NCBI GenBank assembly: GCA_903857495.1
Contig: CAIOFF010000042.1
Span: 1 to 64,000, forward strand
Reading direction: 5' to 3'
DNA: 64,000 nucleotides
Source of the DNA: an uncultured Holophagaceae bacterium
GTDB lineage: Bacteria; Acidobacteriota; Holophagae; Holophagales; Holophagaceae
Shown here: positions 1 to 64,000 of the stretch, piece after piece
Position numbering within the stretch: position 1 is the stretch's first letter
How the letters are laid out: the number at the start of each line of letters is the position of its first letter
The notes under the pieces: generated by a model
The model's database searches: none
The model's input: only the letters and a program-made list of their open reading frames with translations
What the model was told of the DNA's origin: nothing
Program-made: the position numbers and the translations under genes

Positions 1-94
1 CTCGGGCGATCGCCCGAGGCTTGAACCCCAACTCCAGCTTCGCCTGGATCATTGCTCGTTCCTCGCAACTCAGATGTGTGTAGTGGTTTCCCAT
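1..94 (-). mobile_element. IS30-family transposase, N-terminal fragment cut by window edge
   Basis: The reverse strand reads in frame from an ATG at 94 to the window edge and gives 31 codons. The peptide begins MGNHYTHLSCEERAMI and continues to ...KPRAIAR. The pattern 'HLxxEERxxI...GxxxRxIA' is the N-terminal helix-turn-helix typical of IS30 transposases. The catalytic DDE part lies outside the window, so completeness cannot be judged. The neighbouring bases up to about 150 should hold the terminal inverted repeat. Confidence 0.75.
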
Positions 95-103
95 GCATCC
101 ATT

Positions 104-203
104 CTTTCTGAGGAATGTTGCACTTGGGAATTGAGCGCGCCATCTATTTATCATCTTTTATCATGCAGTTATCGGTGTTCATCGGTGTTAATGCAGTTGC
201 TCT
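104..203. other. Probable IS30 terminal end and short repeat phrase
   Basis: The stretch around 117-150 (TGTTGCACTTGGGAATTGAG region) lies just outside the transposase start, where an IS30 inverted repeat would be expected. The other end is not visible, so it cannot be confirmed. At about 172-193 the nonamer ATCGGTGTT occurs twice in tandem, separated by one base. This is the type of short intergenic phrase also seen elsewhere in the window. No gene is seen here. Confidence 0.35.
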
Positions 204-2150
204 TCAGCCGATGCCCCCACCCTGCAGCAGGCCCGCCACGGCGCCCCAGACCAGCTGGGCCCAGTAGTGGAAGCCGCGCCGCACGGGCTTCTGGGTGTAG
301 CTGGCGTGCAGGCGGTCCTTGAGGATCGGGTAGTTCCCGTCGGGATCCAGCACTGCCGCAGCCACCGGCGAGCTGAACTCGTAGGTGATCCAGCGGTCCT
401 GGCCGTCCCAGGTGAGGCGCTGCTCCTCCCTGTTCTCGAGGCGCACCCAGAGGGTGATGGGCAGCTTCAGGCCGCCCTTCCGCTCGAGGGTGATGGAACC
501 CACCCGGCCCGGCGCCGCGGGCTGCGGGGCCGCGAAGACCGGCGCCTTGTCCGAGAAGAGCCAGCCGCCCTCGGTGACCTCCCGGCTTTTCACGCCACTG
601 ATGACGTAGTCGAGGATGTCGGTGCCCTCGATGAAGTCCCGCCAGAATCCGCTCAGGTCCCGACCTGAGACCCGCTCGGCAATGCGCCGGAAGTCGGCGC
701 GGGTCGGGTGCTTGAAGGCCATCTCCTGGGTGTAGGCGCGCATGACCTGCTCCATCACGGGCCGCCCCAGCAGGGCCTCCAGCTGATTGAGCACCTGCGT
801 GGGCTTGGCGTAGGCGGTGATCCAATAGCTGGACGAGCTCAGGGTCTTGAACCCGAAGCGGGTCAGGGGATCGGCCGAGGGCTGCTGCCAGTAGCCGGCC
901 CACTCCCCGAAGTCCGTGGGCCACTGGAATCGACGGCTGCTCAGCAGCGCCTGGTAGCTGCGCGCAAGGGCCTTGTGGGTGAACCAGCTGGTCAACCCCT
1001 CATCGAGCCATGGCTCTTCGAACTCGTTGCTGGCGAGCATGCCGTAGAAGAACTGGTGGCCGTACTCATGGACCGTCACCAGCTCGGGTTCCACGCGCTG
1101 CTTCAGGGGGTCGAAGCGCACGGAGCTGGCAGTGATGAGCGTCGGGTATTCCATCCCATCGGCCCCAGTGGCTTCCTTGGGTGTGTCGATCACCGTCAGG
1201 GTCGGGTAGGGATACTTGAAGTACCACTCCTCACTCCAGCGCAGCGCATTCTCCACCGCCCGGCGCTGGCGCTGGAAGTTGCCGAGGTTGACGCCGTTGA
1301 TGTAGTAGAAGACCTGCACGCCGCGGTACTCGTACATCGCCGGGTGGCGCCAGCCCTCCCGGGGCATCACCGCCCAGGCGAAGTCGTGCACATCCTCCGC
1401 ATGCAGGCGCCAGATCACGTTCAGCGGCCGCTTCGGATCCAGCTCGACCTCGGTCACGAAGTTGGTCTGGGTGCCCGTGTGGGCCAGCCCCAGCGCGTTG
1501 GGCAGGGAGAGCGCCACGTCATAGACCCCGAAGTCCGCGAAGAACTCCGTGTTCCCGTGGTAGGCGTGGCAGTTCCAGCGGTCGCCCTGGTAGACGCCCA
1601 CCTTGGGGAACCACTGCCCCGACATGAGGAAGTCCTCAGCCCAGCCGCTACGGGCGAACACCTTCGGATAGCGGTTCTCCCAGGCGATCTCCACGTGGAT
1701 GGTCTCCCCCGGCGCCACCGCGCGGGGCAGCTTCAGCCAGCGGACCGTCTCGTCCTCGCCATCATGCCCCTCCAGGTCCCGGCCCTCCATGCGGACACTG
1801 GTCAGGCGGCAGTAGCCCCAGGAGGCCGGATCCGCAGGCCGCTCCTGTCGGTCCGGGCCCAGCTGACCGCCGCTCTCCTTCATGAAGCGGCTCTGGGGCC
1901 CCTTGAAGGCGTTGAGATACAGATGCAGCGGCAGCTCCTGCGTCGGCGCCGTGCCCGTGTTCCGCCAGGACAGCGTCTCCCGGCCCTCCAGCGCCTTGTG
2001 CTCGAAGTCCAGCGTCGCCTCGATGCGGTAGTTGGCGATTCGCGGCGACTTGGGCTTCTCGAACCACTTCTCTGTCGTCCAGGTTCTCGGACCCGCAGCC
2101 ATCCCCGCCGTGGCGCACATCACCAGCAGAGCCACCCAGCGCAGTCTCAT
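204..2150 (-). CDS. M1-family zinc aminopeptidase, exported
   Basis: A 648-residue protein with an N-terminal signal peptide (MRLRWVALLVMCATAGMAA). The zinc site is HEYGH at residues 361-365 with the third ligand Glu in WLDEG at 384, the HExxH-x18-E arrangement of gluzincins. The substrate-side motif appears as GMEYP, equivalent to GAMEN in classical M1 enzymes. It should trim peptides in the periplasm or at the outer surface. The start at 2150 was chosen because GGAGG lies six bases upstream and the signal sequence begins there; an earlier in-frame start adds ten unlikely residues. It is transcribed away from the tRNA. Confidence 0.88.
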   Translation of the reverse strand: MRLRWVALLVMCATAGMAAGPRTWTTEKWFEKPKSPRIANYRIEATLDFEHKALEGRETLSWRNTGTAPTQELPLHLYLNAFKGPQSRFMKESGGQLGPDRQERPADPASWGYCRLTSVRMEGRDLEGHDGEDETVRWLKLPRAVAPGETIHVEIAWENRYPKVFARSGWAEDFLMSGQWFPKVGVYQGDRWNCHAYHGNTEFFADFGVYDVALSLPNALGLAHTGTQTNFVTEVELDPKRPLNVIWRLHAEDVHDFAWAVMPREGWRHPAMYEYRGVQVFYYINGVNLGNFQRQRRAVENALRWSEEWYFKYPYPTLTVIDTPKEATGADGMEYPTLITASSVRFDPLKQRVEPELVTVHEYGHQFFYGMLASNEFEEPWLDEGLTSWFTHKALARSYQALLSSRRFQWPTDFGEWAGYWQQPSADPLTRFGFKTLSSSSYWITAYAKPTQVLNQLEALLGRPVMEQVMRAYTQEMAFKHPTRADFRRIAERVSGRDLSGFWRDFIEGTDILDYVISGVKSREVTEGGWLFSDKAPVFAAPQPAAPGRVGSITLERKGGLKLPITLWVRLENREEQRLTWDGQDRWITYEFSSPVAAAVLDPDGNYPILKDRLHASYTQKPVRRGFHYWAQLVWGAVAGLLQGGGIG

Positions 2151-2225
2151 CGAACCTCCAACCAGCCTCGAGCATATCAACTCCCCTTGCCATTGCCCCC
2201 ACCCCTGCTACACTCAAGTCCCTAC

Positions 2226-2340
<115 letters not shown>

Positions 2341-2343
<3 letters not shown>

Positions 2344-2707
2344 AAGCTCGGGCAGGATATGGACCTGCGAGTGGGATCGTGAAGGCGCCACTCGATGTGG
2401 CGCCGTAGCGAGACCGGGGGACGCGAAGCGGACCCAGTTCAAATCGAGACCGGGTGGGTCGCCCTGAGAGGCGGATGACGGCCAGGATTTGAACCTGCGA
2501 GGAGGCTCCGACTCCGCGATTGAGCGCGGCGAAGAGCGGGAGGCCAGCGCGGGGCGCTGGCCGTCAGGCGGAGGGATGTGGAGACGCGGCTAGATGCCGT
2601 GTCGGAGAAAGACCGGGGGACGCGAAGCGGACCCAGTTCAAATCGTGACTGAGTGGGTCGCCCCGAGAGGCGGATGACGGCCAAGCTTCAAACGGGAGAA
2701 AAGAACC
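2341..2707. repeat. tRNA-end-derived repeat block with a 74-bp direct repeat
   Basis: No gene is seen in this gap. Bases 2411-2484 and 2610-2683 are near-identical copies 199 bases apart, starting GACCGGGGGACGCGAAGC. Each copy contains GTTCAAATC, the T-arm core. Bases 2483-2500 are an exact inverted copy of the tRNA T arm at 2273-2290, and 2352-2371 is a second inverted copy with two mismatches. The block therefore appears to derive from duplicated and inverted 3' ends of the initiator tRNA gene. Confidence 0.75.
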
Positions 2708-3841
2708 CTACGCCTTCACCCCTTCCCTCCCAAACCGCCGCCCCACCTTCTTCTCAATCACCGCCAAGTGCGCTTCCTCGTCCGGCCCCACGAGGCTGAT
2801 GGCAAGCCCGCCCAGGCCCGCCCGCCCCGTGCGGCCGCTGCGGTGCACGTAGTCCTTGGGCGACCGCGGCAGGTCGTAGTGGATGACGCAGGCCAAGCCG
2901 CTGATGTCGATGCCCCGGGCGATGAGATCGGTGGCAACGAGGATGCGGAGGCGGCCGCTGCGGAACTGATCCAGGGCATCCGTGCGGGCGCTCATGCTCT
3001 TGTCACCGTGCAGCGAGAGGGCCCGGATGCCGCTGTTGCCCAGCTTGCGCACCACGTTGTCCGCCCGCCGACCCGAGGCCACGAACACGAGCACCTGGGG
3101 CCAGGTCTCCCGAGCCAGCAGCTCCCGCAGGAAGGGGCCCTTGTGCTCCTGGGGGACGAGGTAGGCCCGCTCCTCGATGGCCACCGCCAGCTCCGGCGAG
3201 GCCTCCACCAGGAGGTGCTGCGGCGCTTTCAGGAAGAGCTGGATGACCTCCTGGACGGCGGTGTTCATGGTCGCGGAGAACATGAGCGTCTGGCGCCGGG
3301 CGGGCAGCTGCCGCAGCAGATCCTGCATCTCGTCGCGGAAGCCGAGTTCCAGCAGTTTGTCCGCTTCATCGAGGACCAGGTGCTGCAGGCCTGCCAGGCT
3401 CAGGGCGTTGTTGCGCACCAGCTCCAGCAATCGGCCCGGCGTGGCGATGACTAGGTCGGCGCCGCCCCGCAGGGCCAGCATCTGCGGATTCACGGAGACG
3501 CCGCCAAAGGCCACCTGGATCTTCAGGGGATGGGGCAGGTGCTTCGCCAGCTCCGCGGCCCTCGCCCGGACCTGCGCCGCCAGCTCCCGGGTCGGCACCA
3601 GGACCAGCGCCCGCGTCGGGTTGCCCGGCAGGCGACCAGGGCCGCCCTTCACCAGCAGGTGCAGGAGGGGCGCGAGGAAGGCCACCGTCTTCCCGGAGCC
3701 CGTGGGCGCCTGCACCACCAGGTCCTGGCCCGCGAGGACCACAGGAATGGTCCGTTCCTGGACCGGGAAGGGCTGGGTGTAGCCCAGGGCCTGGAGGGCG
3801 CGCTCAAGCTCGGGGCCGAGCAGCAGGGGGGAGAAAGGCAA
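2708..3841 (-). CDS. DEAD-box ATP-dependent RNA helicase, RhlE-like
   Basis: A 377-residue helicase core with little beyond it. Visible motifs in order: Q-motif region (FPVQERT, about 25-31), Walker A APTGSGKT at 45-52, PTRELA, TPGRL, DEAD in VLDEADKLL near 155, SAT, ATDLIARGIDI and HRSGRTGRAG. It unwinds short RNA duplexes in ribosome assembly or RNA turnover. RhlE-type proteins often have a basic C-terminal tail; it is missing here. The start is TTG at 3841, preceded by AGGAG eight bases upstream. The exact paralogue cannot be set from sequence alone. Confidence 0.88.
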   Translation of the reverse strand: MPFSPLLLGPELERALQALGYTQPFPVQERTIPVVLAGQDLVVQAPTGSGKTVAFLAPLLHLLVKGGPGRLPGNPTRALVLVPTRELAAQVRARAAELAKHLPHPLKIQVAFGGVSVNPQMLALRGGADLVIATPGRLLELVRNNALSLAGLQHLVLDEADKLLELGFRDEMQDLLRQLPARRQTLMFSATMNTAVQEVIQLFLKAPQHLLVEASPELAVAIEERAYLVPQEHKGPFLRELLARETWPQVLVFVASGRRADNVVRKLGNSGIRALSLHGDKSMSARTDALDQFRSGRLRILVATDLIARGIDISGLACVIHYDLPRSPKDYVHRSGRTGRAGLGGLAISLVGPDEEAHLAVIEKKVGRRFGREGVKA

Positions 3842-3952
3842 GGTCAGGACTCCTTTCGCTCAACACCCCGACCTGAGGCTGCGAAGCTCCTCCACAGTAT
3901 CCCCGGTCCCGGTGTCGAAGGGTCACTGGGAGCGCGGCGGGCCTTGAATCGC

Positions 3953-4684
3953 CTAGACCAGCTGCTCCCGCAGCAGGGCGACTTCGGCCTGGGCGGCCGA
4001 GAGCTCAAGGTCGATCCGCGCATTACGCTCAACCCCGGCGACGGCCTGCCGATGCAGCGCATCGCGCTTGCCCAGGGCAACCACCTTCCTCCTCACGACC
4101 ATCGCGTAGAGCTGCCAGCCCACGAACAGGAAGAGCACCTGCACGAAGATCTTGAAGAAGCAAGGAACCACCGCCAGCACAATCAGCAAGACCTTGACGA
4201 GCTTGGAGACCCGGGCGGTATCCCTGATCCGCTGCTGGATGCCCCGGATCTCAGCCCACAGCTGATCGGCGGTCAGGCCGCGAACCGGGAGGTTCGCCTC
4301 GGGGATGCGGGTGCCTGCCAGGGTCTCGACCCTTTGCAGGGCCCCCTCGAGCTGGACCTCAACCTGGAGCCTGCCGCAGAAGTCGCACCGCTGGTGCTGG
4401 GCCGGGAACTCCTGGTGGCAGCAGAGGCAGGAGCGCACGAGGGAGTGCCCCTGCTGGCAGAACCGGGCCTCCTTCAGAACCACCTGACCGCAGGAGGCGC
4501 AGACCTTCTCGCCACTCTTCAGCAGGGCCTCGGTCAGCACCAGGTTCCGGTTGATGACCAGGAGGGACGTGGCTTGGCAGTGGGAGCAGCGGAACTCGGC
4601 CCCGAAGGAGAGCTCCCGGGGCGGGTTGCTGGACACGGCCCCACAGGAGGGGCAGCGCAGCGGAATGATCTCAAACGAAGCCAA
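3953..4684 (-). CDS. Multi-zinc-ribbon membrane protein of unknown function
   Basis: A 243-residue protein. The N-terminal half carries several CxxC pairs: C11-C14 with C33-C36, then CASC, CQQGH, CLCC and CDFC, enough for about three zinc ribbons. Around 164-195 there are one or two hydrophobic segments (VLLIVLAVVPCFFKIF...), followed by a helical, charged tail. It looks like a cytosolic zinc module tethered to the inner membrane. The start is TTG with GGAGG four bases upstream. I do not recognise the family. It lies 111 bases upstream of the helicase in the same direction. Confidence 0.7.
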   Translation of the reverse strand: MASFEIIPLRCPSCGAVSSNPPRELSFGAEFRCSHCQATSLLVINRNLVLTEALLKSGEKVCASCGQVVLKEARFCQQGHSLVRSCLCCHQEFPAQHQRCDFCGRLQVEVQLEGALQRVETLAGTRIPEANLPVRGLTADQLWAEIRGIQQRIRDTARVSKLVKVLLIVLAVVPCFFKIFVQVLFLFVGWQLYAMVVRRKVVALGKRDALHRQAVAGVERNARIDLELSAAQAEVALLREQLV

Positions 4685-4745
4685 ACCCCCTCCAGAGGAC
4701 TCATCGGAATGCCTTAATACACAACATCTTACAAAATAAGTAGCC

Positions 4746-5216
4746 CTACCGGCCAGCCAGGATCTGCCCTGCCTCCACCGCCTTGATCCCCAGCGTCGAG
4801 GCGGCCTGCTCCAGGGACCAGCCGGATTCCACGGCCCCCGCGACGAAGGCCCACCGGGCGTCCCGCAGGGTGGTGGCCGTGTGCCCGTCCCCTTGCCCGT
4901 CCTCGGCCAGCAGCGCCTTGAACAGCAGCCGCTCCAGGGGGGCCGTCAGCACGGGGGGTACCTGGCCCTTGACCTTCGCGGCTACCGCCAGGGACCGCAC
5001 GACACCATCCTCCTGGTGGATCAGGCCCCGGCGCTGGAGCTTCAGCAGCGTGCCGTAGAGCCGCCGTGCCAGGCGGCCCTTGGCGCCCCGGCTGGACCGC
5101 TTGCTCACCAGCAGCGCGGCGAAGTGATCCAGCAGGGCCCGCCGGACCACCCCGTCGGGATAGACCTCCACCAGCACCTGCCGCACCCAGGCCCCGCTCA
5201 GTCGGCCGACGGCCAT
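4746..5216 (-). CDS. Uncharacterised 156-residue protein
   Basis: The start overlaps the end of the upstream helix-turn-helix gene by 19 bases, so the two are probably translated together. The protein is largely helical and basic in its middle (SKRSSRGAKGRLARRLYG). The C-terminal piece SLEQAASTLGIKAVEAG could form a second helix-turn-helix. No enzymatic motif is visible. It may be a partner of the preceding regulator, which is inferred only from overlap. Confidence 0.6.
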   Translation of the reverse strand: MAVGRLSGAWVRQVLVEVYPDGVVRRALLDHFAALLVSKRSSRGAKGRLARRLYGTLLKLQRRGLIHQEDGVVRSLAVAAKVKGQVPPVLTAPLERLLFKALLAEDGQGDGHTATTLRDARWAFVAGAVESGWSLEQAASTLGIKAVEAGQILAGR

Positions 5217-5668
5217 GTCTGCCCCATCTCGGCCTTCAGCTGTTCGAAGGCATCCAGCAGGGTCCCGGGTACGCCAATGGGGCTCGGGGCGTAGTGCCAG
5301 CGGGACCCGGTCATGGACCCTTCCCCCCGGGGGGGGCGCCGACGGGCGCCGCCCTCCCTGACATTGGCATCGCTCTCCCGCAGGGCGACGGGATCGCCCC
5401 CCTCCTGTAGCAGGCGGCGCTCCACGGGGTCCCGGGGCTTCCGGGCGGCGCTCTCAGCCAGTCGCTTCCCGTAGCTGTTCAGGACGGACTCCAGTGCAAT
5501 CGCAGGGCGCGCCCGGTTCTCCTGGATCCGCCGGAGGGCCTCCAGGGCCCGCTGGACCGTGGCAGGACGCAGGCGCCGGAAGGGCTGTTCCTGGCGGCTC
5601 AGCATCGGCTGGCTGACCTGCATGGCGAAGGCCAGATCCGCCTGGGTGATGCCTGCCGAGTCAGGCAC
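5198..5668 (-). CDS. Helix-turn-helix (XRE-like) regulator overlapping the permease stop
   Basis: The GTG start at 5668 overlaps the permease stop codon (GTGCCTGA), which is why it was chosen. The N-terminal region ITQADLAFAMQVSQPMLSRQ (residues 7-26) fits an XRE/Cro-type helix-turn-helix. The middle is polar and charged, and the C terminus (TLLDAFEQLKAEMG) is helical. Length is 156 residues. The direct coupling to an amino-acid permease suggests control of transport or response to the transported compound, but no effector domain is seen. Confidence 0.6.
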   Translation of the reverse strand: MPDSAGITQADLAFAMQVSQPMLSRQEQPFRRLRPATVQRALEALRRIQENRARPAIALESVLNSYGKRLAESAARKPRDPVERRLLQEGGDPVALRESDANVREGGARRRPPRGEGSMTGSRWHYAPSPIGVPGTLLDAFEQLKAEMGQTWPSAD

Positions 5669-7067
5669 GCCGCTCACCCCGGTTCGCCAGCTGGTAGAAG
5701 GGCAGGCCCAGCAGCACCAGCACGAGCCCGGGCCAGGTGTAGCTGGGGCGGTAGAGCAGGAGGCCCACCAGGATCGCGACGCAGCCGGCGATGTAGAGGG
5801 CGGGCGTGACCGGGTAGCCCCAGGCGCGGTAGGGCCGGGGCAGGTCCGGGCGGGTGCGGCGCAGGACGAAGACACCGACCACCGTGAGGACGAAGAAGAG
5901 CAGCTCCGCAAAGATCAGGAAGTCCAGCAGCTGGTTGTAGGTGCCGGAGAGGGCCAGGACGCCCGTCCAGAGGGCCTGGATGACCAGGGCCGCCGCGGGC
6001 ACGCCCCGGGCGCTCAGGCGCTCCGCGGAGCGGAAGAAGAGGCCGTCCGCGGCCATGGCCTGGTAGATCCGGGGGGAGGCGAGGATGGCCCCGTTCAGGT
6101 AGCCCACCATGGAGACCAGGATGGCGCCGGCCATGATCATCCCCGCCCGGGGACCCAGCAGGACGCGGAGGGTCTCCGTCGCGACCCGGCCTGCGGGGGC
6201 CGTGGCGATCCCCGTGGGGCCGAGGATGTGCAGGTAGGCCAGGTTCGCCAGCAGGTAGAGACCCACCACCATGCAGACCCCCAGGACAAGGCTCAGGGGT
6301 AGCGTCCGCCCGGGATCGCGGACCTCGCCCCCGATGTAGGGGAGGTAGTTCCAGCCGCCGGTGGCGAAGAGGCTGCCCACCTGGGCCACCAGGAAGGCCC
6401 CCAGCAGGGGTAGCCCCGGCCCGCCGCCCGTGAAAGGGCCTGGGTTCGGCACGGTGAGGGGATGCATGAAGAGGCCCAGCAGGATCAGGCCCGCGAGGGC
6501 CCCCAGCTTGGCCAGGGTGATGATGCTCTGCACCCGGGCGCCCATGCGGATGCCCTGGAGGTTCACCCAGGTCAGCAGCACCACCAGGACCAGGCCCACG
6601 GCCCGAGCAGAGGTCAGCCCCAGTGCCCAGGGGCCCAGGACGAACGACCCCACGTGCATCTCGCCGATGCGGACGGGCGGCAGCAGCCAGTGGGCATCGC
6701 TGAAGAAGGGCAGGAAGCTGCCCAGGACATAGCCGAAGGCGCTGGCGACAGCGGCGATGGACCCGCACTCGATGATGGCGAAGGTGGTCCAGCCGAAGAG
6801 GAAGGCGACCCGGCGACCGAAGGCCTCCTTCAGATACAGGTAGGGTCCGCCAGCTTCCGGATACATGGCGGCCAGCTCGCCGAAGGAGAGCACCCCCATG
6901 AGGGTCAGGAAGCCCGTGAAGGCCCAGGTGACCAGGAGGAAGGCCCCGCTGCGGCCAGTCTGCACAATCTCGGAGGGGACGACGAAGATGCCGCTGCCGA
7001 TCATGCACCCGGCGATCAGCATCGTCGCCCCGAACAGGCCCACTTCCCGTCGGTAGCCCGTGGTCAT
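5661..7067 (-). CDS. APC-superfamily amino-acid permease
   Basis: A 468-residue inner-membrane protein with about twelve hydrophobic segments. The first segment contains GSGIF (in AGCMIGSGIFVVPSE), the backbone-binding motif of amino acid-polyamine-organocation transporters. TM2 has FGELAAMYPEAGGPYLYLKE, also characteristic of the family. It should exchange or import amino acids; the substrate cannot be told. It is the first gene of a three-gene overlapping minus-strand unit. The start has GAGG upstream. Confidence 0.88.
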   Translation of the reverse strand: MTTGYRREVGLFGATMLIAGCMIGSGIFVVPSEIVQTGRSGAFLLVTWAFTGFLTLMGVLSFGELAAMYPEAGGPYLYLKEAFGRRVAFLFGWTTFAIIECGSIAAVASAFGYVLGSFLPFFSDAHWLLPPVRIGEMHVGSFVLGPWALGLTSARAVGLVLVVLLTWVNLQGIRMGARVQSIITLAKLGALAGLILLGLFMHPLTVPNPGPFTGGGPGLPLLGAFLVAQVGSLFATGGWNYLPYIGGEVRDPGRTLPLSLVLGVCMVVGLYLLANLAYLHILGPTGIATAPAGRVATETLRVLLGPRAGMIMAGAILVSMVGYLNGAILASPRIYQAMAADGLFFRSAERLSARGVPAAALVIQALWTGVLALSGTYNQLLDFLIFAELLFFVLTVVGVFVLRRTRPDLPRPYRAWGYPVTPALYIAGCVAILVGLLLYRPSYTWPGLVLVLLGLPFYQLANRGERRA

Positions 7068-7159
7068 CGGCGCCTCTGCCCATCCTGAAGCGGGATCCCA
7101 CCATGGGAGCCGGGATCGTGAGTGGTTGGTCCCAGGATCTGGTCAAGGTCCCGAGCGCG

Positions 7160-8077
7160 TCAAGGCATGGCCGTTTCCCCCGCCAGGAAGGGCAGGACCT
7201 CCGCCAGCAGCTCTTCGGGGACTTCTTCGGGCAGGTAGTGGCCACAGGCGAGGGGCCTTCCCTGCACATTTAGCGCGGCCCGGCGCCATTCCACCAGGGG
7301 CTCGAAGCAGCGGTGGACAGCCCCCCGGCTGCCCCAGAGGACCTGCAGCGGCGCGGCCACCCGATGGCCGAGGGTGCGGTCTGCCCGGTCGTGGTCCAGG
7401 TCCACCGAAGCCGAGGCCCGGTAGTCTTCGCAGAGGCCGTGGGCACTGCCGGGCACGCTCAGGCAGCGGGTGTACTCGGCCAGGGCCCGGGGATCGAAGG
7501 GGGCCAGACCGGCGCTCCGGCGCCCCATGACTTCCCGGATGTAGGCAGCAGGATCCGCCTCGATGAGGCGCTCGGGCAGCGGGGCCGGCTGGATGAGAAA
7601 GAACCAGTGCCAGTAGGCCCGGGCGAAGGCCTCCGTGGTCTGCTCGTACATGGCCAGGGTCGGGGCGATGTCCAGCAGCACCAGGCGACTCACCGCCGCT
7701 TCGTGGTCCAGGGCGAGCCGGTGCGCCACCCGCGCGCCACGGTCATGGGCCAGCACAGCGAAGCGGGCATGGCCGAGGGCCTGCATCAAGGTGAGCTGGT
7801 CCTGGGCCAGGACGCGCTTGCTGTAGGCGAGGTGCTCCTCGTCGCCCAAAGGCTTGGAGGAATCGCCATAGCCCCGCAGATCGGCCATCACCAGGGTGAA
7901 GCGCTTCGCCAGCTCGGGCGCCACCTTGTGCCAGATGGCGTGGGTCTGCGGGTGGCCGTGCAGCAGCAGCAGGGGCGGCCCCTGGCCCCCCGTGACGGCG
8001 TGGATGGCCACACCCTCGTCGGTCGGCACCAAAAGCGACTCGAAACCCGGGAAAAGTGTAGGATCGCCGCAGCGCAT
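7160..8077 (-). CDS. Alpha/beta hydrolase of the fluoroacetate/haloacetate dehalogenase type
   Basis: A 305-residue alpha/beta hydrolase. HGHPQTHAIW forms the oxyanion region. The nucleophile elbow reads HDRGAR, with D112 nucleophile and R113/R116 in the positions of the carboxylate-binding arginines of fluoroacetate dehalogenase (Asp110, Arg111, Arg114). D136 and the H157-W158 pair in AYWHWFF match the acid and halide-binding residues of that family with the same offset of two. The catalytic His is in CGHYLPEE near the C terminus. It would convert 2-haloacids to 2-hydroxyacids. The ATG at 8077 begins the conserved region. Confidence 0.8.
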   Translation of the reverse strand: MRCGDPTLFPGFESLLVPTDEGVAIHAVTGGQGPPLLLLHGHPQTHAIWHKVAPELAKRFTLVMADLRGYGDSSKPLGDEEHLAYSKRVLAQDQLTLMQALGHARFAVLAHDRGARVAHRLALDHEAAVSRLVLLDIAPTLAMYEQTTEAFARAYWHWFFLIQPAPLPERLIEADPAAYIREVMGRRSAGLAPFDPRALAEYTRCLSVPGSAHGLCEDYRASASVDLDHDRADRTLGHRVAAPLQVLWGSRGAVHRCFEPLVEWRRAALNVQGRPLACGHYLPEEVPEELLAEVLPFLAGETAMP

Positions 8078-8272
8078 GGTCAGACCTCTGAGCGTTGATT
8101 CTCTCCCCGCCGCGCCGCCCAAAACATGGGAAAGAACTCGTTATCAGGAGTCCTGCCGTGCCGTCAGGCCCTCTGCGGGCCTTGGGGGTCGCCCCGAAAC
8201 CTCCGCGAATGGATTGTGGAGAGGGCCTGCCGGACCGACATTGTTCCTGCCCTTTCCCCGAAGGAGGCAGCG

Positions 8273-8728
8273 ATGCTCACTCCCCGCCTGAAAGCTTTCC
8301 TGGAGAACCACCACGTGGCCTACAGCGCCATGCTCCACCGTCCCGCCTACACGGCCATGGAAGTGGCCCAAGCCCTGCACGTGCCGGGGCAGGACATGGC
8401 CAAGACCGTGATCGTGGACCTGGACGGCCAGCTCGCCATGGCCGTGCTCCCCGGCACGCGCCACGTCAGCCTGGCCAAGCTGGAGCACGCCACCGGTGCC
8501 CAGCATGCCCGTATCGCCCGTGAAGGCGAGTTCCGCTTCGATTTCCCCGACTGCGAGGTGGGCGCCATGCCGCCCTTCGGCAACCTCTTCAACATGGAGG
8601 TGCTGGTGGATCCACAGCTGGCGAAGGACAAAGAGATCGTCTTCAACGGCGGCGACCACACCGAGGCAGTGCGGATGTCCTACCAGGACTTCGCGCGCCT
8701 GGTACACCCCAGGATCATGGAGATGTAA
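8273..8728 (+). CDS. YbaK/EbsC-family aminoacyl-tRNA deacylase
   Basis: A 151-residue single-domain protein. It opens with MLTPRLKAFLENHHVAY and shows AKTVIVDLDG and GAMPPFGNLF, the pattern of the YbaK/ProX editing domain that removes wrongly attached amino acids from tRNA in trans. An AAGGAGG site lies five bases before the ATG. Which mischarged tRNA it hydrolyses cannot be read from sequence. It stands alone between two oppositely oriented or separate units. Confidence 0.85.
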   Translation: MLTPRLKAFLENHHVAYSAMLHRPAYTAMEVAQALHVPGQDMAKTVIVDLDGQLAMAVLPGTRHVSLAKLEHATGAQHARIAREGEFRFDFPDCEVGAMPPFGNLFNMEVLVDPQLAKDKEIVFNGGDHTEAVRMSYQDFARLVHPRIMEM

Positions 8729-8849
8729 GCGGATTGGGGGCCTTCTTGCCCCTGCTGCTTGAGTGATCGGATCCGACAGCGCAGGCCCGGCCGCCTTCCC
8801 CCTCGAGGGCGGTCGGGTCTGCACTCGGTAGCGGCTGACCGCAGGGGAT

Positions 8850-8878
8850 TTGACACGGGGCATCGGCCCCGCGACCAT
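8850..8878 (+). promoter_or_regulatory. Possible sigma-70 promoter for the aldo/keto reductase
   Basis: TTGACA at 8850-8855 is a perfect -35 hexamer. Seventeen bases later GACCAT at 8873-8878 is a poor -10. The position, about 30 bases before the start codon, fits, but the -10 is weak. Confidence 0.3.
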
Positions 8879-8907
8879 TCCCTTCCGTAGCACCAAGGAG
8901 TCCTGCC

Positions 8908-9960
8908 ATGAAATACAACCAGTTCGGCCGCACAGGCATGTTCGTATCGGAGATCTGCCTTGGCGCCATGACCTTCGGTGGTAATGCCGACGCCGGGTTC
9001 TGGAAGGCCATCGGCCAGCTGGGCCAGGCCGAGGTGGACGGGCTCGTGGCCCGGGCCCTGGCCGCGGGTGTGAACTTCTTCGACACCGCCGACGTCTACT
9101 CCTTTGGCCACTCCGAGCGGCTGCTGGGCCAGGCCTTCAAGAACCTGGGGGTGGCCCGCAAGGACGTGATCATCGCGACCAAGGTTTTTGGCGAGATGGG
9201 CCCCCGGCCCAATGACAAGGGCGCCTCCCGGGGACACATCATGGACTCAGTCCAGACCAGCCTGGAGCGCCTGCAGACGGATCACCTCGACCTCTACCAG
9301 ATCCACGGCAACGACTCCGTCACCCCCATCGAGGAGACCCTCCGGGCCTTGGACGACCTGGTCCGCCAGGGGCTGGTGCGCTACGTGGGCGTCTCCAACT
9401 GGGCCGCCTGGAAGATCGCCCGGGCGCTGGGGCTCAGCGAGGCCAAGGGCTACGCCCGCTTCGAGTCACTGCAGGCCTACTACTCCATCGCCGGCCGGGA
9501 GCTGGAGCGGGAGCTGGTGCCCATGCTCACCGAGGAGAAGCTCGGCCTGATGGTCTGGTCCCCCCTGGCGGGCGGCCTGCTCTCGGGCAAGTTCGGCCCT
9601 GGTGCCCCCACCGCCGAAGGCGCCCGCCGCACCGCCTTCGACTTCCCGCCCGTGGACACGGCGCGGGCCTGGGCCTGCGTGGCGATCATGCGCGAAGTCG
9701 CGGCGGCCCACGGCGTGTCTGTGGCCCAGGTGGCTCTGGCCTGGCTGCTGGCCAAGCCCCAGGTCATGAGCATCATCATCGGGGCCAAGTCGCTGGCGCA
9801 GCTGGAAGACAACCTGGCCGCGGCGGACCTGGTGCTGACCACGGAGGAGCTGGCCCGGCTGGACGAGGTCAGCGTCCTGCCCTCGGAGTATCCGGGCTGG
9901 ATGTTCGAGCGCCAGGGGAGTGGCCGCAGGCCGAAGCCTTTCGTGCCGACCAAGGTCTAG
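8908..9960 (+). CDS. Aldo/keto reductase
   Basis: A 350-residue TIM-barrel oxidoreductase. The catalytic tetrad is visible: D59 and Y64 in FFDTADVYSFGHSE, K92 in IIATKVFGE and H133 in DLYQIHGND. The C-terminal NADPH-binding part includes IIGAKSLAQLEDN. The enzyme reduces aldehydes or ketones with NADPH; the substrate is unknown. It resembles the YajO/Tas-like branch that uses 'FGRTGMFVSEICLGAMTFG' type N termini. The AAGGAG ribosome site is well placed. Confidence 0.9.
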   Translation: MKYNQFGRTGMFVSEICLGAMTFGGNADAGFWKAIGQLGQAEVDGLVARALAAGVNFFDTADVYSFGHSERLLGQAFKNLGVARKDVIIATKVFGEMGPRPNDKGASRGHIMDSVQTSLERLQTDHLDLYQIHGNDSVTPIEETLRALDDLVRQGLVRYVGVSNWAAWKIARALGLSEAKGYARFESLQAYYSIAGRELERELVPMLTEEKLGLMVWSPLAGGLLSGKFGPGAPTAEGARRTAFDFPPVDTARAWACVAIMREVAAAHGVSVAQVALAWLLAKPQVMSIIIGAKSLAQLEDNLAAADLVLTTEELARLDEVSVLPSEYPGWMFERQGSGRRPKPFVPTKV

Positions 9961-10079
9961 AGAAGCCCACCCCCCGCAGTCCGAGACCCCGAGACCCCAA
10001 GACCCGCTTCGCCATGCGCGGAGCGGGGCGGGAACCGATACTTGCATGGCCGGAAGAACGAACCTTTGGCCGAATAGAT

Positions 10080-10126
10080 TTGTGACGATTTTTTCATATT
10101 TCAGACCGATACATCCTAGATATACT
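10080..10126 (+). promoter_or_regulatory. Putative napA promoter with CRP/FNR-like site
   Basis: TATACT at 10121-10126 is a good -10 element about 20 bases before the napA start. Upstream, TTGTGA-N6-TTTCA (10080-10096) resembles half-sites of a CRP/FNR-family activator. Its centre lies about 44 bases before the expected transcription start, near the class II activator position. The right half is degenerate, so the assignment is tentative. Confidence 0.3.
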
Positions 10127-10145
10127 TCCTCCCATGGAGGCCCTC

Positions 10146-12887
10146 ATGTCGCTGCAGCTCACCAGGCGGACTTTCCTCAAGGCCGGTTTCACCACGGCTG
10201 CAGTCGGGGCCACCGGCCTGCCCCTCGAAGCGCTGCCCGCCGAAGCCAAGGGCTGGAACTGGGAGCGGGGCGTCTGCCGATTCTGCGGCACCGGTTGCGG
10301 CATCCGCATCGCCTCCAAGGAGGGCCGGGTTGTGGCCGTGAAAGGCGACCCCCAGAACCCCGTGAACCGGGGCCTGCTCTGCGCCAAGGGCTATGCCTGC
10401 GCCCAGATCCTCTACGGCGCCGACCGCCTGAAGCGGCCGCTGCTGCGCAAGAAGAACGGGGTCTATGACAAGCAGGGCGACTTCGAGGAGGTGTCCTGGA
10501 AGGAAGCCTTCGACGTCATGAAGGCGCAGTGGACCAAGGCCCACCAGGCGCTGGGGCCCGCGGGCGTGGCGGTCATGGGGTCGGGCCAGTACACGATCAT
10601 GGAGGGCTACGCGGCGGTGAAGCTGGTCAAGGCCGGCTGGCGCTCCAATAACCTGGACCCCAACGCCCGGCACTGCATGGCCTCGGCGGTAACAGCCTTC
10701 ATGCAGACCTTCGGCATCGATGAGCCTTCCGGCTGCTTCGACGACATCGAGCTCACGGACGCCGTCGTCACCTGGGGCGCCAACATGGCGGAGATGCACC
10801 CCATGCTCTGGGCCCGGGTCATGGATGAGCGGCTGCGTCGCCCCGACTACCGGATCATCAACCTCACCACCTATGCCAACGCCACCTCCGAGGGCGCGGA
10901 CCTGGAGATTGTCTTCAAGCCTAATACGGACCTCGCCATCTGGAACTACCTGGCCCGGGAGATCGTCAAGCGCGGCGCGGTGGACCAGGACTATGTCACG
11001 AAGCACTGTGTGTTCGCCGCGGGCGCCGTGGACATCGGCTTCGGCCTCCGGGAGGACACCCTGAAGGCCTACCCGGCCGAGAAGGACACCCTGGCCCGCC
11101 AGAAGACCGTGGTGCTGACCCGGGACGAGGCCATCGCCCGGGGCCTGGATCCCGACGCCCGCCACGAGCGGAGCCAGTCAGCCTCCGCCACCCCGCAACA
11201 GCACTGGCTCATCACCTACGAGGAGTTCCAGAAGGGGCTGGAGCCCTACACGCTGGACTTCGTGGCGAGGATCGCCAAGGGTGATCCGGACGAGTCCCTG
11301 GAGGCCTTCAAGGCCAAGCTGGTGCAGCTGGCCGACGAGTACGCCAACCCCAGGCGCAAGCAGGTCTCCTTCTGGACCATGGGCTTCAACCAGCACACCC
11401 GCGGCACTTGGGTAAACGAGCAGGCCTACATGGTGCACCTGCTTACGGGGAAGCAGGCCCGACCCGGCGCGGGGGCCTTCTCGCTGACGGGACAGCCCTC
11501 CGCCTGTGGCACCGCCCGCGAGGTGGGCACCTTCGCCCACCGCCTGCCCGCGGACATGACCGTGGACAACCCGGCCCACCGCAAGGACGCCGAAGCCATC
11601 TGGAACCTGCCGCCGAACACGATCAATCCCAAGGTCGGCAGCCACATCGTGCAAATGATGCGGGACCTCGAAGACGGCAAGATCCGCTGGCTCTGGGTGC
11701 AGGTGACGAATCCCTTCCAGTCCTCGGCCAATGCCAACCACACCATCGAAGCGGCGCGGAAGCTCGACAACTTCATCGTGGTCTCGGATGTGTATCCCAC
11801 CCTCTCCGCAAAGGTGGCGGACCTCATCCTGCCCTCGGCCATGATCTACGAGAAGTGGGGCGGCTATGGCAACGCGGAGCGCCGCACCCAGCTCTGGCGC
11901 CAGGTCGTCCTGCCGCCGGGCGAGGCCCGCAGCGACGTGTGGCAGATGATGGAGTTCGCCAAGCGCTTCACCCTGGCCGAGGTGTGGGGCGAGCAGCCGG
12001 TAGCAGGTCTGGAGGCGCCGGGCTTCACGAAGGGCAAGCTGCCGGACGTGCTGGCCGCGGCAGCGGCCCAGGGCCTCAAGCCTGAGTCCACCCTCTACGA
12101 CGTACTCTTCGCCACGAAGGCCGCCAAAGCCTGCGCCTGGCCCGATCCGGTGGCCTTCGACAAGCCCAACTCCACGGTGGTGCATGCCAACATCCGCTGG
12201 TTCCCGGAGAAGGCCCTCTTCGAGGAATACCGGCGCTTCGGCCTGGGGCATGGCCACGATCTGGCGCCCTTCGACACCTACTTCCAGCGTGACGTGGCGG
12301 GCCTGCGGTGGCCGGTGGTGGAGGGCAAGGAGACCCGCTGGCGGTTCAACGACGAATACGACCCCTATGCCAAGAAGGGGTCGGGCATCGACTTCTATGG
12401 CACGGCCATGAAGAAGCTGCCCTCCGGCGACCTTACAGGCCCCAAGCCCGGCGAGGCCAAGGCCCTGCCTGGCCGCGCGAAGATCTTCTTCCGGCCCTGG
12501 CAGGAGCCGCCCGAGTCGCCGGACGCCACCTACGACCTGTGGCTCTGCACAGGGCGGGTGCTGGAACACTGGCACTCCGGTAGCATGACCCGGCGGGTGC
12601 CTCAGCTGCATGCCGCGGTGCCCGAGGCTCTGCTGTTCATGCATGCCAAGGATGTGGAGAAGCGCGGGCTGAAGGTCGGCGAGCTGGCCTGGATCGAGTC
12701 CCGGCGAGGCAAGATCCAGGCACGGGTCACCCTGGGCGGCCGGAACAAGGTGCCACGCGGCCTTGTCTACGTACCCTGGTTCGATGAAGGCGTCTTCATC
12801 AACAAGGTCACGCTCGATGCCACCTGCCCCATCTCCAAGGAAACCGACTTCAAGAAGTGCGCCGTCCGCATCACCAAGGTCGTCTAG
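10146..12887 (+). CDS. napA: Periplasmic nitrate reductase catalytic subunit NapA
   Basis: A 913-residue molybdopterin oxidoreductase with a Tat signal ([11 protein letters not shown], residues 4-14). The [4Fe-4S] site is CRFCGTGC...LLCAKG, and the molybdenum-ligand cysteine sits in ARHCMASAV. The C-terminal part ([13 protein letters not shown]) binds the second guanosine cofactor. It reduces nitrate to nitrite in the periplasm. It is about 85 residues longer than the Escherichia coli protein, mainly in the middle. The start at 10146 is preferred because GGAGG lies five bases upstream. It is followed eleven bases later by NapB, which supports the identity over formate dehydrogenase. NapC, NapD, NapG and NapH are absent nearby. 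Confidence 0.88.
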
Positions 12888-12898
12888 GGGAGTCCACC

Positions 12899-13351
12899 AT
12901 GCGCCATTCCATTCTGCTCCTCACCCTCTGCGCCGCCCCTCTGCTGGCGGGTCCCCCGGCCAAGCCCGTGCCTGACCGCGACCTGGGGTTGTCCCGCGCC
13001 ACCGTGTTCGAGGTGCCCTCGCCGCCCCTGTTCCATGATGAGGCCTCCGCGCCCGGCGAGACGCCCCTGCCGAAGCGCATCAACAAGGAATACCCGCCGG
13101 TGATCCCCCATGCGGTGGCGGACTTCCTCCCCATCACGCGGAGCGTCAACGGCTGCGTGGACTGCCATGCCGTCCCGGGGCCCAAGCAGAAGGGCGAGGC
13201 CACGCCCATCCCCGCCAGCCACTACGTGGACCTGCGCCGGGTCCCCGTGGTCAAGGGGGAAGCCCTGGTGGGCGCCCGCTACGTCTGCCTCTCTTGCCAT
13301 GTCCCGCGGACCGACGCCCCGCCCCTGGTGGCGAGCACCTTCCGACGTTAA
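12899..13351 (+). CDS. napB: Diheme cytochrome c subunit NapB
   Basis: A 150-residue exported protein with signal sequence MRHSILLLTLCAAPLLA. Two heme-attachment motifs are present, CVDCH and CLSCH. The end CLSCHVPRTDAPPLVASTF matches the conserved NapB C terminus. It passes electrons to NapA. The start is eleven bases after the napA stop with GGGGAG upstream, so the pair is one transcript. The convergent nitroreductase ends seven bases beyond. Confidence 0.9.
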   Translation: MRHSILLLTLCAAPLLAGPPAKPVPDRDLGLSRATVFEVPSPPLFHDEASAPGETPLPKRINKEYPPVIPHAVADFLPITRSVNGCVDCHAVPGPKQKGEATPIPASHYVDLRRVPVVKGEALVGARYVCLSCHVPRTDAPPLVASTFRR

Positions 13352-13358
13352 GGCTCCG

Positions 13359-14072
13359 TCAGTCCTCGAGGAACTGCGCGAACTCTTCCACGGGGACGCG
13401 GTCGGTGACCAGAGTGTTTTCCACCGCCGCGGGGTCGGCGTAGCCCAGGGCCATGCCGCAGACCACCATCTGCTCGGGCTTCAGGGCCAGCTCCTCGGCG
13501 AGCACGCGGTGGAACTGGGTGAAGGCCGCCTGGGGGCAGGTGTGCAGGCCCCGGGCGCGGGCCGCCACCATGACGTTTTCCAGGAACATCCCGTAGTCCA
13601 GCCAGCTGCCCTGCTGCATGATCCGGTCAATGGTGAAGATCAGGCCCACGGGCGCGTCGAAGAACCGGTAGTTGCGGGCATGCTGCTGGTGGATGCGGTC
13701 CTTGTCGCCCTTGGCGATGTCCAGCAGCCGGTAGAGGTCCCAGCCGATCTTGCGGCGGCGATCTATATAGGGCGACACCCACTCCTTGGGGTAGTAGTCG
13801 TACTCGTCCGTGTGCTTGGCGAGCTCGGCAGGGTCCTCGAAGATCGCGCAGATGCGCTCGGAGACCCGCTGCCGGGCGGCGCCCAGCAGCACGTGGACCT
13901 GCCAGGGCTGCGTGTTGGTTCCGGAGGGCGCCCGGGAGGCGACCCGGAGGATATCCGCCACGGTCGCCCGGGAGACCGGCGTGGGCAGGTAGGCCCGCAT
14001 AGACTGGCGGGTGGTGATGGCCGCATCGATCGCAGCGGCCTCGGCCTCGGTGGGCAGGTCGAAGAGGTTCAT
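13359..14072 (-). CDS. Nitroreductase-family FMN oxidoreductase
   Basis: A 237-residue protein. The N-terminal TTRQSMRAYLPTPVS and ASRAPSGTNTQPWQVHV are the FMN-binding motifs of the nitroreductase family; MVVCGMALGYAD near the C terminus is also conserved. It reduces nitroaromatics, quinones or similar compounds with NAD(P)H. The start at 14072 follows AAAGGA; a longer form from 14147 has no good ribosome site. It converges on napB with a seven-base gap. Confidence 0.87.
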   Translation of the reverse strand: MNLFDLPTEAEAAAIDAAITTRQSMRAYLPTPVSRATVADILRVASRAPSGTNTQPWQVHVLLGAARQRVSERICAIFEDPAELAKHTDEYDYYPKEWVSPYIDRRRKIGWDLYRLLDIAKGDKDRIHQQHARNYRFFDAPVGLIFTIDRIMQQGSWLDYGMFLENVMVAARARGLHTCPQAAFTQFHRVLAEELALKPEQMVVCGMALGYADPAAVENTLVTDRVPVEEFAQFLED

Positions 14073-14202
14073 GGGGTAGGTCCTTTCTTGGCGCGCGGGG
14101 GGCAGGGAGGCCGTCGGTCGAGGGCAGCAGAGATCCACGAGCCCCACGCGGGCCCAGGGAGACGGTTATACCCGCCAGCTGTGTTCTCCGTAAAGGTTGC
14201 CT

Positions 14203-14230
14203 TTGCCAACAACACCTCATGTTCTGTAAT
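14203..14230 (+). promoter_or_regulatory. Candidate promoter of the RND efflux operon
   Basis: TTGCCA at 14203-14208 and TGTAAT at 14225-14230 are separated by 16 bases and lie about 45 bases before the adaptor gene. Both match sigma-70 hexamers at four or five positions. The 202-base gap with the divergent nitroreductase holds no gene. Confidence 0.4.
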
Positions 14231-14274
14231 TGGCTTGGGGCGGGAGCGGAGCGGGGCTGTAGGATGGAGGGATT

Positions 14275-15435
14275 ATGCCCTCAACCCATGTCCGATCCAG
14301 CTTCGAAAGAATGACTCGCCCGGGCCTTGCCTTGGCCCTGCCGGTACTCACCGTGGCCCTTGCGCTAGCCTGCGGCGGCAAGACCCGCCCCCCAGCGGCG
14401 CCTCTGCAGGTGGGCGTGCTGCCGACCGTGCAGATGGACGTGCCGCTGACGCATGAGTGGGTGGGGACGCTGGATGGCTTCGTGAACGCCGAGATCCGCC
14501 CCCAGGTGGAGGGCTATCTGCTCCGCCAGGTCTACCGGGAGGGTTCGGCCCTGCGCAAGGGCGATGTCCTCTTCGAGATTGACGCCCGGCAGCTCGCCGC
14601 CGCCGCCGACCAGACCAAGGCCGCCCTGGCCCGGGACCAGGCCACCCTCGACAAGACCAGCCTGGATGTCGCGCGCTTTGCCCCCCTGGTGGCCGAGCGG
14701 GCCATCTCCCAGCAGGAGCTCGACAATGCCCGCGCCTCGCTGCGCCAGGCCCAGGCCAATGTGGACGCCTCGAAGGCCGCCCATGACCGGGCCCTGCTGA
14801 ACCTACAGTGGACCCGTGTCACCTCGCCCATCGACGGCATCGCCGGCATCGCGAAGGTGCAGGTGGGCGACCTGGTGAACCCCCAGAAGGTCATGACCAC
14901 AGTGTCCACCGTGGACCCCATCAAGGTGTACTTCAGCGCCAACGAGCAGGAGTATATGGGCTGGGCCCGCCAGTGGGCCACCAAGGGCGGCGGCAAGGGC
15001 ACCCTCACCCTGGTGCTCTCCGACGGCACGACGTATCCCTTTCATGGCGACCCCTTCATGGCGGACCGCAACGTGGACCTGAAGACCGGCACCATCATGC
15101 TGGCCGGGCTCTTCCCGAATCCCGAGCGCCTGCTGCGCCCGGGCCAGTTCGCCAAGGTCGCCGCAGACGTGGGCCTGCGCAAAGGCGCCATCCTGGTGCC
15201 CCAGCGGGCCGTCTGGGAGGTCCAGGGCAACTCCCAGGTCGCCGTGGTGGGCGCGGACAACAAGATCGACATCCGGCCCATCCAAACGGGGCCGCGTCTG
15301 GGCACCCAGGTGGTGGTGGAGAAAGGCCTCGCCCTCGGGGACAAGGTCGTGGTGGAAGGCACCCAGAAAGTCAGCGCCGGCCAGGTGGTGAAGCCCGTTC
15401 CCGCCACCCCACCAACTCCGGCTCCGGGCCGCTAG
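14275..15435 (+). CDS. RND efflux periplasmic adaptor, lipoprotein
   Basis: A 386-residue membrane-fusion protein of the AcrA/MexA type. A lipobox-like LALACGG near residue 32 suggests lipid anchoring in the inner membrane. The two half-lipoyl motifs (VNAEIRPQVEGYLL and WTRVTSPIDGIAG) flank a helical hairpin, and the beta-barrel region follows. It joins the pump to the outer-membrane channel. GGAGG lies before the ATG. Next gene starts four bases later. Confidence 0.92.
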   Translation: MPSTHVRSSFERMTRPGLALALPVLTVALALACGGKTRPPAAPLQVGVLPTVQMDVPLTHEWVGTLDGFVNAEIRPQVEGYLLRQVYREGSALRKGDVLFEIDARQLAAAADQTKAALARDQATLDKTSLDVARFAPLVAERAISQQELDNARASLRQAQANVDASKAAHDRALLNLQWTRVTSPIDGIAGIAKVQVGDLVNPQKVMTTVSTVDPIKVYFSANEQEYMGWARQWATKGGGKGTLTLVLSDGTTYPFHGDPFMADRNVDLKTGTIMLAGLFPNPERLLRPGQFAKVAADVGLRKGAILVPQRAVWEVQGNSQVAVVGADNKIDIRPIQTGPRLGTQVVVEKGLALGDKVVVEGTQKVSAGQVVKPVPATPPTPAPGR

Positions 15436-15438
15436 CGC

Positions 15439-18400
15439 ATGGTCAAGTTCTTCATCAACCGTCCCATCGTGGCCATGGTCATCGCGATCATCACCCTGAT
15501 CGCAGGCCTGGTCTGCATGCGCGGACTGCCGGTGGCCCAGTTCCCGGAGATCGTCCCGCCGCAGATCCAGATCTCGACCACTTACACCGGCGCCGATGCC
15601 GTGACCATCGAGCAGTCCGTGGCCGCGCCCCTGGAGCAGCAGCTCAACGGCGTGGACAACATGCTCTACATGCAGTCCACCAACGCCAACGACGGCACCA
15701 TGAGCGAGACGGTCACCTTCGATGTGCAGACGGACGTCAGCCTCGACCAGGTCAACGCCCAGAACCGCACGGCCCAGGCCCAGCCCTTCCTGCCCACGGA
15801 CGTGACCCAGAACGGCATGGTGATCAGGAAGTCCACGGGCATGGCGCTGATGCTGATCACCGTCTACTCGCCCAAGTCCACCTACGACTCGCTGTTCCTG
15901 GCCAACTACGCCACCATCAACATCGTCGATCCGCTCTACCGCATCCCCGGCGTGGGCCAGGTGATCATCTTCGGCGCGGGCGACTACGCCATGCGGATCT
16001 GGGTGAAGCCCGACGTGCTGGCCAAGCTGGGCATCACGGTGCCCGACATCAACCGGGCCGTGCAGCAGCAGAGCTCAGTAAACCCCTCGGGGCAGATCGG
16101 GGCTGAGCCCCTGCCCAAGGGCCAGGAGATGACCTACACGGTCCGCTCCCAGGGCCGCCTCCAGACGCCGGAAGAGTTCGCCCGCATCGTGGTGCGCGCC
16201 AACCCAGACGGGTCCGTGGTCCGCCTGGGCGACGTGGCCCGCATCGAGCTGGGAGCCATGAGCTACAAGCAGATCAGCCGCTTCAACCAGCAGCCGGCCT
16301 GTGTCATCGCCATCTTCCAGGCCCCCGGCTCCAACTCGCTGGCCGTGGGAGATGCCGTCAAGAAGGAGCTGGAGAACCTCAAGCTGCGCTTTCCCACCGA
16401 CCTGCAGACCACCGTGGCCGTCGACACCACGCTCCCCGTGCGGGAGGGCATCAAGGAGATCCTCTGGACCCTCGGCGAGGCCATGCTGCTGGTGATCTTC
16501 GTGGTCTACATCTTCCTGCAGAACTGGCGCGCCACCCTGATTCCCATGATCGCGGTGCCCGTGTCGCTCATCGGCACCTTCGCCGTGTTCCCCCTGCTGG
16601 GCTTCTCCATCAACACGCTGTCCCTCTTCGGCCTGGTGCTGGCCATCGGCCTGGTGGTGGACGACGCCATCGTGGTGGTGGAAGCCGTCGAGCACCACAT
16701 CGAAGAGGGCATGTCGCCCCGGGAGGCCACGCTCCAGGCCATGCGGGAAGTGGCTGGTCCCGTGGTGGGCATCGCGCTGGTGCTGTCTTCGGTGTTCCTG
16801 CCCGTGGCCTTCCTGGGCGGCATCCAGGGCCGCCTCAACAAGCAGTTCGCGGTCACCATCGCCGTCTCGGTGCTCATCTCGGCCTTCAACGCCCTGACCC
16901 TCTCGCCGGCGCTGGCCGCGCTCATCCTCAAGCCCCGGGAGCAGATGTACGGCCGCATGGCCCGCTTCTTCGACGGTTTCAACCACTACCTGCACCGGGC
17001 CACCCACGGCTATGTGACCCTGTCCCACCGCCTCATCCGCAAGGCCGCGATCCCGCTCGTGATACTCCTGGCCTTCGCCCTCCTGGATGGCGTGCTCGGC
17101 AAGACCCTGCCCAGCAGCTTCGTGCCCACGGAGGACAACGGCTACTTCTTCCTCAACATGCAGCTCCCGCCCGCGGCCAGCCTGCAGCGCACGGACGAGG
17201 TGGGCAAGAAGGTGGAGAAGATCCTCTCGGAGACCGAGGGCGTGCGGTACATCACCAACATCGAGGGCTTCAGCCTGCTCAACCGCGTGTCGGCGCCCTA
17301 CTTCGGCTTCTGCTACGTGGCCCTGAACCCCTGGGATGACCGGAAGGACCCGCACCTGGAGGCCGGCGAGATCCTGAAGCGGCTGAACGGGCGCCTCGCC
17401 CGGGAGATCCCCGAGGCCAACGTCTTCGGATTCCTCCCCAGCGCCATTCCCGGCCTGGGCACCTCCAACGGCTTCTCTCTCTGGCTGCAGGACCGCAGCG
17501 GCGGCAGTCCGGAATACCTGGACAAGCACCTCAAGACCTTCCTGGCCGCGGCCCGCAAGCGCCCGGAGCTGGCTGGCGTCACGTCGCTCTACAACACGGG
17601 CACCCCGCAGATCTTCGCGGACGTGGACCGGGACAAGGCCCTGAAGCAGGGCGTGGCCGTGGGCGATGTCTACCAGACCCTCCAGGCCTACCTCGGCGGT
17701 CTGTATCTGAACCAGTTCAACCGCTTCGGCCGCCAGTGGCGCGTCTACCTGCAGGCCGAGGGCGATGAGCGCCGCAGCGTCGATGACATCGGCCGCTTCC
17801 ACGTGCGCAACGCCGAGGGCACCATGGTGCCGCTCTCGGCCCTGGTCACGCCCCGCAGCATCCAGGGGCCCGAGTACACCAACCGCTTCAACCTCATGCG
17901 CGCGGCGCAGGTGCTGGGCTCCGCAGCCCCGGGCTACAGCTCGGGCCAGGCGCTGACGGCCCTCGAGCAGGTGGCCAAGGAGGTCCTGCCCCAGGACATG
18001 AGCTACGACTGGGCCGACCTCAGCTACCAGGAGAAGAAGGCCGAAGGCACCACAGGCCTGCTGTTCGGGCTCTCCCTCATCTTCGTGTTCCTCATCCTCG
18101 CGGCCCTCTACGAGAGCTGGTCCCTGCCCTTCTCGGTGCTCCTGTCGGTGCCCATCGCCATCTTCGGGGCCTTCCTGGGCCTCTGGCTGCGGAAGTTCGA
18201 CTTCGGCGTCTTCGCCCAGATCGGCCTGATCATGCTGGTGGGCCTCTCGGCCAAGAACGCCATCCTCATCGTGGAGTTCGCCAAGGATGAGCTGGAGAAG
18301 GGCCGCGACCTGGTGGATGCGGCGCTGGAGGGCGCCCGGCTCCGCCTGCGGCCCATCCTCATGACCAGCTTCGCGTTCATCCTGGGCTGCGTGCCGCTCT

Positions 18401-18585
18401 GGACAGCTTCCGGCTCCGGCGCCGTGGCCCGGCGCATCCTGGGCACCGTGGTGATCGTGGGCATGCTCGGCGCCACCCTCATCGCCATCTTCGTCATCCC
18501 GGTGCTGTTCGTGGTGGTGGAGCGGCTGGCGGGCACCAAGGAACCGCCCAGCACCGAGCCCGTCGAGAATGAAGGGGGGGCCTAG
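15439..18585 (+). CDS. RND multidrug efflux pump, HAE1/AcrB type
   Basis: A 1048-residue inner-membrane transporter with twelve predicted membrane helices and two large periplasmic loops, the usual AcrB length. The proton-relay residues are visible: two Asp in GLVVDDAIVVVE (TM4) and Lys in GLSAKNAILIVE (TM10). The N terminus MVKFFINRPIVAMVIAI is typical. It exports hydrophobic or amphiphilic compounds using the proton gradient. It is the middle gene of a complete three-gene operon. Confidence 0.95.
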   Translation: MVKFFINRPIVAMVIAIITLIAGLVCMRGLPVAQFPEIVPPQIQISTTYTGADAVTIEQSVAAPLEQQLNGVDNMLYMQSTNANDGTMSETVTFDVQTDVSLDQVNAQNRTAQAQPFLPTDVTQNGMVIRKSTGMALMLITVYSPKSTYDSLFLANYATINIVDPLYRIPGVGQVIIFGAGDYAMRIWVKPDVLAKLGITVPDINRAVQQQSSVNPSGQIGAEPLPKGQEMTYTVRSQGRLQTPEEFARIVVRANPDGSVVRLGDVARIELGAMSYKQISRFNQQPACVIAIFQAPGSNSLAVGDAVKKELENLKLRFPTDLQTTVAVDTTLPVREGIKEILWTLGEAMLLVIFVVYIFLQNWRATLIPMIAVPVSLIGTFAVFPLLGFSINTLSLFGLVLAIGLVVDDAIVVVEAVEHHIEEGMSPREATLQAMREVAGPVVGIALVLSSVFLPVAFLGGIQGRLNKQFAVTIAVSVLISAFNALTLSPALAALILKPREQMYGRMARFFDGFNHYLHRATHGYVTLSHRLIRKAAIPLVILLAFALLDGVLGKTLPSSFVPTEDNGYFFLNMQLPPAASLQRTDEVGKKVEKILSETEGVRYITNIEGFSLLNRVSAPYFGFCYVALNPWDDRKDPHLEAGEILKRLNGRLAREIPEANVFGFLPSAIPGLGTSNGFSLWLQDRSGGSPEYLDKHLKTFLAAARKRPELAGVTSLYNTGTPQIFADVDRDKALKQGVAVGDVYQTLQAYLGGLYLNQFNRFGRQWRVYLQAEGDERRSVDDIGRFHVRNAEGTMVPLSALVTPRSIQGPEYTNRFNLMRAAQVLGSAAPGYSSGQALTALEQVAKEVLPQDMSYDWADLSYQEKKAEGTTGLLFGLSLIFVFLILAALYESWSLPFSVLLSVPIAIFGAFLGLWLRKFDFGVFAQIGLIMLVGLSAKNAILIVEFAKDELEKGRDLVDAALEGARLRLRPILMTSFAFILGCVPLWTASGSGAVARRILGTVVIVGMLGATLIAIFVIPVLFVVVERLAGTKEPPSTEPVENEGGA

Positions 18586-19989
18586 ATGCGCGCCTTCGCC
18601 CTGCCCCTCCTGGCGCTGCTGCTGGCCACCGGCTGCGCGCTCGGTCCCAACTACCAGCGGCCGCGCCTCTCGATCCTGGAGGGCTACCGCGGCCAGACCA
18701 AGGCCGAGGCGGCCTCCCTGGCAGACCAGCCCTGGTGGGAGGTCTTCGGCGACCAGACGCTGAAGGCCCTGATTGCTCAGAGCCTGGAGAACAACTACGA
18801 CGTCCGCACCGCCGTCTGGCGGGTGGAGGAATACCGGGCCCGGGCCGGCATCGACGAGTCCGCCTGGCTGCCCGCCGTGACACCCGGGGTCCAGTGGCAG
18901 CGGGGCCGGCAGTCTGACTTCGCGCCCAACGGCGGCAAGACCGGCGCCATCTGGGATGTGCGCGCCTCGCTGTCCTGGGAGCTCGACCTCTGGGGCCGCG
19001 TCCGGCGCCTGAACGAGGCCTCCCGGGCTCAGTATCTGGGTGCCCAGGAGCAGCGCCGCGGGGTCTACCTCTCCGCCGTGGCCCAGGTGGCCCAGGCCTA
19101 CTTCGAGCTGCGGGAGCTGGATGCCCGGCTGGCGATCGCCAAGGCCACCACCGCCGCCTTCCAGGAGACCCGCGACCTCTTCAACCGCCGGCTTTCGGGC
19201 GGCGCCGCCTCGGCCCTGGAGACCGCCCGGGCCGAAGCCGCCCTGGCCTCGGCCTCGGCCACCATCCCGAACCTCGAGCGCCAGATCCAGGCCCAGGAGA
19301 ACCTCCTCTCCTTCCTGGTGGGCCGCAACCCCAGCCCCATCCCCCGGGGCGCCGCCCTCACGGACCAGCCCCTGCCGCCCGCCATTCCCGGCGGTCTGCC
19401 TTCGGCGCTCCTGGAGCGTCGCCCCGACCTCAAGACTGCCGAGCAGGACCTGGTCGCGGCCAACGCGGGCATCGGCCTGGCCCAGGCCAGCTACTTCCCG
19501 ACCCTCAGCCTCACGGGCCTCTTCGGCGGGCTCGCGCCCCAGGTGGTGGATCTGTTCGGTCCCGGCAAGGCCTGGGCCATCGCGCCTTCGCTGTCAGGGC
19601 CCACGCTGCAGGGCCTGCGCCTGAAGCACCAGAAGGAGGTCCGCGTCGCCCAGTGGGAGCAGGCCAAGACCCGCTACGAGGCCACGGTCACCAGTGCCTT
19701 CGGCGAGGTCTCCACGGCCCTCACCGCCTACGCGAAGCTGGCGGAGGTCGAGCAGCGGCAGGCCAAGGCCGTGACGGCCAACAAGGAGTCCGTGCGTCTG
19801 GCGACCCTGCGCTACACCGCGGGCCTGTCCAGCTACCTGGAAGTCCTGGACGCCCAGCAGCAGCTGTTTCCCGCGGAGAACGCCCTCTCCCAGGCCCGAC
19901 TCTCCCGGCTGCTGACCATGGTGCAGCTCTACAAGGCCCTCGGCGGCGGCTGGCGGCTGCAGGATGACTTCCGGTCCGCCAGGCCTTAG
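18586..19989 (+). CDS. Outer-membrane efflux channel, NodT/OprM type lipoprotein
   Basis: A 467-residue TolC-family protein. The lipobox LLATGCALGPNYQRP (cysteine near residue 18) is the standard NodT-family start. Internal duplicate helical repeats with RPDLKTAEQDL follow. It forms the outer-membrane exit duct of the pump. Its ATG directly follows the TAG of the pump gene, showing translational coupling. No regulator gene flanks the operon. Confidence 0.93.
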   Translation: MRAFALPLLALLLATGCALGPNYQRPRLSILEGYRGQTKAEAASLADQPWWEVFGDQTLKALIAQSLENNYDVRTAVWRVEEYRARAGIDESAWLPAVTPGVQWQRGRQSDFAPNGGKTGAIWDVRASLSWELDLWGRVRRLNEASRAQYLGAQEQRRGVYLSAVAQVAQAYFELRELDARLAIAKATTAAFQETRDLFNRRLSGGAASALETARAEAALASASATIPNLERQIQAQENLLSFLVGRNPSPIPRGAALTDQPLPPAIPGGLPSALLERRPDLKTAEQDLVAANAGIGLAQASYFPTLSLTGLFGGLAPQVVDLFGPGKAWAIAPSLSGPTLQGLRLKHQKEVRVAQWEQAKTRYEATVTSAFGEVSTALTAYAKLAEVEQRQAKAVTANKESVRLATLRYTAGLSSYLEVLDAQQQLFPAENALSQARLSRLLTMVQLYKALGGGWRLQDDFRSARP

Positions 19990-20512
19990 GTGCTAGCGGC
20001 ACCTGAGGCTTGGCGGCTAGTACGCGGAGGACTGCGGAGGCGCGGAGGAAAGCGGAGAACATCGCGAGCAGGTGCTTCCTCCACGACTCCTCCCGCCTAC
20101 GCGCACAGAGTCTTTCCTGCCTCTCGACCAGACTCCGCAGGAAAGGATCTCCACGAAGTTCACCAAGACGCCCTGCGGGCGCAGGAAGCTCACGAAGGCG
20201 CCCCGGCCCACCCCGGGCATCCCTAAGGGGGCGGCGGCTGGCTGCGGCCCCAAAAAGCCGTTCCAGCCGCCGCCCCCTTGGCCGGTCGCACGCGACCGGG
20301 GGCCGCAGGCCCGGATGCCCTGTCGGCGCGATGACTGCTCCTTCGGGCCCCTTTAGGCAAGTTCTTCGTGTCCTTCGTGGAGATCCTTGAAGGCCCAAAT
20401 TGGCGGCACAGGGCCGATATGCAGGAAACCTTTTGATCTTGAAGGAAGGATGCGGAGCCTGGCCGCTGACCAAGTGGCCCTATGCTGGAGAGGCCCTGTT
20501 TCTGGTGGTCCG
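19990..20512. repeat. Gene-free gap with a nested inverted-repeat element
   Basis: There is no credible gene in this 523-base gap. A 16-bp perfect inverted repeat (AAGGATCTCCACGAAG) lies at 20143-20158 and 20373-20388. Inside it, 20225-20241 and 20263-20279 form a 17-bp GC-rich hairpin, CCGGTCGC/GCGACCGG forms another near 20283, and GGGCATCC/GGATGCCC pair across the hairpin. This gives a branched fold of about 245 bases. Bases 20030-20070 hold a purine-rich CGGAGGACTGCGGAGG phrase. Confidence 0.65.
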
Positions 20513-21361
20513 ATGGCTGAGCTTGGAATCCTGAATGCCCTGTCGATCCTGCGTCTGACGCCGGCAGGGGCCCTGCTGGACGGGGGCGCCACCGGCGAGA
20601 TCCTGCTGCCCATGGCCCAGGTGCCCAAGGGCTGCGTGGCCGGCCAGGTACTCAACGTCTTCGTCGCCAAGGATGGCGAGGGCCAGGTCGTCGCCGCCAC
20701 CCGCCAGCCTCTCTGCCAGCGCGGCCAGATCGCCTGCCTGAAGGTGGTGGCCGTGAACAAGTCCGGCGCCTTCCTGGGTTGGGGCATGCCCAAGGACCTG
20801 CTGCTGCCCTGGAAGGAAGTGAAGCACGAGCAGCGACACCGGCTCAAAGAGGGCCAGAAGGTGCTGGTGGCGGTCGTGCTGGATGACCAGGGCCGCCTGG
20901 CTGCCTCGGCGCGTCTGGATGACTTCCTCGGCGACGAGGCCGAGGACTACCGGGAGGGGGACAAGGTCTCGGTGATGGTCGCGGAGTTCACGGAGATCGG
21001 CGTGCGCGTGGTGGTCAACCACCGCCACTGGGGCATGGTGCACAACAGTGATGTCTTCAGCGAGCTGACCCGGGGCGAGGTCCGCGACGGCTGGATCAAG
21101 GCGCTGCGGGCCGACCACAAGCTGAACGTCGCCCTCACGGCGCCGGGCTACGCCAAGATCGACAGCATCGCCCAGGGCGTCCTGGACGTGCTGAAGCGCC
21201 ACGGCGGGTTCCTGCCCCTCACGGACAAGAGCCAGCCCGAAGCCATCTACGAGTCCCTGGGCATCAGCAAGAAGGTGTTCAAGCAGACCATCGGCTCGCT
21301 CTACAAGAGCCGGCGCATCGCCATCGAGCCGGAGGGCATCCGGCTCATCGCCGCGCCCTAG
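20513..21361 (+). CDS. cvfB: CvfB-like protein with S1-type RNA-binding domains
   Basis: A 282-residue protein. The N terminus LNALSILRLTPAGALLDGG followed by GEILLP matches the first S1-like domain of CvfB/YitL. Further OB-type domains are at about 55-115 and 145-210, and the C-terminal winged-helix region has ISKKVFKQTIGSLYKSRRI. Members bind RNA and affect virulence-gene expression in Firmicutes; the role here is unknown. The ATG at 20513 was chosen by alignment to the family start; no strong ribosome site is seen. The radical SAM gene follows after seven bases. Confidence 0.82.
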   Translation: MAELGILNALSILRLTPAGALLDGGATGEILLPMAQVPKGCVAGQVLNVFVAKDGEGQVVAATRQPLCQRGQIACLKVVAVNKSGAFLGWGMPKDLLLPWKEVKHEQRHRLKEGQKVLVAVVLDDQGRLAASARLDDFLGDEAEDYREGDKVSVMVAEFTEIGVRVVVNHRHWGMVHNSDVFSELTRGEVRDGWIKALRADHKLNVALTAPGYAKIDSIAQGVLDVLKRHGGFLPLTDKSQPEAIYESLGISKKVFKQTIGSLYKSRRIAIEPEGIRLIAAP

Positions 21362-21368
21362 GCCCCGG

Positions 21369-22241
21369 ATGCGCTACGCCGAGCCCCTCTTCCGGCCGCC
21401 CAGCGAGGCCGAGTCCTTCATCCTCCAGGCCACGCTGGGGTGCTCGTGGAACGCCTGCACCTACTGCGCCATGTATCGCTCGAAGACTTTCCAGGTGCGG
21501 CCGCTGGAGGAGGTCCTCGCAGACATCGACGAGGCCGGAGCCCGCTTCGCGGCCGAGGTGCGGCACGTCTTCGTGGCGGACGGCGACCCGCTGGCCATGG
21601 ACCTCGACCACTGGGAGCCCATCCTCCGCGCGCTCGCCGCAGCCTTCCCCCGGCTCCGGCGCGTCAGCACCTACGCCACCGCGCGCAACCTCCTCGAGAA
21701 GTCCCCGGAGCAGCTGCGCCGCCTCCGGGAGCTGGGCCTCGCACTGCTCTACATCGGCCCCGAGTCCGGGGACGACGAGACCCTGCAGCGCCTGGCCAAG
21801 GGCGCCAGCGCCGCCGAGCACGCGGAGGCCGCCCGCCGGGCCCGGGCCGCGGGCATGGAGCAGTCGCTGATCTTCCTGCTGGGCGCCGGGGGCCGCGAGC
21901 GCAGCGAGGCCCATGCCCGGGCCTCCGGGCGCCTGGCCACAGCCATGGACCCCCGGTTCCTCTCGACGCTGACCCTCACCGTGGTGCCGGGCACGCCCCT
22001 GGCCCGGCTGGCCGAGCAGGGCCGCTTCGAGCTGCCGGAAGTTCAGGGCCTGCTGATGGAGCTGCGCTGGTTCATCGAGGAAGCCCACCCCACCACTGCC
22101 ATCTTCCGCTCCAACCACGCCTCCAACTACCTGTCCATCGGGGGCCGCCTGCCCCGGGACCGGGAGGCGATCCTCGCCGCCATCGACGCGGCCCTCGCCG
22201 GCCAAGTGCCGCTCCGGCCCGAGTGGAGCCGGGGCCTCTAG
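21369..22241 (+). CDS. Radical SAM protein with CX4CX2C cluster motif
   Basis: A 290-residue radical SAM enzyme. The cluster motif is CSWNACTYC near residue 24, a CX4CX2C spacing instead of the usual CX3CX2C; this spacing is seen in one COG1032-like subfamily. VADGDPLAMD and LYIGPESGDDETL are the SAM and glycine-rich elements. No B12 or TRAM domain is present. The substrate is unknown. It starts seven bases after cvfB and is probably cotranscribed. Confidence 0.82.
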   Translation: MRYAEPLFRPPSEAESFILQATLGCSWNACTYCAMYRSKTFQVRPLEEVLADIDEAGARFAAEVRHVFVADGDPLAMDLDHWEPILRALAAAFPRLRRVSTYATARNLLEKSPEQLRRLRELGLALLYIGPESGDDETLQRLAKGASAAEHAEAARRARAAGMEQSLIFLLGAGGRERSEAHARASGRLATAMDPRFLSTLTLTVVPGTPLARLAEQGRFELPEVQGLLMELRWFIEEAHPTTAIFRSNHASNYLSIGGRLPRDREAILAAIDAALAGQVPLRPEWSRGL

Positions 22242-22388
22242 TCGACAAGAATCAGAGGCCGCCGACGAAGGCATCCTTACAGATCGTAAGAAACGGAGAG
22301 AAAGAACAGGCCACTGCCAAGTCGGTCATCTACATTGAAGCCGTTCGTGCTGTCAGTGCCTGCCCTCCCGCCCGCCCAAGGAGACTTC

Positions 22389-22796
22389 ATGAATCGCTCC
22401 GCCTTGCTCCTCTCCTTCGTTTCCGCCCTCAGCCTGACCGCCGCCGGCAAGCAGCCCGCGGCGCCCTACACCTTCCCCACCTCTGGCGAGAAGGTCTACC
22501 AGGCCTATTGCGCCAGCTGCCACGGGGCCAAGGGCCTCGGGGACGGCCCCGTGGCGTCCTCCCTCAAGGCCCCCCTGCCTGACCTGACGACGCTGACCCG
22601 GCGCAATCAGGGCAAGTACCCGGACGCGCGGGTCGCAGAGAACATCCAGGGCGAGGCCATGAGCCATGCCCACGGCACCGCGGACATGCCGGTCTGGGGC
22701 CCCGTTTTCCGCACCCTCGACAGCCGCAGCGAAGGCGCCACCAAGATCCGCGTCTACAACCTGGTCAAGCACATCGAGACGCTCCAGGCGAAGTAG
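22389..22796 (+). CDS. Single-heme exported cytochrome c
   Basis: A 135-residue protein with signal sequence MNRSALLLSFVSALSLTAAG. One heme motif CASCH lies near residue 42, in YCASCHGAKGLGDGPVA, and the sixth ligand is probably Met in DMPVWGPVF. It is a class I cytochrome carrying electrons in the periplasm. AAGGAG is placed eight bases before the start. Its partner is not in the immediate vicinity. Confidence 0.9.
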   Translation: MNRSALLLSFVSALSLTAAGKQPAAPYTFPTSGEKVYQAYCASCHGAKGLGDGPVASSLKAPLPDLTTLTRRNQGKYPDARVAENIQGEAMSHAHGTADMPVWGPVFRTLDSRSEGATKIRVYNLVKHIETLQAK

Positions 22797-22840
22797 GCCC
22801 GGGCACCCGCGCCGCCCCTTGGGCAAAACCCACCCCGAGG

Positions 22841-22861
22841 TAGCCATTCATTGGCTATAGT
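22841..22861 (+). promoter_or_regulatory. Palindrome overlapping a -10 element before the M16 operon
   Basis: TAGCCA-TTCAT-TGGCTA is a six-base inverted repeat at 22841-22857, overlapping TATAGT (22856-22861), a good -10 hexamer about 43 bases before the start. No clear -35 is seen. This arrangement would suit a repressor site, but it could be chance. Confidence 0.3.
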
Positions 22862-22903
22862 GGTTCCCCGGGGGCCCGCAAGCCACGCCCCGCTGGAGGA
22901 CCC

Positions 22904-24526
22904 ATGCGCACCCCCCTCGCCTGCCGCACTTGGCTGGCAGTCTCTCTGGCCGCAGCGCCCCTGACGGCCCAGACCCTGCCCATCGTGGAGAAGACCCTCT
23001 CGAACGGCATGCGCCTGGTGATGGTGGAACGCCACGACCAGCCAACCATCTCCCTGGGCTGGATGGCCCGGGTAGGCAGCGCCGATGAGCGCCCGGGCAT
23101 GACCGGCATCGCGCACTTGTTCGAGCACATGATGTTCAAGGGCACCCGCACCATCGGCACCCGGGATGCGAAGCGGGACGGCGAGCTGAACGACCTGCAG
23201 GACCAGATCCAGGTCGGCATCCGCGAGGAGATGGCCATCCTGCGCGAGCGGCAGCGCCGGGGCGAGATCACGAACATGATGGACCCCAAGGCCCGGACGC
23301 CCAGGCTCCAGGAGCTGATCAAGGCCTTCGACCGCCTGGTGGAGGAGCAGCGGGGCCTGGTCGTCAAGGATGAGATGGACAAGATCTACTCCCAGGCCGG
23401 CGGCACTGGCCTCAACGCGAGCACCAGCCAGGACCGCACCTTCTACATCACCAGCCTGCCCTCCAACAAGCTGGAGCTCTGGATGTGGCTGGAGTCCGAC
23501 CGCCTGGCCAACCCCGTGTTCCGGGAGTTCTACAGCGAGCGGGACGTGATCCTCGAAGAGCGCCGCCAGACGCTGGAGAGCCGGCCCGGAGGCATCGTGG
23601 GCGAGGCCTTCAATGCCATGACCTGGGCCGCCAACACCTACCACTGGGAGGTCATCGGCTGGCCCAGCGACATCGCCCAGGTCACCCGCGAGCAGGCCAA
23701 CACCTTCTTCGCGACCTACTACGCCCCCAACAACATCACGGCGGTACTCGTGGGCGACTTCAGCCCGGCCCAGGCCGCGGCCCAGGCCGAGCGCTACTTC
23801 GGCCGCATTCTCGCCAACCCCAAGGGCGTGCCGGAGCTCATCACCCTCGAGCCCGCCCAGCCCGCAGAGCAGCGCATGCTGGCCGAGGTGGAGACCACCC
23901 CCTCGGTCCAGGTGGAGTTCAAGACCGTGTCCGCCGTGCACAAGGACGCGGCGGCCCTACAGGCCCTGGCGGGCATCCTGGGCGGCGCGCCCGCCTTCAT
24001 GAGCCGGCCCGGCGCGGGCGGCGGTCGCCCGCCCTCCGGCCGCCTGAACAAGGCCCTGGTGCTGGAGCAGAAGGTTGCCACCCAGGCGAGCGCCAGCTTC
24101 CGCGGCCAGAAGCTCGGCGGCACGTTCTCGCTGCGGGCCACCCCGGCACCGGGCAAGAGCCCCGCGGACCTGGAGCCCCTGCTCTACGCGGAGCTGGCCC
24201 GGGTGGCCAAGGACGGCGTCACCGAAGAAGAGCTGCAGCGGTACAAGAAGGCCACCCAGGTGGGCCTCGCCAGCCGCCTCGAGACCAACGCCGGCATCCG
24301 GGAGACCCTGGCCCAGTACCTGGCCGTGGGCACCGTGGCGGACTTCCAGGCCGCCCAGGACCGCACCCTGGCTGTCACCCGCGAGGAGGTGCAGCGGGTG
24401 GCCCGGACCTGCTTCCCTCGGGAGGGCCGCAACGTGCTGCTCACCACGCGCAAGGAAGCCAAGACCCCGGCGGACGACCCGCTCAAGCGGGGCCCTGAAC
24501 GCATGAAGAAGATGGAGGGCAAGTGA
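22904..24526 (+). CDS. M16-family zinc peptidase, catalytic member
   Basis: A 540-residue exported protein with a signal peptide ending near ...LTAQT. The inverted zinc motif HxxEH is HLFEH in GIAHLFEHMMFKGT, and the distal Glu is in the ERDVILEERRQ segment. Two M16 domains are present; the second lacks the motif, as usual. An insertion of about 90 residues with many charged residues sits just after the motif. It degrades peptides in the periplasm, likely together with the next gene product, whose ATG overlaps its stop. Confidence 0.9.
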   Translation: MRTPLACRTWLAVSLAAAPLTAQTLPIVEKTLSNGMRLVMVERHDQPTISLGWMARVGSADERPGMTGIAHLFEHMMFKGTRTIGTRDAKRDGELNDLQDQIQVGIREEMAILRERQRRGEITNMMDPKARTPRLQELIKAFDRLVEEQRGLVVKDEMDKIYSQAGGTGLNASTSQDRTFYITSLPSNKLELWMWLESDRLANPVFREFYSERDVILEERRQTLESRPGGIVGEAFNAMTWAANTYHWEVIGWPSDIAQVTREQANTFFATYYAPNNITAVLVGDFSPAQAAAQAERYFGRILANPKGVPELITLEPAQPAEQRMLAEVETTPSVQVEFKTVSAVHKDAAALQALAGILGGAPAFMSRPGAGGGRPPSGRLNKALVLEQKVATQASASFRGQKLGGTFSLRATPAPGKSPADLEPLLYAELARVAKDGVTEEELQRYKKATQVGLASRLETNAGIRETLAQYLAVGTVADFQAAQDRTLAVTREEVQRVARTCFPREGRNVLLTTRKEAKTPADDPLKRGPERMKKMEGK

Positions 24527-26004
24527 TGTTCAGCCGCACCGCCCTCATCCTCGCCCTGTGCGCCCCCTGCGCCTTCGCCCAGGCCATCCCCAGCCGCCCT
24601 GAGCAACTGACCTTCGCCCCCCTGGCCTTCCAGGTGCCCCGGGCCAAGGAGCACAAGGCCAAGCTGAAGAACGGCATTCCCGTCGTGCTCTCGGTCTCGG
24701 AGAAGGAGTCCTCCCCCCTGGTGCGCGTCACCGTCTCCTGGCGGGGCGGCGCCTACCTGGATCCCAAGGGCAAGGAGGGCCTGGCCCAGCTCTTCGGCGC
24801 GCAGCTCGCCCGCGGGGGCACCGCAAGCCTGGCCCCCGCGCAGCTCGACGACCGGCTGGAGACCCTGGCCGCCACCCTCAGCAGCGCCTGTGGCGAGACC
24901 ACCGGCAGCCTCTCCCTCCAGGTGCTGAACCGGGACCTGGACGCGGGCCTGAGCCTGCTGCTTCAGGTCTTCCAGGAGCCCGCCTTCAGCCAGGACCGGC
25001 TGGACCTGGCCAAGCGCCAGCAGCGGCAGGCCCTGAGCCGGCGCAATGATGCGGTGACCTCCATCGCCGCCTACCAGATGAGCTACCTGCTCTTCGGGGA
25101 CAGCCACTTCGCCAGTGCGGACACCACCGCCCCCAGCCTGGAGTCCATCACCCGCGCGGACCTGTTGGCCTTCCACGGGCGCCTCCTCCACCCGGCCAAT
25201 CTGGTGGTGACTGTGTCCGGTCAGGTCGACCGCAAGGGCATCCTCGACCAGCTGAACGGGGGCCTCGGCGCCCTGAAGGCCGGTGCCCAGGCCCAGGTGA
25301 GCGCGGCCGTCCCGGCGCCTGCCTTCACCCGGAAGCCCGGCATCTACGTCAGCGACAAGGACGCGCCCCAGGCCATGGTGCAGTGGGCCTTCCCGGGCCT
25401 GCGCCGCAGCGATCCCGACTGGCACGCCGCCCTGGTGATGAACCAGGTGCTGGGCGCCTCGGGCTTCACCAGCCGGCTCATGAAGAAGATCCGCTCGGAC
25501 GAGGGCCTCACCTACGGCGTCCGCACCGCCCTCGGCCCCGGCCCCCACTGGCAGGGCGACCTCACCGGCAGCATGCAGACCAAGAACCGCTCCGTGGCCT
25601 ATGCCCTGCGCCTGGCCATGGCGGAGATGCAGAAGCTCCGGGACGTGGCTGTTCCAGCGGAGGAGCTGCAGGTCATCAAGGACAACCTCGTCGAGGCCTT
25701 CCCCAGCCAGTGGGGCAGCCGGCAGGCCGTGGCCGGACGCCTGACCGAGGAGGTCCTCCTGGGCGCCCGCGAAGACTGGTGGGTGGACTTCCGCGAGAAG
25801 GTCCAGGCCATCACCCCCGCGGAGGTCCAGCGGCTCGCCAGGCAGTTGCTCGTGCCGGAGCGCCTCGTCATCCTGGCGGTGGGCAAGGCCTCGGAGATGG
25901 AACCCGGTGATCCGGACCATCCCGTTGGCCTGGGCGAAGTCGCCAAGCTGCCGCTGGTCCGGCTCCCTCTCCGGGACGCCCTGACCCTCAAGCCCTTGAA
26001 CTGA
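24526..26004 (+). CDS. M16-family peptidase, non-catalytic partner
   Basis: A 492-residue exported M16-like protein (signal MFSRTALILALCAPCAFAQ). In the place of HxxEH it reads LAQLFGAQL, so it lacks zinc ligands. The C-terminal domain retains SDEGLTYGVRTALG, the Arg/Tyr substrate-binding region that catalytic partners need. Two-gene M16A/M16B pairs work as heterodimers in many bacteria. The start overlaps the preceding stop (ATGA). It converges on the Feo operon with a 17-base overlap. Confidence 0.9.
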   Translation: MFSRTALILALCAPCAFAQAIPSRPEQLTFAPLAFQVPRAKEHKAKLKNGIPVVLSVSEKESSPLVRVTVSWRGGAYLDPKGKEGLAQLFGAQLARGGTASLAPAQLDDRLETLAATLSSACGETTGSLSLQVLNRDLDAGLSLLLQVFQEPAFSQDRLDLAKRQQRQALSRRNDAVTSIAAYQMSYLLFGDSHFASADTTAPSLESITRADLLAFHGRLLHPANLVVTVSGQVDRKGILDQLNGGLGALKAGAQAQVSAAVPAPAFTRKPGIYVSDKDAPQAMVQWAFPGLRRSDPDWHAALVMNQVLGASGFTSRLMKKIRSDEGLTYGVRTALGPGPHWQGDLTGSMQTKNRSVAYALRLAMAEMQKLRDVAVPAEELQVIKDNLVEAFPSQWGSRQAVAGRLTEEVLLGAREDWWVDFREKVQAITPAEVQRLARQLLVPERLVILAVGKASEMEPGDPDHPVGLGEVAKLPLVRLPLRDALTLKPLN

Positions 26005-26182
26005 TCCTAAGCCGCTTGCCCTCCCTGGGCGGCGCCGGAGCCTGAAGGGGACACCCGCTGCCGCAGGTGCCGCAGCCGGAGGCGCAGTCCTCCGCCGGGC
26101 GGAGCTCGCGGAGGAAGCCCCGGAGGAACCAGAGGGCGGCGGCGGCGGAGAGCGCCAGGGCGGCGATGGACTGGAAGCTCAT
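25988..26182 (-). CDS. FeoB-associated Cys-rich membrane protein
   Basis: A 64-residue protein with one membrane helix (SIAALALSAAAALWFLRGF, residues about 4-22) followed by CASGCGTCGSGC. Small Cys-rich single-span proteins of this kind are regular partners of FeoB, possibly in place of FeoC. The ATG overlaps the feoB stop (ATGA). The last 17 bases overlap the convergent M16 gene. Confidence 0.82.
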   Translation of the reverse strand: MSFQSIAALALSAAAALWFLRGFLRELRPAEDCASGCGTCGSGCPLQAPAPPREGKRLRISSRA

Positions 26183-28350
26183 GCGAACCCCAGCCAGCGG
26201 CCCGCGACGACGGTGATCCAGGCCATGCCCCACCCGAGCACCAGCCCGTAGGCCACCGTGAAGGCGGCCCAGCCCCAGCTGCCAGCCTCCCGCCGGATCA
26301 TGGCGATGGTGCCGAGGCAGGGGGTGTAGATGAGCGTGAACACCATGAAAGCCAGGGCCGTGAGCGGGCTCAGCCCTGAGCCATCCCGCAGGGCCACCTG
26401 CAAGGGACTCAGGCGCTCACCGGGCTTCGGCTCCTCGCTGGCCTGATGGATCACGGCCATGGTGGAGACCACGATCTCCTTGGCGACAAACCCTGCCGTG
26501 AGGGCGATGACATCCTTCCAGGCCTCTGGGCGCTTGCGGTCCGGGTCCAGGATGGGGCGCAGCACTGGCTCCACCTTCTGGCCCAGGCGCGCGGCCAGGC
26601 TGGTGTTCACGATCCGGCTCTCGTGGGCAAGCTGCAGGGTCCGGAGCCGCTCTTCGGCCTCAGTGGCGGGCAGGTTCAGGGTGGCGACTGCCTGGCGCTG
26701 CTGCTGGTATTCCAGGGTCCACTGCCGGTTGGCGATGCCCGGGTAGCGGGACAGGAACCAGATCAGCGTGGCGCCGGCAAAGATGGTGGTGCCCGCGCGG
26801 GTGAGGAAGACCGAGCCCTTCTCCCACATGTGGATGAGCGTGGCCTTCAGCACCGGCAGCCGGTAGGGCGGCAGCTCCATGACGAAGGGCGTGCTGGGCC
26901 CCTGGAACAGCGCGCTGCGGAGCAGCCGGCCCACCAGCACCGCCAGCACCAGGCCGAGGAAGTGCATGGCGATGATGACCACGGCCGCCCAGAGCGGGGT
27001 GAAGAAGGTGCCGGCGATGACGATGTAGACCTGGAGGCGCGCCGAGCAGCTCACCAGCGGGGTGACGAGCATGGTGATGAGGCGGTCCTGGCGGCTCTCG
27101 ATGGTGCGCGCGGCCTGGATGGCGGGGACGTTGCAGCCGCTGCCCATGATGAGCGGGATGAAGCTCTTCCCATGGAGGCCCATGACGTGCATGACCCGGT
27201 CCATGATGAAGGCCGCCCGGGCCATGTAGCCCGTGTCCTCCATGAAGGCAATGCAGCCCATGAGGATCATGATCACGGGCACGAAGACGATCACGGCGCT
27301 GACGCCGGGGATGACCCCGTCCACCAGCAGGCTGGTGAGCTCACCCGCGGGGAGGCGCGCCCCCGCGAAGGCCGCAAGGGCCTTGAAGCCATCGGAGATC
27401 CAGTCCTGGGGGATCTTCCCCAGGACGAAGGACAGCGAGTAGGTCAGGATCAGCACGGCGATGAAGATGGGGATGCCGAAGACCCGGTGGGTGAGCACCG
27501 CGTCCAGGCGCGAGGTGGGGGTGGCCTTGTCGTCGGCGGCCGTGGCCACCTCCTTCACCAAGCCGTGGGCGAAGCCGTAGCGGCGCTCCGCCACCAGCGT
27601 GGCGCCGTCCGCGCCCAGGTGCGGCTCGAGGAAGGCGAAGGATCGAGTCAGCTGGTGGCTGATCGCCTCGCTGGCGTGGCTCTCGGCGACCTGGCGCTTG
27701 GCCTCGGCGTTGTTCTCCAGGAGCTGCAGGGCCAGCCAGCGGGGCGGCATGGCCGCCTCCAGCTGCTCGTCCCGGCAGATCTCTGCCTCGAGCACCCGCA
27801 GCTCGCCCTCAATGTCATGACCGTAGTCCACGGTGATCCGTCGGCAGCGGTTGGACTCGCCCCGGGCCATGGCCGCCAGCAGGGTCTTCAGCTCGATGAT
27901 GCCCTGCTCCCGGTTGCCCACCGTGGGGATGACCGGTCCTCCCAGCAGGATCTCCAGAGCCGGCACATCGATGTGGATGCCCCGGTTCTCGGCGTCGTCC
28001 ACCATGTTCAGCACGAAGGCCACGGGCTTGCCGAGCTCCAGCAGCTGGGTGCTGAGGTAGAGGTTGCGCTCCAGGTTGGAGGCGTCGAGCACGTTCAGCA
28101 CCAGGTCCACTTCGGCGGAGGCCAGATACTGGGAGGCCACCCGTTCGTCCTCGCTGCGCGCCGACAGCGAATAGGTGCCCGGCAGGTCCACCACCTCCAG
28201 CGTGCTGCCCTCGTGCTCGAAAGTGCCACTGCGCCGCTCCACCGTGACCCCGGGCCAGTTGCCCACATGGTGCCGGGAGCCCGTCAGGGCGTTGAACAGC
28301 GTGGTCTTCCCGCAGTTGGGATTGCCCGCCAGGGCGATGGTAAGAGCCAT
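26179..28350 (-). CDS. feoB: Ferrous iron transporter FeoB
   Basis: A 723-residue inner-membrane protein. The cytosolic G domain shows G1 GNPNCGKTT at 9-17, the switch with NWPGVTVE, and G3 DLPGTYSL; the usual G4 NMVDDAE follows. After the helical NFeoB linker, the membrane part contains the duplicated gate motifs (GSGCNVPAI and the C-terminal YTPCLGTIA). It imports Fe2+. It starts one base into the feoA stop. Confidence 0.95.
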   Translation of the reverse strand: MALTIALAGNPNCGKTTLFNALTGSRHHVGNWPGVTVERRSGTFEHEGSTLEVVDLPGTYSLSARSEDERVASQYLASAEVDLVLNVLDASNLERNLYLSTQLLELGKPVAFVLNMVDDAENRGIHIDVPALEILLGGPVIPTVGNREQGIIELKTLLAAMARGESNRCRRITVDYGHDIEGELRVLEAEICRDEQLEAAMPPRWLALQLLENNAEAKRQVAESHASEAISHQLTRSFAFLEPHLGADGATLVAERRYGFAHGLVKEVATAADDKATPTSRLDAVLTHRVFGIPIFIAVLILTYSLSFVLGKIPQDWISDGFKALAAFAGARLPAGELTSLLVDGVIPGVSAVIVFVPVIMILMGCIAFMEDTGYMARAAFIMDRVMHVMGLHGKSFIPLIMGSGCNVPAIQAARTIESRQDRLITMLVTPLVSCSARLQVYIVIAGTFFTPLWAAVVIIAMHFLGLVLAVLVGRLLRSALFQGPSTPFVMELPPYRLPVLKATLIHMWEKGSVFLTRAGTTIFAGATLIWFLSRYPGIANRQWTLEYQQQRQAVATLNLPATEAEERLRTLQLAHESRIVNTSLAARLGQKVEPVLRPILDPDRKRPEAWKDVIALTAGFVAKEIVVSTMAVIHQASEEPKPGERLSPLQVALRDGSGLSPLTALAFMVFTLIYTPCLGTIAMIRREAGSWGWAAFTVAYGLVLGWGMAWITVVAGRWLGFA

Positions 28351-28595
28351 CAAATCACCCGTTGCACGAGGATGCAGGAGCTCTCGTCCCGCCGCAGGGA
28401 CAGGTGGTAGCCCTTGATGACCAGCTCCATGGGATCCCCCAGCGGCGCGAGCTTCTCGACCCGTAACAGCGCCCCCCGGATGAAGCCCATCTCCAGCAGG
28501 CGTTGACGCACCTGGCCCTGGGCATGCACCTGGACGACCTCCCCCTGATCTCCAGGTTGGAGAAGGCTCAGGGGGATGGGTAGATTTTGAGTCAT
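28350..28595 (-). CDS. feoA: FeoA, SH3-like partner of FeoB
   Basis: An 81-residue single-domain protein with LSLLQPGDQGEVVQV, RLLEMGFIRGALLRV and DPMELVIKGYHLSLRRDES, the standard FeoA pattern. It is thought to modulate FeoB. AGGAG is placed eight bases before the ATG. It is the first gene of the three-gene iron unit. Confidence 0.93.
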   Translation of the reverse strand: MTQNLPIPLSLLQPGDQGEVVQVHAQGQVRQRLLEMGFIRGALLRVEKLAPLGDPMELVIKGYHLSLRRDESSCILVQRVI

Positions 28596-28607
28596 TGTCT
28601 CAACTCC

Positions 28608-28642
28608 TGATCTAAGTGTAGCCCAGAAGCGAGGGTTAACAA
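28608..28642 (-). promoter_or_regulatory. Candidate feo promoter
   Basis: On the minus strand TTGTTA (28642-28637) and TACACT (28620-28615) are separated by 16 bases, with the start about 13 bases before the feoA ATG. No convincing 19-bp Fur box was found over it. The 89-base gap also serves the divergent pgsA. Confidence 0.4.
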
Positions 28643-28684
28643 GGCCCAGGCAGTCCGGTGTGATCTGCGTCTAAACTGAAGGGA

Positions 28685-29254
28685 ATGAACCCCTCCAGCC
28701 CCCTGACCCTGCCCAACGCACTCACTCTGCTGAGGATTCTTGCGGTCCCCTTTTTCGCCATCGCGCTGTGGTACGGCCACCACTGGCAGGCCTTTATCAT
28801 CTTCGCCGCCGCGGGCCTGACGGACCTGCTGGACGGCTACATCGCCCGGACCTTTGACCAGCGCTCCGACCTGGGGGCCATCCTGGACCCGGCTGCGGAC
28901 AAGTTCCTGATGACCACGGCCTTCGTCCTCCTGGCCTGGCGCACCCAGGGCATGACCGCGCCCATCCCGGTGTGGGTGGCGATTCTGGCCATCACCCGGG
29001 ACCTGGTCATCTCGTTCTACGCCTTTGCCTCCGTGGACCGCCTGAGCGACAGCAAGTTCCATCCGAGCTTCCTGGGCAAGCTCAGCACCGCCATGCAGCT
29101 CATCGCCGTGTCCCTGGGCCTGTTCTTCAACGCCCTGGGCTATCGACCCTGGATGGACCCCTTCCTGCCGGAGATGTATTGGGTAGTGGCCGGCCTGGTG
29201 CTGGCCTCAGGCATCCACTACTTCCTGCGGGCGACGCGACCGACGCTCGCCTGA
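28685..29254 (+). CDS. pgsA: CDP-diacylglycerol--glycerol-3-phosphate phosphatidyltransferase
   Basis: A 189-residue membrane protein with the CDP-alcohol phosphotransferase signature DLLDGYIARTF...GAILDPAADK (about residues 42-68, D-x2-D-G-x2-A-R-x8-G-x3-D-x3-D). It makes phosphatidylglycerol phosphate, the first step to PG and cardiolipin. The N terminus LTLPNALTLLRILAVP is typical of PgsA. Divergent from feoA. Confidence 0.9.
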   Translation: MNPSSPLTLPNALTLLRILAVPFFAIALWYGHHWQAFIIFAAAGLTDLLDGYIARTFDQRSDLGAILDPAADKFLMTTAFVLLAWRTQGMTAPIPVWVAILAITRDLVISFYAFASVDRLSDSKFHPSFLGKLSTAMQLIAVSLGLFFNALGYRPWMDPFLPEMYWVVAGLVLASGIHYFLRATRPTLA

Positions 29255-29296
29255 TAAGCTGGGATATCCGCGTCGGGAGACGCCGAAGGAGACGCC

Positions 29297-30472
29297 ATGA
29301 GAAAACCCGCCCCGAAGGGGCCCAGGACTGCGCCCGCCACCAAGAGATCCAGCCGGCCAGCGGCCCGTCCAGGCACCCGACCAGCGGCCCGCGCTGAAGC
29401 CCCCGCGGACGCCCGCTCCGAGGCCCGGCCGGCCGGACGCACCTCCAGGCCTGCCACCCGCTCCAAGGCCCCCAGGGCTGCCCGCCCGGACACCCGACCG
29501 GCCACCCGCCCCGGCGCCAGACCCACTGCCCATGCGGAGACCCCGGCGGACAGTCGCCCCGAGGCCCGGCCGGCGGGCCGCACGTCCAGACCCGCTACCC
29601 GCTCCGAGGCTCCTCGGACTTCCCGCCCGGAGACCCGACCGGCGACCCGCCCCGGCGCCAGGTCCGTCGCCGGGAGCCGCCCGGGCCGACGGCCCGCCGC
29701 TCCGGTCGCACCAGCCCCGAAGCCCGCGCTTGTCCGCAAGACCGCTCCCCGGATCGTGAAGGCCGGCCAGGAGCGCCTCCAGAAGATCCTGGCCGCCGCG
29801 GGCATCGCCAGCCGCCGGGCCTGCGAGACCATCATCCTCGGAGGCCACGTTCAGGTGAATGGGAAGACCATCACGGAGCTGGGCACCCTGGCCGATCCCC
29901 GCCGGGACGTGATCACCGTGGACCTGCAGCCCATCGAGCGCGAAGACCCCGTCTATATCCTGATGAACAAGCCCAAGGGCTATGTCACGACCGTAAAGGA
30001 CGACCGCGGGCGGCCCACCGTGATGGCGCTCCTGCACGGCGTGGAGGGTCGCCTCTATCCCGTGGGCCGCCTCGATTTCAACTCCGAGGGCCTGCTGCTG
30101 ATGACCAACGACGGCGCCCTGGCCAAGGTGCTCATGGGTCCCGAGCACGAGATCCCCAAGGTCTACCTCGTCAAGGTCCACCGGAACCCGACCAACGAGC
30201 TGATCAAGGAGTTCCAGGAGGGCTTCCTCCTCAGCGGACAGCGCCTGAAGCCATGCCACATCGAGGTCGCCGAAAAGGGCGACAACCCCTGGCTCAAGGT
30301 GACCCTCACCGAGGGCAAGAACCAGCAGATCCGCCGCATGTTCGCCGCCGTGGGCCACCCTGTCAGCAAGCTGCGCCGAGTCCAGTTCGGCCCCCTGGCA
30401 GACCCGCTGCTGAAGCCCGGCACCTGGCGCTTCCTCAGCCCCCAGGAGATCGCGGCCATCAAGAGCCTGTAG
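29297..30472 (+). CDS. rluB: RluB-type rRNA pseudouridine synthase with repetitive basic N-terminal tail
   Basis: A 391-residue protein. Residues about 155-391 are an S4 domain (ERLQKILAAAGIASRRACE) plus a pseudouridine synthase domain with the catalytic Asp in GRLDFNSEGLLLMTNDG; EGKNQQIRRMF is also conserved. It most likely modifies 23S rRNA. The first 150 residues are almost only Arg, Pro, Ala and Thr; residues 33-75 and 80-122 are near-identical copies of a 47-residue repeat. Such disordered basic tails are common on RluB orthologues, but the duplication is local. AAGGAG precedes the ATG. Confidence 0.87.
   Translation: MRKPAPKGPRTAPATKRSSRPAARPGTRPAARAEAPADARSEARPAGRTSRPATRSKAPRAARPDTRPATRPGARPTAHAETPADSRPEARPAGRTSRPATRSEAPRTSRPETRPATRPGARSVAGSRPGRRPAAPVAPAPKPALVRKTAPRIVKAGQERLQKILAAAGIASRRACETIILGGHVQVNGKTITELGTLADPRRDVITVDLQPIEREDPVYILMNKPKGYVTTVKDDRGRPTVMALLHGVEGRLYPVGRLDFNSEGLLLMTNDGALAKVLMGPEHEIPKVYLVKVHRNPTNELIKEFQEGFLLSGQRLKPCHIEVAEKGDNPWLKVTLTEGKNQQIRRMFAAVGHPVSKLRRVQFGPLADPLLKPGTWRFLSPQEIAAIKSL
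29393..29662 (+). repeat. Tandem 141-bp duplication inside the pseudouridine synthase tail
   Basis: The coding sequence repeats with a 141-base period (47 codons). The first unit starts at 29393, the second at 29534. Amino-acid differences between units are few (for example SKAPRA against SEAPRT). It looks like a recent tandem duplication that kept the reading frame. Confidence 0.75.
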
Positions 30473-30916
30473 TCACCCCAGGTGGAGACTCCGGGCCGCG
30501 AGGAAGATCTCCCGCAGGAAGAACACCAGCGCGGCGACGAAGGCGCCCATCGCAAGGATGAACAGCGTCGCCACGGGAATGGCGATGCTGGCCTTCAGGA
30601 TGGCGCCGAGAAACACGGTGGCGATGCTGATGCACACCAGCAGCGCCGAGATGGTTCCGGAGGTGATCGCGAAGTTCACGAAGCGCCGCCGCGCAGCCAG
30701 GGTCTGCATCTCCTGGTGGATGGCCGGCATCCGGTCTTCAGTGGCGGTCTCGAGCCGGTCGTTGAGTGCCCTGGCGCGGTCCACGATCCGGGCCAGCCGG
30801 TTGGAGAGCACCCCGAGGATCGTGCCGATGGCCGTCAGCAGGAAGACCGGCGCCACCGACAGCTGGATGACGTGGGAGATGTCGGAGATGGTCTGGTCGG
30901 AGACGGGAATGGGCAT
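30473..30916 (-). CDS. DUF2721 membrane protein
   Basis: A 147-residue protein with three predicted membrane helices: near residues 20-38, about 83-105 and 112-133. VAPVFLLTAIGTILGVLSNRLARIVDRAR is the DUF2721 opening. Function is unknown. Its stop codon abuts that of the pseudouridine synthase (convergent, no gap). The start follows GGGAT weakly; MPIPVSD is consistent with the family. Confidence 0.8.
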   Translation of the reverse strand: MPIPVSDQTISDISHVIQLSVAPVFLLTAIGTILGVLSNRLARIVDRARALNDRLETATEDRMPAIHQEMQTLAARRRFVNFAITSGTISALLVCISIATVFLGAILKASIAIPVATLFILAMGAFVAALVFFLREIFLAARSLHLG

Positions 30917-31102
30917 GGGATATAGCTATCAGCTATCGGCTCTCTGCTGTCGGTAAAAGATGGCCGCTCCGGGATCGGGGGGCGGTCAGAACTTGGCTAT
31001 CGGCTGCCAGCTCTCAGCTATCAACGGCAGGTCTCGGCACGGCACCCGAAGCCCAGCCAGGGCCTTCTTTAGCCAACAGCTGACAGCTGATAGCCGACAG
31101 CC
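30917..31102. repeat. Short 'AGCTATCAGCTGTCGGC' repeat cluster
   Basis: No gene is seen. Phrases such as AGCTATCAGCTATCGGC (30924-), TTGGCTATCGGCTGCCAGC (30993-) and, in the opposite sense, AACAGCTGACAGCTGATAGC (31074-) occur three times in 186 bases. The forward and reverse copies could pair to form hairpins. The same phrases return at 33998-34130. Confidence 0.7.
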
Positions 31103-31762
31103 CTAAAGCGCCTCTTCCTCAAAGTCCAGCATGTGCCCGCTCTTGCGGGCCTTGGTCTTGAGGTAGCGGAGGTTGTGGGGGTTCGAGGCCAGCTGGTGGC
31201 GCTCGCGGTCCACATCAATCCCGGCGGACTCCAGCGCCCCGATCTTGCGGGGGTTGTTGGTGAGCAGCTTGACCTTGGTGATGCCAAAGAACTTCAGCAT
31301 CTCCACCGCGCAGTCGTAGGTGCGCAGGTCATCCGGGAAGCCCAGCGAGTGGTTCGCCTCGACCGTGTCCAGCCCCTGCTCCTGGAGGGTGTAGGCCTTG
31401 AGCTTGTTGAGCAGGCCGATGCCGCGGCCCTCCTGGCGCAGGTAGAGCACCATGCCGCCATGTTCGGCCACGTGGCGCAGCCCCTCTTCCAGCTGCTGGC
31501 GGCAGTCGCACTTCAGGCTGCCCAGCACATCCCCAGTCCAGCACTCGGAGTGGACGCGCACCGCAATCCGGCGGCGGGCATCGATCTCGCCGCTGACGAT
31601 GGCCAGGTGCTCCTTGCCAGTGGCGTGCTCGAGGAAGCCATAGACCGTGAACTTGCCGAAGACGGAGGGGACGTTCGCCTTGGCAATGAAGGGGACTTTG
31701 TCTGCCTGGAGCTTGCAGAAGAGCTCAAGCTTCGGGGCGCTGCTGGGATCGGTGGGAGACAT
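31103..31762 (-). CDS. ribA: GTP cyclohydrolase II
   Basis: A 219-residue enzyme. The zinc site is in ECWTGDVLGSLKCDC (three cysteines), with the catalytic region LRQEGRGIGLLNKL and LLTNNPRKI near the C terminus. It converts GTP to the first riboflavin intermediate. It is the single-function form: no DHBP synthase (RibB) domain is fused. The ATG at 31762 is chosen because the upstream GTG at 31804 has no ribosome site; the true start remains uncertain. No FMN riboswitch is seen upstream. Confidence 0.9.
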   Translation of the reverse strand: MSPTDPSSAPKLELFCKLQADKVPFIAKANVPSVFGKFTVYGFLEHATGKEHLAIVSGEIDARRRIAVRVHSECWTGDVLGSLKCDCRQQLEEGLRHVAEHGGMVLYLRQEGRGIGLLNKLKAYTLQEQGLDTVEANHSLGFPDDLRTYDCAVEMLKFFGITKVKLLTNNPRKIGALESAGIDVDRERHQLASNPHNLRYLKTKARKSGHMLDFEEEAL

Positions 31763-31804
31763 GGGGGGAGTCCAGGGAAGTTGGTTCAACGTCTTGGATG
31801 CCAC

Positions 31805-31860
31805 AACGGGGAAAAAGGATTGTCGATTTTTAGAATCGATCTCATTTGGCGATTATTGTA
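31805..31860 (-). other. AT-rich spacer between nrnA and ribA
   Basis: On the minus strand TCGATT-CTAAA-AATCGA forms a six-pair hairpin followed by CAATCCTTTTT. It could be a weak terminator for nrnA or a leader for ribA. There is no gene in it. Confidence 0.35.
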
Positions 31861-32856
31861 TCAAACAATATCCCGACCCATCTGGGCCAGGACTGCGGCC
31901 TCCACCTGGGCGATGAACGCCGGCAGAGCCAGGGCGACCTTGGCGCCGGAAGCCAGCCGGTGTCCCCCACCGCCAAACTGGCGGCAGACGGCATTCACAT
32001 CCACCCGCTCCCGGGACCGGAGGCTGACCTTGGCGCGGCCATCGGCGGTCTCCGAGAATAGAGCGGCCACCTCGACCCCCAGCAACTTGCGGGGTTCCTC
32101 GACCAGGTCGTCAAGATCTTCGGGGGTCGCGCCGCAAGCTACGAGGTCTGACTGGGTGACCACCACGTAGGCGAAGGTTCCCTCGCCGCGCAGCTGCAGC
32201 CCCCCCATGGCCCGGCCGAAGAGCTTGAGCTTGGCGGGAGTGGCGGTCTGGTAGAGGGCGTTGAAGGTGCGGGACGGATGGGCGCCCTGGGCGATCAGGT
32301 CCGCTGCTGCCTGGTGCACCTTCGGCGTGCTGTTGGAGTGCCGGAAGTTGCCCGTGTCGCTCACCAGACCGGCATAGAGCGCCTGGACCATGACCGGCGG
32401 CAGCTCACCCCCGACGCGCGGCCGGACGAAGTCGTAGACCAGTTCAGCGCTGGCGCTGGCGGTGCTGTCCGTGAACTCGGCGTGAAAGCCGTCCGGGGCG
32501 TCCTTCAGGTGGTGATCGAGGCAGGCCCGGACTGCGCCGGTCGCCAGGAAGGCTGAGGTCAGCGGGCCCATGCGCTGGGGTTCGGAGGCATCCACGAGCA
32601 GCCAGGCATCGGGCCACTGGGCCAGGTCCGCATGGCGGCCGGCGGGCTCGTAGACCTCCGCCCAGCCGAGGGGATCCAGGAAGCGCAGGTTCTCCGGCAG
32701 CGAGGGGGTCAGCACGATCCGGACTTCGGTGCCCTGTGCCTTCAGGTAGGCAGCCAGCGCCACGGCCGCACCCACCCCATCCCCGTCAGGATTCTCATGG
32801 GTGGTGAGGAGAATCTTGGCGTGGCTGTCGAGAAAGGCGGCGAAGCGGTCCAGCAT
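31861..32856 (-). CDS. nrnA: DHH-family oligoribonuclease/pAp phosphatase, NrnA-like
   Basis: A 331-residue bipartite DHH/DHHA1 protein. Metal motifs: HENPDGDGVGA, LLVDASEP, LDHHLKDAP, SDTGNFRHSN. The C-terminal DHHA1 substrate site is GGGGHRLASG. Such enzymes degrade nanoRNA and dephosphorylate pAp. The ATG at 32856 gives the usual short N terminus (MLDRFAAFLDSHAK); AGG is upstream. Confidence 0.87.
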   Translation of the reverse strand: MLDRFAAFLDSHAKILLTTHENPDGDGVGAAVALAAYLKAQGTEVRIVLTPSLPENLRFLDPLGWAEVYEPAGRHADLAQWPDAWLLVDASEPQRMGPLTSAFLATGAVRACLDHHLKDAPDGFHAEFTDSTASASAELVYDFVRPRVGGELPPVMVQALYAGLVSDTGNFRHSNSTPKVHQAAADLIAQGAHPSRTFNALYQTATPAKLKLFGRAMGGLQLRGEGTFAYVVVTQSDLVACGATPEDLDDLVEEPRKLLGVEVAALFSETADGRAKVSLRSRERVDVNAVCRQFGGGGHRLASGAKVALALPAFIAQVEAAVLAQMGRDIV

Positions 32857-32882
32857 GAATCTTGACCTCACAAGTCAGGATA

Positions 32883-33950
32883 CTACAGGTGTTCCCGCTT
32901 GCTCTCGAGGCTCTCGGGCGTGAAGGCCTTGAGCTCATGCACCACTTCCGCCAGGATCGCCCGCTTCAGCGCGTAGGGCAGGAAGGCGCTCTTGAAGCCC
33001 ATGAGGATGAGCTCCTTGATCTCCTCCAGGTTGAAGCCCAGCTCATCGTGGATGACCTGGAACTCGCGGCTGACGGTGGTGCCCGTGACCATGCGGTTGT
33101 CCGTGTTCACCGTGACCCGCAGGCCCAGGTCGTAGAAGAGCCGGATCGGATGGTCAGCCATCTTCTTCACGGCCTTGGTCTGCACGTTGCTGGAGGGGCA
33201 GCACTCCAGCGGAATGCGGTGGTCGTTGACATAGTTCAGCAGGTCGCCGTCCTCGATGAGCCGGACCCCGTGGCCAATGCGATGGGCGCCGCAGAGGTGG
33301 ATCGCCTGGTGGATGCTCTCGGGACCGTAGGCCTCACCCGCATGGAGGGTACAGTTGATGTTGTTCTGGAGCACCCGGCCGAAGGCGTCCTTGTGGCGCT
33401 TAGCGGGGAAGTTCTCCTCGGCGCCGGCCAGGTCGTAGCCCACCACGCCCTTGTTCTTGAAGGCCACGGTCAGGTCCGCCAGCCGGAGCGAGATGTCCGG
33501 GGAGATGTGCCGCATGCCGCAGAGGATGACGCCAGTCTTGATGTTGTACTGCCGCTCGGCCTTGGCCAGGCCCTCCAGCACGGCCTGCACGATGGCGTGC
33601 ATGGTCAGGCCCTTCTGCTGGTGCAGGATGGGGCTGTAGCGCACCTCCATGTAGCGGACGTTCTCCAGCGCCGCATCCTCGGCCAGCTCGAAGGCCGTGC
33701 GGACCAGGCTGTCGTAGGTCTGCATCACCGAGAGAGTGACGTCGAAGGCCCGGAGGTATTCCACCAGGGACTTGCAGTCGTCGCCCACTTCCACGAAGGG
33801 CCGCAGGCCGTCGACCGAGTTGGCAGGAAGCCTCACCTTCTGCTCCTCGGCCAGCTCGAGGATGGTCGGGATGCGCAGGCTCCCGTCCAGGTGGACGTGG
33901 AGGTCCGTCTTGGGAAGCCACTGGAGATCCTGGATCGTGAGTTTTGCCAT
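32883..33950 (-). CDS. add: Adenosine deaminase
   Basis: A 355-residue metal-dependent hydrolase. Zinc and substrate motifs: HVHLDGS (residues 18-24), LHAGEAYGPES, RIGHGVRL and VTVNTDNRM. It deaminates adenosine or a related aminopurine; adenine deaminase or 6-amino-6-deoxyfutalosine deaminase are alternatives within the same fold. The start at 33950 removes twelve non-conserved residues. It is 26 bases upstream of nrnA on the same strand. Confidence 0.85.
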   Translation of the reverse strand: MAKLTIQDLQWLPKTDLHVHLDGSLRIPTILELAEEQKVRLPANSVDGLRPFVEVGDDCKSLVEYLRAFDVTLSVMQTYDSLVRTAFELAEDAALENVRYMEVRYSPILHQQKGLTMHAIVQAVLEGLAKAERQYNIKTGVILCGMRHISPDISLRLADLTVAFKNKGVVGYDLAGAEENFPAKRHKDAFGRVLQNNINCTLHAGEAYGPESIHQAIHLCGAHRIGHGVRLIEDGDLLNYVNDHRIPLECCPSSNVQTKAVKKMADHPIRLFYDLGLRVTVNTDNRMVTGTTVSREFQVIHDELGFNLEEIKELILMGFKSAFLPYALKRAILAEVVHELKAFTPESLESKREHL

Positions 33951-34123
33951 GGTCCAGACTACCGCCAACGCTGGGCCCGTGGCCACCCGGCGCTGCCGCG
34001 CCGGGGGCTCTCAGCTATCAGCTGTCGGCTGTCAGCTGAGAGTTGGCGCCGACCCACCCGAGCAGGCCCTCCCACTCCGTTGAGCCCTTCTTGATCCGAC
34101 AGCTGACAGCTGAGAGCCGACAG
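33951..34123. repeat. Second cluster of 'AGCTATCAGCTGTCGGC' phrases
   Basis: Between add and the Fur-family gene, 34008-34042 reads CTCTCAGCTATCAGCTGTCGG and continues with a mirror copy. From 34098 the opposite strand version (GACAGCTGACAGCTGAGAGC) appears. It is the same family as at 30917-31102. No gene is seen. Confidence 0.7.
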
Positions 34124-34624
34124 CTACGTGTTCAGCTGGCTCATGCGGTGGGCCAGCACCGAGTCGTCCGTGGCCCGGCCCTGGCAGGCCTTGCAGAGCC
34201 CGAAGATGTGGTGGCTGTGGTGCATGGGCCGGAAGGCGTATTCGGTGCAGATCTGGTCCTGGAGGGCCTCCAGGTCAGGGCGGTAGAACTCGATGATGGC
34301 ATCGCAGTTCAGGCAGATCAGGTGGTCATGGTGCTCGTCGCTGCGGACCGCCTCATAGTGCGCATGCTGATCCCCAAGGCTGCTCTTGCGAACGAGACCA
34401 CACTGCACCAGCAGGTCCAGCGTCCGATAGACCGTGGCCCGGCTGATGGCCTTGCTCTTCTGTTTGAGGGCCATGTGCAGTTGATCGGCGTCGAAGTGGT
34501 GGGGCTGACCGAAGACCTCTTCCACCAGCTCGAGCCTTTCGCCGGTCAGCTTGAGCTGGCGGGAACGCAGAAAGTTCTCGAAACGTTGCTGTTCCTCGGG
34601 ACGTTCAATCTTTGGCTTACGCAT
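34124..34624 (-). CDS. Fur-family metalloregulator
   Basis: A 166-residue protein with an N-terminal winged helix (AISRATVYRTLDLLVQCGLV) and a dimer/metal domain holding HHDHLICLNCD and HHIFGLCKAC, the regulatory site and structural Cys4 zinc site. It senses a metal (Fe2+, Mn2+ or Zn2+) or peroxide; the subtype is not clear. A divergent AT-rich gap of 103 bases separates it from the next gene. feoAB lies six kilobases away and could be a target. Confidence 0.88.
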   Translation of the reverse strand: MRKPKIERPEEQQRFENFLRSRQLKLTGERLELVEEVFGQPHHFDADQLHMALKQKSKAISRATVYRTLDLLVQCGLVRKSSLGDQHAHYEAVRSDEHHDHLICLNCDAIIEFYRPDLEALQDQICTEYAFRPMHHSHHIFGLCKACQGRATDDSVLAHRMSQLNT

Positions 34625-34727
34625 GGGACCCTCGCGGGGAAGTCTACCTGATTAGTCATAAAATAAATATTTCTCAAATTTTTTTAGCTAGATATCATAT
34701 AGGTTGCTTAAACATAGTGGAGAACAT
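34625..34727. promoter_or_regulatory. AT-rich divergent promoter region
   Basis: Much more AT-rich than its surroundings, with GATTAGTCATAAAATAAAT and later ATTTTTTTAGCTAGATATCATAT. It must carry both the Fur-family gene promoter and that of the rightward gene. ATTAGTCAT recurs in the AT-rich gap before ybeY. No clear Fur box or unambiguous promoter hexamers. Confidence 0.5.
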
Positions 34728-35273
34728 ATGGCAGTCGTTACCATTAAATCCCCCAATCTTTCTTCCGACCAGAAGTCACGTATTGGCGAGCGGATCATCA
34801 CAGCCCTCCAGAATGAAGGTCTGGCCCCCGGGTCGGTAGTGGTGTTCTTCCAGGCCGAGCGCGGCGACATGTATCTGGATGGCCTGCTCGTCGAGGCCCA
34901 GAGCACCCCGGCTACCCCCAGCCCCCAGGCCCCTGCGCCCAAGGCGTCTGTGGCCGCTCCGGCCGCCGAGTCCGCCCCCGCCTTCAAGACCAAAGCCCGC
35001 CGCTCCAAGCCCGAGCTCGAGGACCTGAAGAACCTGCTGAGCGAGGCCCTGCAGGCCAAGGGCTCCCTGAGCAGCTTCGAGGCCCAGGAGGCCCTGGGCC
35101 TGAAGGAATGCGACTGGGCTCCGGCCACCCTGCGGCGCCTGTTCACGGAGCTGGAAGAGTCCGAACAGATCGCCAAGAGTGGCCAGAAGCGCGGAACCCG
35201 CTACGTCTGGAAGGGAGTTCCCAGCCCCCAGAGCGTGCCCCAGGTCAAGCTCGTGAAGGCCGAAGAGGCCTGA
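34728..35273 (+). CDS. Tautomerase-like N terminus joined to a winged-helix-like C terminus
   Basis: A 181-residue protein. Residues 1-50 (MAVVTIKSPNLSS..., RIGERIITALQNEG, VVVFFQAER) resemble one subunit of the 4-oxalocrotonate tautomerase fold, but the catalytic N-terminal proline is replaced by alanine. A Pro/Ala-rich linker (about 65-90) leads to a helical region (SSFEAQEALGL, APATLRRLFTELEES) with TRYVWKG, which fits a winged helix or DNA-binding wing. The start at 34728 follows TGGAG. The family is not recognised with certainty; both domain assignments are inferences. Confidence 0.55.
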   Translation: MAVVTIKSPNLSSDQKSRIGERIITALQNEGLAPGSVVVFFQAERGDMYLDGLLVEAQSTPATPSPQAPAPKASVAAPAAESAPAFKTKARRSKPELEDLKNLLSEALQAKGSLSSFEAQEALGLKECDWAPATLRRLFTELEESEQIAKSGQKRGTRYVWKGVPSPQSVPQVKLVKAEEA

Positions 35274-35300
35274 GCCCCAGGCGTCTGCCACACTGGGCCC

Positions 35301-36014
35301 ATGGACTGGTTCGTCCGGGATTTCGACCATCCCGCCTACTTCACCATCTACGCAGACAAGGCTGAGGAGGCGGCGCAGGAGGGCCCTGCCCTGGCTGCCC
35401 TGCTGGACCTGCCCGCCGGGTGCCGGGTGCTGGATCTCCCCTGTGGGTGGGGGCGGCTGAATCCCCACCTGAGAGACCGGGGCCTGCAGGTCATCGGCGG
35501 CGACCTGAGCCCCCTGAACCTGGCCCGGCACCACAGCACCCAGCCGACGCCCCTGGTCCGGCTGGACCTCCGGGCCCTGCCCTTCAGGGACGCCGCGGCT
35601 GAGGGCGTGTTCTGCGCCTACACCAGCTGGGGCTACTTCGCCACCGAGGCTGAGAACCTCCACCAGCTGACCGAGTTTGCCCGGGTGCTGCGGCCCGACG
35701 GTGTGCTGCTCCTGGATCTTGCGGGGCGCTCCCGCCTCCAGGCGAGCGTGGCCGAGGTCGATGGCTACTGGATGGACTACCAGGAGGGCTACCAGGAACG
35801 GGTCACCTGGAGTCCCGACGGTCGCCGCATCATCACCGAGCGGCTCTGCCAAGGGGAGCGGTTCTGCCACGACATCTGGATCCCCACGGACCGGGAGGTC
35901 CGAACCGCCCTGAAGGCGGCGGGCTTCCAGGTGGCGCAGGCCTTCGGCGGCTTGGACGGGCGCCCCTGGGACGAGGCCGCGGACCGCTGGATCTACCGGG
36001 CGATCAAGCGCTGA
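35301..36014 (+). CDS. SAM-dependent methyltransferase (class I)
   Basis: A 237-residue protein. Motif I is CRVLDLPCGWGRLNPHL (about 41-57), followed by VIGGDLSPLNLA (motif II) and the acidic VRLDLRALPF loop. The substrate is unknown; the fold resembles small-molecule or ubiquinone-type methyltransferases. The last eleven bases overlap the convergent MFS gene. Confidence 0.82.
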   Translation: MDWFVRDFDHPAYFTIYADKAEEAAQEGPALAALLDLPAGCRVLDLPCGWGRLNPHLRDRGLQVIGGDLSPLNLARHHSTQPTPLVRLDLRALPFRDAAAEGVFCAYTSWGYFATEAENLHQLTEFARVLRPDGVLLLDLAGRSRLQASVAEVDGYWMDYQEGYQERVTWSPDGRRIITERLCQGERFCHDIWIPTDREVRTALKAAGFQVAQAFGGLDGRPWDEAADRWIYRAIKR

Positions 36015-37158
36015 CGCGACCCACGGCCAGCAGGTAGGCGGCGAAGCCCAGCCCACAGAGGCCCAGGGCGAGGGGCAGGCCCAGGGTCTGCACCAGGACC
36101 CCGCCCACCAGGGGTCCGATCATCAGCCCCACGGAGTAGGCGAGGTTCAGGATGGAGAAGGCGGAAGCAAAGCTCTGGCTGCCCTGCCGCTCCACCTGAT
36201 CGGCCACCGCGGGGCTGCAGGGACTCATGATGAAGCTGGCCGCGCTGCCCAGCCCCATCATCGCCAGCACCACCATCCAGAGCTTCGGCAGCAGGGCTGG
36301 CAGCGGTAGCAGCAGCGGGGTGAGGACCAGTCCCATGCGCAGGACCCTGGCCCGGCCGATGCGGTCGGACAGGCGTCCCATCAGGGGTGACGTGAAGGTG
36401 TGGGCGAGGGCCATGGCCGCAAAGCAGAGACCGATGCCCGAAGGGCCGAGGCCCAGCCGGTGGTCCATGTCCAGCGGGACCGTCGACTCCAGCAGGCCCC
36501 ACAGGCACGAGCCCAAGGCCATGGCCCCGGCAAAGACCCGGATCACCGGATTGGCCAGCAGCTGGCGGAAGGGCAGGCGCTCACCCCGGTAAGGCTCGAC
36601 CTCCGGCAGCAGGAAGGCCCGGCCGGCGGCGTCCAGGGCCACCAGCCCCGCGCCTAGGAGGAAGGGCGCCGCAGGTCCCGCATGCTGAGCCAGGAAGCCC
36701 GAGAGGGGCGGCCCGATCAGCACGCCCAGGTTGGCGGCGGCGAAGGCTGTGCCCATGGCGCGTCCCCTGGATTCGGCAGGGAAGTGGTCCGCCAGCAGCG
36801 CCATGCCCGGCAGCCAGGTGGCCGCGCCCGCAACCCCCTGGCAGAACCGCGCCAGCACCAGCAGCCAATAATGGTTCGACACCGCGAACACCAGGGTGGT
36901 CACAGCCAGACCCGCCAGACCCCAGAGCATGGGCAGCCGCCGGCCGTAGCGGTCCGTGAGCACCGCCACCGGGAAGGTGGCCAGCAGCAGGGCCACGGCG
37001 TAGCTGCCGAAGAGCACCCCGACTTGCATCGGGTTGAGGTGCAGGTCCCGCGCATAGTGCGGCAGCAGCGGCACCAGCAGGTAGTAGAGGAGCATGTCCA
37101 CATGGAACGCGAGCGCCGTCACCAGCAGGGCGGCAGTCTGGGACGAGGGGCGGCGCAT
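36004..37158 (-). CDS. MFS transporter (DHA1-like)
   Basis: A 384-residue inner-membrane protein with about twelve helices. Motif A is visible as TDRYGRRLPMLWG after TM2 and again as GRLSDRIGRARVLR in the second half. Probably a drug or metabolite exporter; substrate unknown. The ribosome site before the ATG is weak (TAGGGG). The end overlaps the methyltransferase end. Confidence 0.85.
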   Translation of the reverse strand: MRRPSSQTAALLVTALAFHVDMLLYYLLVPLLPHYARDLHLNPMQVGVLFGSYAVALLLATFPVAVLTDRYGRRLPMLWGLAGLAVTTLVFAVSNHYWLLVLARFCQGVAGAATWLPGMALLADHFPAESRGRAMGTAFAAANLGVLIGPPLSGFLAQHAGPAAPFLLGAGLVALDAAGRAFLLPEVEPYRGERLPFRQLLANPVIRVFAGAMALGSCLWGLLESTVPLDMDHRLGLGPSGIGLCFAAMALAHTFTSPLMGRLSDRIGRARVLRMGLVLTPLLLPLPALLPKLWMVVLAMMGLGSAASFIMSPCSPAVADQVERQGSQSFASAFSILNLAYSVGLMIGPLVGGVLVQTLGLPLALGLCGLGFAAYLLAVGRVSA

Positions 37159-37352
37159 CCCCTACTATGAGCCAGTCCCCGGAGGCGCGCAGCGGAGCGA
37201 CCCCCACAGGGAGGGAGAAAGCGCACCCCGGCTCCGCCGGGCTGCACGCGGGGGTCCGGGGGGAGGCTCCGGGTCCGCGAGCCCGAAGGGCGAGTGGGAG
37301 CCACGCGAGGCGTGGCGATCCCTGGAGGCGCGCAGCGAGGAACCCCCGCAGG
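37159..37352. repeat. Direct repeat between the MFS gene and rnpB
   Basis: No gene is seen. GGAGGCGCGCAGCGGAGCGA (from 37181) and GGAGGCGCGCAGCGAGGAA (from 37324) are direct copies of about 29 bases, 143 bases apart, each followed by CCCCC(A/G)CAGG. The interval is GC-rich with several small hairpins. Confidence 0.55.
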
Positions 37353-37383
37353 ACATAAGCACGGCCCCCTTGCGGAGGCCGTG
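37353..37383 (-). terminator. Probable rnpB terminator hairpin
   Basis: On the minus strand, CACGGCC and GGCCGTG (37383-37377 and 37366-37360) pair around a TCCGCAAGGG loop region just after the RNase P RNA end and are followed by CTTAT. Its left arm overlaps the last P1 bases. Confidence 0.5.
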
Positions 37384-37740
37384 GTGGATCGGTAAGCCGG
37401 GTTCTGTCGTGGAGCGTCATTCCTCTGGGATGAATGTCACCACCCACCTCGTGCGACCTACCCGCCGGCTCGGTCGGGTCAACCCTCGCCGCTTGCGCGG
37501 TGCGCCGGCCTATTTGGTCTTGCTCCCTGGGGGGTTTGCCATGCCCGTCCTGTTGCCAGTCCGGCGGTGGGCTCTTACCCCACCGTTTCACCCTTACCTG
37601 ATCCGCTTGCGCGGCCATCGGCGGTTTGTTCTCTGTTGCACTTTCCGTCGGGTCACCCCGCCCTGGTGTTACCAGGCCCAGCACCCTATGGAGCCCGGAC
37701 TTTCCTCTGGCCTTGCGGCCAGCGACGCCCTGATCCACCC
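37381..37740 (-). ncRNA. rnpB: RNase P RNA, bacterial type A
   Basis: About 360 bases on the minus strand. The conserved core is clear: GAGGAAAGTCCGGGCTCCAT near the 5' end, then AGTGCAACAGAGA and CAAACCGCC, GCAAGCGGATCAGGTAAGGG with TGAAA, and the 3' end CGACAGAACCCGGCTTACC. P1 forms between GTGGATC at the 5' end and GATCCAC at the 3' end, which sets the boundaries. It is the catalytic RNA that trims tRNA 5' leaders. Long reading frames crossing it are spurious. Confidence 0.95.
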
Positions 37741-37775
37741 GACCACGGTAGCACGCGACCCCGGGCGCCCGGCGC

Positions 37776-40343
37776 TCAGGGGTTGGGCAGCGGCATGACC
37801 CAGCCTTCCCGCTGGAGGTCTTCCAGGAGGGTCCAGGCCGCCTGATAGGGATCTCCGGAGGCGCCGCCCAGGACCTCATCCCGCAGCCGGGCCTGGTAGG
37901 GGATGAGGTCCGGGTGGAAGGCGCCCGCCAGGCCCGCGTCCTCCTGGAAGAGGCGCAGGAGCAGCGCTTCGGGGTGGGCATGGCCGATGCCCACGACGCA
38001 GAGGGCGACGCCGTCGTCGCCTTCCCCGGCGCCCGCCGCCTGCAGCCGATCCCGATAGGGCTCCAGCAGGGCGGCATCCGCCCCAAGTCCCATGCAGCGC
38101 ACGGCCACCGGCGCCGCCAGGCGATCTGGCACCGGACCTTCCTGGGCCTGCGGGCAGAGAAGACGGGTCCCATCGTGGGGCAGCCAGGGGAGGAACCGCT
38201 CATGGTCAGGGTCGTCTCGTACCCAGTGATGCAGCAGGTTCAGGCAGGGATGGTGCAGGCCAGCGCCGGGTCCCACCCACAGCAGACACTGGACCTCCTG
38301 ACGGTGGCTTGCGGGCTCGCGGAGCCCCTTCTCCCAGGACGCTGCCTCCACCTCAAGTTCCGTCCCCAGTCCCGCCAGGAAGTCCGGAAGCGCGGGGTAG
38401 GGAGAAGGCAGCTGGAGCTCGACGCCTTCCGGCCGGATGCGAATGGCCAGCCCCGGGAAGCAGGCTGGCAGGGGCCCAGCCTTCAGAGTCTCCAGCAAGG
38501 TGAGCCGGTGACCTTCCTTCTGCAGGGACCGCTGCAGCTGGAACTGCCAGACTTGGCCGACCGCATCGCAGGACCAGGCTTCCAGCGCCGAGGGCTCGGC
38601 CCGACCCAGAGCATCCTGCTCCAGGAGCAGGAGCCAGAGCCTTCCCTCGGCATCCCTGCGCCCCGCAGGACCTGGCGCGACCCGCTTGGCCCTCGCCAGG
38701 CGAACCCGCCGCTGCGCCCGCGCCCAGGCAACCCGGTGCCAGACCGTGTCGGACGCCTCCCGACCAAGGATTCCGCGCGCCAGGCCCCCGGAAGTGAGCC
38801 GTTGGTAGGCCTCGCTGCGGCGGACCGTCTGGTGCCGGGCGAGGATGGCCCAGATCTCGTCCATGTTCGCTTCGCTGATGCGCGCCAGTTCCTCGCCGAC
38901 CCCGCCCAGATGGCTGGCCGCCCGCGCCAGCCGCTTCTGTTCAGGAACCAGCTTGGCCTCCACCCCCCACTGGCGGCCATGGGCCGATTCCAGTGCCGCG
39001 GCGCGCTCGCCAACCTCGCGGAGGGACAGCTCCGCGCGCTCGCTGGCCTGCCGGACCTGATCCACCAGCCCGAGGTGATTCTCCAGGGAGCGCTCCAGGT
39101 CATGGCTCTGCGCATCCAGGTGGCTCGCCATGCGGAGGAGCTCATGGGTGCAGGCGAGCATCTTCACCGTGACTTCCTGGAGATCCCATAGGCTCGTGGT
39201 CTCCCGCTCAAGTCCCTGCTGATGGCGGTTCAGGGCCTGCTCCAGCTCAGAGGCGCCCTGGGCCGTCTGGTCCGCCAGGGACCGGAGCCGAGTCCCGATG
39301 GCCGCCAGGCCGGCGCTGCCTCCGCCCTGCTGGGCCAGGATCGCCGCGTTCACCGCGAGCAGGCCCGTCTGATGAGCCACCTGGTCCAGACCCTTCAGAT
39401 TCGCCTGGGCCCCACTGAAGGCGCGGATGCGCTGCTGGGCCTCCTCCCGGAAGGTCTCGATCCGTCGGCTCAGCGCCTCGGTCTGGTCCCGGACCCCGTC
39501 CGCGGCCTGCCGGAACCGCACGAAGGACTCCTGGCGGGCCTGGGTCTCCTCCAGCAGCCGGGGGGTGTGGGCCACCAGGCCCCGCATGGCCAGGGTCAGG
39601 TGCGCCCCCTGCCGAAGTCCGGTGTCGGCAAGGCTCCCCAGCGCGTCCTCTTCCCGCCGCAGCCGGGGAAAGGTGTCCCGCAGCTCCTCCAGGTGCACCT
39701 CGAAGTGCTCCAGGCCCGCGCAGACCTGCCCCAGGGTGGCGCGGAAGGCCTGCCCCTGCAGCCGGTGCTGGTCGGCCCTGAGCCTCTGGTTCAGCTCGAC
39801 GTGGTCAGGGTGGGTGCCGCCTTCCAGGGCTGCCTTGAGTTCCTGGCCGAGGGCCTCCAGGCGGGCCAGCCCCTGGGCGCGGTCGTTCCGCTCGACTCCG
39901 TGGCTCTGCGCCAGGCCTTCGAGCAGCTCGTCCAGCTCCCTCCAGTCGCGACCCATCGCTTGGTCCAGCCTGGCCAGCGCCTCCTGGGAGTGCCGGGTGT
40001 CGAGCAGGAGGAGATTCAGGGCCGCGGAGATCCTGCCGTCCGCAGCCCCCAGCCCAGCCGAAGATCCCGAGGGCTCCCGCTCCCCCAGCAGGATCCGCCG
40101 GACCCAGTCGCCCAGCAGGCCCTCCACCCGCAGCCCCCGCTGCCACTCCCACCAGTGCCGCCCGAGGCCGGCGAGAGCCACCGCCAGGCTCATCAGAAGG
40201 GTGGCTTCCAGAGGCTGAAGGGCGCTCCCGGATCGGAAGAGGAGGTAGGCCACCCCCGCGAGCAGGGGCAGCAGCGCCAGATCCATCTGGATCCGGGCCA
40301 CCACTGCGTGCTTCCAGAGAGCTTCCTTCCGATCCTCGGCCAT
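37776..40343 (-). CDS. Large coiled-coil protein with degenerate MCP-like signalling hairpin
   Basis: An 855-residue protein. Two hydrophobic helices near the N terminus (about 17-40 and 46-63) anchor it in the inner membrane. A long helical region follows (about 110-500). Around residue 325-350 VAHQTGLLAVNAAILAQQ resembles the chemoreceptor tip (the I-D-Q-T-N-L-L-A-L-N-A-A-I-E-A-A pattern), but the conserved Glu/Arg contacts to CheA/CheW are altered. The C-terminal 330 residues are unlike any domain I recognise. It has no periplasmic sensor domain. It may be a diverged signalling protein, or a scaffold. It lies 63 bases upstream of nothing on its own strand except rnpB downstream. Confidence 0.65.
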   Translation of the reverse strand: MAEDRKEALWKHAVVARIQMDLALLPLLAGVAYLLFRSGSALQPLEATLLMSLAVALAGLGRHWWEWQRGLRVEGLLGDWVRRILLGEREPSGSSAGLGAADGRISAALNLLLLDTRHSQEALARLDQAMGRDWRELDELLEGLAQSHGVERNDRAQGLARLEALGQELKAALEGGTHPDHVELNQRLRADQHRLQGQAFRATLGQVCAGLEHFEVHLEELRDTFPRLRREEDALGSLADTGLRQGAHLTLAMRGLVAHTPRLLEETQARQESFVRFRQAADGVRDQTEALSRRIETFREEAQQRIRAFSGAQANLKGLDQVAHQTGLLAVNAAILAQQGGGSAGLAAIGTRLRSLADQTAQGASELEQALNRHQQGLERETTSLWDLQEVTVKMLACTHELLRMASHLDAQSHDLERSLENHLGLVDQVRQASERAELSLREVGERAAALESAHGRQWGVEAKLVPEQKRLARAASHLGGVGEELARISEANMDEIWAILARHQTVRRSEAYQRLTSGGLARGILGREASDTVWHRVAWARAQRRVRLARAKRVAPGPAGRRDAEGRLWLLLLEQDALGRAEPSALEAWSCDAVGQVWQFQLQRSLQKEGHRLTLLETLKAGPLPACFPGLAIRIRPEGVELQLPSPYPALPDFLAGLGTELEVEAASWEKGLREPASHRQEVQCLLWVGPGAGLHHPCLNLLHHWVRDDPDHERFLPWLPHDGTRLLCPQAQEGPVPDRLAAPVAVRCMGLGADAALLEPYRDRLQAAGAGEGDDGVALCVVGIGHAHPEALLLRLFQEDAGLAGAFHPDLIPYQARLRDEVLGGASGDPYQAAWTLLEDLQREGWVMPLPNP

Positions 40344-40406
40344 GGAATCCCATCGGCCAGCTCCGGGCCAGAGGCAAGAATCAGAGCCCTGAGTCCGGAC
40401 CCGAGC

Positions 40407-41144
40407 TCAGACGGTGCGCCACAGCACGTCGTAGCTGCGCAGTCCGCCGCCCAGCTCCTGGAGGAGGCGGGCCCGCAGGAGCGCGGTCACCACCTGCTGG
40501 GCATCGTCCGCGGGGGTGACCCGGGGGGCTACCTCCGCCCCGCCGGTCCGCAGGCGCCGCAGGTGTTCCCGGCTGCCGACCGGGAGGGCCTCCTGGGGAT
40601 CCACCGGCGTGCAGGCCGTGCAGCACCAGCCCTGATCCGGGCTCAGCAGCGCCAGCGGAGCGGTGTCGTTGCCGCAGCGCCCGCAGACCCGGGGGTGCGG
40701 CAGCAGCCCCATGCAGTGGAGGAGCCAGTGCTCGGCATAGGCCAGGATGCCGAGGGCATTGTCCGGGTCGGCCTTGAGGGCCCGCCCGCAGGCGCTGAGC
40801 AGCCGGTAGAGGCGGTCGTCCTCCACGCCCTCCCGGGCCACGCGATCGAACAGGTCCGCCAGGCAGGCCATGACCAGGCTGCTCTCCAGGTGGCCCAGGG
40901 TCAGCGGGCTGAAGGCCAGCTCGCAGCGGGTGACCCGCTTCAGCTCAGCGTGTTCCTTGCCGAAGAAGCACACTCGGACCATGCCCAGGGGCTCGAAGGC
41001 GGCCACCCACTTGGCCGTGGGCTTCTTCACCCCCTTGGCGACCCCGGACATCCGCTCGCCATGCTCCGAGAGGAAGGACACTACGGCCCCGCCCTCAGCG
41101 TAGGGCACGGCTTTCAAGACGATGGCCGAGTAGGTCCGGATCAC
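40407..41144 (-). CDS. recO: DNA repair protein RecO
   Basis: A 245-residue protein with the OB-fold N terminus (RTYSAIVLKAVPYAEGGAVV) and a Cys4 zinc site CGRCG...CCTAC in the C-terminal half. RecO anneals single strands and loads RecA with RecR. The start is GTG at 41144, preceded by TGGAGGA; longer readings upstream lack a ribosome site. It lies upstream of the MCP-like gene in the same direction, 63 bases away. Confidence 0.9.
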   Translation of the reverse strand: MIRTYSAIVLKAVPYAEGGAVVSFLSEHGERMSGVAKGVKKPTAKWVAAFEPLGMVRVCFFGKEHAELKRVTRCELAFSPLTLGHLESSLVMACLADLFDRVAREGVEDDRLYRLLSACGRALKADPDNALGILAYAEHWLLHCMGLLPHPRVCGRCGNDTAPLALLSPDQGWCCTACTPVDPQEALPVGSREHLRRLRTGGAEVAPRVTPADDAQQVVTALLRARLLQELGGGLRSYDVLWRTV

Positions 41145-41229
41145 TCCTCCAGTCTGACCGCATTCAACCTGATCACCGGAACCGGGTCTGTCTGTTTGAG
41201 GGCCGCCCCCGCCCGCTCGAGGAGAACCC

Positions 41230-41676
41230 ATGAAGCCCCTGCTCTGGACCGCCCTGACCCTGACCCTCGCCGCCCTGCCCCTGGGAGCCCAGGCGGGTCC
41301 CCGCCGGGAGGGACCCCGCGCCGAGCGCATCGCCCAGGCGCTTCGCCTGACGGACGCCCAGAAGGCCAGCATCAAGGCCCTCCGCCTGAAGTACCAGCCC
41401 GACCTGCTCCGTCGCCGCGAGGCGGTCCAGCAGGCCCAGCAGGCGCTGCGGTCGGCCCTCCAGGATGTGGCCGCTCCCGAGGCCCAGCTGCGGCCCCTCT
41501 TTGACAAGGCCTCGGCCGCGCGCTTCGACCTGCTGCTGGCACGGCGGGCCCTGCAAAAGGAGACCCAGGCCCTCCTGACGCCCGAGCAGCGCCTCAAGGC
41601 CGCGGAGCTGCGCGGCTTTGCCCAGGGGCAGCTGCGTGAGCGCCTGCGCGGACTGCGCCAGGGTCCGGCCAACTGA
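41230..41676 (+). CDS. Spy/CpxP-like periplasmic protein
   Basis: A 148-residue exported protein (signal MKPLLWTALTLTLAALPLGAQA). It is helical and rich in Gln, Arg and Ala with LRLTDAQKASIKALRLK and LLTPEQRLKAAELR, two copies of the LTxxQ motif of the Spy/CpxP family of periplasmic chaperones and metal-stress sensors. The transglutaminase gene follows after 35 bases. Confidence 0.75.
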   Translation: MKPLLWTALTLTLAALPLGAQAGPRREGPRAERIAQALRLTDAQKASIKALRLKYQPDLLRRREAVQQAQQALRSALQDVAAPEAQLRPLFDKASAARFDLLLARRALQKETQALLTPEQRLKAAELRGFAQGQLRERLRGLRQGPAN

Positions 41677-41711
41677 GCCGATCCGGAGCCACCGGGCGAT
41701 AGACTGGGGGG

Positions 41712-43478
41712 ATGCGCGCATCCCCCCTTCTCCTGGTGTGCCTGACCCTGCTGGGTCAGGAGGCCCCCCCTCGGACCTTCCGCCAGTGGGTGGGCGACCT
41801 GGAAGTGGGCGGCTCAAGGCAGGAGCAGCGCCAGGATGGCCCCGTCCGCGAGCTGCGTTCCCACGAGTGGATGGCCATTTCCCGCCTGGGCCAGGAGATC
41901 AAGCAGGACCTGAGTGAGACCGCCCGCAAGGCGCTGGATGGCTCCCTGTCCTTCACCTGGCGGCTGCAGCTCAGCGCGGAGCCCTTCGAAGGGCGAGCCG
42001 AGTGGTCCCCCCGGGAGCCCGCGGTGCTGGCCATCCAGGCGGCCAACAGCCCGGCCCTAAAAAGAGACATCCCGGCGGGGGCGATCCTCTGGCCCGAGGA
42101 GCTGGAGTCCCGCCTGAAGGAAGCCGCGCGGACTGTCCAGCCCTTGCAGGCCACCACCTTCTCCTTCCCGATCCAGCAGTGGAGTGAGCTCCACTTGCGA
42201 CCCCAAGGCAAGGCACCCCTGCCCGGGTTCCCCGATGCCGTTCACTTCACCGGCGAGGAACGCCAGGGCGCGGCCAGCACGGCCGTGGAGGTCTGGATCT
42301 CGCCCACCGCCGGCGAGGTGCGGCATCAGGCCGAGCTGGGCGGCCTCCGGATGCTCAGCCAGCGGGCCGAGCTGCCCGCCCCGGTCTTCGCCAAGGGGGA
42401 GACCCAGGGCTTCTTCGAGCGCAGCCTGCAGAGGCTCCCGCCCCATCCCTTCCAGCCCTGGCTGCCGGAGCTGGCCCTGCGGCTCGAGGGCAAGCCCCAG
42501 GACCTGCCGGAAGACGCCCAGCAGACCCGGCTAGGCAAGTCCCGCTGGCGGCTGCGCCGGGCCGCGGCCCCCACGCGCCTGGAGGCGACCCAGCCCCCCG
42601 TCCAGGGCACCCCTCCCGCCGCCGAGGCCCGCTATCTGAGCCCGAGTTCCCTGGTGCCCTTCCAGGATCCCGCCTTCGACGGCCTGCTGCACCGCCTCGA
42701 CCTGCCCGCGGGCCTCTCGCGCTGGGAGCTGGCCCAGCGGGTGAACACCTTCGTCTTCGACTGGATCGTGGAGAAGGACTTCACCGTGGGCTTCGCCTCG
42801 GCCTTGGAGGTCTGCCATCACCCCCGGGGCGACTGCACCGAACACGGCGTGCTGGCCGTGGCCCTGCTGCGGCGGCTGGGCGTCCCAGCGCGCGGGGTCA
42901 CCGGCTGGGTGGCTCTGGGGGAGACCCTGGGGCTTCACTTCTGGGTGGAGGTGCGGCTGAGAGAGCGCTGGGTCCCCCTGGATCCCACCTTCGACCAGGC
43001 CCCGGCCTCGGCCTTCCGCATCAAGCTGGGGGACACGGACCTGGCCGACCTGGGCAGCGTCGGCTGGGAGAGCGCCGCCTCAGCCTTCTCGGGAGCGCGC
43101 TGGATTCCCGAGCGGGAAGGTAGTCGCCCCTATGGCGAGGGCATCACCGCCAAGGGCGACCTGGTCTCCGGTGCCGCCGGGATGCAGCTGCGGCTGCCGG
43201 GCGGGCGCTGGACGTATAAGGCTGGCCAGCTCCAGTTGCGCACGGGAACCGGGGGTCCCTGGGAGGTCCAGACCGTGACCCATCCGGGCGAAGCCCAGAC
43301 TCGGCTATTCAGGCACCTGGCAGGGGCGCACTCTCAGCGGTCGGGCTGGTGGCATCCCAGCCGGAGGCTCCTGTGGATGGACCTGGGCGGGGGCCGCTGG
43401 CTGCAGCTTGAGGGTGTCTCGGAGACCGAGGCTTTTGACCTGCTGGATCAGCTGCTGGTGCCAGTCAGCTCCTCCTGA
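41712..43478 (+). CDS. Transglutaminase-like exported protein
   Basis: A 588-residue protein with a short signal (MRASPLLLVCLTLLGQ). The transglutaminase core is in the C-terminal half: Cys375 in GDCTEHG, His409 in LHFWVEV and Asp424 in PLDPTFD form the catalytic triad with usual spacing. The first 300 residues form an unrecognised domain, as in other bacterial members. It may act as a periplasmic peptidase or crosslinker. Its last 31 bases overlap the convergent MarR-family gene. Confidence 0.85.
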   Translation: MRASPLLLVCLTLLGQEAPPRTFRQWVGDLEVGGSRQEQRQDGPVRELRSHEWMAISRLGQEIKQDLSETARKALDGSLSFTWRLQLSAEPFEGRAEWSPREPAVLAIQAANSPALKRDIPAGAILWPEELESRLKEAARTVQPLQATTFSFPIQQWSELHLRPQGKAPLPGFPDAVHFTGEERQGAASTAVEVWISPTAGEVRHQAELGGLRMLSQRAELPAPVFAKGETQGFFERSLQRLPPHPFQPWLPELALRLEGKPQDLPEDAQQTRLGKSRWRLRRAAAPTRLEATQPPVQGTPPAAEARYLSPSSLVPFQDPAFDGLLHRLDLPAGLSRWELAQRVNTFVFDWIVEKDFTVGFASALEVCHHPRGDCTEHGVLAVALLRRLGVPARGVTGWVALGETLGLHFWVEVRLRERWVPLDPTFDQAPASAFRIKLGDTDLADLGSVGWESAASAFSGARWIPEREGSRPYGEGITAKGDLVSGAAGMQLRLPGGRWTYKAGQLQLRTGTGGPWEVQTVTHPGEAQTRLFRHLAGAHSQRSGWWHPSRRLLWMDLGGGRWLQLEGVSETEAFDLLDQLLVPVSSS

Positions 43479-43951
43479 AGCCCCCCCTGCCGACCGCAGT
43501 GCTCCCGCAGGCGCTCCAGCTGCTCGGCCATGGCCAGGCACTCGGCCTCATCGCAGCAGCTGGTGAGGCGCACCGCCATGTCATGCACGGGCTCGTCCAG
43601 GCGCTCCATGAGGCGGCGTCCCTTGGGGCTGATCACGACCCGGCTCACCCGCCGGTCCTTGGGGTCCGCCACGCGCTTGAGCAGGCCCTGGACTTCCAGG
43701 CGATCCACCAGGCGCGTCACGTTCGCGAAGCGGTAGATCATGCGCCGCTCGATCTCATAGATCGGGTGGCCCTTGGTCGGTCCGCCCCGCACGATGCGCA
43801 GGACGTTGTACTGCTGGATGGTAAGCCCGTGCGCCTCGAAGAGCCGCTCCTGGACCCGCACCACCGCCTCCCGGGTGAGCATCAGCTGAAGCATCAGCTG
43901 CACCCCCGGAGCGGGGAGCCGGGACATCTGGAGTTCTTCCTGTAGGGACAT
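43448..43951 (-). CDS. MarR-family transcriptional regulator
   Basis: A 167-residue winged-helix regulator. LTIQQYNVLRIVRG, IYEIERRMIYRFANVTRLVDRLE and LLKRVADPKDRRVSRVVISPKG are the recognition helix and wing with the DxRxxxV motif of MarR proteins. It probably represses the neighbouring divergent ABC-F gene or itself. The start at 43951 (MSLQEELQ) follows weak AGG. Long upstream in-frame extension is antisense to the ABC-F gene and is not real. Confidence 0.85.
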   Translation of the reverse strand: MSLQEELQMSRLPAPGVQLMLQLMLTREAVVRVQERLFEAHGLTIQQYNVLRIVRGGPTKGHPIYEIERRMIYRFANVTRLVDRLEVQGLLKRVADPKDRRVSRVVISPKGRRLMERLDEPVHDMAVRLTSCCDEAECLAMAEQLERLREHCGRQGGLQEELTGTSS

Positions 43952-44023
43952 GCGCACCTCGAGACACTTTGGGGGCAAGCATCTCCACTTCCGTGGGATT
44001 CTGGAAGGTCTGAGGAGCCATTC
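43952..44023. promoter_or_regulatory. Divergent control region between MarR-family and ABC-F genes
   Basis: Only 72 bases separate the two starts, so promoters overlap. CTTCCGTGGGATTCTGGAAGGTC includes a short inverted CTTCC/GGAAG pair that could be a MarR-type operator. AGGAG for the ABC-F start lies at its right end. Confidence 0.35.
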
Positions 44024-45952
44024 TTGCCATCCATCGCCCTGAGTTTGATCAATGTCACGAAACGATATGGCGCGACACCCATTTTGGATGGACTGAGCCT
44101 CGGTCTCTTTCAGGGCGAGAAGGTGGGCCTCATTGGCAAGAACGGCGCGGGGAAGAGCACCCTCTTCCGCCTCCTGTCCGGGGACGAGAGTCCGGACACC
44201 GGCGAGGTCGTGGTCACCCAGGGCCAGCGCATCGCCCGGCTCAGCCAGGAGCCGCACTTCGCCCCGGGCGCCACGGTGCAACAGGCGCTGGAGGCCGCCC
44301 TGGCGGATCACGCCGCCTTCCTCGCCCGCCACCAGGAGATCCACGCGGACCTGCACGGCAGCTCTCCCGAGGTCGAGGCCCGGCTGCATGACGAGCTGCA
44401 GACCATCGAGCACCACCTGGACCACTGGGGCTGGGACCTCCAGCCCCGGCTCAAGGCCGCGGCCAGCACCTGGGGCCTCCTGGACCTGGACGCCGAAGTG
44501 GAATCCCTCTCTGGAGGCTGGCGGAAGCGCGTGGCGCTGGCCCAGGCCTGGCTCAAGGAGCCGGACGTCCTGGTGCTGGACGAGCCCACCAACCATCTTG
44601 ACCCCGACCAGGTGGAGCGCCTGGAAGCCTGGCTCCTGGCATTCGAGGGTGCCCTGCTGCTGATCACCCACGACCGCCACCTCCTGGACGCCGTCGCCAC
44701 CCGGATGCTGGAGCTGGAAGACGGCGCCCTCCGCAGCTATGAGGGCGGCTACAGCGACTACCTGCTGGAGAAGTCTGACCGCGAGTTCCGCGAGTCCCGC
44801 CTCACCGAGCACATGCAGAACCGCCTGCGCCGGGAGATGGCCTGGCTCCGCCGCGGCGCCAAGGCCCGCACCCGGAAGTCCAAGCTGCGCATCCAGGAGG
44901 TGCTGGACCTGAAGGACAACGTGGACGACCGGACCCGCCTGGAGTCGCGCCAGGGCCTCGCCTTCGCCACCGGCGGCAACCGCAGCGACGCGCTGATCCG
45001 GGCCGAGGGGGTCTGCTTCGCGTATCCGGGTGGTGCGGAGCTGCTGGAGGGGATCGACCTCAGCCTGCAGCGCGGCATGCGCATCGCCCTGCTTGGCCCC
45101 AACGGCTGCGGCAAGTCCACCTTCCTGAAGGTGCTGCTGGGCGAGCTGGAGCCGACGGGCGGCGAGGTCATGCGCCATCCCAAGCTGGCGATCACCGCCA
45201 TCTCCCAGGGGCGCGGGGAGCTCGACGGCACGCGCAGCATCCTGGACAATCTCGCCGACCGAGCCGCCCTCGTGGACACCGGCAATGGGGCGGTGCTCGC
45301 CCATGTGTATCTCACCCGCTTCGGGTTTCCCGTGGACCAGCAGAACCGCTCGGCCTCGACCCTCAGCGGGGGGGAGCGGAACCGCCTGCTGTTGGCCAAG
45401 GCCATGCTCAGCCCCGCGGACCTGCTGGTCCTGGACGAGCCGACCAATGACCTGGACATCCCCACCCTCCAGAACCTGGAGGAGGCCCTGCTGGGCTTCA
45501 CGGGCACCCTGCTCCTGGTGAGCCACGACCGGTTCTTCCTGGATCAGGTCGCCACCCACACGCTGGCCTGGAATGGCGCAGCCTCTCCCCGCTGGGAGCT
45601 CTACGAGGGCCCGCCCTCCACCGTGCGCAGCCTGCGGGAGGCGCGAACGGCCGCCCAGGCCCCGGTCCGCGCAGAGCTGTCCCGTCCGGCCGCCCGGGCC
45701 GAGGCGGCCAAGCCCCGAAAGCCCGGCCTGTCGCAAAAGGAGCAGCGCCGCCTCGACGAGGTCGAGCGGACCCTCGCGGAGGTCGCCGAGCGGATCGCCG
45801 AGCTGGACCGGGTCCTGGCCGATCCCACAGCCTTCCTGCGCCCCGAGAGTCCGGGCCATGCAGCCCTCCGGACCCGGGAGACCTTGCTCACTGAATCGGG
45901 TGACCTTGAGCTGGAGTGGCTGGAACTCGAAGGGAAGCGGGCGGAGCCCTGA
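44024..45952 (+). CDS. uup: ABC-F ATPase, Uup-like
   Basis: A 642-residue soluble protein with two ABC domains and no membrane part. Domain 1: GKNGAGKST (about 37-45), LSGGWRKR, LDEPTNHLD. Domain 2: GPNGCGKST, LSGGERNR, LDEPTNDLD. The inter-domain linker is rich in Arg, and a C-terminal Glu/Arg coiled coil (about 560-642) matches Uup. These act on ribosomes or DNA-repair intermediates; some give antibiotic protection. The start is TTG at 44024 with GAGGAG six bases upstream. Confidence 0.87.
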   Translation: MPSIALSLINVTKRYGATPILDGLSLGLFQGEKVGLIGKNGAGKSTLFRLLSGDESPDTGEVVVTQGQRIARLSQEPHFAPGATVQQALEAALADHAAFLARHQEIHADLHGSSPEVEARLHDELQTIEHHLDHWGWDLQPRLKAAASTWGLLDLDAEVESLSGGWRKRVALAQAWLKEPDVLVLDEPTNHLDPDQVERLEAWLLAFEGALLLITHDRHLLDAVATRMLELEDGALRSYEGGYSDYLLEKSDREFRESRLTEHMQNRLRREMAWLRRGAKARTRKSKLRIQEVLDLKDNVDDRTRLESRQGLAFATGGNRSDALIRAEGVCFAYPGGAELLEGIDLSLQRGMRIALLGPNGCGKSTFLKVLLGELEPTGGEVMRHPKLAITAISQGRGELDGTRSILDNLADRAALVDTGNGAVLAHVYLTRFGFPVDQQNRSASTLSGGERNRLLLAKAMLSPADLLVLDEPTNDLDIPTLQNLEEALLGFTGTLLLVSHDRFFLDQVATHTLAWNGAASPRWELYEGPPSTVRSLREARTAAQAPVRAELSRPAARAEAAKPRKPGLSQKEQRRLDEVERTLAEVAERIAELDRVLADPTAFLRPESPGHAALRTRETLLTESGDLELEWLELEGKRAEP

Positions 45953-46032
45953 CCCGTCACAACTTCACGGGGGGGACTCCTCAGCCCCGGCCTTTTCGCT
46001 ACCCTGGAACCTGACCTAATTTTGGAGTGCCC

Positions 46033-47040
46033 ATGCGCCCGCTGTCTCTCATGCTTTTTTCCACGGTTGCCCTCGTGGCCCAGGCCCCTGCCGCTGCGGA
46101 TCTCGCCCAGAAGTTCAACACCGAGCTGCCCGGGATCACCCAGATGCTGAAGGAGCTCAAGGCCAATGAGGCCCTGACCAAGATGCAGGGCCTGGTCCCC
46201 GCCCAGCGCCCCGCCTTCAACGCCTCCAGCGCCCAGGCCATCGGCCAGAGCCTGGACAACGCCCAGGGGCTGATGTCGCTCTACCGGCTCTGGGCCAACG
46301 TCTACTCCGAGGCGGGCCTCTGGGAGAAGGCCGTGGAGATCCAGGAGCGGCGCGCGAAGGATGCCCGCGGCACCCTGGACGACCTGGAGAAGGCCCAGTC
46401 GCCCATCGCAGCCCAGTGGCGCAAGGTCGCCCAGGAGTCCAGCGACTACGTGGCCAAGAGCACGCCCCGGCTGCAGGAGCTCCAGGCCAGCCTGAAGGCC
46501 CTGCAGGAGGATGTGGCGGCCGTGAACTCGAAGCAGAAGAAGCTGGATGCCAAGGGGGTCGAGGAACTCAAAGTCCGCATCGCCAATGCTCCAGCCGACC
46601 AGCAGGAAGCCGACCAGATCCTGGCCGCCCTGCCCGTCCACAAGCAGAATGTGGGTAATGCGCCAAAAGTGGCCAAGATGCTCGGCGACAACCGCAAGGA
46701 AGTCGAAGGCATGATCAAGGCGGCCGACGAGGCTCTGGCCAAGGCCCGGAAGTCCGTGGCAGACCAGAACGAGGAGATCACCAAGTTCAACACCGACCAG
46801 ATGCTGAAGAAGGTGAAGATTGTCGGCAAGAAGAACTGGGTGGACGCGGTGCTCCGCAACCACGACAACGTGACCCAGCTGGGCAACGCCCAGGCTCAGG
46901 CCGCCTTCCTCAACCGCCTGCTGGTGCTGGATCCTGGCAACCCGGGGGCGCAGAAGGCGCTGGAGAACCTGGTCGCCGGCAAGGACGCCTTCATCAAGGA
47001 AGCCAAGCCTGCGAAGAAGAGCGGCGCCAAGAAGAAGTAG
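46033..47040 (+). CDS. Exported helical protein with Lys-rich tail (first of a pair)
   Basis: A 335-residue protein with signal MRPLSLMLFSTVALVAQA. The rest is alpha-helical with a coiled-coil-like middle (about 120-260) and a C-terminal TPR-like unit FLNRLLVLDPGNPGAQKALENL. It ends in AKPAKKSGAKKK. GGAG lies five bases upstream. No enzymatic motif is seen. It seems related to the next gene (same layout, similar repeat near the C terminus, same lysine tail), which is 33 bases downstream. Confidence 0.7.
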   Translation: MRPLSLMLFSTVALVAQAPAAADLAQKFNTELPGITQMLKELKANEALTKMQGLVPAQRPAFNASSAQAIGQSLDNAQGLMSLYRLWANVYSEAGLWEKAVEIQERRAKDARGTLDDLEKAQSPIAAQWRKVAQESSDYVAKSTPRLQELQASLKALQEDVAAVNSKQKKLDAKGVEELKVRIANAPADQQEADQILAALPVHKQNVGNAPKVAKMLGDNRKEVEGMIKAADEALAKARKSVADQNEEITKFNTDQMLKKVKIVGKKNWVDAVLRNHDNVTQLGNAQAQAAFLNRLLVLDPGNPGAQKALENLVAGKDAFIKEAKPAKKSGAKKK

Positions 47041-47072
47041 CTGGTCCACCCCACCCGCTGAGAGGAGCGCCC

Positions 47073-47927
47073 ATGAGCCGCTTTGCCTTCCTGCTCGTCT
47101 GCGCCCTTGCCGCGAGCCTGAGCGCTCAGAGCCTCACGGACCGCTTCAAGGAGGTCCGGGGACCCTGGGAGCTCCAGCTGGAGCGGGGGGACGCCGCCAC
47201 CGTCCGCCGCGGCGTGGAGGCCCTGCTCGGTCGCGAGGGCCTCACGGTGAATCCCTCGGACTACAACGACATGCACGCCCTGGTGGCCTTGCGCGGCCTG
47301 GCGGCCCGGGCCTGCGTCTCCGAGGGCAGCTGGGAAGAGGCCGTGGCCCACTTCCAGAAGGCGCGGTCCGCCGCCGAAGAGAACCTGGCCACCGCAGAGC
47401 CCCTGCTGGCGAAGACCCGCATGGAGCATGAGCTGAAGCTCCACGAGTTCCGGGAGGCCATGGCCAAACAGGCGCCGCGGCTGCGGGAACTCGACGAAGC
47501 CCCCGGTCTCACCGCGGACCAGCTGAAGCTCCGCCAGCAGCTCAAGATCTTCATGGACGAGCAGCAGGCTGCCATTGCCCACAGTGAGCGGGCCCTGAAG
47601 GACATCGAGAACATCCTCACCCGCCTGCGCCAGGCCAAGGAGACCACCTCAAGGGCCGCGGCCGACTGGCAGGCCTTCCTCGCCGCAGAGAAGGCGGAAG
47701 TGGCCGAGACGGGTGGCACCACCCGCTACGTGACCGAGAAGCTGGAGCAGGTGAAGGGCGATGACGCCCGTCCCCGGCAGGACCGGCTGGCCTATGCCCG
47801 CCGCCTGCAGAAGCTGGACCCCGCCAACAAGGACGTCCTCCGGCTCGTGAACGGACTCCTGGGTAAGGAGGAGGCGTCCGAGGCCCCCAAGCCCGCCAAG
47901 AAGAAAAAGGCTCCCGCGAAGAAGTAG
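47073..47927 (+). CDS. Exported helical protein with Lys-rich tail (second of a pair)
   Basis: A 284-residue protein with signal sequence MSRFAFLLVCALAASLSAQ. Helical throughout, including HFQKARSAAEENLATAEPLL and a coil around 130-200. Near the end YARRLQKLDPANKDVLRLVN mirrors the LDPGN segment of the previous protein and it also ends in a Lys/Ala-rich tail (PAKKKKAPAKK). Function is unknown; a structural or envelope role is possible. A strong terminator follows. Confidence 0.7.
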   Translation: MSRFAFLLVCALAASLSAQSLTDRFKEVRGPWELQLERGDAATVRRGVEALLGREGLTVNPSDYNDMHALVALRGLAARACVSEGSWEEAVAHFQKARSAAEENLATAEPLLAKTRMEHELKLHEFREAMAKQAPRLRELDEAPGLTADQLKLRQQLKIFMDEQQAAIAHSERALKDIENILTRLRQAKETTSRAAADWQAFLAAEKAEVAETGGTTRYVTEKLEQVKGDDARPRQDRLAYARRLQKLDPANKDVLRLVNGLLGKEEASEAPKPAKKKKAPAKK

Positions 47928-47950
47928 CCCAGCCTACATGCTTTGCACGA

Positions 47951-47984
47951 ACGAGAAACGGCCCCGGGAGGGGCCGTTTCTCGT
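47951..47984. terminator. Strong terminator after the secreted-protein pair
   Basis: A 15-bp stem ACGAGAAACGGCCCC pairs with GGGGCCGTTTCTCGT around loop GGGA. It has flanking AT content and probably works in both directions, separating the plus-strand pair from the minus-strand beta-barrel gene. Confidence 0.8.
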
Positions 47985-48000
47985 CAGAGCGGAGGCCGGT

Positions 48001-48654
48001 TTAGAACACCCACCCAAACCCGACCTTCAGGAAGTCTGTGCTGGGCGGATCACCGGCGCTGGCGCTGTTGCCAGTGATGGTCTTGTGGAAGGTGGCCTCC
48101 AGGGTGAACCGCATGCCCGAGTCATAGCCGAAGCTGTGGCCGATACCCGCATTGGCGCCCAGGCGGCTCTTGCGGGTGGTGTCCGTGTAGTCGTAGAGCG
48201 GATCCCCGAAGCTGCGGTCGAACTGCTCGAAGTCAGCGGAGAGGCCTGCCACGAAGTAGAGACCGCGGTGGCGGAAGGCGGTGCCCTGCGGGAAGATCTG
48301 CAGATCCCCCCCGAGGTTGAACTGGGAGTGACGCAGGTTGATGGAGGTCTCGCCCGCAGCCCGGTTGGTGCCGTTCTCGGCAGACCCGCTGAGGTTCAGG
48401 CGAATGGCCAGGTTCCGGTCCATGGGGAAGCTGACCGTGATGCTGCCGCCGAGGCCCACGTCGTAGGTCTCCTTCTGGGTCGGGATCGTCCGGGCCTCCG
48501 AAGGGCTGTAGTAGGCCGGGTAGCTGGTAGAGGCAAAGGCCCCCGTGGGGGAGATCAGGTTGAGGCTGAAGCCCATGTGTGGGCTCTGGGCCAGCAAGGC
48601 CGATCCCGAGGCGAGCACCAGGGGAAGCAGGAACAAGGACGAGGCGTGGCGCAT
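48001..48654 (-). CDS. Outer-membrane beta-barrel protein
   Basis: A 217-residue protein with signal MRHASSLFLLPLVLASGSALLA. Alternating hydrophobic segments, many aromatic ends (GLYFVAGLSADFEQF, MRFTLEATFHKTI) and the terminal Phe in KVGFGWVF are the marks of a small beta-barrel inserted by BAM. The function is unknown. GGAGG lies seven bases before the ATG. An upstream in-frame extension to 48804 has no signal and is not used. Confidence 0.72.
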   Translation of the reverse strand: MRHASSLFLLPLVLASGSALLAQSPHMGFSLNLISPTGAFASTSYPAYYSPSEARTIPTQKETYDVGLGGSITVSFPMDRNLAIRLNLSGSAENGTNRAAGETSINLRHSQFNLGGDLQIFPQGTAFRHRGLYFVAGLSADFEQFDRSFGDPLYDYTDTTRKSRLGANAGIGHSFGYDSGMRFTLEATFHKTITGNSASAGDPPSTDFLKVGFGWVF

Positions 48655-48885
48655 GGAGTCCTCCAGGTTGAACACTGAGGCTACGAGCGAAGGCTGTGCC
48701 AGGTTACGCAGAAGGCGGTCATTCCTTGGATGCCAGCCACGGCCCTTTGGTTGAATCGGCCTTGTGGCTGCGGCATTTTGCCTCTGGTCGGTGCCAAGCT
48801 GCAACGGCTGGTCCCGGCTCTGAGGTCAATTTGCCGCCATCCCGGCGCGAGGGATGCCCTACTCTTGACGGGATGAGGACGATTC

Positions 48886-49653
48886 ATGGCTTGGAAGCAG
48901 GATCTGGCGAAACTCAAGCAGCAGCTCGGTCCGGAGGTCCCGGCGGCGCCGAAGGCTCCGGTAAGGCCTGTCCCTAAGCCGACGGGCACCGGCAGCCTCG
49001 ACGACGAGGACGCCATGTTCCTCTCCGCCATGGGCCTGAAGGCCGCCGCCAAGGTGCGCGCTCCCAAAGCGACCCAGGAGCCTGCGGCTCCCGAAGCAGC
49101 GGCCCCGGTGGAGCCACCTCCCCCCGAGACCTTCCAGGAAGCCGTGAAGGAGCTCAAGGGGCTCAAGGCGATGCCCAGGGGCATCCAGCACTCGGCAAAG
49201 CCCGCCAAGGCCCCCACCAAGAGCCTCCCGGCGCAGCAACCGGCCGCCATTCCCGCACCCCCGTCCGCCGAGGTGGCCCCTCCCGTGTCGGAAGTCCAGG
49301 CCCCACCTCCGCCGTCGGCCCCGCTGGAAGCCCCCGCGCCTGCACTGATGCCCCTGCGCTTTCAGCTCGCTGCCGGCATGGCCCTCGAGGTGGACGGAAC
49401 CCTGGATCTCCGGGGCCACACCCTGAATGACGCCCTCCATCGGCTCCAGGATCGCCTGGGGGATGGGCTGGTCCTGGGGTGGCGAAGCCTGCTCGTGAAT
49501 CTGGGCCCGGATCCGGTCCTTCACCAGGGTCTGCTGGACCTGCTGGCCTCGGGCCAGGTGCCCATGGTCGCCCGCTTCGCCCAGGCCCCCGTCCCCATGG
49601 GAGGCAGCCAGGCCTGGCTCCTCTATTTCGGGCCCAACCCGACTCATCCCTGA
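48886..49653 (+). CDS. Smr-domain-like protein, degenerate
   Basis: A 255-residue protein. Residues about 37-50 (SLDDEDAMFLSAMGLK) and a Pro/Ala-rich linker precede a C-terminal domain starting LDLRGHTLNDALHRLQDRL, which resembles the Smr nuclease start LDLHGLTVEEA. The usual HGxG nuclease motif is not evident: the corresponding stretch reads SLLVNLG. Such proteins occur in delta-like bacteria with the same DED...FL segment. The kinase gene begins 22 bases downstream. Confidence 0.6.
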   Translation: MAWKQDLAKLKQQLGPEVPAAPKAPVRPVPKPTGTGSLDDEDAMFLSAMGLKAAAKVRAPKATQEPAAPEAAAPVEPPPPETFQEAVKELKGLKAMPRGIQHSAKPAKAPTKSLPAQQPAAIPAPPSAEVAPPVSEVQAPPPPSAPLEAPAPALMPLRFQLAAGMALEVDGTLDLRGHTLNDALHRLQDRLGDGLVLGWRSLLVNLGPDPVLHQGLLDLLASGQVPMVARFAQAPVPMGGSQAWLLYFGPNPTHP

Positions 49654-49674
49654 ACCGCACAAGGAGCTCCTTCC

Positions 49675-50586
49675 ATGAGTTTGTTGGTAGTCGGCAGTGT
49701 GGCCTTCGATGACCTGACCACCCCTTTCGGGCGGCGCGAGCATGCCCTCGGCGGTTCCGCGACCTACTTCTCCCTCAGCGCCAGCCGCTTCCATCCGGTG
49801 CGCATCGTGGCCGTGGTCGGCGACGACTTCGGCCCGGAGCAGCTGCGCGTCTTCGATCACCGGCCCATCGACCTGAAGGGGCTCTCGAAGGTCAAGGGCC
49901 TCAGCTTCCACTGGAAGGGAGAATACGGCTACGACCTGAACGAGGCCAAGACCCTAGCCACGGATCTGAATGTCTTCGCGGACTTCCGCCCGGTCCTTCC
50001 GGCCGGCTACCGGGAGTCCGAATACCTCTTCCTTGGAAACATCGACCCCGTGCTCCAACTCGAGGTCGTGCGCCAGATGACGACCCGCCCCAAGTGGATC
50101 GCCCTGGACACCATGAACTACTGGATTCGGGGAGCCCGGCCAGCCCTGGAGGCCGTGCTCAAGGAAGTGGACATCCTCCTGGTGAATGATGCGGAGATCC
50201 GGGAACTCACCCAGGACAACAGCCTGATCAAGGCCTACCGCAAGGTCCAGGCCATGGGCCCCCGGATCCTGGTGGTGAAACGTGGGGAATACGGCGTTGC
50301 CATCTTCACCCCCGAAGGCATCTTCGCGGCCCCGGCCTACCCCCTGGAGGAGGTCTTCGATCCCACCGGGGCGGGGGATACGTTCGCAGGAGGGTTCTTA
50401 GGCTATCTTGCCTGGATGGATCGGATGGATGTGACGGCGCTCAAGCACGCCACCCTGGTGGGCTCGGTCATGGCCAGCTTCACCGTGGAGCAGTTTTCCA
50501 CAGAACGGCTCGAGCAGATTTCCCAGGACGAAGTTCGCAACCGCTTATCATTATTTTCAGATATGATCCGCGTCGAAGACCTATAA
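49675..50586 (+). CDS. PfkB-family sugar kinase
   Basis: A 303-residue ribokinase-like enzyme. The N-terminal LLVVGSVAFDDLTTPFG and GGSATYFSLSASR bind the sugar; DPTGAGDTFAGGFLGYL holds the catalytic Asp and anion hole. Substrate unknown; the short size and lack of a lid match this branch of the family. The next gene starts 34 bases downstream. AGGAG is upstream of the ATG. Confidence 0.88.
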   Translation: MSLLVVGSVAFDDLTTPFGRREHALGGSATYFSLSASRFHPVRIVAVVGDDFGPEQLRVFDHRPIDLKGLSKVKGLSFHWKGEYGYDLNEAKTLATDLNVFADFRPVLPAGYRESEYLFLGNIDPVLQLEVVRQMTTRPKWIALDTMNYWIRGARPALEAVLKEVDILLVNDAEIRELTQDNSLIKAYRKVQAMGPRILVVKRGEYGVAIFTPEGIFAAPAYPLEEVFDPTGAGDTFAGGFLGYLAWMDRMDVTALKHATLVGSVMASFTVEQFSTERLEQISQDEVRNRLSLFSDMIRVEDL

Positions 50587-50619
50587 TTACCACTATCCAT
50601 TATTCACTGGGGGATTCCG

Positions 50620-51789
50620 ATGCGCTTGCCCACTCGCCTGAACGCCAGACGGATCTGCGCCTTTGTGGGGGCACCGGGGCTCTCGCTGGCCTTGGCGCTG
50701 GTCGCGCCGGGACTCGAGGCCCAGGAAGTAGCGCCTGGCCCGGTCAAGGTAGAGGCCCACTCGTCGAAGTGGGACTATCCGAAGGAGCTCACGGTCCCCG
50801 AGGGGTCCAAGACTCATCTGGTCCAGAAGGGCGACACGCTCTGGGACCTGGCCGGAAAATACCTTGGCAATCCCTACGCCTGGCCCCAGATCTGGGAGCT
50901 GAACCAGTGGGTCAAGGATCCGCACTGGATCTACCCGGGCGACCCCCTCGTCATCGACTTGGCTCGGGCCGTCGCCACGGCGGGGTCCATCCCCGAGGAC
51001 ATCGCCAACCTGAAGCCCGACCAGCGGCGTTTTGATCCCGCAGCGGTCCGACGCACGGAGCTCGGCTTCGCGTTCCAGGACTTCATCCAGCTGCCCTACC
51101 TCGTACCTGAAGGCGCCGAGGCCCACTACAAGAGCCAGGGCGCATTCCGGATCACAGGCAACAAGCGGGACGACCGCCAGTATCTCGGTGAGGGTGAACC
51201 CATCTATCTGAACGGTGGGGCCGACCAGGGCGTGAAGGTCGGCGACCGGTTCCTGATCCTGAAGACCGTGGCCCGCAAGCTGGCACACCCGTTCGGTACC
51301 AAGAAGAAGCTGGGCGATGTCGTGCAGCAGGCAGGTGTGGTCCGGATCACCTCCGCCCAGGCCAAGGGCTCTGTGGCCGTGATCGAGCGCTGCATGGACT
51401 CGGTGGAGATTGGCGATCGGCTCGTCCGGTTCACGGAACCCGCCAACCTCCCCTTGCAGGTCAGGACGGATATCAATGAGCCCGTCAAGGTTGCTCCAGA
51501 TGCCGCGGTCGTGGTCTACATCCGGGACAGCAAGCAGTACTCGGCCAGCGGCGACATGATCATCATCGACAAGGGCGCCTCGAGTGGCCTCAAGGTAGGG
51601 GATGTACTCCTCGCGCTGCGGGCCCGGACCTTCCCGGTGGGCTCCGGGAATGAGAAGAAGCCCCCCACGGAGGCGGTGAATCACTACCTCGGCCAGGTGC
51701 TGGTGGTGCGTTCAGATGCGGGGACGGCCACCTGCCGCGTGCTGCGCACCATCGAGGAGCTTCGGGGCGGCGACACCATCAGCCGCTAG
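50620..51789 (+). CDS. Exported LysM-domain protein
   Basis: A 389-residue protein with an N-terminal signal (about 1-37, ending at GLEA). One LysM domain at about 66-110 (VQKGDTLWDLAGKYLGNP and WIYPGDPLVI) would bind peptidoglycan glycans. The rest contains beta-rich stretches (DRFLILKTV, GDVLLALRART) and no catalytic residues that I recognise. The operon is PfkB-LysM. A terminator follows at once. Confidence 0.82.
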   Translation: MRLPTRLNARRICAFVGAPGLSLALALVAPGLEAQEVAPGPVKVEAHSSKWDYPKELTVPEGSKTHLVQKGDTLWDLAGKYLGNPYAWPQIWELNQWVKDPHWIYPGDPLVIDLARAVATAGSIPEDIANLKPDQRRFDPAAVRRTELGFAFQDFIQLPYLVPEGAEAHYKSQGAFRITGNKRDDRQYLGEGEPIYLNGGADQGVKVGDRFLILKTVARKLAHPFGTKKKLGDVVQQAGVVRITSAQAKGSVAVIERCMDSVEIGDRLVRFTEPANLPLQVRTDINEPVKVAPDAAVVVYIRDSKQYSASGDMIIIDKGASSGLKVGDVLLALRARTFPVGSGNEKKPPTEAVNHYLGQVLVVRSDAGTATCRVLRTIEELRGGDTISR

Positions 51790-51810
51790 ATCCGCCAGCC
51801 AAGCAAGACC

Positions 51811-51832
51811 AAGGGCCCCGATCGGGGCCCTT
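51811..51832. terminator. Terminator between lysM gene and rsmG
   Basis: AAGGGCCCCGATCGGGGCCCTT forms a perfect 9-11-pair stem between the convergent LysM and rsmG genes, followed by TGTCGTTGT. It probably acts in both directions. Confidence 0.75.
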
Positions 51833-51839
51833 GTCGTTG

Positions 51840-52418
51840 TCAGGACGGACGCAGTTCCAGGACCACCCGCCGGCCCCGGGTGGGGAGCTCGTAGGGATGC
51901 GGAGTGGCCGTCCAGCCTGCGGGCAGGACCTCCCGCTCCCAGTCCAGGGCCTTGAGCGCGAAGAAGGGCGCCCCGGGCCGACCATGACGAGCCCACCAGC
52001 CCAGCAGCTGCTCGAGGGAGCCGAGGGCCTTCGCCGTGCCCCAGTCCGCCTGGAGGGGAGGAAGTGCCTCCAGGCGTCCGTGCAGTGCTTTAAGGTTTGG
52101 CACGGGCAATTCCAGCGTGGCTTGCCGGAGGAAGGCCAGTTTCTTCGTTGAGGCGTCCACTCCGATCACTTCCAGGTCCGGCCGCGCCAGGGCCAGCAGG
52201 ACCGAGGGGATGCCCATCCCCGTACCCAGGTCCACCACCCGGCTACCGGGCCCAAGCAGGGCCAGAAAGGGCAGCAAGGCCGCGGCATCCAGCAGCAGTT
52301 CCTCTCTCCGTTCGGAGATGGGAAGGGCCGTCAGGGCATGGGTCCGGTTCCAGCGATCAAGCAAGGTCAGGAAGCGGCCGAGGGGGTCTGCCAGGTTTCG
52401 GGGGAGGCCGGGGTTCAT
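51840..52418 (-). CDS. rsmG: 16S rRNA m7G527 methyltransferase RsmG
   Basis: A 192-residue methyltransferase. SAM motif I is RVVDLGTGMGIPSVLLA with motif II VIGVDASTKKLAFL and RALPPL... region, the RsmG family pattern. N7-methylates G527 in 16S rRNA. The start at 52418 (MNPGLPRN) has GGTGG upstream and gives the expected length; the extension to 52472 is unlikely. Confidence 0.87.
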   Translation of the reverse strand: MNPGLPRNLADPLGRFLTLLDRWNRTHALTALPISERREELLLDAAALLPFLALLGPGSRVVDLGTGMGIPSVLLALARPDLEVIGVDASTKKLAFLRQATLELPVPNLKALHGRLEALPPLQADWGTAKALGSLEQLLGWWARHGRPGAPFFALKALDWEREVLPAGWTATPHPYELPTRGRRVVLELRPS

Positions 52419-52644
52419 GCCACCAGGATGCCAGAGGTTCCCACTATTTCTGCGAGAATATTCATTAGTCATTTATTGATAGTTTTTATCTTAAAATTTA
52501 ATAATAAATTCTATGCTAAATTTTCAAGTCTAGTGGCCTGAAAAACATTGATTCAATTCGTGCACCTATTAATCTGAGATTGACAGAAAGCCCAATAGCA
52601 AGCATCATTAGTCCCCTTTTATTGATTTTGTAATGGAGAAGGCC
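52419..52644. promoter_or_regulatory. AT-rich divergent region upstream of ybeY
   Basis: Over about 150 bases the sequence is much richer in A/T than the rest of the window. TTGACA (52580-52585) and CATCAT (52603-52608), 17 bases apart, form a plausible promoter for ybeY. ATTAGTCAT appears at 52464, as before the tautomerase-like gene. No small gene of its own was seen. Confidence 0.5.
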
Positions 52645-53373
52645 ATGACTGAGACATCAAAACCCTTCACGGTCGATTGGTCTAGCCGCAGCAAATTACG
52701 TGGTCCCGGTGAGCAGTCCCTCGGGAAACTCCTGCGTGGGCTCAGAGATCGACTGGCACCCGAAGCTCAGGGGATGTCGCTGACTTATGTAGATGATCGC
52801 GGCATGAGAAAACTCAACCGGGAACATCGCGGGAAAAACATGACGACGGATGTGCTCAGTTTCCCGTCGAGCGTGGAGAAGGGCGCCTTTCCGCACCTCG
52901 GCGACGTTGTCATCAGCCTCCCGACCGCGGAGAAGATGGCCAAGAAATTCGGTGTGAGCCGAAGGCGCGAGGTCGAGATGCTGGTGATCCATGCCTTCCT
53001 GCATCTCTGCGGCCAGGACCACGAGACGGATGGCGGCGAGATGATGGCACTGCAGGCCCAGCTCGAGCGGGAGCTCCTGGACGAGGAGCCGCTGGCCATG
53101 AGCCTCAAGCGCGGGCGGAAGCCCGGCAGCAAGGTGAAGAAGCTGAAGGATGGCAGCCGCGTCGTGGTGACCGGCCGTGCCGCGGCCGCCCTGGTCCGGC
53201 GGGAGCGGGTGAAGAAAGAGAAGCCGGTGAAGGTCCGCAAGGTCGCGAAGCCGAAGGACGAGATTCCCAAGCGGGGCCCGGGAAGGCCGCGGAAGGAGGC
53301 AGCACCCGTCGCCACCAAGCGCCCGGTCCGCCGCCGCCGAGTCGCGACCTCCCGCAGCGGCGTCCTGGGCTAG
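52645..53373 (+). CDS. ybeY: YbeY endoribonuclease with AT-hook-like C-terminal extension
   Basis: A 242-residue protein. Residues 1-155 are YbeY: the zinc motif H3xH5xH is HAFLHLCGQDH, with H116, H120 and H126. It matures 16S rRNA 3' ends. Residues 155-242 are a basic tail unlike standard YbeY: KRGRKPG at 155-161 and RGPGRPRKE around 210 resemble AT hooks, with VRRRRVATSRSG after. The ATG at 52645 has GGAG six bases upstream; the earlier ATG at 52633 overlaps that ribosome site. Confidence 0.87.
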   Translation: MTETSKPFTVDWSSRSKLRGPGEQSLGKLLRGLRDRLAPEAQGMSLTYVDDRGMRKLNREHRGKNMTTDVLSFPSSVEKGAFPHLGDVVISLPTAEKMAKKFGVSRRREVEMLVIHAFLHLCGQDHETDGGEMMALQAQLERELLDEEPLAMSLKRGRKPGSKVKKLKDGSRVVVTGRAAAALVRRERVKKEKPVKVRKVAKPKDEIPKRGPGRPRKEAAPVATKRPVRRRRVATSRSGVLG

Positions 53374-53487
53374 GTGGCACCTGGAACGGAATAACCCTTG
53401 CCATCAGCAATCCGGATGGCAAATGGAGTCAAGGGTCGATAAAATAGCCCTTTGGCCCGCCTTCGGGCCGCGCCATGCGGAGTCTCC

Positions 53488-54207
53488 GTGATCAATCTCC
53501 TGCTCGGCCTGGGCGCCGCCCTCGCCGTGATCCTGCTCTCCACCCTGCTGAGCATCAAGCTCTGGATCAGCGTGCCCCTCGGCCTTCTCGCCGGGGCGGG
53601 TCTCTTCATCTGGCAGGGGCGGAAGATCCAGCAGGACCTCGAAAAGATCTTCACCCGGGCGGGGGACCTGATGAAGAAGCAGCAGTTCGACAAGGCCATC
53701 GAGGTCATGAAGGAGGGCTATCAGTTCTCCTCCCGGCAGTTCCTCGTGAAGGGCAGCATCGACGGCCAGATCGGCGTCGTCCAGTACCTCCGCAAGAAGA
53801 ACGACGAGGCCGAGCCCCTGCTGGCCGCCGCCTCCATGCAGCACTACATCGCCAAGGCCATGCTGGGCATCATCCAGTGGAAGCGCGGCGAGAAGAAGAA
53901 GGCCAAGGAGACCTTCAACCTGGCCCTCAAGAGCGGCAAGAAGGAGAGCCTGCTCTACGCAGTCTATGCCTACGTGCTCATGGAAATGAGCGAGCGCGAC
54001 AAGGCCATCGAGATCCTCAACAGGGGCCTCGAGATCTGCAAGGGCGACGAGCGCCTCATCACCAACCGCAACCTGCTGCAGAACGGCAAAGCCCTCAAGA
54101 TGAAGGTCTACGGCGAGCAGTGGTACCAGTTCCTCCTTGAGCGGCCCATGATCCGCCAGGAAGCCCCGTCCTTCGCCCGCGTCTCCCGCCGAGCCCTGCG
54201 CGGCTGA
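53488..54207 (+). CDS. Membrane-anchored tetratricopeptide-like protein
   Basis: A 239-residue protein. One or two N-terminal membrane helices (INLLLGLGAALAVILLSTLL, about 2-21, and ISVPLGLLAGAGLFIW) are followed by helical repeats (KQQFDKAIEVMKEGYQF, AKETFNLALKSGKKES, RDKAIEILNRGLEICKG), about four TPR units. Start is GTG with GGAG five bases upstream. Probably an envelope scaffold; function unknown. Confidence 0.75.
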   Translation: MINLLLGLGAALAVILLSTLLSIKLWISVPLGLLAGAGLFIWQGRKIQQDLEKIFTRAGDLMKKQQFDKAIEVMKEGYQFSSRQFLVKGSIDGQIGVVQYLRKKNDEAEPLLAAASMQHYIAKAMLGIIQWKRGEKKKAKETFNLALKSGKKESLLYAVYAYVLMEMSERDKAIEILNRGLEICKGDERLITNRNLLQNGKALKMKVYGEQWYQFLLERPMIRQEAPSFARVSRRALRG

Positions 54208-54299
54208 CATGACCCTGGGGAGACCGCCCCGCGCGGTGCCCGGGCAGAGCCCGAACCCCACGTCTGATACGTTCCATCCTGTCCTTTCCTGGAGTCCCC

Positions 54300-55031
54300 A
54301 TGTCCGGCCACAGCAAATGGTCCACCATCAAGCACAAGAAGGGCGCCGCTGACGCCAAGCGCGGCAAGGTCTTCACCCGGATCCTCAAGGAGATCACCGT
54401 GGCTGCCCGCCTGGGCGGCGGCGATGTGGCGGCCAACCCCCGCCTGCGCCTGGCCGTGGACCAGGCCAAGGGCAGCAACATGCCCAAGGACAACTGGGAG
54501 CGCGCCATCAAGAAGGGCACCGGCGAGCTCGAGGGTGTGACCTACGAGGAAGTCACCTACGAGGCCTATGGCCCTGGCGGCGTCGCCATCCTGGTCGAGG
54601 CCATGACCGACAACAAGAACCGCACCACCCCCGAGGTCCGCAGCTACTTCACCAAGTTCGGCGGTGAGCTGGGTGCCCAGGGCTCCGTGGCCTACCTCTT
54701 CACCAAGCAGGGCCAGATCGTGGTCGAAGCCGAGGTCTCCGAGGACAAGGTCATGGAGGTGGCCCTCGAGGCTGGCGCCGATGACGTCGTCGACGAGGGC
54801 GGCGCCTGGGTCATCAAGACCAGCCCCGAGTCCTACCAGGCCGTCAAGGATGCCGTGGACGCGGCCAAGCTGCCCGTCATCGAGGCCAAGATCATCATGG
54901 CCCCCAGCACCAGCACGGCCCTCGAAGGCAACAAGCTCACCAGCTTCCTGAAGCTGGTGGATCTCCTCGAGGACAACGACGACGTGCAGAACGTGTGGCA
55001 CAACGGCGACTACGACGAGCCTGAGGACTAG
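54300..55031 (+). CDS. yebC: YebC/PmpR-family protein
   Basis: A 243-residue protein with the standard N terminus [20 protein letters not shown], plus [23 protein letters not shown] and the C-terminal segment. Members act as transcription regulators, and recent work on family members links them to relief of ribosome stalling. The start has GGAG five bases upstream. A hairpin terminator follows. Confidence 0.93.
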
Positions 55032-55048
55032 TCCAAGCCTCACTAGCT

Positions 55049-55093
55049 CCACAAACAGAAGCAGCCGTCCACAACGGCTGCTTCTGTTTGTGG
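55049..55093. terminator. Long terminator hairpin after yebC
   Basis: A 20-bp perfect stem, CCACAAACAGAAGCAGCCGT with its complement, around the five-base loop CCACA. The symmetrical stem suits both yebC and the convergent membrane gene that ends at 55103. Confidence 0.8.
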
Positions 55094-55102
55094 AGGATTT
55101 CG

Positions 55103-55567
55103 TCAGTTGGCGGGGCGGAGGGTCTCCACCGAACCCGCGGGGGCAGTCTTGGCGCGGGCGCCGAACACCGCCTTGTTGAACACGGTAAAGCTGGTCGCCA
55201 GGAAGAGCACGAGCACCAGGAGGGCCGAGCCCCGCCTGCTGGCCGCCAGGGCCTTGGGTGTCATCTCGGACAGGCCCACGAGAATGAACACCAGCAGCAG
55301 CTTGATGTGGAAGTAGTGGCCGTTCTTCAGGGGATTCTGACCGTCCTGCATCATCAGCACCAGCAGGGCGGCGCCGGCCACCAGCGCCAGGCGGAAGGCC
55401 CAGCTCACCACCTTGGCCCAGATAGTGGCGGCCAGACCCTGGAGGTCTTCCCGGCTCTCCTCGAAGCCTGAGAGCAGTAGGGTCACCACGGCGCCTCCGA
55501 GACCCACGCCCAGGGTGAGAAAGTGCAGCCAGCGGAGCAGGTTCACAGCTTCAATCTTGAGGTTCAT
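55103..55567 (-). CDS. Small integral membrane protein
   Basis: A 154-residue protein with four predicted membrane helices: about 7-30, 54-76, 88-104 and 114-132. It opens NLLRWLHFLTLGVGLGGAVV, and HYFHIKLLLVFILVGLSE is in the third. The layout resembles CopD/DUF4149-like membrane proteins, but no copper ligands can be assigned. ATG at 55567 follows AAGG; function unknown. Confidence 0.7.
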   Translation of the reverse strand: MNLKIEAVNLLRWLHFLTLGVGLGGAVVTLLLSGFEESREDLQGLAATIWAKVVSWAFRLALVAGAALLVLMMQDGQNPLKNGHYFHIKLLLVFILVGLSEMTPKALAASRRGSALLVLVLFLATSFTVFNKAVFGARAKTAPAGSVETLRPAN

Positions 55568-55633
55568 GGTCACCTTTCAAGGAGAATCCCTAGATTAGCA
55601 GCCCTGATAGGCTGGTCTGGTCTGGAGAGGACC

Positions 55634-56599
55634 ATGTCCAAGCTGAGAGTCGCCGTAGTCGGAGTCGGACACCTCGGGCAGCATCACGCCCGCATCGCCG
55701 CCTCGGCGCCGGAGGCGCTGCTGGTGGCGGTCGTGGATCCCGATCCCGCCCGCGGGCCGGAGATCGCCGCCAAGTTCGGCGCACCCTGGGCCGCCAGCCT
55801 GGAGCAGGTGCTCGCCGATGTCGATGCCGTGCAGATCGCGGCACCCACGGGCTTCCACCATGCCCTCGGCATCCAGGCCCTCAAGGCTGGCAAGCACGTG
55901 CTCATGGAGAAGCCCCTGGCCGCCACCCTCGCCGAGGGCGTGGCGCTGCTGGCGGCCCTGGCCCAGGCCCGCGCGGCCAACCCCGGCCTCATCGCCCAAG
56001 TGGGTCACCTCGAGCGCTTCAACCCCGCGGTCACCGCCCTGCGGGAGCGCGGGTTCAAGCCCCGCTTCCTGGAGGCCGTGCGGGTGTCGCCCTTCCCCGC
56101 CCGCAGCCTGGAGGTGGACGTGGTGATGGACGTGATGATCCATGACCTGGACCTGCTCCGCGCGTTGGTGGGGCGCCCCGTGATCGATGTGGAGGCCGTG
56201 GGCATCCCGGTCCTGACGCCCTACGCCGACCTGGTGAACGCCCGCCTGAAGTTCGAGGGCGGAGCCTTCGCCACGGTCACCGCCAGCCGCGTGGCCCGCA
56301 AGAAGGAGCGCACCCTCCGGGCCTTCGGCGACAAGGAATACGCCAGCCTGGACTTCGCCTCCCAGACGCTGGAGCTGCTGCGCCTCGTCATGGGACCGGA
56401 CGGCCCCGAGGTGCGCCCCGAGACCGCTACCATCGAAGAGGGCGAGCCCCTGCGCCTGGAGATCGAAGCCTTCCATGCGGCCTGCCTGGGCCTCGGCACC
56501 GACGGCGTCACCTGGGAAGAGGGCCAGGAGGCCATGCGCGTGGCCGACCAGGTCCAGAAGGCCGTCGCCAAGAGCCTCGCGGAGCTGGGCCGGGCGTGA
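55634..56599 (+). CDS. Gfo/Idh/MocA-family oxidoreductase
   Basis: A 321-residue NAD(P)-dependent protein. The Rossmann motif is VVGVGHLGQHHAR (about 8-20), EKPLAAT contains the conserved Lys, and FHAACLG is near the end. Substrate unknown; sugar or sugar-nucleotide dehydrogenases are common. The ATG at 55634 has GGAGAGG upstream. Its stop overlaps the next start (GTGA). Confidence 0.87.
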   Translation: MSKLRVAVVGVGHLGQHHARIAASAPEALLVAVVDPDPARGPEIAAKFGAPWAASLEQVLADVDAVQIAAPTGFHHALGIQALKAGKHVLMEKPLAATLAEGVALLAALAQARAANPGLIAQVGHLERFNPAVTALRERGFKPRFLEAVRVSPFPARSLEVDVVMDVMIHDLDLLRALVGRPVIDVEAVGIPVLTPYADLVNARLKFEGGAFATVTASRVARKKERTLRAFGDKEYASLDFASQTLELLRLVMGPDGPEVRPETATIEEGEPLRLEIEAFHAACLGLGTDGVTWEEGQEAMRVADQVQKAVAKSLAELGRA

Positions 56600-57552
56600 G
56601 CCGGTTCTACGACCTCGCCTCCCTCGCCAAGCCGCTGGTGACGGCGCCGCTGGCGCTGGCCTTCCTGGACTTGGATGCGGACCGGCGCTGGTCTCTGGGC
56701 TTCCCGGACCGGCCCGAGCCGCTGACGGTCCGCCAGCTGCTGTCGCACAGCTCGGGACTGCCGCCCTGGCGGCCCTACACGGGCGAGGCCCTGGCCCCAC
56801 AGCTGCGCCGCCCGGTGCCTGAGCATCCCCTGCTCCGGGCGGCAACACCCGGGCTGGCCAGCTACTCCGACCTCAACTACCGCCTGCTCAGCGAGCTGCT
56901 GGAGGCCGAGACCGGCGTACCCTTCTTGCGACTGGGCGCGGCCTCTGGGCTGAGCCCGGCCCCCTGGACGGAGACCCCCACCGAGGTTCCCGACGCCCCG
57001 GACGCCGAGGCCTGGACCCTCGCCACGGGCACGGCCCCGCCCCCGCGCGGCCTGCACCTGCCCCACGATGCCAACGCCCGGGCCGGCATGCGCGGCCACG
57101 CGGGCTTCGGCACCACGGCCCCCCAGCTGCGCGCCGCTCTGGCCCGCTGGGTCGCCGCGGGCTGGCCGCGCCGCATGGCGGTGGCGACCGCCCCCGGCGA
57201 GCAGGGCGCCCGCTGGGGGCTGGGTCTACAGGTGCTACCGGCAAATCCGGGTTCTTTTGGACAGCTGCTGTCCCTTCTTCCGGTGGGTTTCGGCCTCGAG
57301 GTCCTCGAGGATCCCACCGAGGCCGCGCCCGCCCCCGCGCCCCCTGCCGAGCCCCGGCCCGGCCCGCCTTCGGGCTGGTGGGTTCACCTGGGGTATACGG
57401 GCTCCGCCCTGTTCTTCCGTCCCGCGGACCAGGCCTGTCTCGCCCTGCTCGCGCACCGCCGGGGTCCTGGGGGGGAGCTGCTCAGCGCGGAGGCCCTGCG
57501 GGCCCGCCGCTGGCAGGCCCTCGCCTGTTTCGTGGGACAATTCCGCCCATGA
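56596..57552 (+). CDS. Serine hydrolase of the beta-lactamase (class C) fold
   Basis: A 318-residue protein. The nucleophile motif SxxK is SLAK at S9-K12 in FYDLASLAKPLVT. The Tyr motif is YSDLNY, and RQLLSHSSGLPPW is the conserved loop. The HxG-like third motif appears as HLGYTGS. Only eight residues precede the nucleophile and no signal peptide is seen, shorter than usual. The frame stays open upstream inside the oxidoreductase gene without a start codon. The GTG start overlaps the preceding stop. Could act on muropeptides, given its neighbours. Confidence 0.8.
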   Translation: MSRFYDLASLAKPLVTAPLALAFLDLDADRRWSLGFPDRPEPLTVRQLLSHSSGLPPWRPYTGEALAPQLRRPVPEHPLLRAATPGLASYSDLNYRLLSELLEAETGVPFLRLGAASGLSPAPWTETPTEVPDAPDAEAWTLATGTAPPPRGLHLPHDANARAGMRGHAGFGTTAPQLRAALARWVAAGWPRRMAVATAPGEQGARWGLGLQVLPANPGSFGQLLSLLPVGFGLEVLEDPTEAAPAPAPPAEPRPGPPSGWWVHLGYTGSALFFRPADQACLALLAHRRGPGGELLSAEALRARRWQALACFVGQFRP

Positions 57553-59654
57553 AGGCCCTCCTCGTCCCCGCCCTGGTTCTGTCCCTCTCGCCCCTGCGCG
57601 CGGCCCAGCCGCCGCTGCGCATCGGTCTCGACACCCAGGCGGTCGAGTGGATCGTGTCCCTGGAAGGGGGCGGTCAGGTCTGTGACCGGGCTGGTAAGCG
57701 CCTGTTCAGCCTGGCGCCGGAGGAGAAGCTGCGCATCTGGTGGGACAGCCGGAGTGTCTCCGATGCCACTACTGAATACCGCATCCAGGTGGGCCGCCCC
57801 CTCGAGGCCGCCGAGGCCCAGGCCCTGATGAAACGGCTGCGGAGCCTGGGTGAGGCTCCCGACCAGATCAAGGTCCCGGATGCCGACACCTGGCGCGTGG
57901 TCACCGGGCACTTCCCAGAGGTGCGGGAGGCCGAGCCAGTGCTGCAGAAGCTGCAGGACCTGGGCTTCGACGAGCTGTGGGTGGCCTCGGAGCAGCGCCC
58001 CGGCTCACCCCGGAAGGGCCGCGCCCTGTATGCCATCACCGACCGCTACGAGCGCCGGCCGCTGCCCCAGGCGGGCGTCTGGCTGAAGCCCGCCGGCGAG
58101 CTGACCAGCCTGCAGGGCAAGGGCCGCTACCGGGGCAAGATGGAGATCCTGCCGAACGCCCAGGGGCGCCTGACCGTCGTGAACACCCTGGACCTGGAGA
58201 CCTACCTGCGCGGCGTGGTGCCCAAGGAGATGGGCGCCTGGGAGTTCCCGGCCCTGGAGGCCCTCAAGGCCCAGGCTGTGGCGGCCCGGACCTATGCCGT
58301 GGCCAACCGCGGCAAGCGGGCCGCGGACGGCTTCGACATGGGCGACACCGTCTCCGACCAGGTCTATGGCGGCCGGGATGGCGAGCAGGCCCTCACGGAC
58401 CGCGCCATTCTGGAGACCGAAGGGCTGTTCGCCACCTATGACGGCAAGCCGATTCAGGCCCTCTTCATGGCGAACTGCGGCGGCCACACCACCGATGTGG
58501 CCCATGTCTTCGGCGGCAACGCCCCCTACCTCCGGGCGGCCGCCTGCTACCCCGAGCGGCCCCTGACCCTGCCCTTCGCCGCGGGTCTCCCCATCACTTC
58601 GGAAATCCAGCAGCCCTGGCTCACCTGGGAGCTGCTGCGCCTGGCCTCCGCGGGGCTGCCCCCCGAGTGGCTGGCCGGGGAGCGCCTAGCCCGGCCCGCC
58701 ACCCCAGCCGAGCTCAGCCAGCCTGTGCGGCTGCTCCAGCAGCGGCTGGCCCTGGACCCCAGCCCCGTGGCGGGGCAGGGGCACCTCTTCCTGGCCCTGG
58801 CCCGGGCCTTCGGCTTCCAGCGGCTGGTGGAGGGCCAGGAGCGGCCCCAGGACGCGGCCTACTTCCTGCCCGCCAGTCTCCCCCAGGATCGCCTGCTGGC
58901 CGCCTTCCTGACCCGGCGGGGCGTGGTGCCCGCCGCCGCCTGGGCCGCCGAGGAGCCCATCACCCTGCGTCAGGCCCTCCAGGTCCTGGGGCGCCTCTGG
59001 CTGGAGCTGGAGCCCTTCACCCCCAACGAGGGCTCCCTGCTGCTGGACGGCCAGGTCCGCCGCAAGCGCGGGGGACCGGAACCCCTGCCGATGGCGCCGA
59101 CGCTGCTCCTCGCGGAGGAGGGCCCGGATGGCAGCCTCCGCCTGCTGCCCAAGGCCGACATCCAGGTGGGCGACCGGCTCAAGTGGATCAGCAGCGAAGC
59201 CGGCCCCGCCCAGGTGCTGGTGCGCCGCCTGGACCCGGACGGCGCCGCCTGGGACCGCTACAACCCCACGGCCCACTGGCGCGTGGAATACAGCGAGTCG
59301 GAGCTGCTCGCCAACGTGAGCCGACGCATCAAGGTCCCGGGAATCCGCGAGCTCAAGGCCGACTACAACGACGAGGGCCGGGTGCTGGACCTGACCCTGG
59401 TGGATACCCGGGGCGCCGCCCACCGGGTGCGGGGCATGCACATCCGGGGCCTGCTGGGCCTCAAGGACAACGTCTTCCGCTGGCTCACCGTGGGCCAAGG
59501 GAGCAAGCGCCGCTGGATCTTTTACGGCCGGGGGTGGGGGCATGGCCTGGGCATGTGCCAGACCGGCGCCTACGGAATGGCCCTGGAAGGCACCCCGTTC
59601 CAGCAGATCCTCCAGCACTACTACCCGGGCATGGCGCTCCAGCGGGTGGATTGA
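57549..59654 (+). CDS. SpoIID/LytB-domain protein with SPOR-like region
   Basis: A 701-residue exported protein (signal MKALLVPALVLSLSPLRA). A SPOR-like repeat at about 75-150 (YRIQVGRPLEAAEA and WRVVTGHFPEVREAE) precedes a SpoIID/LytB domain with TYLRGVVPKEM, ALKAQAVAARTYA and FMANCGGHT. The C-terminal region has WIFYGRGWGHGLGMCQTGAYGMA, which is the SpoIID end, so a large insertion of about 300 residues splits the domain. SpoIID proteins cleave or modify peptidoglycan. The ATG overlaps the previous stop. Confidence 0.87.
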   Translation: MKALLVPALVLSLSPLRAAQPPLRIGLDTQAVEWIVSLEGGGQVCDRAGKRLFSLAPEEKLRIWWDSRSVSDATTEYRIQVGRPLEAAEAQALMKRLRSLGEAPDQIKVPDADTWRVVTGHFPEVREAEPVLQKLQDLGFDELWVASEQRPGSPRKGRALYAITDRYERRPLPQAGVWLKPAGELTSLQGKGRYRGKMEILPNAQGRLTVVNTLDLETYLRGVVPKEMGAWEFPALEALKAQAVAARTYAVANRGKRAADGFDMGDTVSDQVYGGRDGEQALTDRAILETEGLFATYDGKPIQALFMANCGGHTTDVAHVFGGNAPYLRAAACYPERPLTLPFAAGLPITSEIQQPWLTWELLRLASAGLPPEWLAGERLARPATPAELSQPVRLLQQRLALDPSPVAGQGHLFLALARAFGFQRLVEGQERPQDAAYFLPASLPQDRLLAAFLTRRGVVPAAAWAAEEPITLRQALQVLGRLWLELEPFTPNEGSLLLDGQVRRKRGGPEPLPMAPTLLLAEEGPDGSLRLLPKADIQVGDRLKWISSEAGPAQVLVRRLDPDGAAWDRYNPTAHWRVEYSESELLANVSRRIKVPGIRELKADYNDEGRVLDLTLVDTRGAAHRVRGMHIRGLLGLKDNVFRWLTVGQGSKRRWIFYGRGWGHGLGMCQTGAYGMALEGTPFQQILQHYYPGMALQRVD

Positions 59655-59733
59655 AATCAGGCAACCTACCTCGGTTCAGGCCATTGACGCCCGAGGTGAG
59701 ATGCCCGAGGTTTCCTTCATGGGGAGACCGGGC

Positions 59734-60678
59734 ATGACTCTGGAGGGATGGATACTAGGCGCGCCGCTGAAGGTGCTCCGACAGGAGGATCATCCCTACC
59801 ACGAGACCACCCTGGCCACCCTGGGGCGGCACGAGGTGGGCCTCACCCGCCGGGAGACGCCCCAGGGGCCCAGCAGTGAGATCTTCCTCGACGGCCGCTC
59901 CGTCTATGAGCTGGGCATGGCGGCGCCCGCCCGGGCCTGGTTCGACCTCTGCCGCGAGCTGGGCTACGAGCCGGCGCGGCACTGGGACTGGGATCCCGCC
60001 CTCATCCTGTTCCAGCAGCTGGTGCCGGCCATGGCCGTGGACTGGCATGAGCCGCCCCTGGCCCTGACTGGGCTAGGCCTCCCGGAGGGCGTCCTCAGCC
60101 TCGCGGGCCTCCGCCAGACCTTTGCCGAGGCCGTGACCCAGCTCCATCGCAGGCTCCCTGGCCCCGTGGGCGCCAAGGTGGCGGAGGCCTTCGAGTGGCT
60201 GCCCCTGCGGGCCGTGGTCTTCCACGATGACGCCCAGCCCGGGCTGGACCAGGAAGAGACCGGCCCCTGCGGCCTGGTCTCGCTGTGGCTCGGCATCCAC
60301 CACGACCGCCCCGTGATCCTCCGGGGCGAGGCCCTCGGGGGGCATCGGCACTGGGCCACCGAAACGACCGGAGGCCGGAGTCCAGGCGAGGTCCTGCTGG
60401 CTGCCGCGGGCCTGGACCCGGAGCCCCCGGAGGGCTTCGACTCGGCCCTCCACTCGGCCCTGACCTACCTCCGCCACGGTCTGGAGGAGCCCCTGGACGC
60501 CTACCGCCGCACCTACCCCGTGGGCATCCCCTGGCACCACGGCCGCCGGGAGCGGCTGCTGGGCCGCACCATCGTCGACCTGCGACCCGGCGACCCGCCC
60601 ATGCTGGTCCTGGATGACGGCACCGAGGTGGCTATCGATGTAGACCCCGGCGCCGCCTGGGAGCTGGGGGGAATCTAG
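59734..60678 (+). CDS. Uncharacterised 314-residue protein
   Basis: No family recognised. It opens MTLEGWILGAPLKVLRQEDHPY and contains LCRELGYEPARHWDWDPAL, AEAFEWLPLRAVVFHDDAQ and, near the end, LRPGDPPMLVLDDGTEVAIDVDP. No signal or membrane segment. The ATG at 59734 follows GGGGAG; an earlier in-frame ATG at 59701 is possible but adds residues unlike a protein start. It is on the plus strand 80 bases after the SpoIID-type gene and may belong to that operon. Confidence 0.6.
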   Translation: MTLEGWILGAPLKVLRQEDHPYHETTLATLGRHEVGLTRRETPQGPSSEIFLDGRSVYELGMAAPARAWFDLCRELGYEPARHWDWDPALILFQQLVPAMAVDWHEPPLALTGLGLPEGVLSLAGLRQTFAEAVTQLHRRLPGPVGAKVAEAFEWLPLRAVVFHDDAQPGLDQEETGPCGLVSLWLGIHHDRPVILRGEALGGHRHWATETTGGRSPGEVLLAAAGLDPEPPEGFDSALHSALTYLRHGLEEPLDAYRRTYPVGIPWHHGRRERLLGRTIVDLRPGDPPMLVLDDGTEVAIDVDPGAAWELGGI

Positions 60679-60710
60679 GCATTCTCCAGGGACACCGGCG
60701 GGGCCTGACT

Positions 60711-61136
60711 TCAACCCAGCTGTTCCCAGGCCACGGCGAAGTGCTCGAGGATGTGCTGGCGCTCGGCACGCTCCTGCTCGGCGATGCTGGTGTAGGGATG
60801 CTGGTACACCACCCGCCGCACCCCGCGCCGCACCAGGGCCCGGCAGCAGATGAGGCAGGGCTCGTGGGTGACGTAGGCCGTGGCCACGGGGCCGTCGCAG
60901 AAGCCCAGAGCGTTCTCCTCGGCGTGGCTGGTATGCAGGCAGCGCTGCCCGGGCTTGCAGGTATCCGGCGTGCAGTGGGCCATGCCCGGCAGGGCGCCAT
61001 TGAAGCCCGCCGCGGCGATGCCGCCATCGGCCCGCAGCAGCACCGACCCCACCTTCAGGCGACAGCAGGTGCCGAGGCGGCTCAGCTCGAGCGCCATGTT
61101 CATGAAGACTTCATCCTTGAGCTGCGCACGGGACAT
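60711..61136 (-). CDS. Deoxycytidylate deaminase (ComEB-like)
   Basis: A 141-residue zinc deaminase. The catalytic HAE is H71-A-E73 in SHAEENAL and the zinc Cys pair is PCLIC at C94/C97. The insertion HCTPDTCKPGQRC adds more cysteines, as in dCMP deaminases of this type. Deaminates dCMP to dUMP for dTTP synthesis. The start at 61136 (MSRAQLKDE) follows GAGG. Confidence 0.87.
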   Translation of the reverse strand: MSRAQLKDEVFMNMALELSRLGTCCRLKVGSVLLRADGGIAAAGFNGALPGMAHCTPDTCKPGQRCLHTSHAEENALGFCDGPVATAYVTHEPCLICCRALVRRGVRRVVYQHPYTSIAEQERAERQHILEHFAVAWEQLG

Positions 61137-61240
61137 GGGGGACCTCGGGGGGATGGACTCCATCATCGCAAGAACGGCTCCCTTTAGGTGCAAGGAGAGC
61201 GGCGGCAGTGCTCCAATGGAGCCGGGAGGCCGGCTTGGCG

Positions 61241-61807
61241 ATGGAGCACGTCTGGGGACTCGGGGGAGGCAGCCGCCACGTCGCGCTGGGCTACCTCGCG
61301 GCCATGGCCGCGATGCTCTGGCTGCTGAACCAGGCTCGGCGCTCCTTCTGGCTGGTGTCCCTGCTGGCCCTGCCCGGGACCTTCTGCCACGAGCTGTGCC
61401 ACTGGCTGGTGGGCACGCTGCTCAACGGCCAGCCCCTCCGCTTCACGGTGCTCCCCCGGCGGGAGGGGCGCGGCTACGTGCTGGGCTCCGTGGCCCTGGG
61501 CAACCTCCGCTGGTACAACGCCTTCTTCATCGGCCTCGCGCCCCTGTTGCTGCTGCCCCTGGCCTACGGGCTCTTCCTCTGGCGACTGGGCGCGAGCCCT
61601 GAGTTCGGCTGGCCCGAGGCGGGCATGGTCTTCCTGCTGGCGAACCTGGTCTTCGCGGCCCTGCCCTCCTGGCAGGACCTGCGCATCGCCGCCCGCTCGC
61701 CCCTCGGCTGGCTGCTGCTGGCAGGCGGCCTGGCCTGGGGTGGGCGGAAGCTCCTGGTTCCCGCCCCACCCGCGCGGCCCTCCGCGACGGCTCCGATAAC
61801 ACGCTAG
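61241..61807 (+). CDS. Multi-pass membrane protein with HExxH motif
   Basis: A 188-residue protein with about five membrane helices. The segment GTFCHELCHWLVG contains HELCH, a zinc-metallopeptidase motif in a membrane helix, as in site-2-type (M50-like) proteins. A second motif such as NxxPxxxxDG is not evident; NLVFAALPSWQDLR lies in its place. The ATG at 61241 follows GGGAGG. The protein could be a small intramembrane protease or a non-catalytic relative. Confidence 0.62.
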   Translation: MEHVWGLGGGSRHVALGYLAAMAAMLWLLNQARRSFWLVSLLALPGTFCHELCHWLVGTLLNGQPLRFTVLPRREGRGYVLGSVALGNLRWYNAFFIGLAPLLLLPLAYGLFLWRLGASPEFGWPEAGMVFLLANLVFAALPSWQDLRIAARSPLGWLLLAGGLAWGGRKLLVPAPPARPSATAPITR

Positions 61808-61827
61808 AATGAGCGCTGCAGCCTGCA

Positions 61828-61903
61828 GGTCCCGTAGCTCAGCGGATAGAGCGACCGCCTCCTAAGCGGTAGGTCGTGGGTTCAATTCCCGCCGGGACCA
61901 CCA
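61828..61903 (+). tRNA. tRNA-Arg (CCU)
   Basis: A 76-base cloverleaf with acceptor GGTCCCG/CGGGACC, anticodon loop CTCCTAA (anticodon CCT) on stem ACCGC/GCGGT, T arm GTGGGTTCAATTCCCGC and encoded CCA. Reads the Arg codon AGG. It lies 20 bases after the membrane protein. Confidence 0.95.
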
Positions 61904-62057
61904 GCTGCGGCTCGGCCCCCGGCAAGCCGGCAGACAGCCCCCAGACAGGGCTACCGTGGTGCCGCCAGAGGGATACCGTGCAGCCCTGATGCTGATGACT
62001 TATGCTTGACCCAAATAATCCGGACAGACCCTCAATGATGTCGAGACAGGAACAACG
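61904..62057. other. Gap between tRNA-Arg and the PYP-like gene
   Basis: No gene and no clear promoter. Weak -35-like TTGACC lies at about 62004, but no matching -10. No T-rich terminator is seen after the tRNA. Confidence 0.4.
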
Positions 62058-62528
62058 ATGACCCCACCCCCCGCGAGAGTCTGTACCTGGTGCGGGAAGG
62101 ATGCGGGTTTCGGGACCTGGCCCCTCCCAAGCCACATCTGCAAAGCGTGCTATGCAGAGCTGCTCGGGGTTCCCTCCCTGACGAGAGAGTCGATCGACAC
62201 CCTGCCCTATGGTGCGATCGAGCTGGATGTAACTGGCTCGATCCTGACCTACAACCAGGCGGAGGGAGACCTCGCGGGACTGGACCCCGCCCGAGTCATT
62301 GGGAAGAACTTCTTCAAGCAGGTGGCCCCCTGCACCGACGTGAAGGCCTTCCAGGGTCGGTTCGCCGAGTTCATCCATTCGAACGCGGGCCCGCAGTCCT
62401 TCACCTTCATCTTCCAGTTCCCGGGCAGGCCCGTGGAGGTGAACATCACGTTCATCAGCACCGATCGGGAGACCGCGATGGTGCTCGTCCACACGCTCGG
62501 CTCGAAGCCGACACACGAAGCTGGCTGA
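62058..62528 (+). CDS. Photoactive-yellow-protein-like PAS protein with N-terminal zinc-type Cys4 motif
   Basis: A 156-residue soluble protein. C9xxC12 and C28xxC31 form a likely zinc ribbon (residues 1-35). From residue 50 it aligns without gaps through the pocket of photoactive yellow protein: LPYGAIELDVTG, ILTYNQAEGD, VIGKNFFKQVAPCTD. The chromophore residues Tyr42, Glu46 and Cys69 of the Halorhodospira protein correspond to Y65, E69 and C92 at identical spacing; Thr50 and Arg52 are Ala and Leu here. No chromophore-synthesis gene (tyrosine ammonia-lyase, CoA ligase) is in the window, so photoactivity is not shown. AGGA lies seven bases before the ATG. TatD follows after 20 bases. Confidence 0.82.
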   Translation: MTPPPARVCTWCGKDAGFGTWPLPSHICKACYAELLGVPSLTRESIDTLPYGAIELDVTGSILTYNQAEGDLAGLDPARVIGKNFFKQVAPCTDVKAFQGRFAEFIHSNAGPQSFTFIFQFPGRPVEVNITFISTDRETAMVLVHTLGSKPTHEAG

Positions 62529-62548
62529 CCACTCAAGGCGCGGCACCC

Positions 62549-63247
62549 ATGCCCACCCTCTTTGATGCCCACAGCCACCTGCCTCAGCCGGGAAGTCCCG
62601 AGCCGAGGCACGGATGCGTGCTCTGCGGGACCCGCGAGGCCGACTGGGTGGCGGTGCTGGCCCACGCCGCGGGCCACTTGCAGGTCATCCCCATGCTGGG
62701 CCTGCATCCTTGGTTCGCAGCCGAGGCGGCACCCGGGTGGGAACTGCGCCTGGAGGCACTGCTGCGGACCCACCACTGCGGCATCGGCGAGTGCGGCCTG
62801 GACTTCAGTCGGCAGGCTGCGGACCGGGCCGCGCAGGAGACGGCCTTCCGGACTCAGCTGCGCCTCGCGCAAACCCTGGGGCGCCCCGTGGCCATCCATG
62901 CGGTGCAGGCCTGGGGACGCCTCCTGGATTTGCTGCGGGAGGAAGGCGTGCCTAAGGCGGGGGCGCTGATCCATGCGTACTCCGGCAGCCCGGAGACCGC
63001 CCAGGTGCTGCAGGGCCTGGGCGTTTTCCTCTCCTTCTCCGGGGATCTCCTGGCACCGAATCGGCCGAAGCCGCAGGAGGCGCTGCGCTCCGTGGCCGCG
63101 GACCGCCTGCTGCTGGAGAGCGACGGCACGGCCGACCTGCGACAGGTGCTCGAGGCTGCCGCCGCCCTGCGCGGGGTCGGGCCGGAGCTCCTCGCGGCCC
63201 AGACCTGGGAGAATGGGCGACAGTGCTTCAAGGAGTGGCTGGCATGA
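62549..63247 (+). CDS. TatD-family metal-dependent DNase
   Basis: A 232-residue TIM-barrel hydrolase. DAHSHL at 6-11 holds the first His pair, GIGECGLDF the bridging Glu, AIHAV and LIHAYSGS the next ligands, and LLLESDGTA the final Asp. Members act as DNases or deacylases. It is somewhat shorter than the usual 260 residues. Its stop overlaps the next ATG (ATGA). Confidence 0.87.
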   Translation: MPTLFDAHSHLPQPGSPEPRHGCVLCGTREADWVAVLAHAAGHLQVIPMLGLHPWFAAEAAPGWELRLEALLRTHHCGIGECGLDFSRQAADRAAQETAFRTQLRLAQTLGRPVAIHAVQAWGRLLDLLREEGVPKAGALIHAYSGSPETAQVLQGLGVFLSFSGDLLAPNRPKPQEALRSVAADRLLLESDGTADLRQVLEAAAALRGVGPELLAAQTWENGRQCFKEWLA

Positions 63248-63990
63248 GGTGGTATTCCCGCAGTGAGCTGCTGCTCGGCGAGGCGGCGCTGGACCGGCTG
63301 CGCCAGGCGCGCGTGACCGTGTTCGGACTGGGGGGCGTCGGCTCCTTCGCCGTGGAGGCCCTGGCGCGGGCGGGCGTGGGCCACCTGCGCCTGGTGGACC
63401 ACGACGGCGTCGGCCCCAGCAACCTCAACCGCCAGCTCTACGCGCTGCGCTCGACCCTGGGCCAGCCCAAGGCCGAGGTGGCCGCGGCCCGGGTGCGGGA
63501 CATCAACCCCGACTGCGACGTGGAGGCCCTGGTCACCTTCATCCACACAGACACGCTGCCGGCGCTGCTGGAGCCCCGCCCCGACGTGGCCATCGACGCC
63601 ATCGACTCCATGACCTGCAAGGTGGCCCTCATGGTCACGGCCCACCAGCAGGGCCTCCCCCTGATCTCCGCCATGGGGGCCGGGGGCCGCCTGGATAGCA
63701 GCCTGCTGCGCGTGGGCGACATCAGCGAGACGCGGCTCTGCCCGCTCGCCGCCCGGGTGCGCAAGGAGCTGCGCAAGGCCGGCATCACCCAGGGCATCCG
63801 CTGCGTCTACTCCCTGGAGCCCGCCGACAACAAGCGTCCGGCCAATCCCGTGGACATCGAGCCCCACCGCGGTCCCGGCCGGGTCAGGCGACCTGTGGGA
63901 ACGATTTCCTACATGCCCGCCATCGTGGGGCTTAAGGTTGCAGAGGAAGTCTTGCGAATGCTGCTCGCAGCCCCCCCGACTAGCCTTTGA
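63244..63990 (+). CDS. tcdA: TcdA-like tRNA threonylcarbamoyladenosine dehydratase
   Basis: A 248-residue E1-like (ThiF/MoeB fold) protein. The nucleotide-binding loop GLGGVGS is at 28-34, with VDHDGVGPSNLNRQ and the conserved R. AIDSMTCKVALM and LISAMGAGGRLDSS are family regions; the family cyclises t6A37 to ct6A37 in tRNA with ATP. The ThiF-type catalytic Cys position and MoeB zinc cysteines are not obvious, as in TcdA. It reaches close to the window end and is complete. Confidence 0.87.
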   Translation: MRWYSRSELLLGEAALDRLRQARVTVFGLGGVGSFAVEALARAGVGHLRLVDHDGVGPSNLNRQLYALRSTLGQPKAEVAAARVRDINPDCDVEALVTFIHTDTLPALLEPRPDVAIDAIDSMTCKVALMVTAHQQGLPLISAMGAGGRLDSSLLRVGDISETRLCPLAARVRKELRKAGITQGIRCVYSLEPADNKRPANPVDIEPHRGPGRVRRPVGTISYMPAIVGLKVAEEVLRMLLAAPPTSL

Positions 63991-64000
63991 AGCTCCGAAA

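Follow-up and report, generated by a model that had tools for sequence, protein, structure and literature searches.

YbeY is a widespread ribosome-maturation enzyme, and the Holophagaceae (the Geothrix family), from which the DNA analyzed here originates, are soil and sediment bacteria. According to the available portions of the respective papers, YbeZ binds YbeY in Pseudomonas and its loss impairs 16S processing (PMC7327168), and YbeY of E. coli contacts uS11, Era and YbeZ (PMC5101352). In the same portions the exact function of YbeZ is stated to be unknown (PMC7327168, PMC5101352). The way in which YbeY locates its rRNA substrate, and the contribution that YbeZ makes, are likewise open questions. 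The portions of the literature covered by our searches contained no description of a YbeY tail such as the one reported here; the C-terminal extension mentioned in the YbeY literature belongs, in the excerpt available, to uS11 and not to YbeY (PMC7515705).

Two further systems are relevant because of their sequence motifs. The AT-hook is defined, in the section of a review at hand, by a GRP core flanked by basic residues (PMC11354804). Its extended form, described for Tip5 and PTOV1, was reported to prefer RNA, and structured RNA (Filarsky 2015, as cited in parts of the reviews PMC11354804 and PMC4822317). In bacteria, excerpts on WhiB7 describe a C-terminal AT-hook whose site of action is an AT-rich motif lying upstream of the -35 box in the gene's own promoter (PMC3905903).

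The window YbeY and its C-terminal tail

In the window, by which we mean the whole 64-kb stretch of DNA analyzed, the ybeY gene was located at 52645..53373 on the forward strand. The ORF list begins the gene at its first in-frame ATG (52633, 246 aa), and a conserved SD sequence and ATG in 18 aligned sequences place the start at 52645; this is the likely start, so YbeY would be 242 aa long. Both family models were matched above their cut-offs, PF02130 with 98 bits (cut-off 25) and TIGR00043 with 100 bits (cut-off 45). The zinc-binding motif of the catalytic core, HAFLHLCGQDH (HxxxHxxxxxH), was found at 52990..53022 (+), and the predicted model of the core had the YbeY fold, with PDB matches to 7y7o, 1oz9 and 1xm5 at E values of 1e-11 to 1e-10. 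By every sequence and fold test that was run the protein is YbeY, and endoribonuclease activity and a role in 16S 3'-end maturation are predicted for it from its family.

The first-pass annotation had described this YbeY as unusually long after the zinc motif and had suggested comparing its length with that in related genomes, and the comparison bore this out. The window YbeY has 116 residues after the motif, of which 34 are K/R and 14 are D/E. In 64 YbeY proteins of the same family that were read, this part measured 115-148 residues, compared with 23-27 residues in 14 YbeY proteins from two other families of the class (f2 and f3) and 27 and 29 residues in two YbeY proteins of a reduced genus (g5). 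In the other Acidobacteriota loci read it was mostly 19-37 residues, and 55-75 residues in six f10 loci, three of which had been chosen for their long frames; 8 phylum loci and 1 family locus unmatched by the zinc-motif pattern are excluded from this comparison. The longer tails of the f10 proteins (L083, L086, L088 and L148-L150) were mostly Lys/Ala-rich, unlike the Holophagaceae tail. The limits given earlier for the tail also held, 53107 being the first K of KRGRKPG and 53371-53373 the stop codon. A frame or annotation artefact was rejected because, of 47 same-genus genomes, the 45 that gave a YbeY match all had the long ORF intact and closed (the other 2 gave no YbeY match).

The anatomy of the tail was determined from 64 sequences, 45 of the same genus and 19 of other genera. 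Block 1, MSLKRGRKPGSKVKKLKDGSRVVVTGRAAAALV (53098..53196, +), contains RGRKxGS in 64/64 tails and follows the family pattern LKRGRKPGSK..LKDG.RVVVTGRAA..LVR. Block 2, KRGPGRPRK (53269..53295, +), has a GRP core, resembles an extended AT-hook and reads GRP[RA]K in every tail. The two are separated by a variable Lys/Arg-rich linker (53197..53268, +) whose length differs among genera and whose dN/dS was 0.18-0.24. Block 3 (53317..53370, +), which consists of a basic patch and the C-terminus KRPVRRRRVATSRSGVLG, is less conserved; its family pattern is KR..RR.R..RSGVI, and the ending R(S/N/T)(G/P)(V/I)(I/L)x was present in 63/64 tails. A single hook is weak evidence in a sequence of this composition, because shuffling the residues after the zinc motif 20,000 times also produced a GRP with at least three basic residues within 4 in 1,039 cases. 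Such a GRP together with a loose RGRKPG-like pattern appeared in 72 of 20,000 shuffles. The motifs of the tail are considered real because RGRKxGS and GRP[RA]K are fixed in position in all 64 sequences.

Selection on the tail was found to be concentrated in the first two blocks. Mean column conservation over the 64 sequences was 0.885 in the core, 0.942 in block 1, 0.964 in block 2, 0.734 in block 3 and 0.54-0.66 in the linkers. When same-genus pairs were pooled by divergence into three bins, which held 15, 287 and 683 of the 990 pairs, dN/dS was 0.028-0.053 for the core, 0.018-0.047 for block 1, 0-0.035 for block 2, 0.18-0.34 for the linkers and 0.19-0.28 for block 3, indicating that purifying selection on blocks 1 and 2 is as strong as on the catalytic core. 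Synonymous constraint in block 1 was mild, with a codon diversity of 0.40 against 0.48 expected from core sites with the same residues (62 of 10,000 resamples were as low). The first-pass annotation had named a common filler with no conserved motif as the outcome that would speak against its reading; conservation and dN/dS rule filler out, blocks 1 and 2 being family-wide and under strong purifying selection.

AlphaFold predicted a beta-hairpin (53131-53142 and 53158-53169, +) and a helix (53176-53217, +) for block 1. The AlphaFold block means for this block were 63-70 in the full model (residues 161-190) and 73-86 when the tail was modelled alone (residues 11-40), and confidence was low over most of the tail outside it. 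As modelled, block 1 would be a small beta-hairpin with a helix and not a bare AT-hook.

Distribution of the tail and its relation to AT-hooks

By its nearest named matches, the genome from which the window comes is a Geothrix-like MAG of the Holophagaceae. A YbeY match was obtained in 83/93 genomes of the class, namely 68/77 in the window's family (f1), 8/9 in f2 and 7/7 in f3. A tail profile built from a 20-row alignment matched the ybeY locus in 66/68 of the f1 genomes with a YbeY match, that is, in 66/66 outside genus g5; the 66 include G434, in which the contig ends after 53 profile positions, and in G436 a second YbeY copy stops at the contig edge where the tail would start. The two f1 genomes with YbeY and no tail, G342 and G422, both belong to g5, whose genomes are 0.9-1.2 Mb in size. 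The profile gave no match in 16 f2 and f3 genomes, and YbeY of f3 was tail-less in 7/7. In a scan of 396 genomes of the phylum at E 0.001, in which no more than 12 candidates were scored for each genome, the tail was detected in 37 genomes, all of them Holophagaceae, and the two family genomes that were missed were both g5. Outside YbeY, the profile matched in the class a frame of G430 (E 0.04), which contains a stop, is not YbeY and was not counted, a piece of G027 at a contig edge, other stop-containing frames, and two weakly scoring sequences in G006 and G041 (E 0.02-0.1). Judged by these profile matches, the tail is fixed in Holophagaceae outside the reduced genus g5 and is attached to YbeY only. 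In an RpoB tree the rest of the family grouped together apart from g5 (support 77/84), a result that does not separate loss of the tail in g5 from branching of g5 before the tail arose.

Searches for related domains gave little. Pfam and NCBIfam had no match for the window's tail, and Pfam searches with 20 tails returned only scattered matches, to 7 families with a single tail in each, the best at E 0.0017. A PDB sequence search with the tail yielded two weak matches (E 0.8-0.9), and no fold in the PDB resembled it at thresholds of E 0.001 or Z 2. The profile found no second copy in the tail's own genome, where other matches had E values of 0.35 or worse, and no match in phage records or viral contigs. 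In view of these searches, which produced no convincing Pfam, NCBIfam, PDB, phage or viral match and no second genomic copy, the tail was rejected as a known domain or a separate mobile module.

The first-pass annotation had likened both KRGRKPG and RGPGRPRK to AT-hook cores, which proved right in part. In 64/64 tails block 2 carries GRP bordered by basic residues, and block 1 has RGR. However, block 1 reads RGRK and not RGRP, lacks GRP, and runs into the conserved predicted beta-hairpin and helix; in block 2 the first Arg is replaced by Pro, the residue preceding GRP being Pro in 64/64 tails, and this constant PGRP differs from RGR, the core inserted into the minor groove. The Pfam AT-hook model (PF02178) matched 0/20 tails at E up to 10, in a search that had no positive control and in which HMMER filters drop weak matches. 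Since the GRP block lacks the RGR core and this uncontrolled search gave no match, the protein was not classed as an AT-hook protein. The tail does have the arrangement of the extended AT-hook, in which basic patches lie at a distance of about 12 residues from a GRP: with a patch defined in this analysis as 3 K/R in 5, one was found downstream of GRP at a gap of 8-13 residues in 59/64 tails and upstream at a gap of 9-12 residues in 54/64. The composition and the motifs of the tail are consistent with binding to nucleic acid.

Possible roles of the tail

We infer that the likeliest function of the tail is that of an RNA-binding arm which keeps YbeY on pre-30S particles. The fuller proposal, to which we give roughly an even chance, is that it is a lineage-specific nucleic-acid-binding arm that holds YbeY on pre-16S rRNA or the nascent 30S and replaces the help of YbeZ. 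A disordered basic arm, made up of the GRP core and its flanking basic patches as in the extended AT-hook, would grip structured RNA. Together with the block 1 module it would anchor YbeY to precursor 16S rRNA or to the nascent 30S, near uS11 and Era, and the catalytic core would then cut or proofread the 16S 3' end without YbeZ.

Canonical YbeZ, taken as a PF02562 match at E 1e-60 or better, was detected in 0/39 Holophagaceae genomes and 0/2 f3 genomes, the best E value being 5.6e-52 or weaker in 39/39 family genomes and about 1e-48 in 2/2 f3 genomes. Matches at 1e-60 or better were present in 5/6 f2 genomes and in 331/349 of the remaining phylum genomes (10 had weaker matches and 8 had none); these counts were made by hand from the phylum table, with 7 candidates scored per genome. 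The same split was obtained when all PhoH candidates of 9 family, 2 f2 and 2 f3 genomes were scored, with none canonical in the family or in f3. The weaker PhoH protein consisted of PIN and PhoH domains, like PhoH2, in the 3 cases checked (the window's own genome, one g5 and one f3), and it fitted the PhoH2 model best in NCBIfam, yet below its cut-off. In two f2 genomes YbeZ was located ~3 kb from ybeY. Elsewhere in the phylum, an 8 Mb, 94% complete genome (G407, family f87) had no detectable YbeY, and its PhoH match was only of PhoH2 strength.

Compensation for the loss of YbeZ is the least certain step of the RNA-arm model. Family f3 combines a tail-less YbeY (7/7) with the absence of canonical YbeZ (3 genomes), and the reduced genus g5 does without both the tail and YbeZ. 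Basic tails can also arise without YbeZ loss, because six f10 genomes have longer basic YbeY tails although YbeZ is present in 6/6. In addition, block 1 is among the most strongly constrained parts of the protein, and the fold predicted for it resembles nothing known and might just as well serve to dock a protein.

Docking of block 1 on Era is the main rival to the RNA arm. In this reading, which we consider unlikely, block 1 and the conserved C-terminus would bind a ribosome-assembly partner, most probably Era, and the basic linkers would do no more than add affinity for the ribosome. It accords with the strong constraint on a block that is predicted to fold, and not on basic residues alone, and with the detection of Era in 7/7 tail-bearing genomes tested and its apparent absence from the 2/2 g5 genomes tested (G342 and G209). 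In the latter the best Era matches scored 79 and 76 bits against a cut-off of 116 and lay in 521-aa ORFs with two adjacent, Der-like GTPase matches; we infer from this that these ORFs are Der and that Era is missing, although the program tally puts both genomes above the cut-off because two matches in one frame are summed. The tail-less g5 YbeY proteins are those of G342 and G422, and the Era search in g5 covered G342 and G209, which are 1.2 Mb genomes; G209 gave no YbeY match, so that the combination of a tail-less YbeY with an apparent lack of Era is seen in G342 alone, and reduced genomes lose many genes together. Moreover, Era does not require the tail, because it was also present in tail-less f2 (3/3) and f3 (4/4). 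Docking is further favored by 7-8 extra, acidic-rich residues in the C-terminal (KH) region of Era, found in 7/7 of the family (L220-L226) and 0/7 of f2 and f3 (L216-L219 and L227-L229), but family-specific indels are common and this insertion may be simply one of them.

An unusual uS11 was rejected as the cause of the tail, since uS11 looks ordinary in Holophagaceae. Its C-terminus read alike in tail-bearing, g5 and f3 genomes (14/15 loci read), and one K/R difference was seen in one of two f2 genomes.

Quite unlikely, in our view, is a non-specific basic tail, a polycation that would raise affinity for any RNA or for the nucleoid and whose motifs would be kept only for their basicity. The excess of K/R over D/E after the zinc motif and the Lys/Ala-rich YbeY tails of other make in f10 agree with it, but it does not account for the fixed non-basic residues (VVTGRAA, the G and P of GRP, and the RSGVI-like end), nor for the drift of the first linker, which is just as basic as blocks 1 and 2, where dN/dS is close to zero.

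The region upstream of ybeY bears on a further reading. The divergent neighbor of ybeY in the ORF list (51840..52472, -) is presumably rsmG/gidB, encoding a 16S rRNA methyltransferase. Nowhere in the window is A/T content over 150 bp higher than between the two genes (52438..52587), where it reaches 72% against a mean of 32% and 65% in the next best segment elsewhere; the segment includes 20 bp made up of A and T only. In relatives, the point of highest AT content within the locus was upstream of ybeY in 32/32 loci and in 18/18 usable (of 19) other-genus loci, two sets that share one genome (L059 = L105). The corresponding counts were 0/2 in g5, 1/7 in f2, 3/7 in f3 and 4/24 usable (of 32) other loci. 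The loci compared contain few other intergenic regions. The AT-richness recurs among relatives more than its sequence does. A sigma-70-like promoter for ybeY, TTGACA-17-CATCAT (52580..52608, +), was recognized by its match to the consensus, and its TTGAC was invariant in 18/18 aligned upstream regions. Rfam matched no RNA element near ybeY.

On these grounds the protein could be a DNA-binding autoregulator that uses its hook-like motifs to contact the AT-rich segment in front of rsmG-ybeY and thereby adjusts transcription of both 16S rRNA maturation genes, with WhiB7 as the precedent (PMC3905903, in the part available). We regard this as still less probable than a non-specific tail. In GC-rich genomes a high AT content is usual for promoters, and a conserved promoter precedes ybeY here, so the stretch may be just a strong promoter, though it is compatible with DNA binding. 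Block 2 lacks the RGR core and had no Pfam AT-hook match (in the search lacking a positive control), YbeY is an RNA enzyme, and the rsmG-ybeY gap of g5 is only ~14 bp, as in compact genomes. Furthermore, the AT motif of WhiB7, as far as the excerpt describes it, touches the -35 box, whereas here the long A/T run ends ~70 bp upstream of -35. The least probable proposal, a long shot, is that after YbeZ loss the YbeY arm docks on pre-16S rRNA and Era and also binds the rsmG-ybeY AT tract, so that unoccupied YbeY would report on ribosome assembly and adjust both 16S maturation genes.

Comparison with known systems

A family with a conserved YbeY arm and no detectable canonical YbeZ is a natural experiment on the role of YbeZ. 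Removal of the arm, or its grafting onto YbeY of E. coli without ybeZ, would test whether that role is mainly RNA docking. In addition, the tail would provide an example from bacteria in which an RNA enzyme bears an extended-AT-hook-like motif.

Compared with YbeY as defined by PF02130 and TIGR00043, the window protein has the same catalytic core, zinc motif and fold, and differs in ~90 extra C-terminal residues with conserved blocks and in belonging to a family in which canonical YbeZ was not detected. With the extended AT-hook of Tip5 and PTOV1, as partly available, it shares the GRP core and basic patches about a dozen residues off; it differs in being bacterial, in sitting on an RNase and in having Pro before GRP, and a preference for RNA would follow by analogy. 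WhiB7 (PMC3905903, in part) is likewise bacterial, ends in a hook-like motif and has AT-rich DNA in front of the promoter of its own gene, but it is a transcription factor with the AT motif beside the -35 box, whereas here the protein is an RNase and the AT-rich region extends over ~130 bp. The basic C-terminal extension of uS11 and the human YBEY-p32-uS11m system, as excerpted (PMC7515705), resemble the present case in a basic disordered extension near the 16S 3' end and in YbeY as an assembly factor; in Holophagaceae the extension is on YbeY and uS11 looks ordinary.
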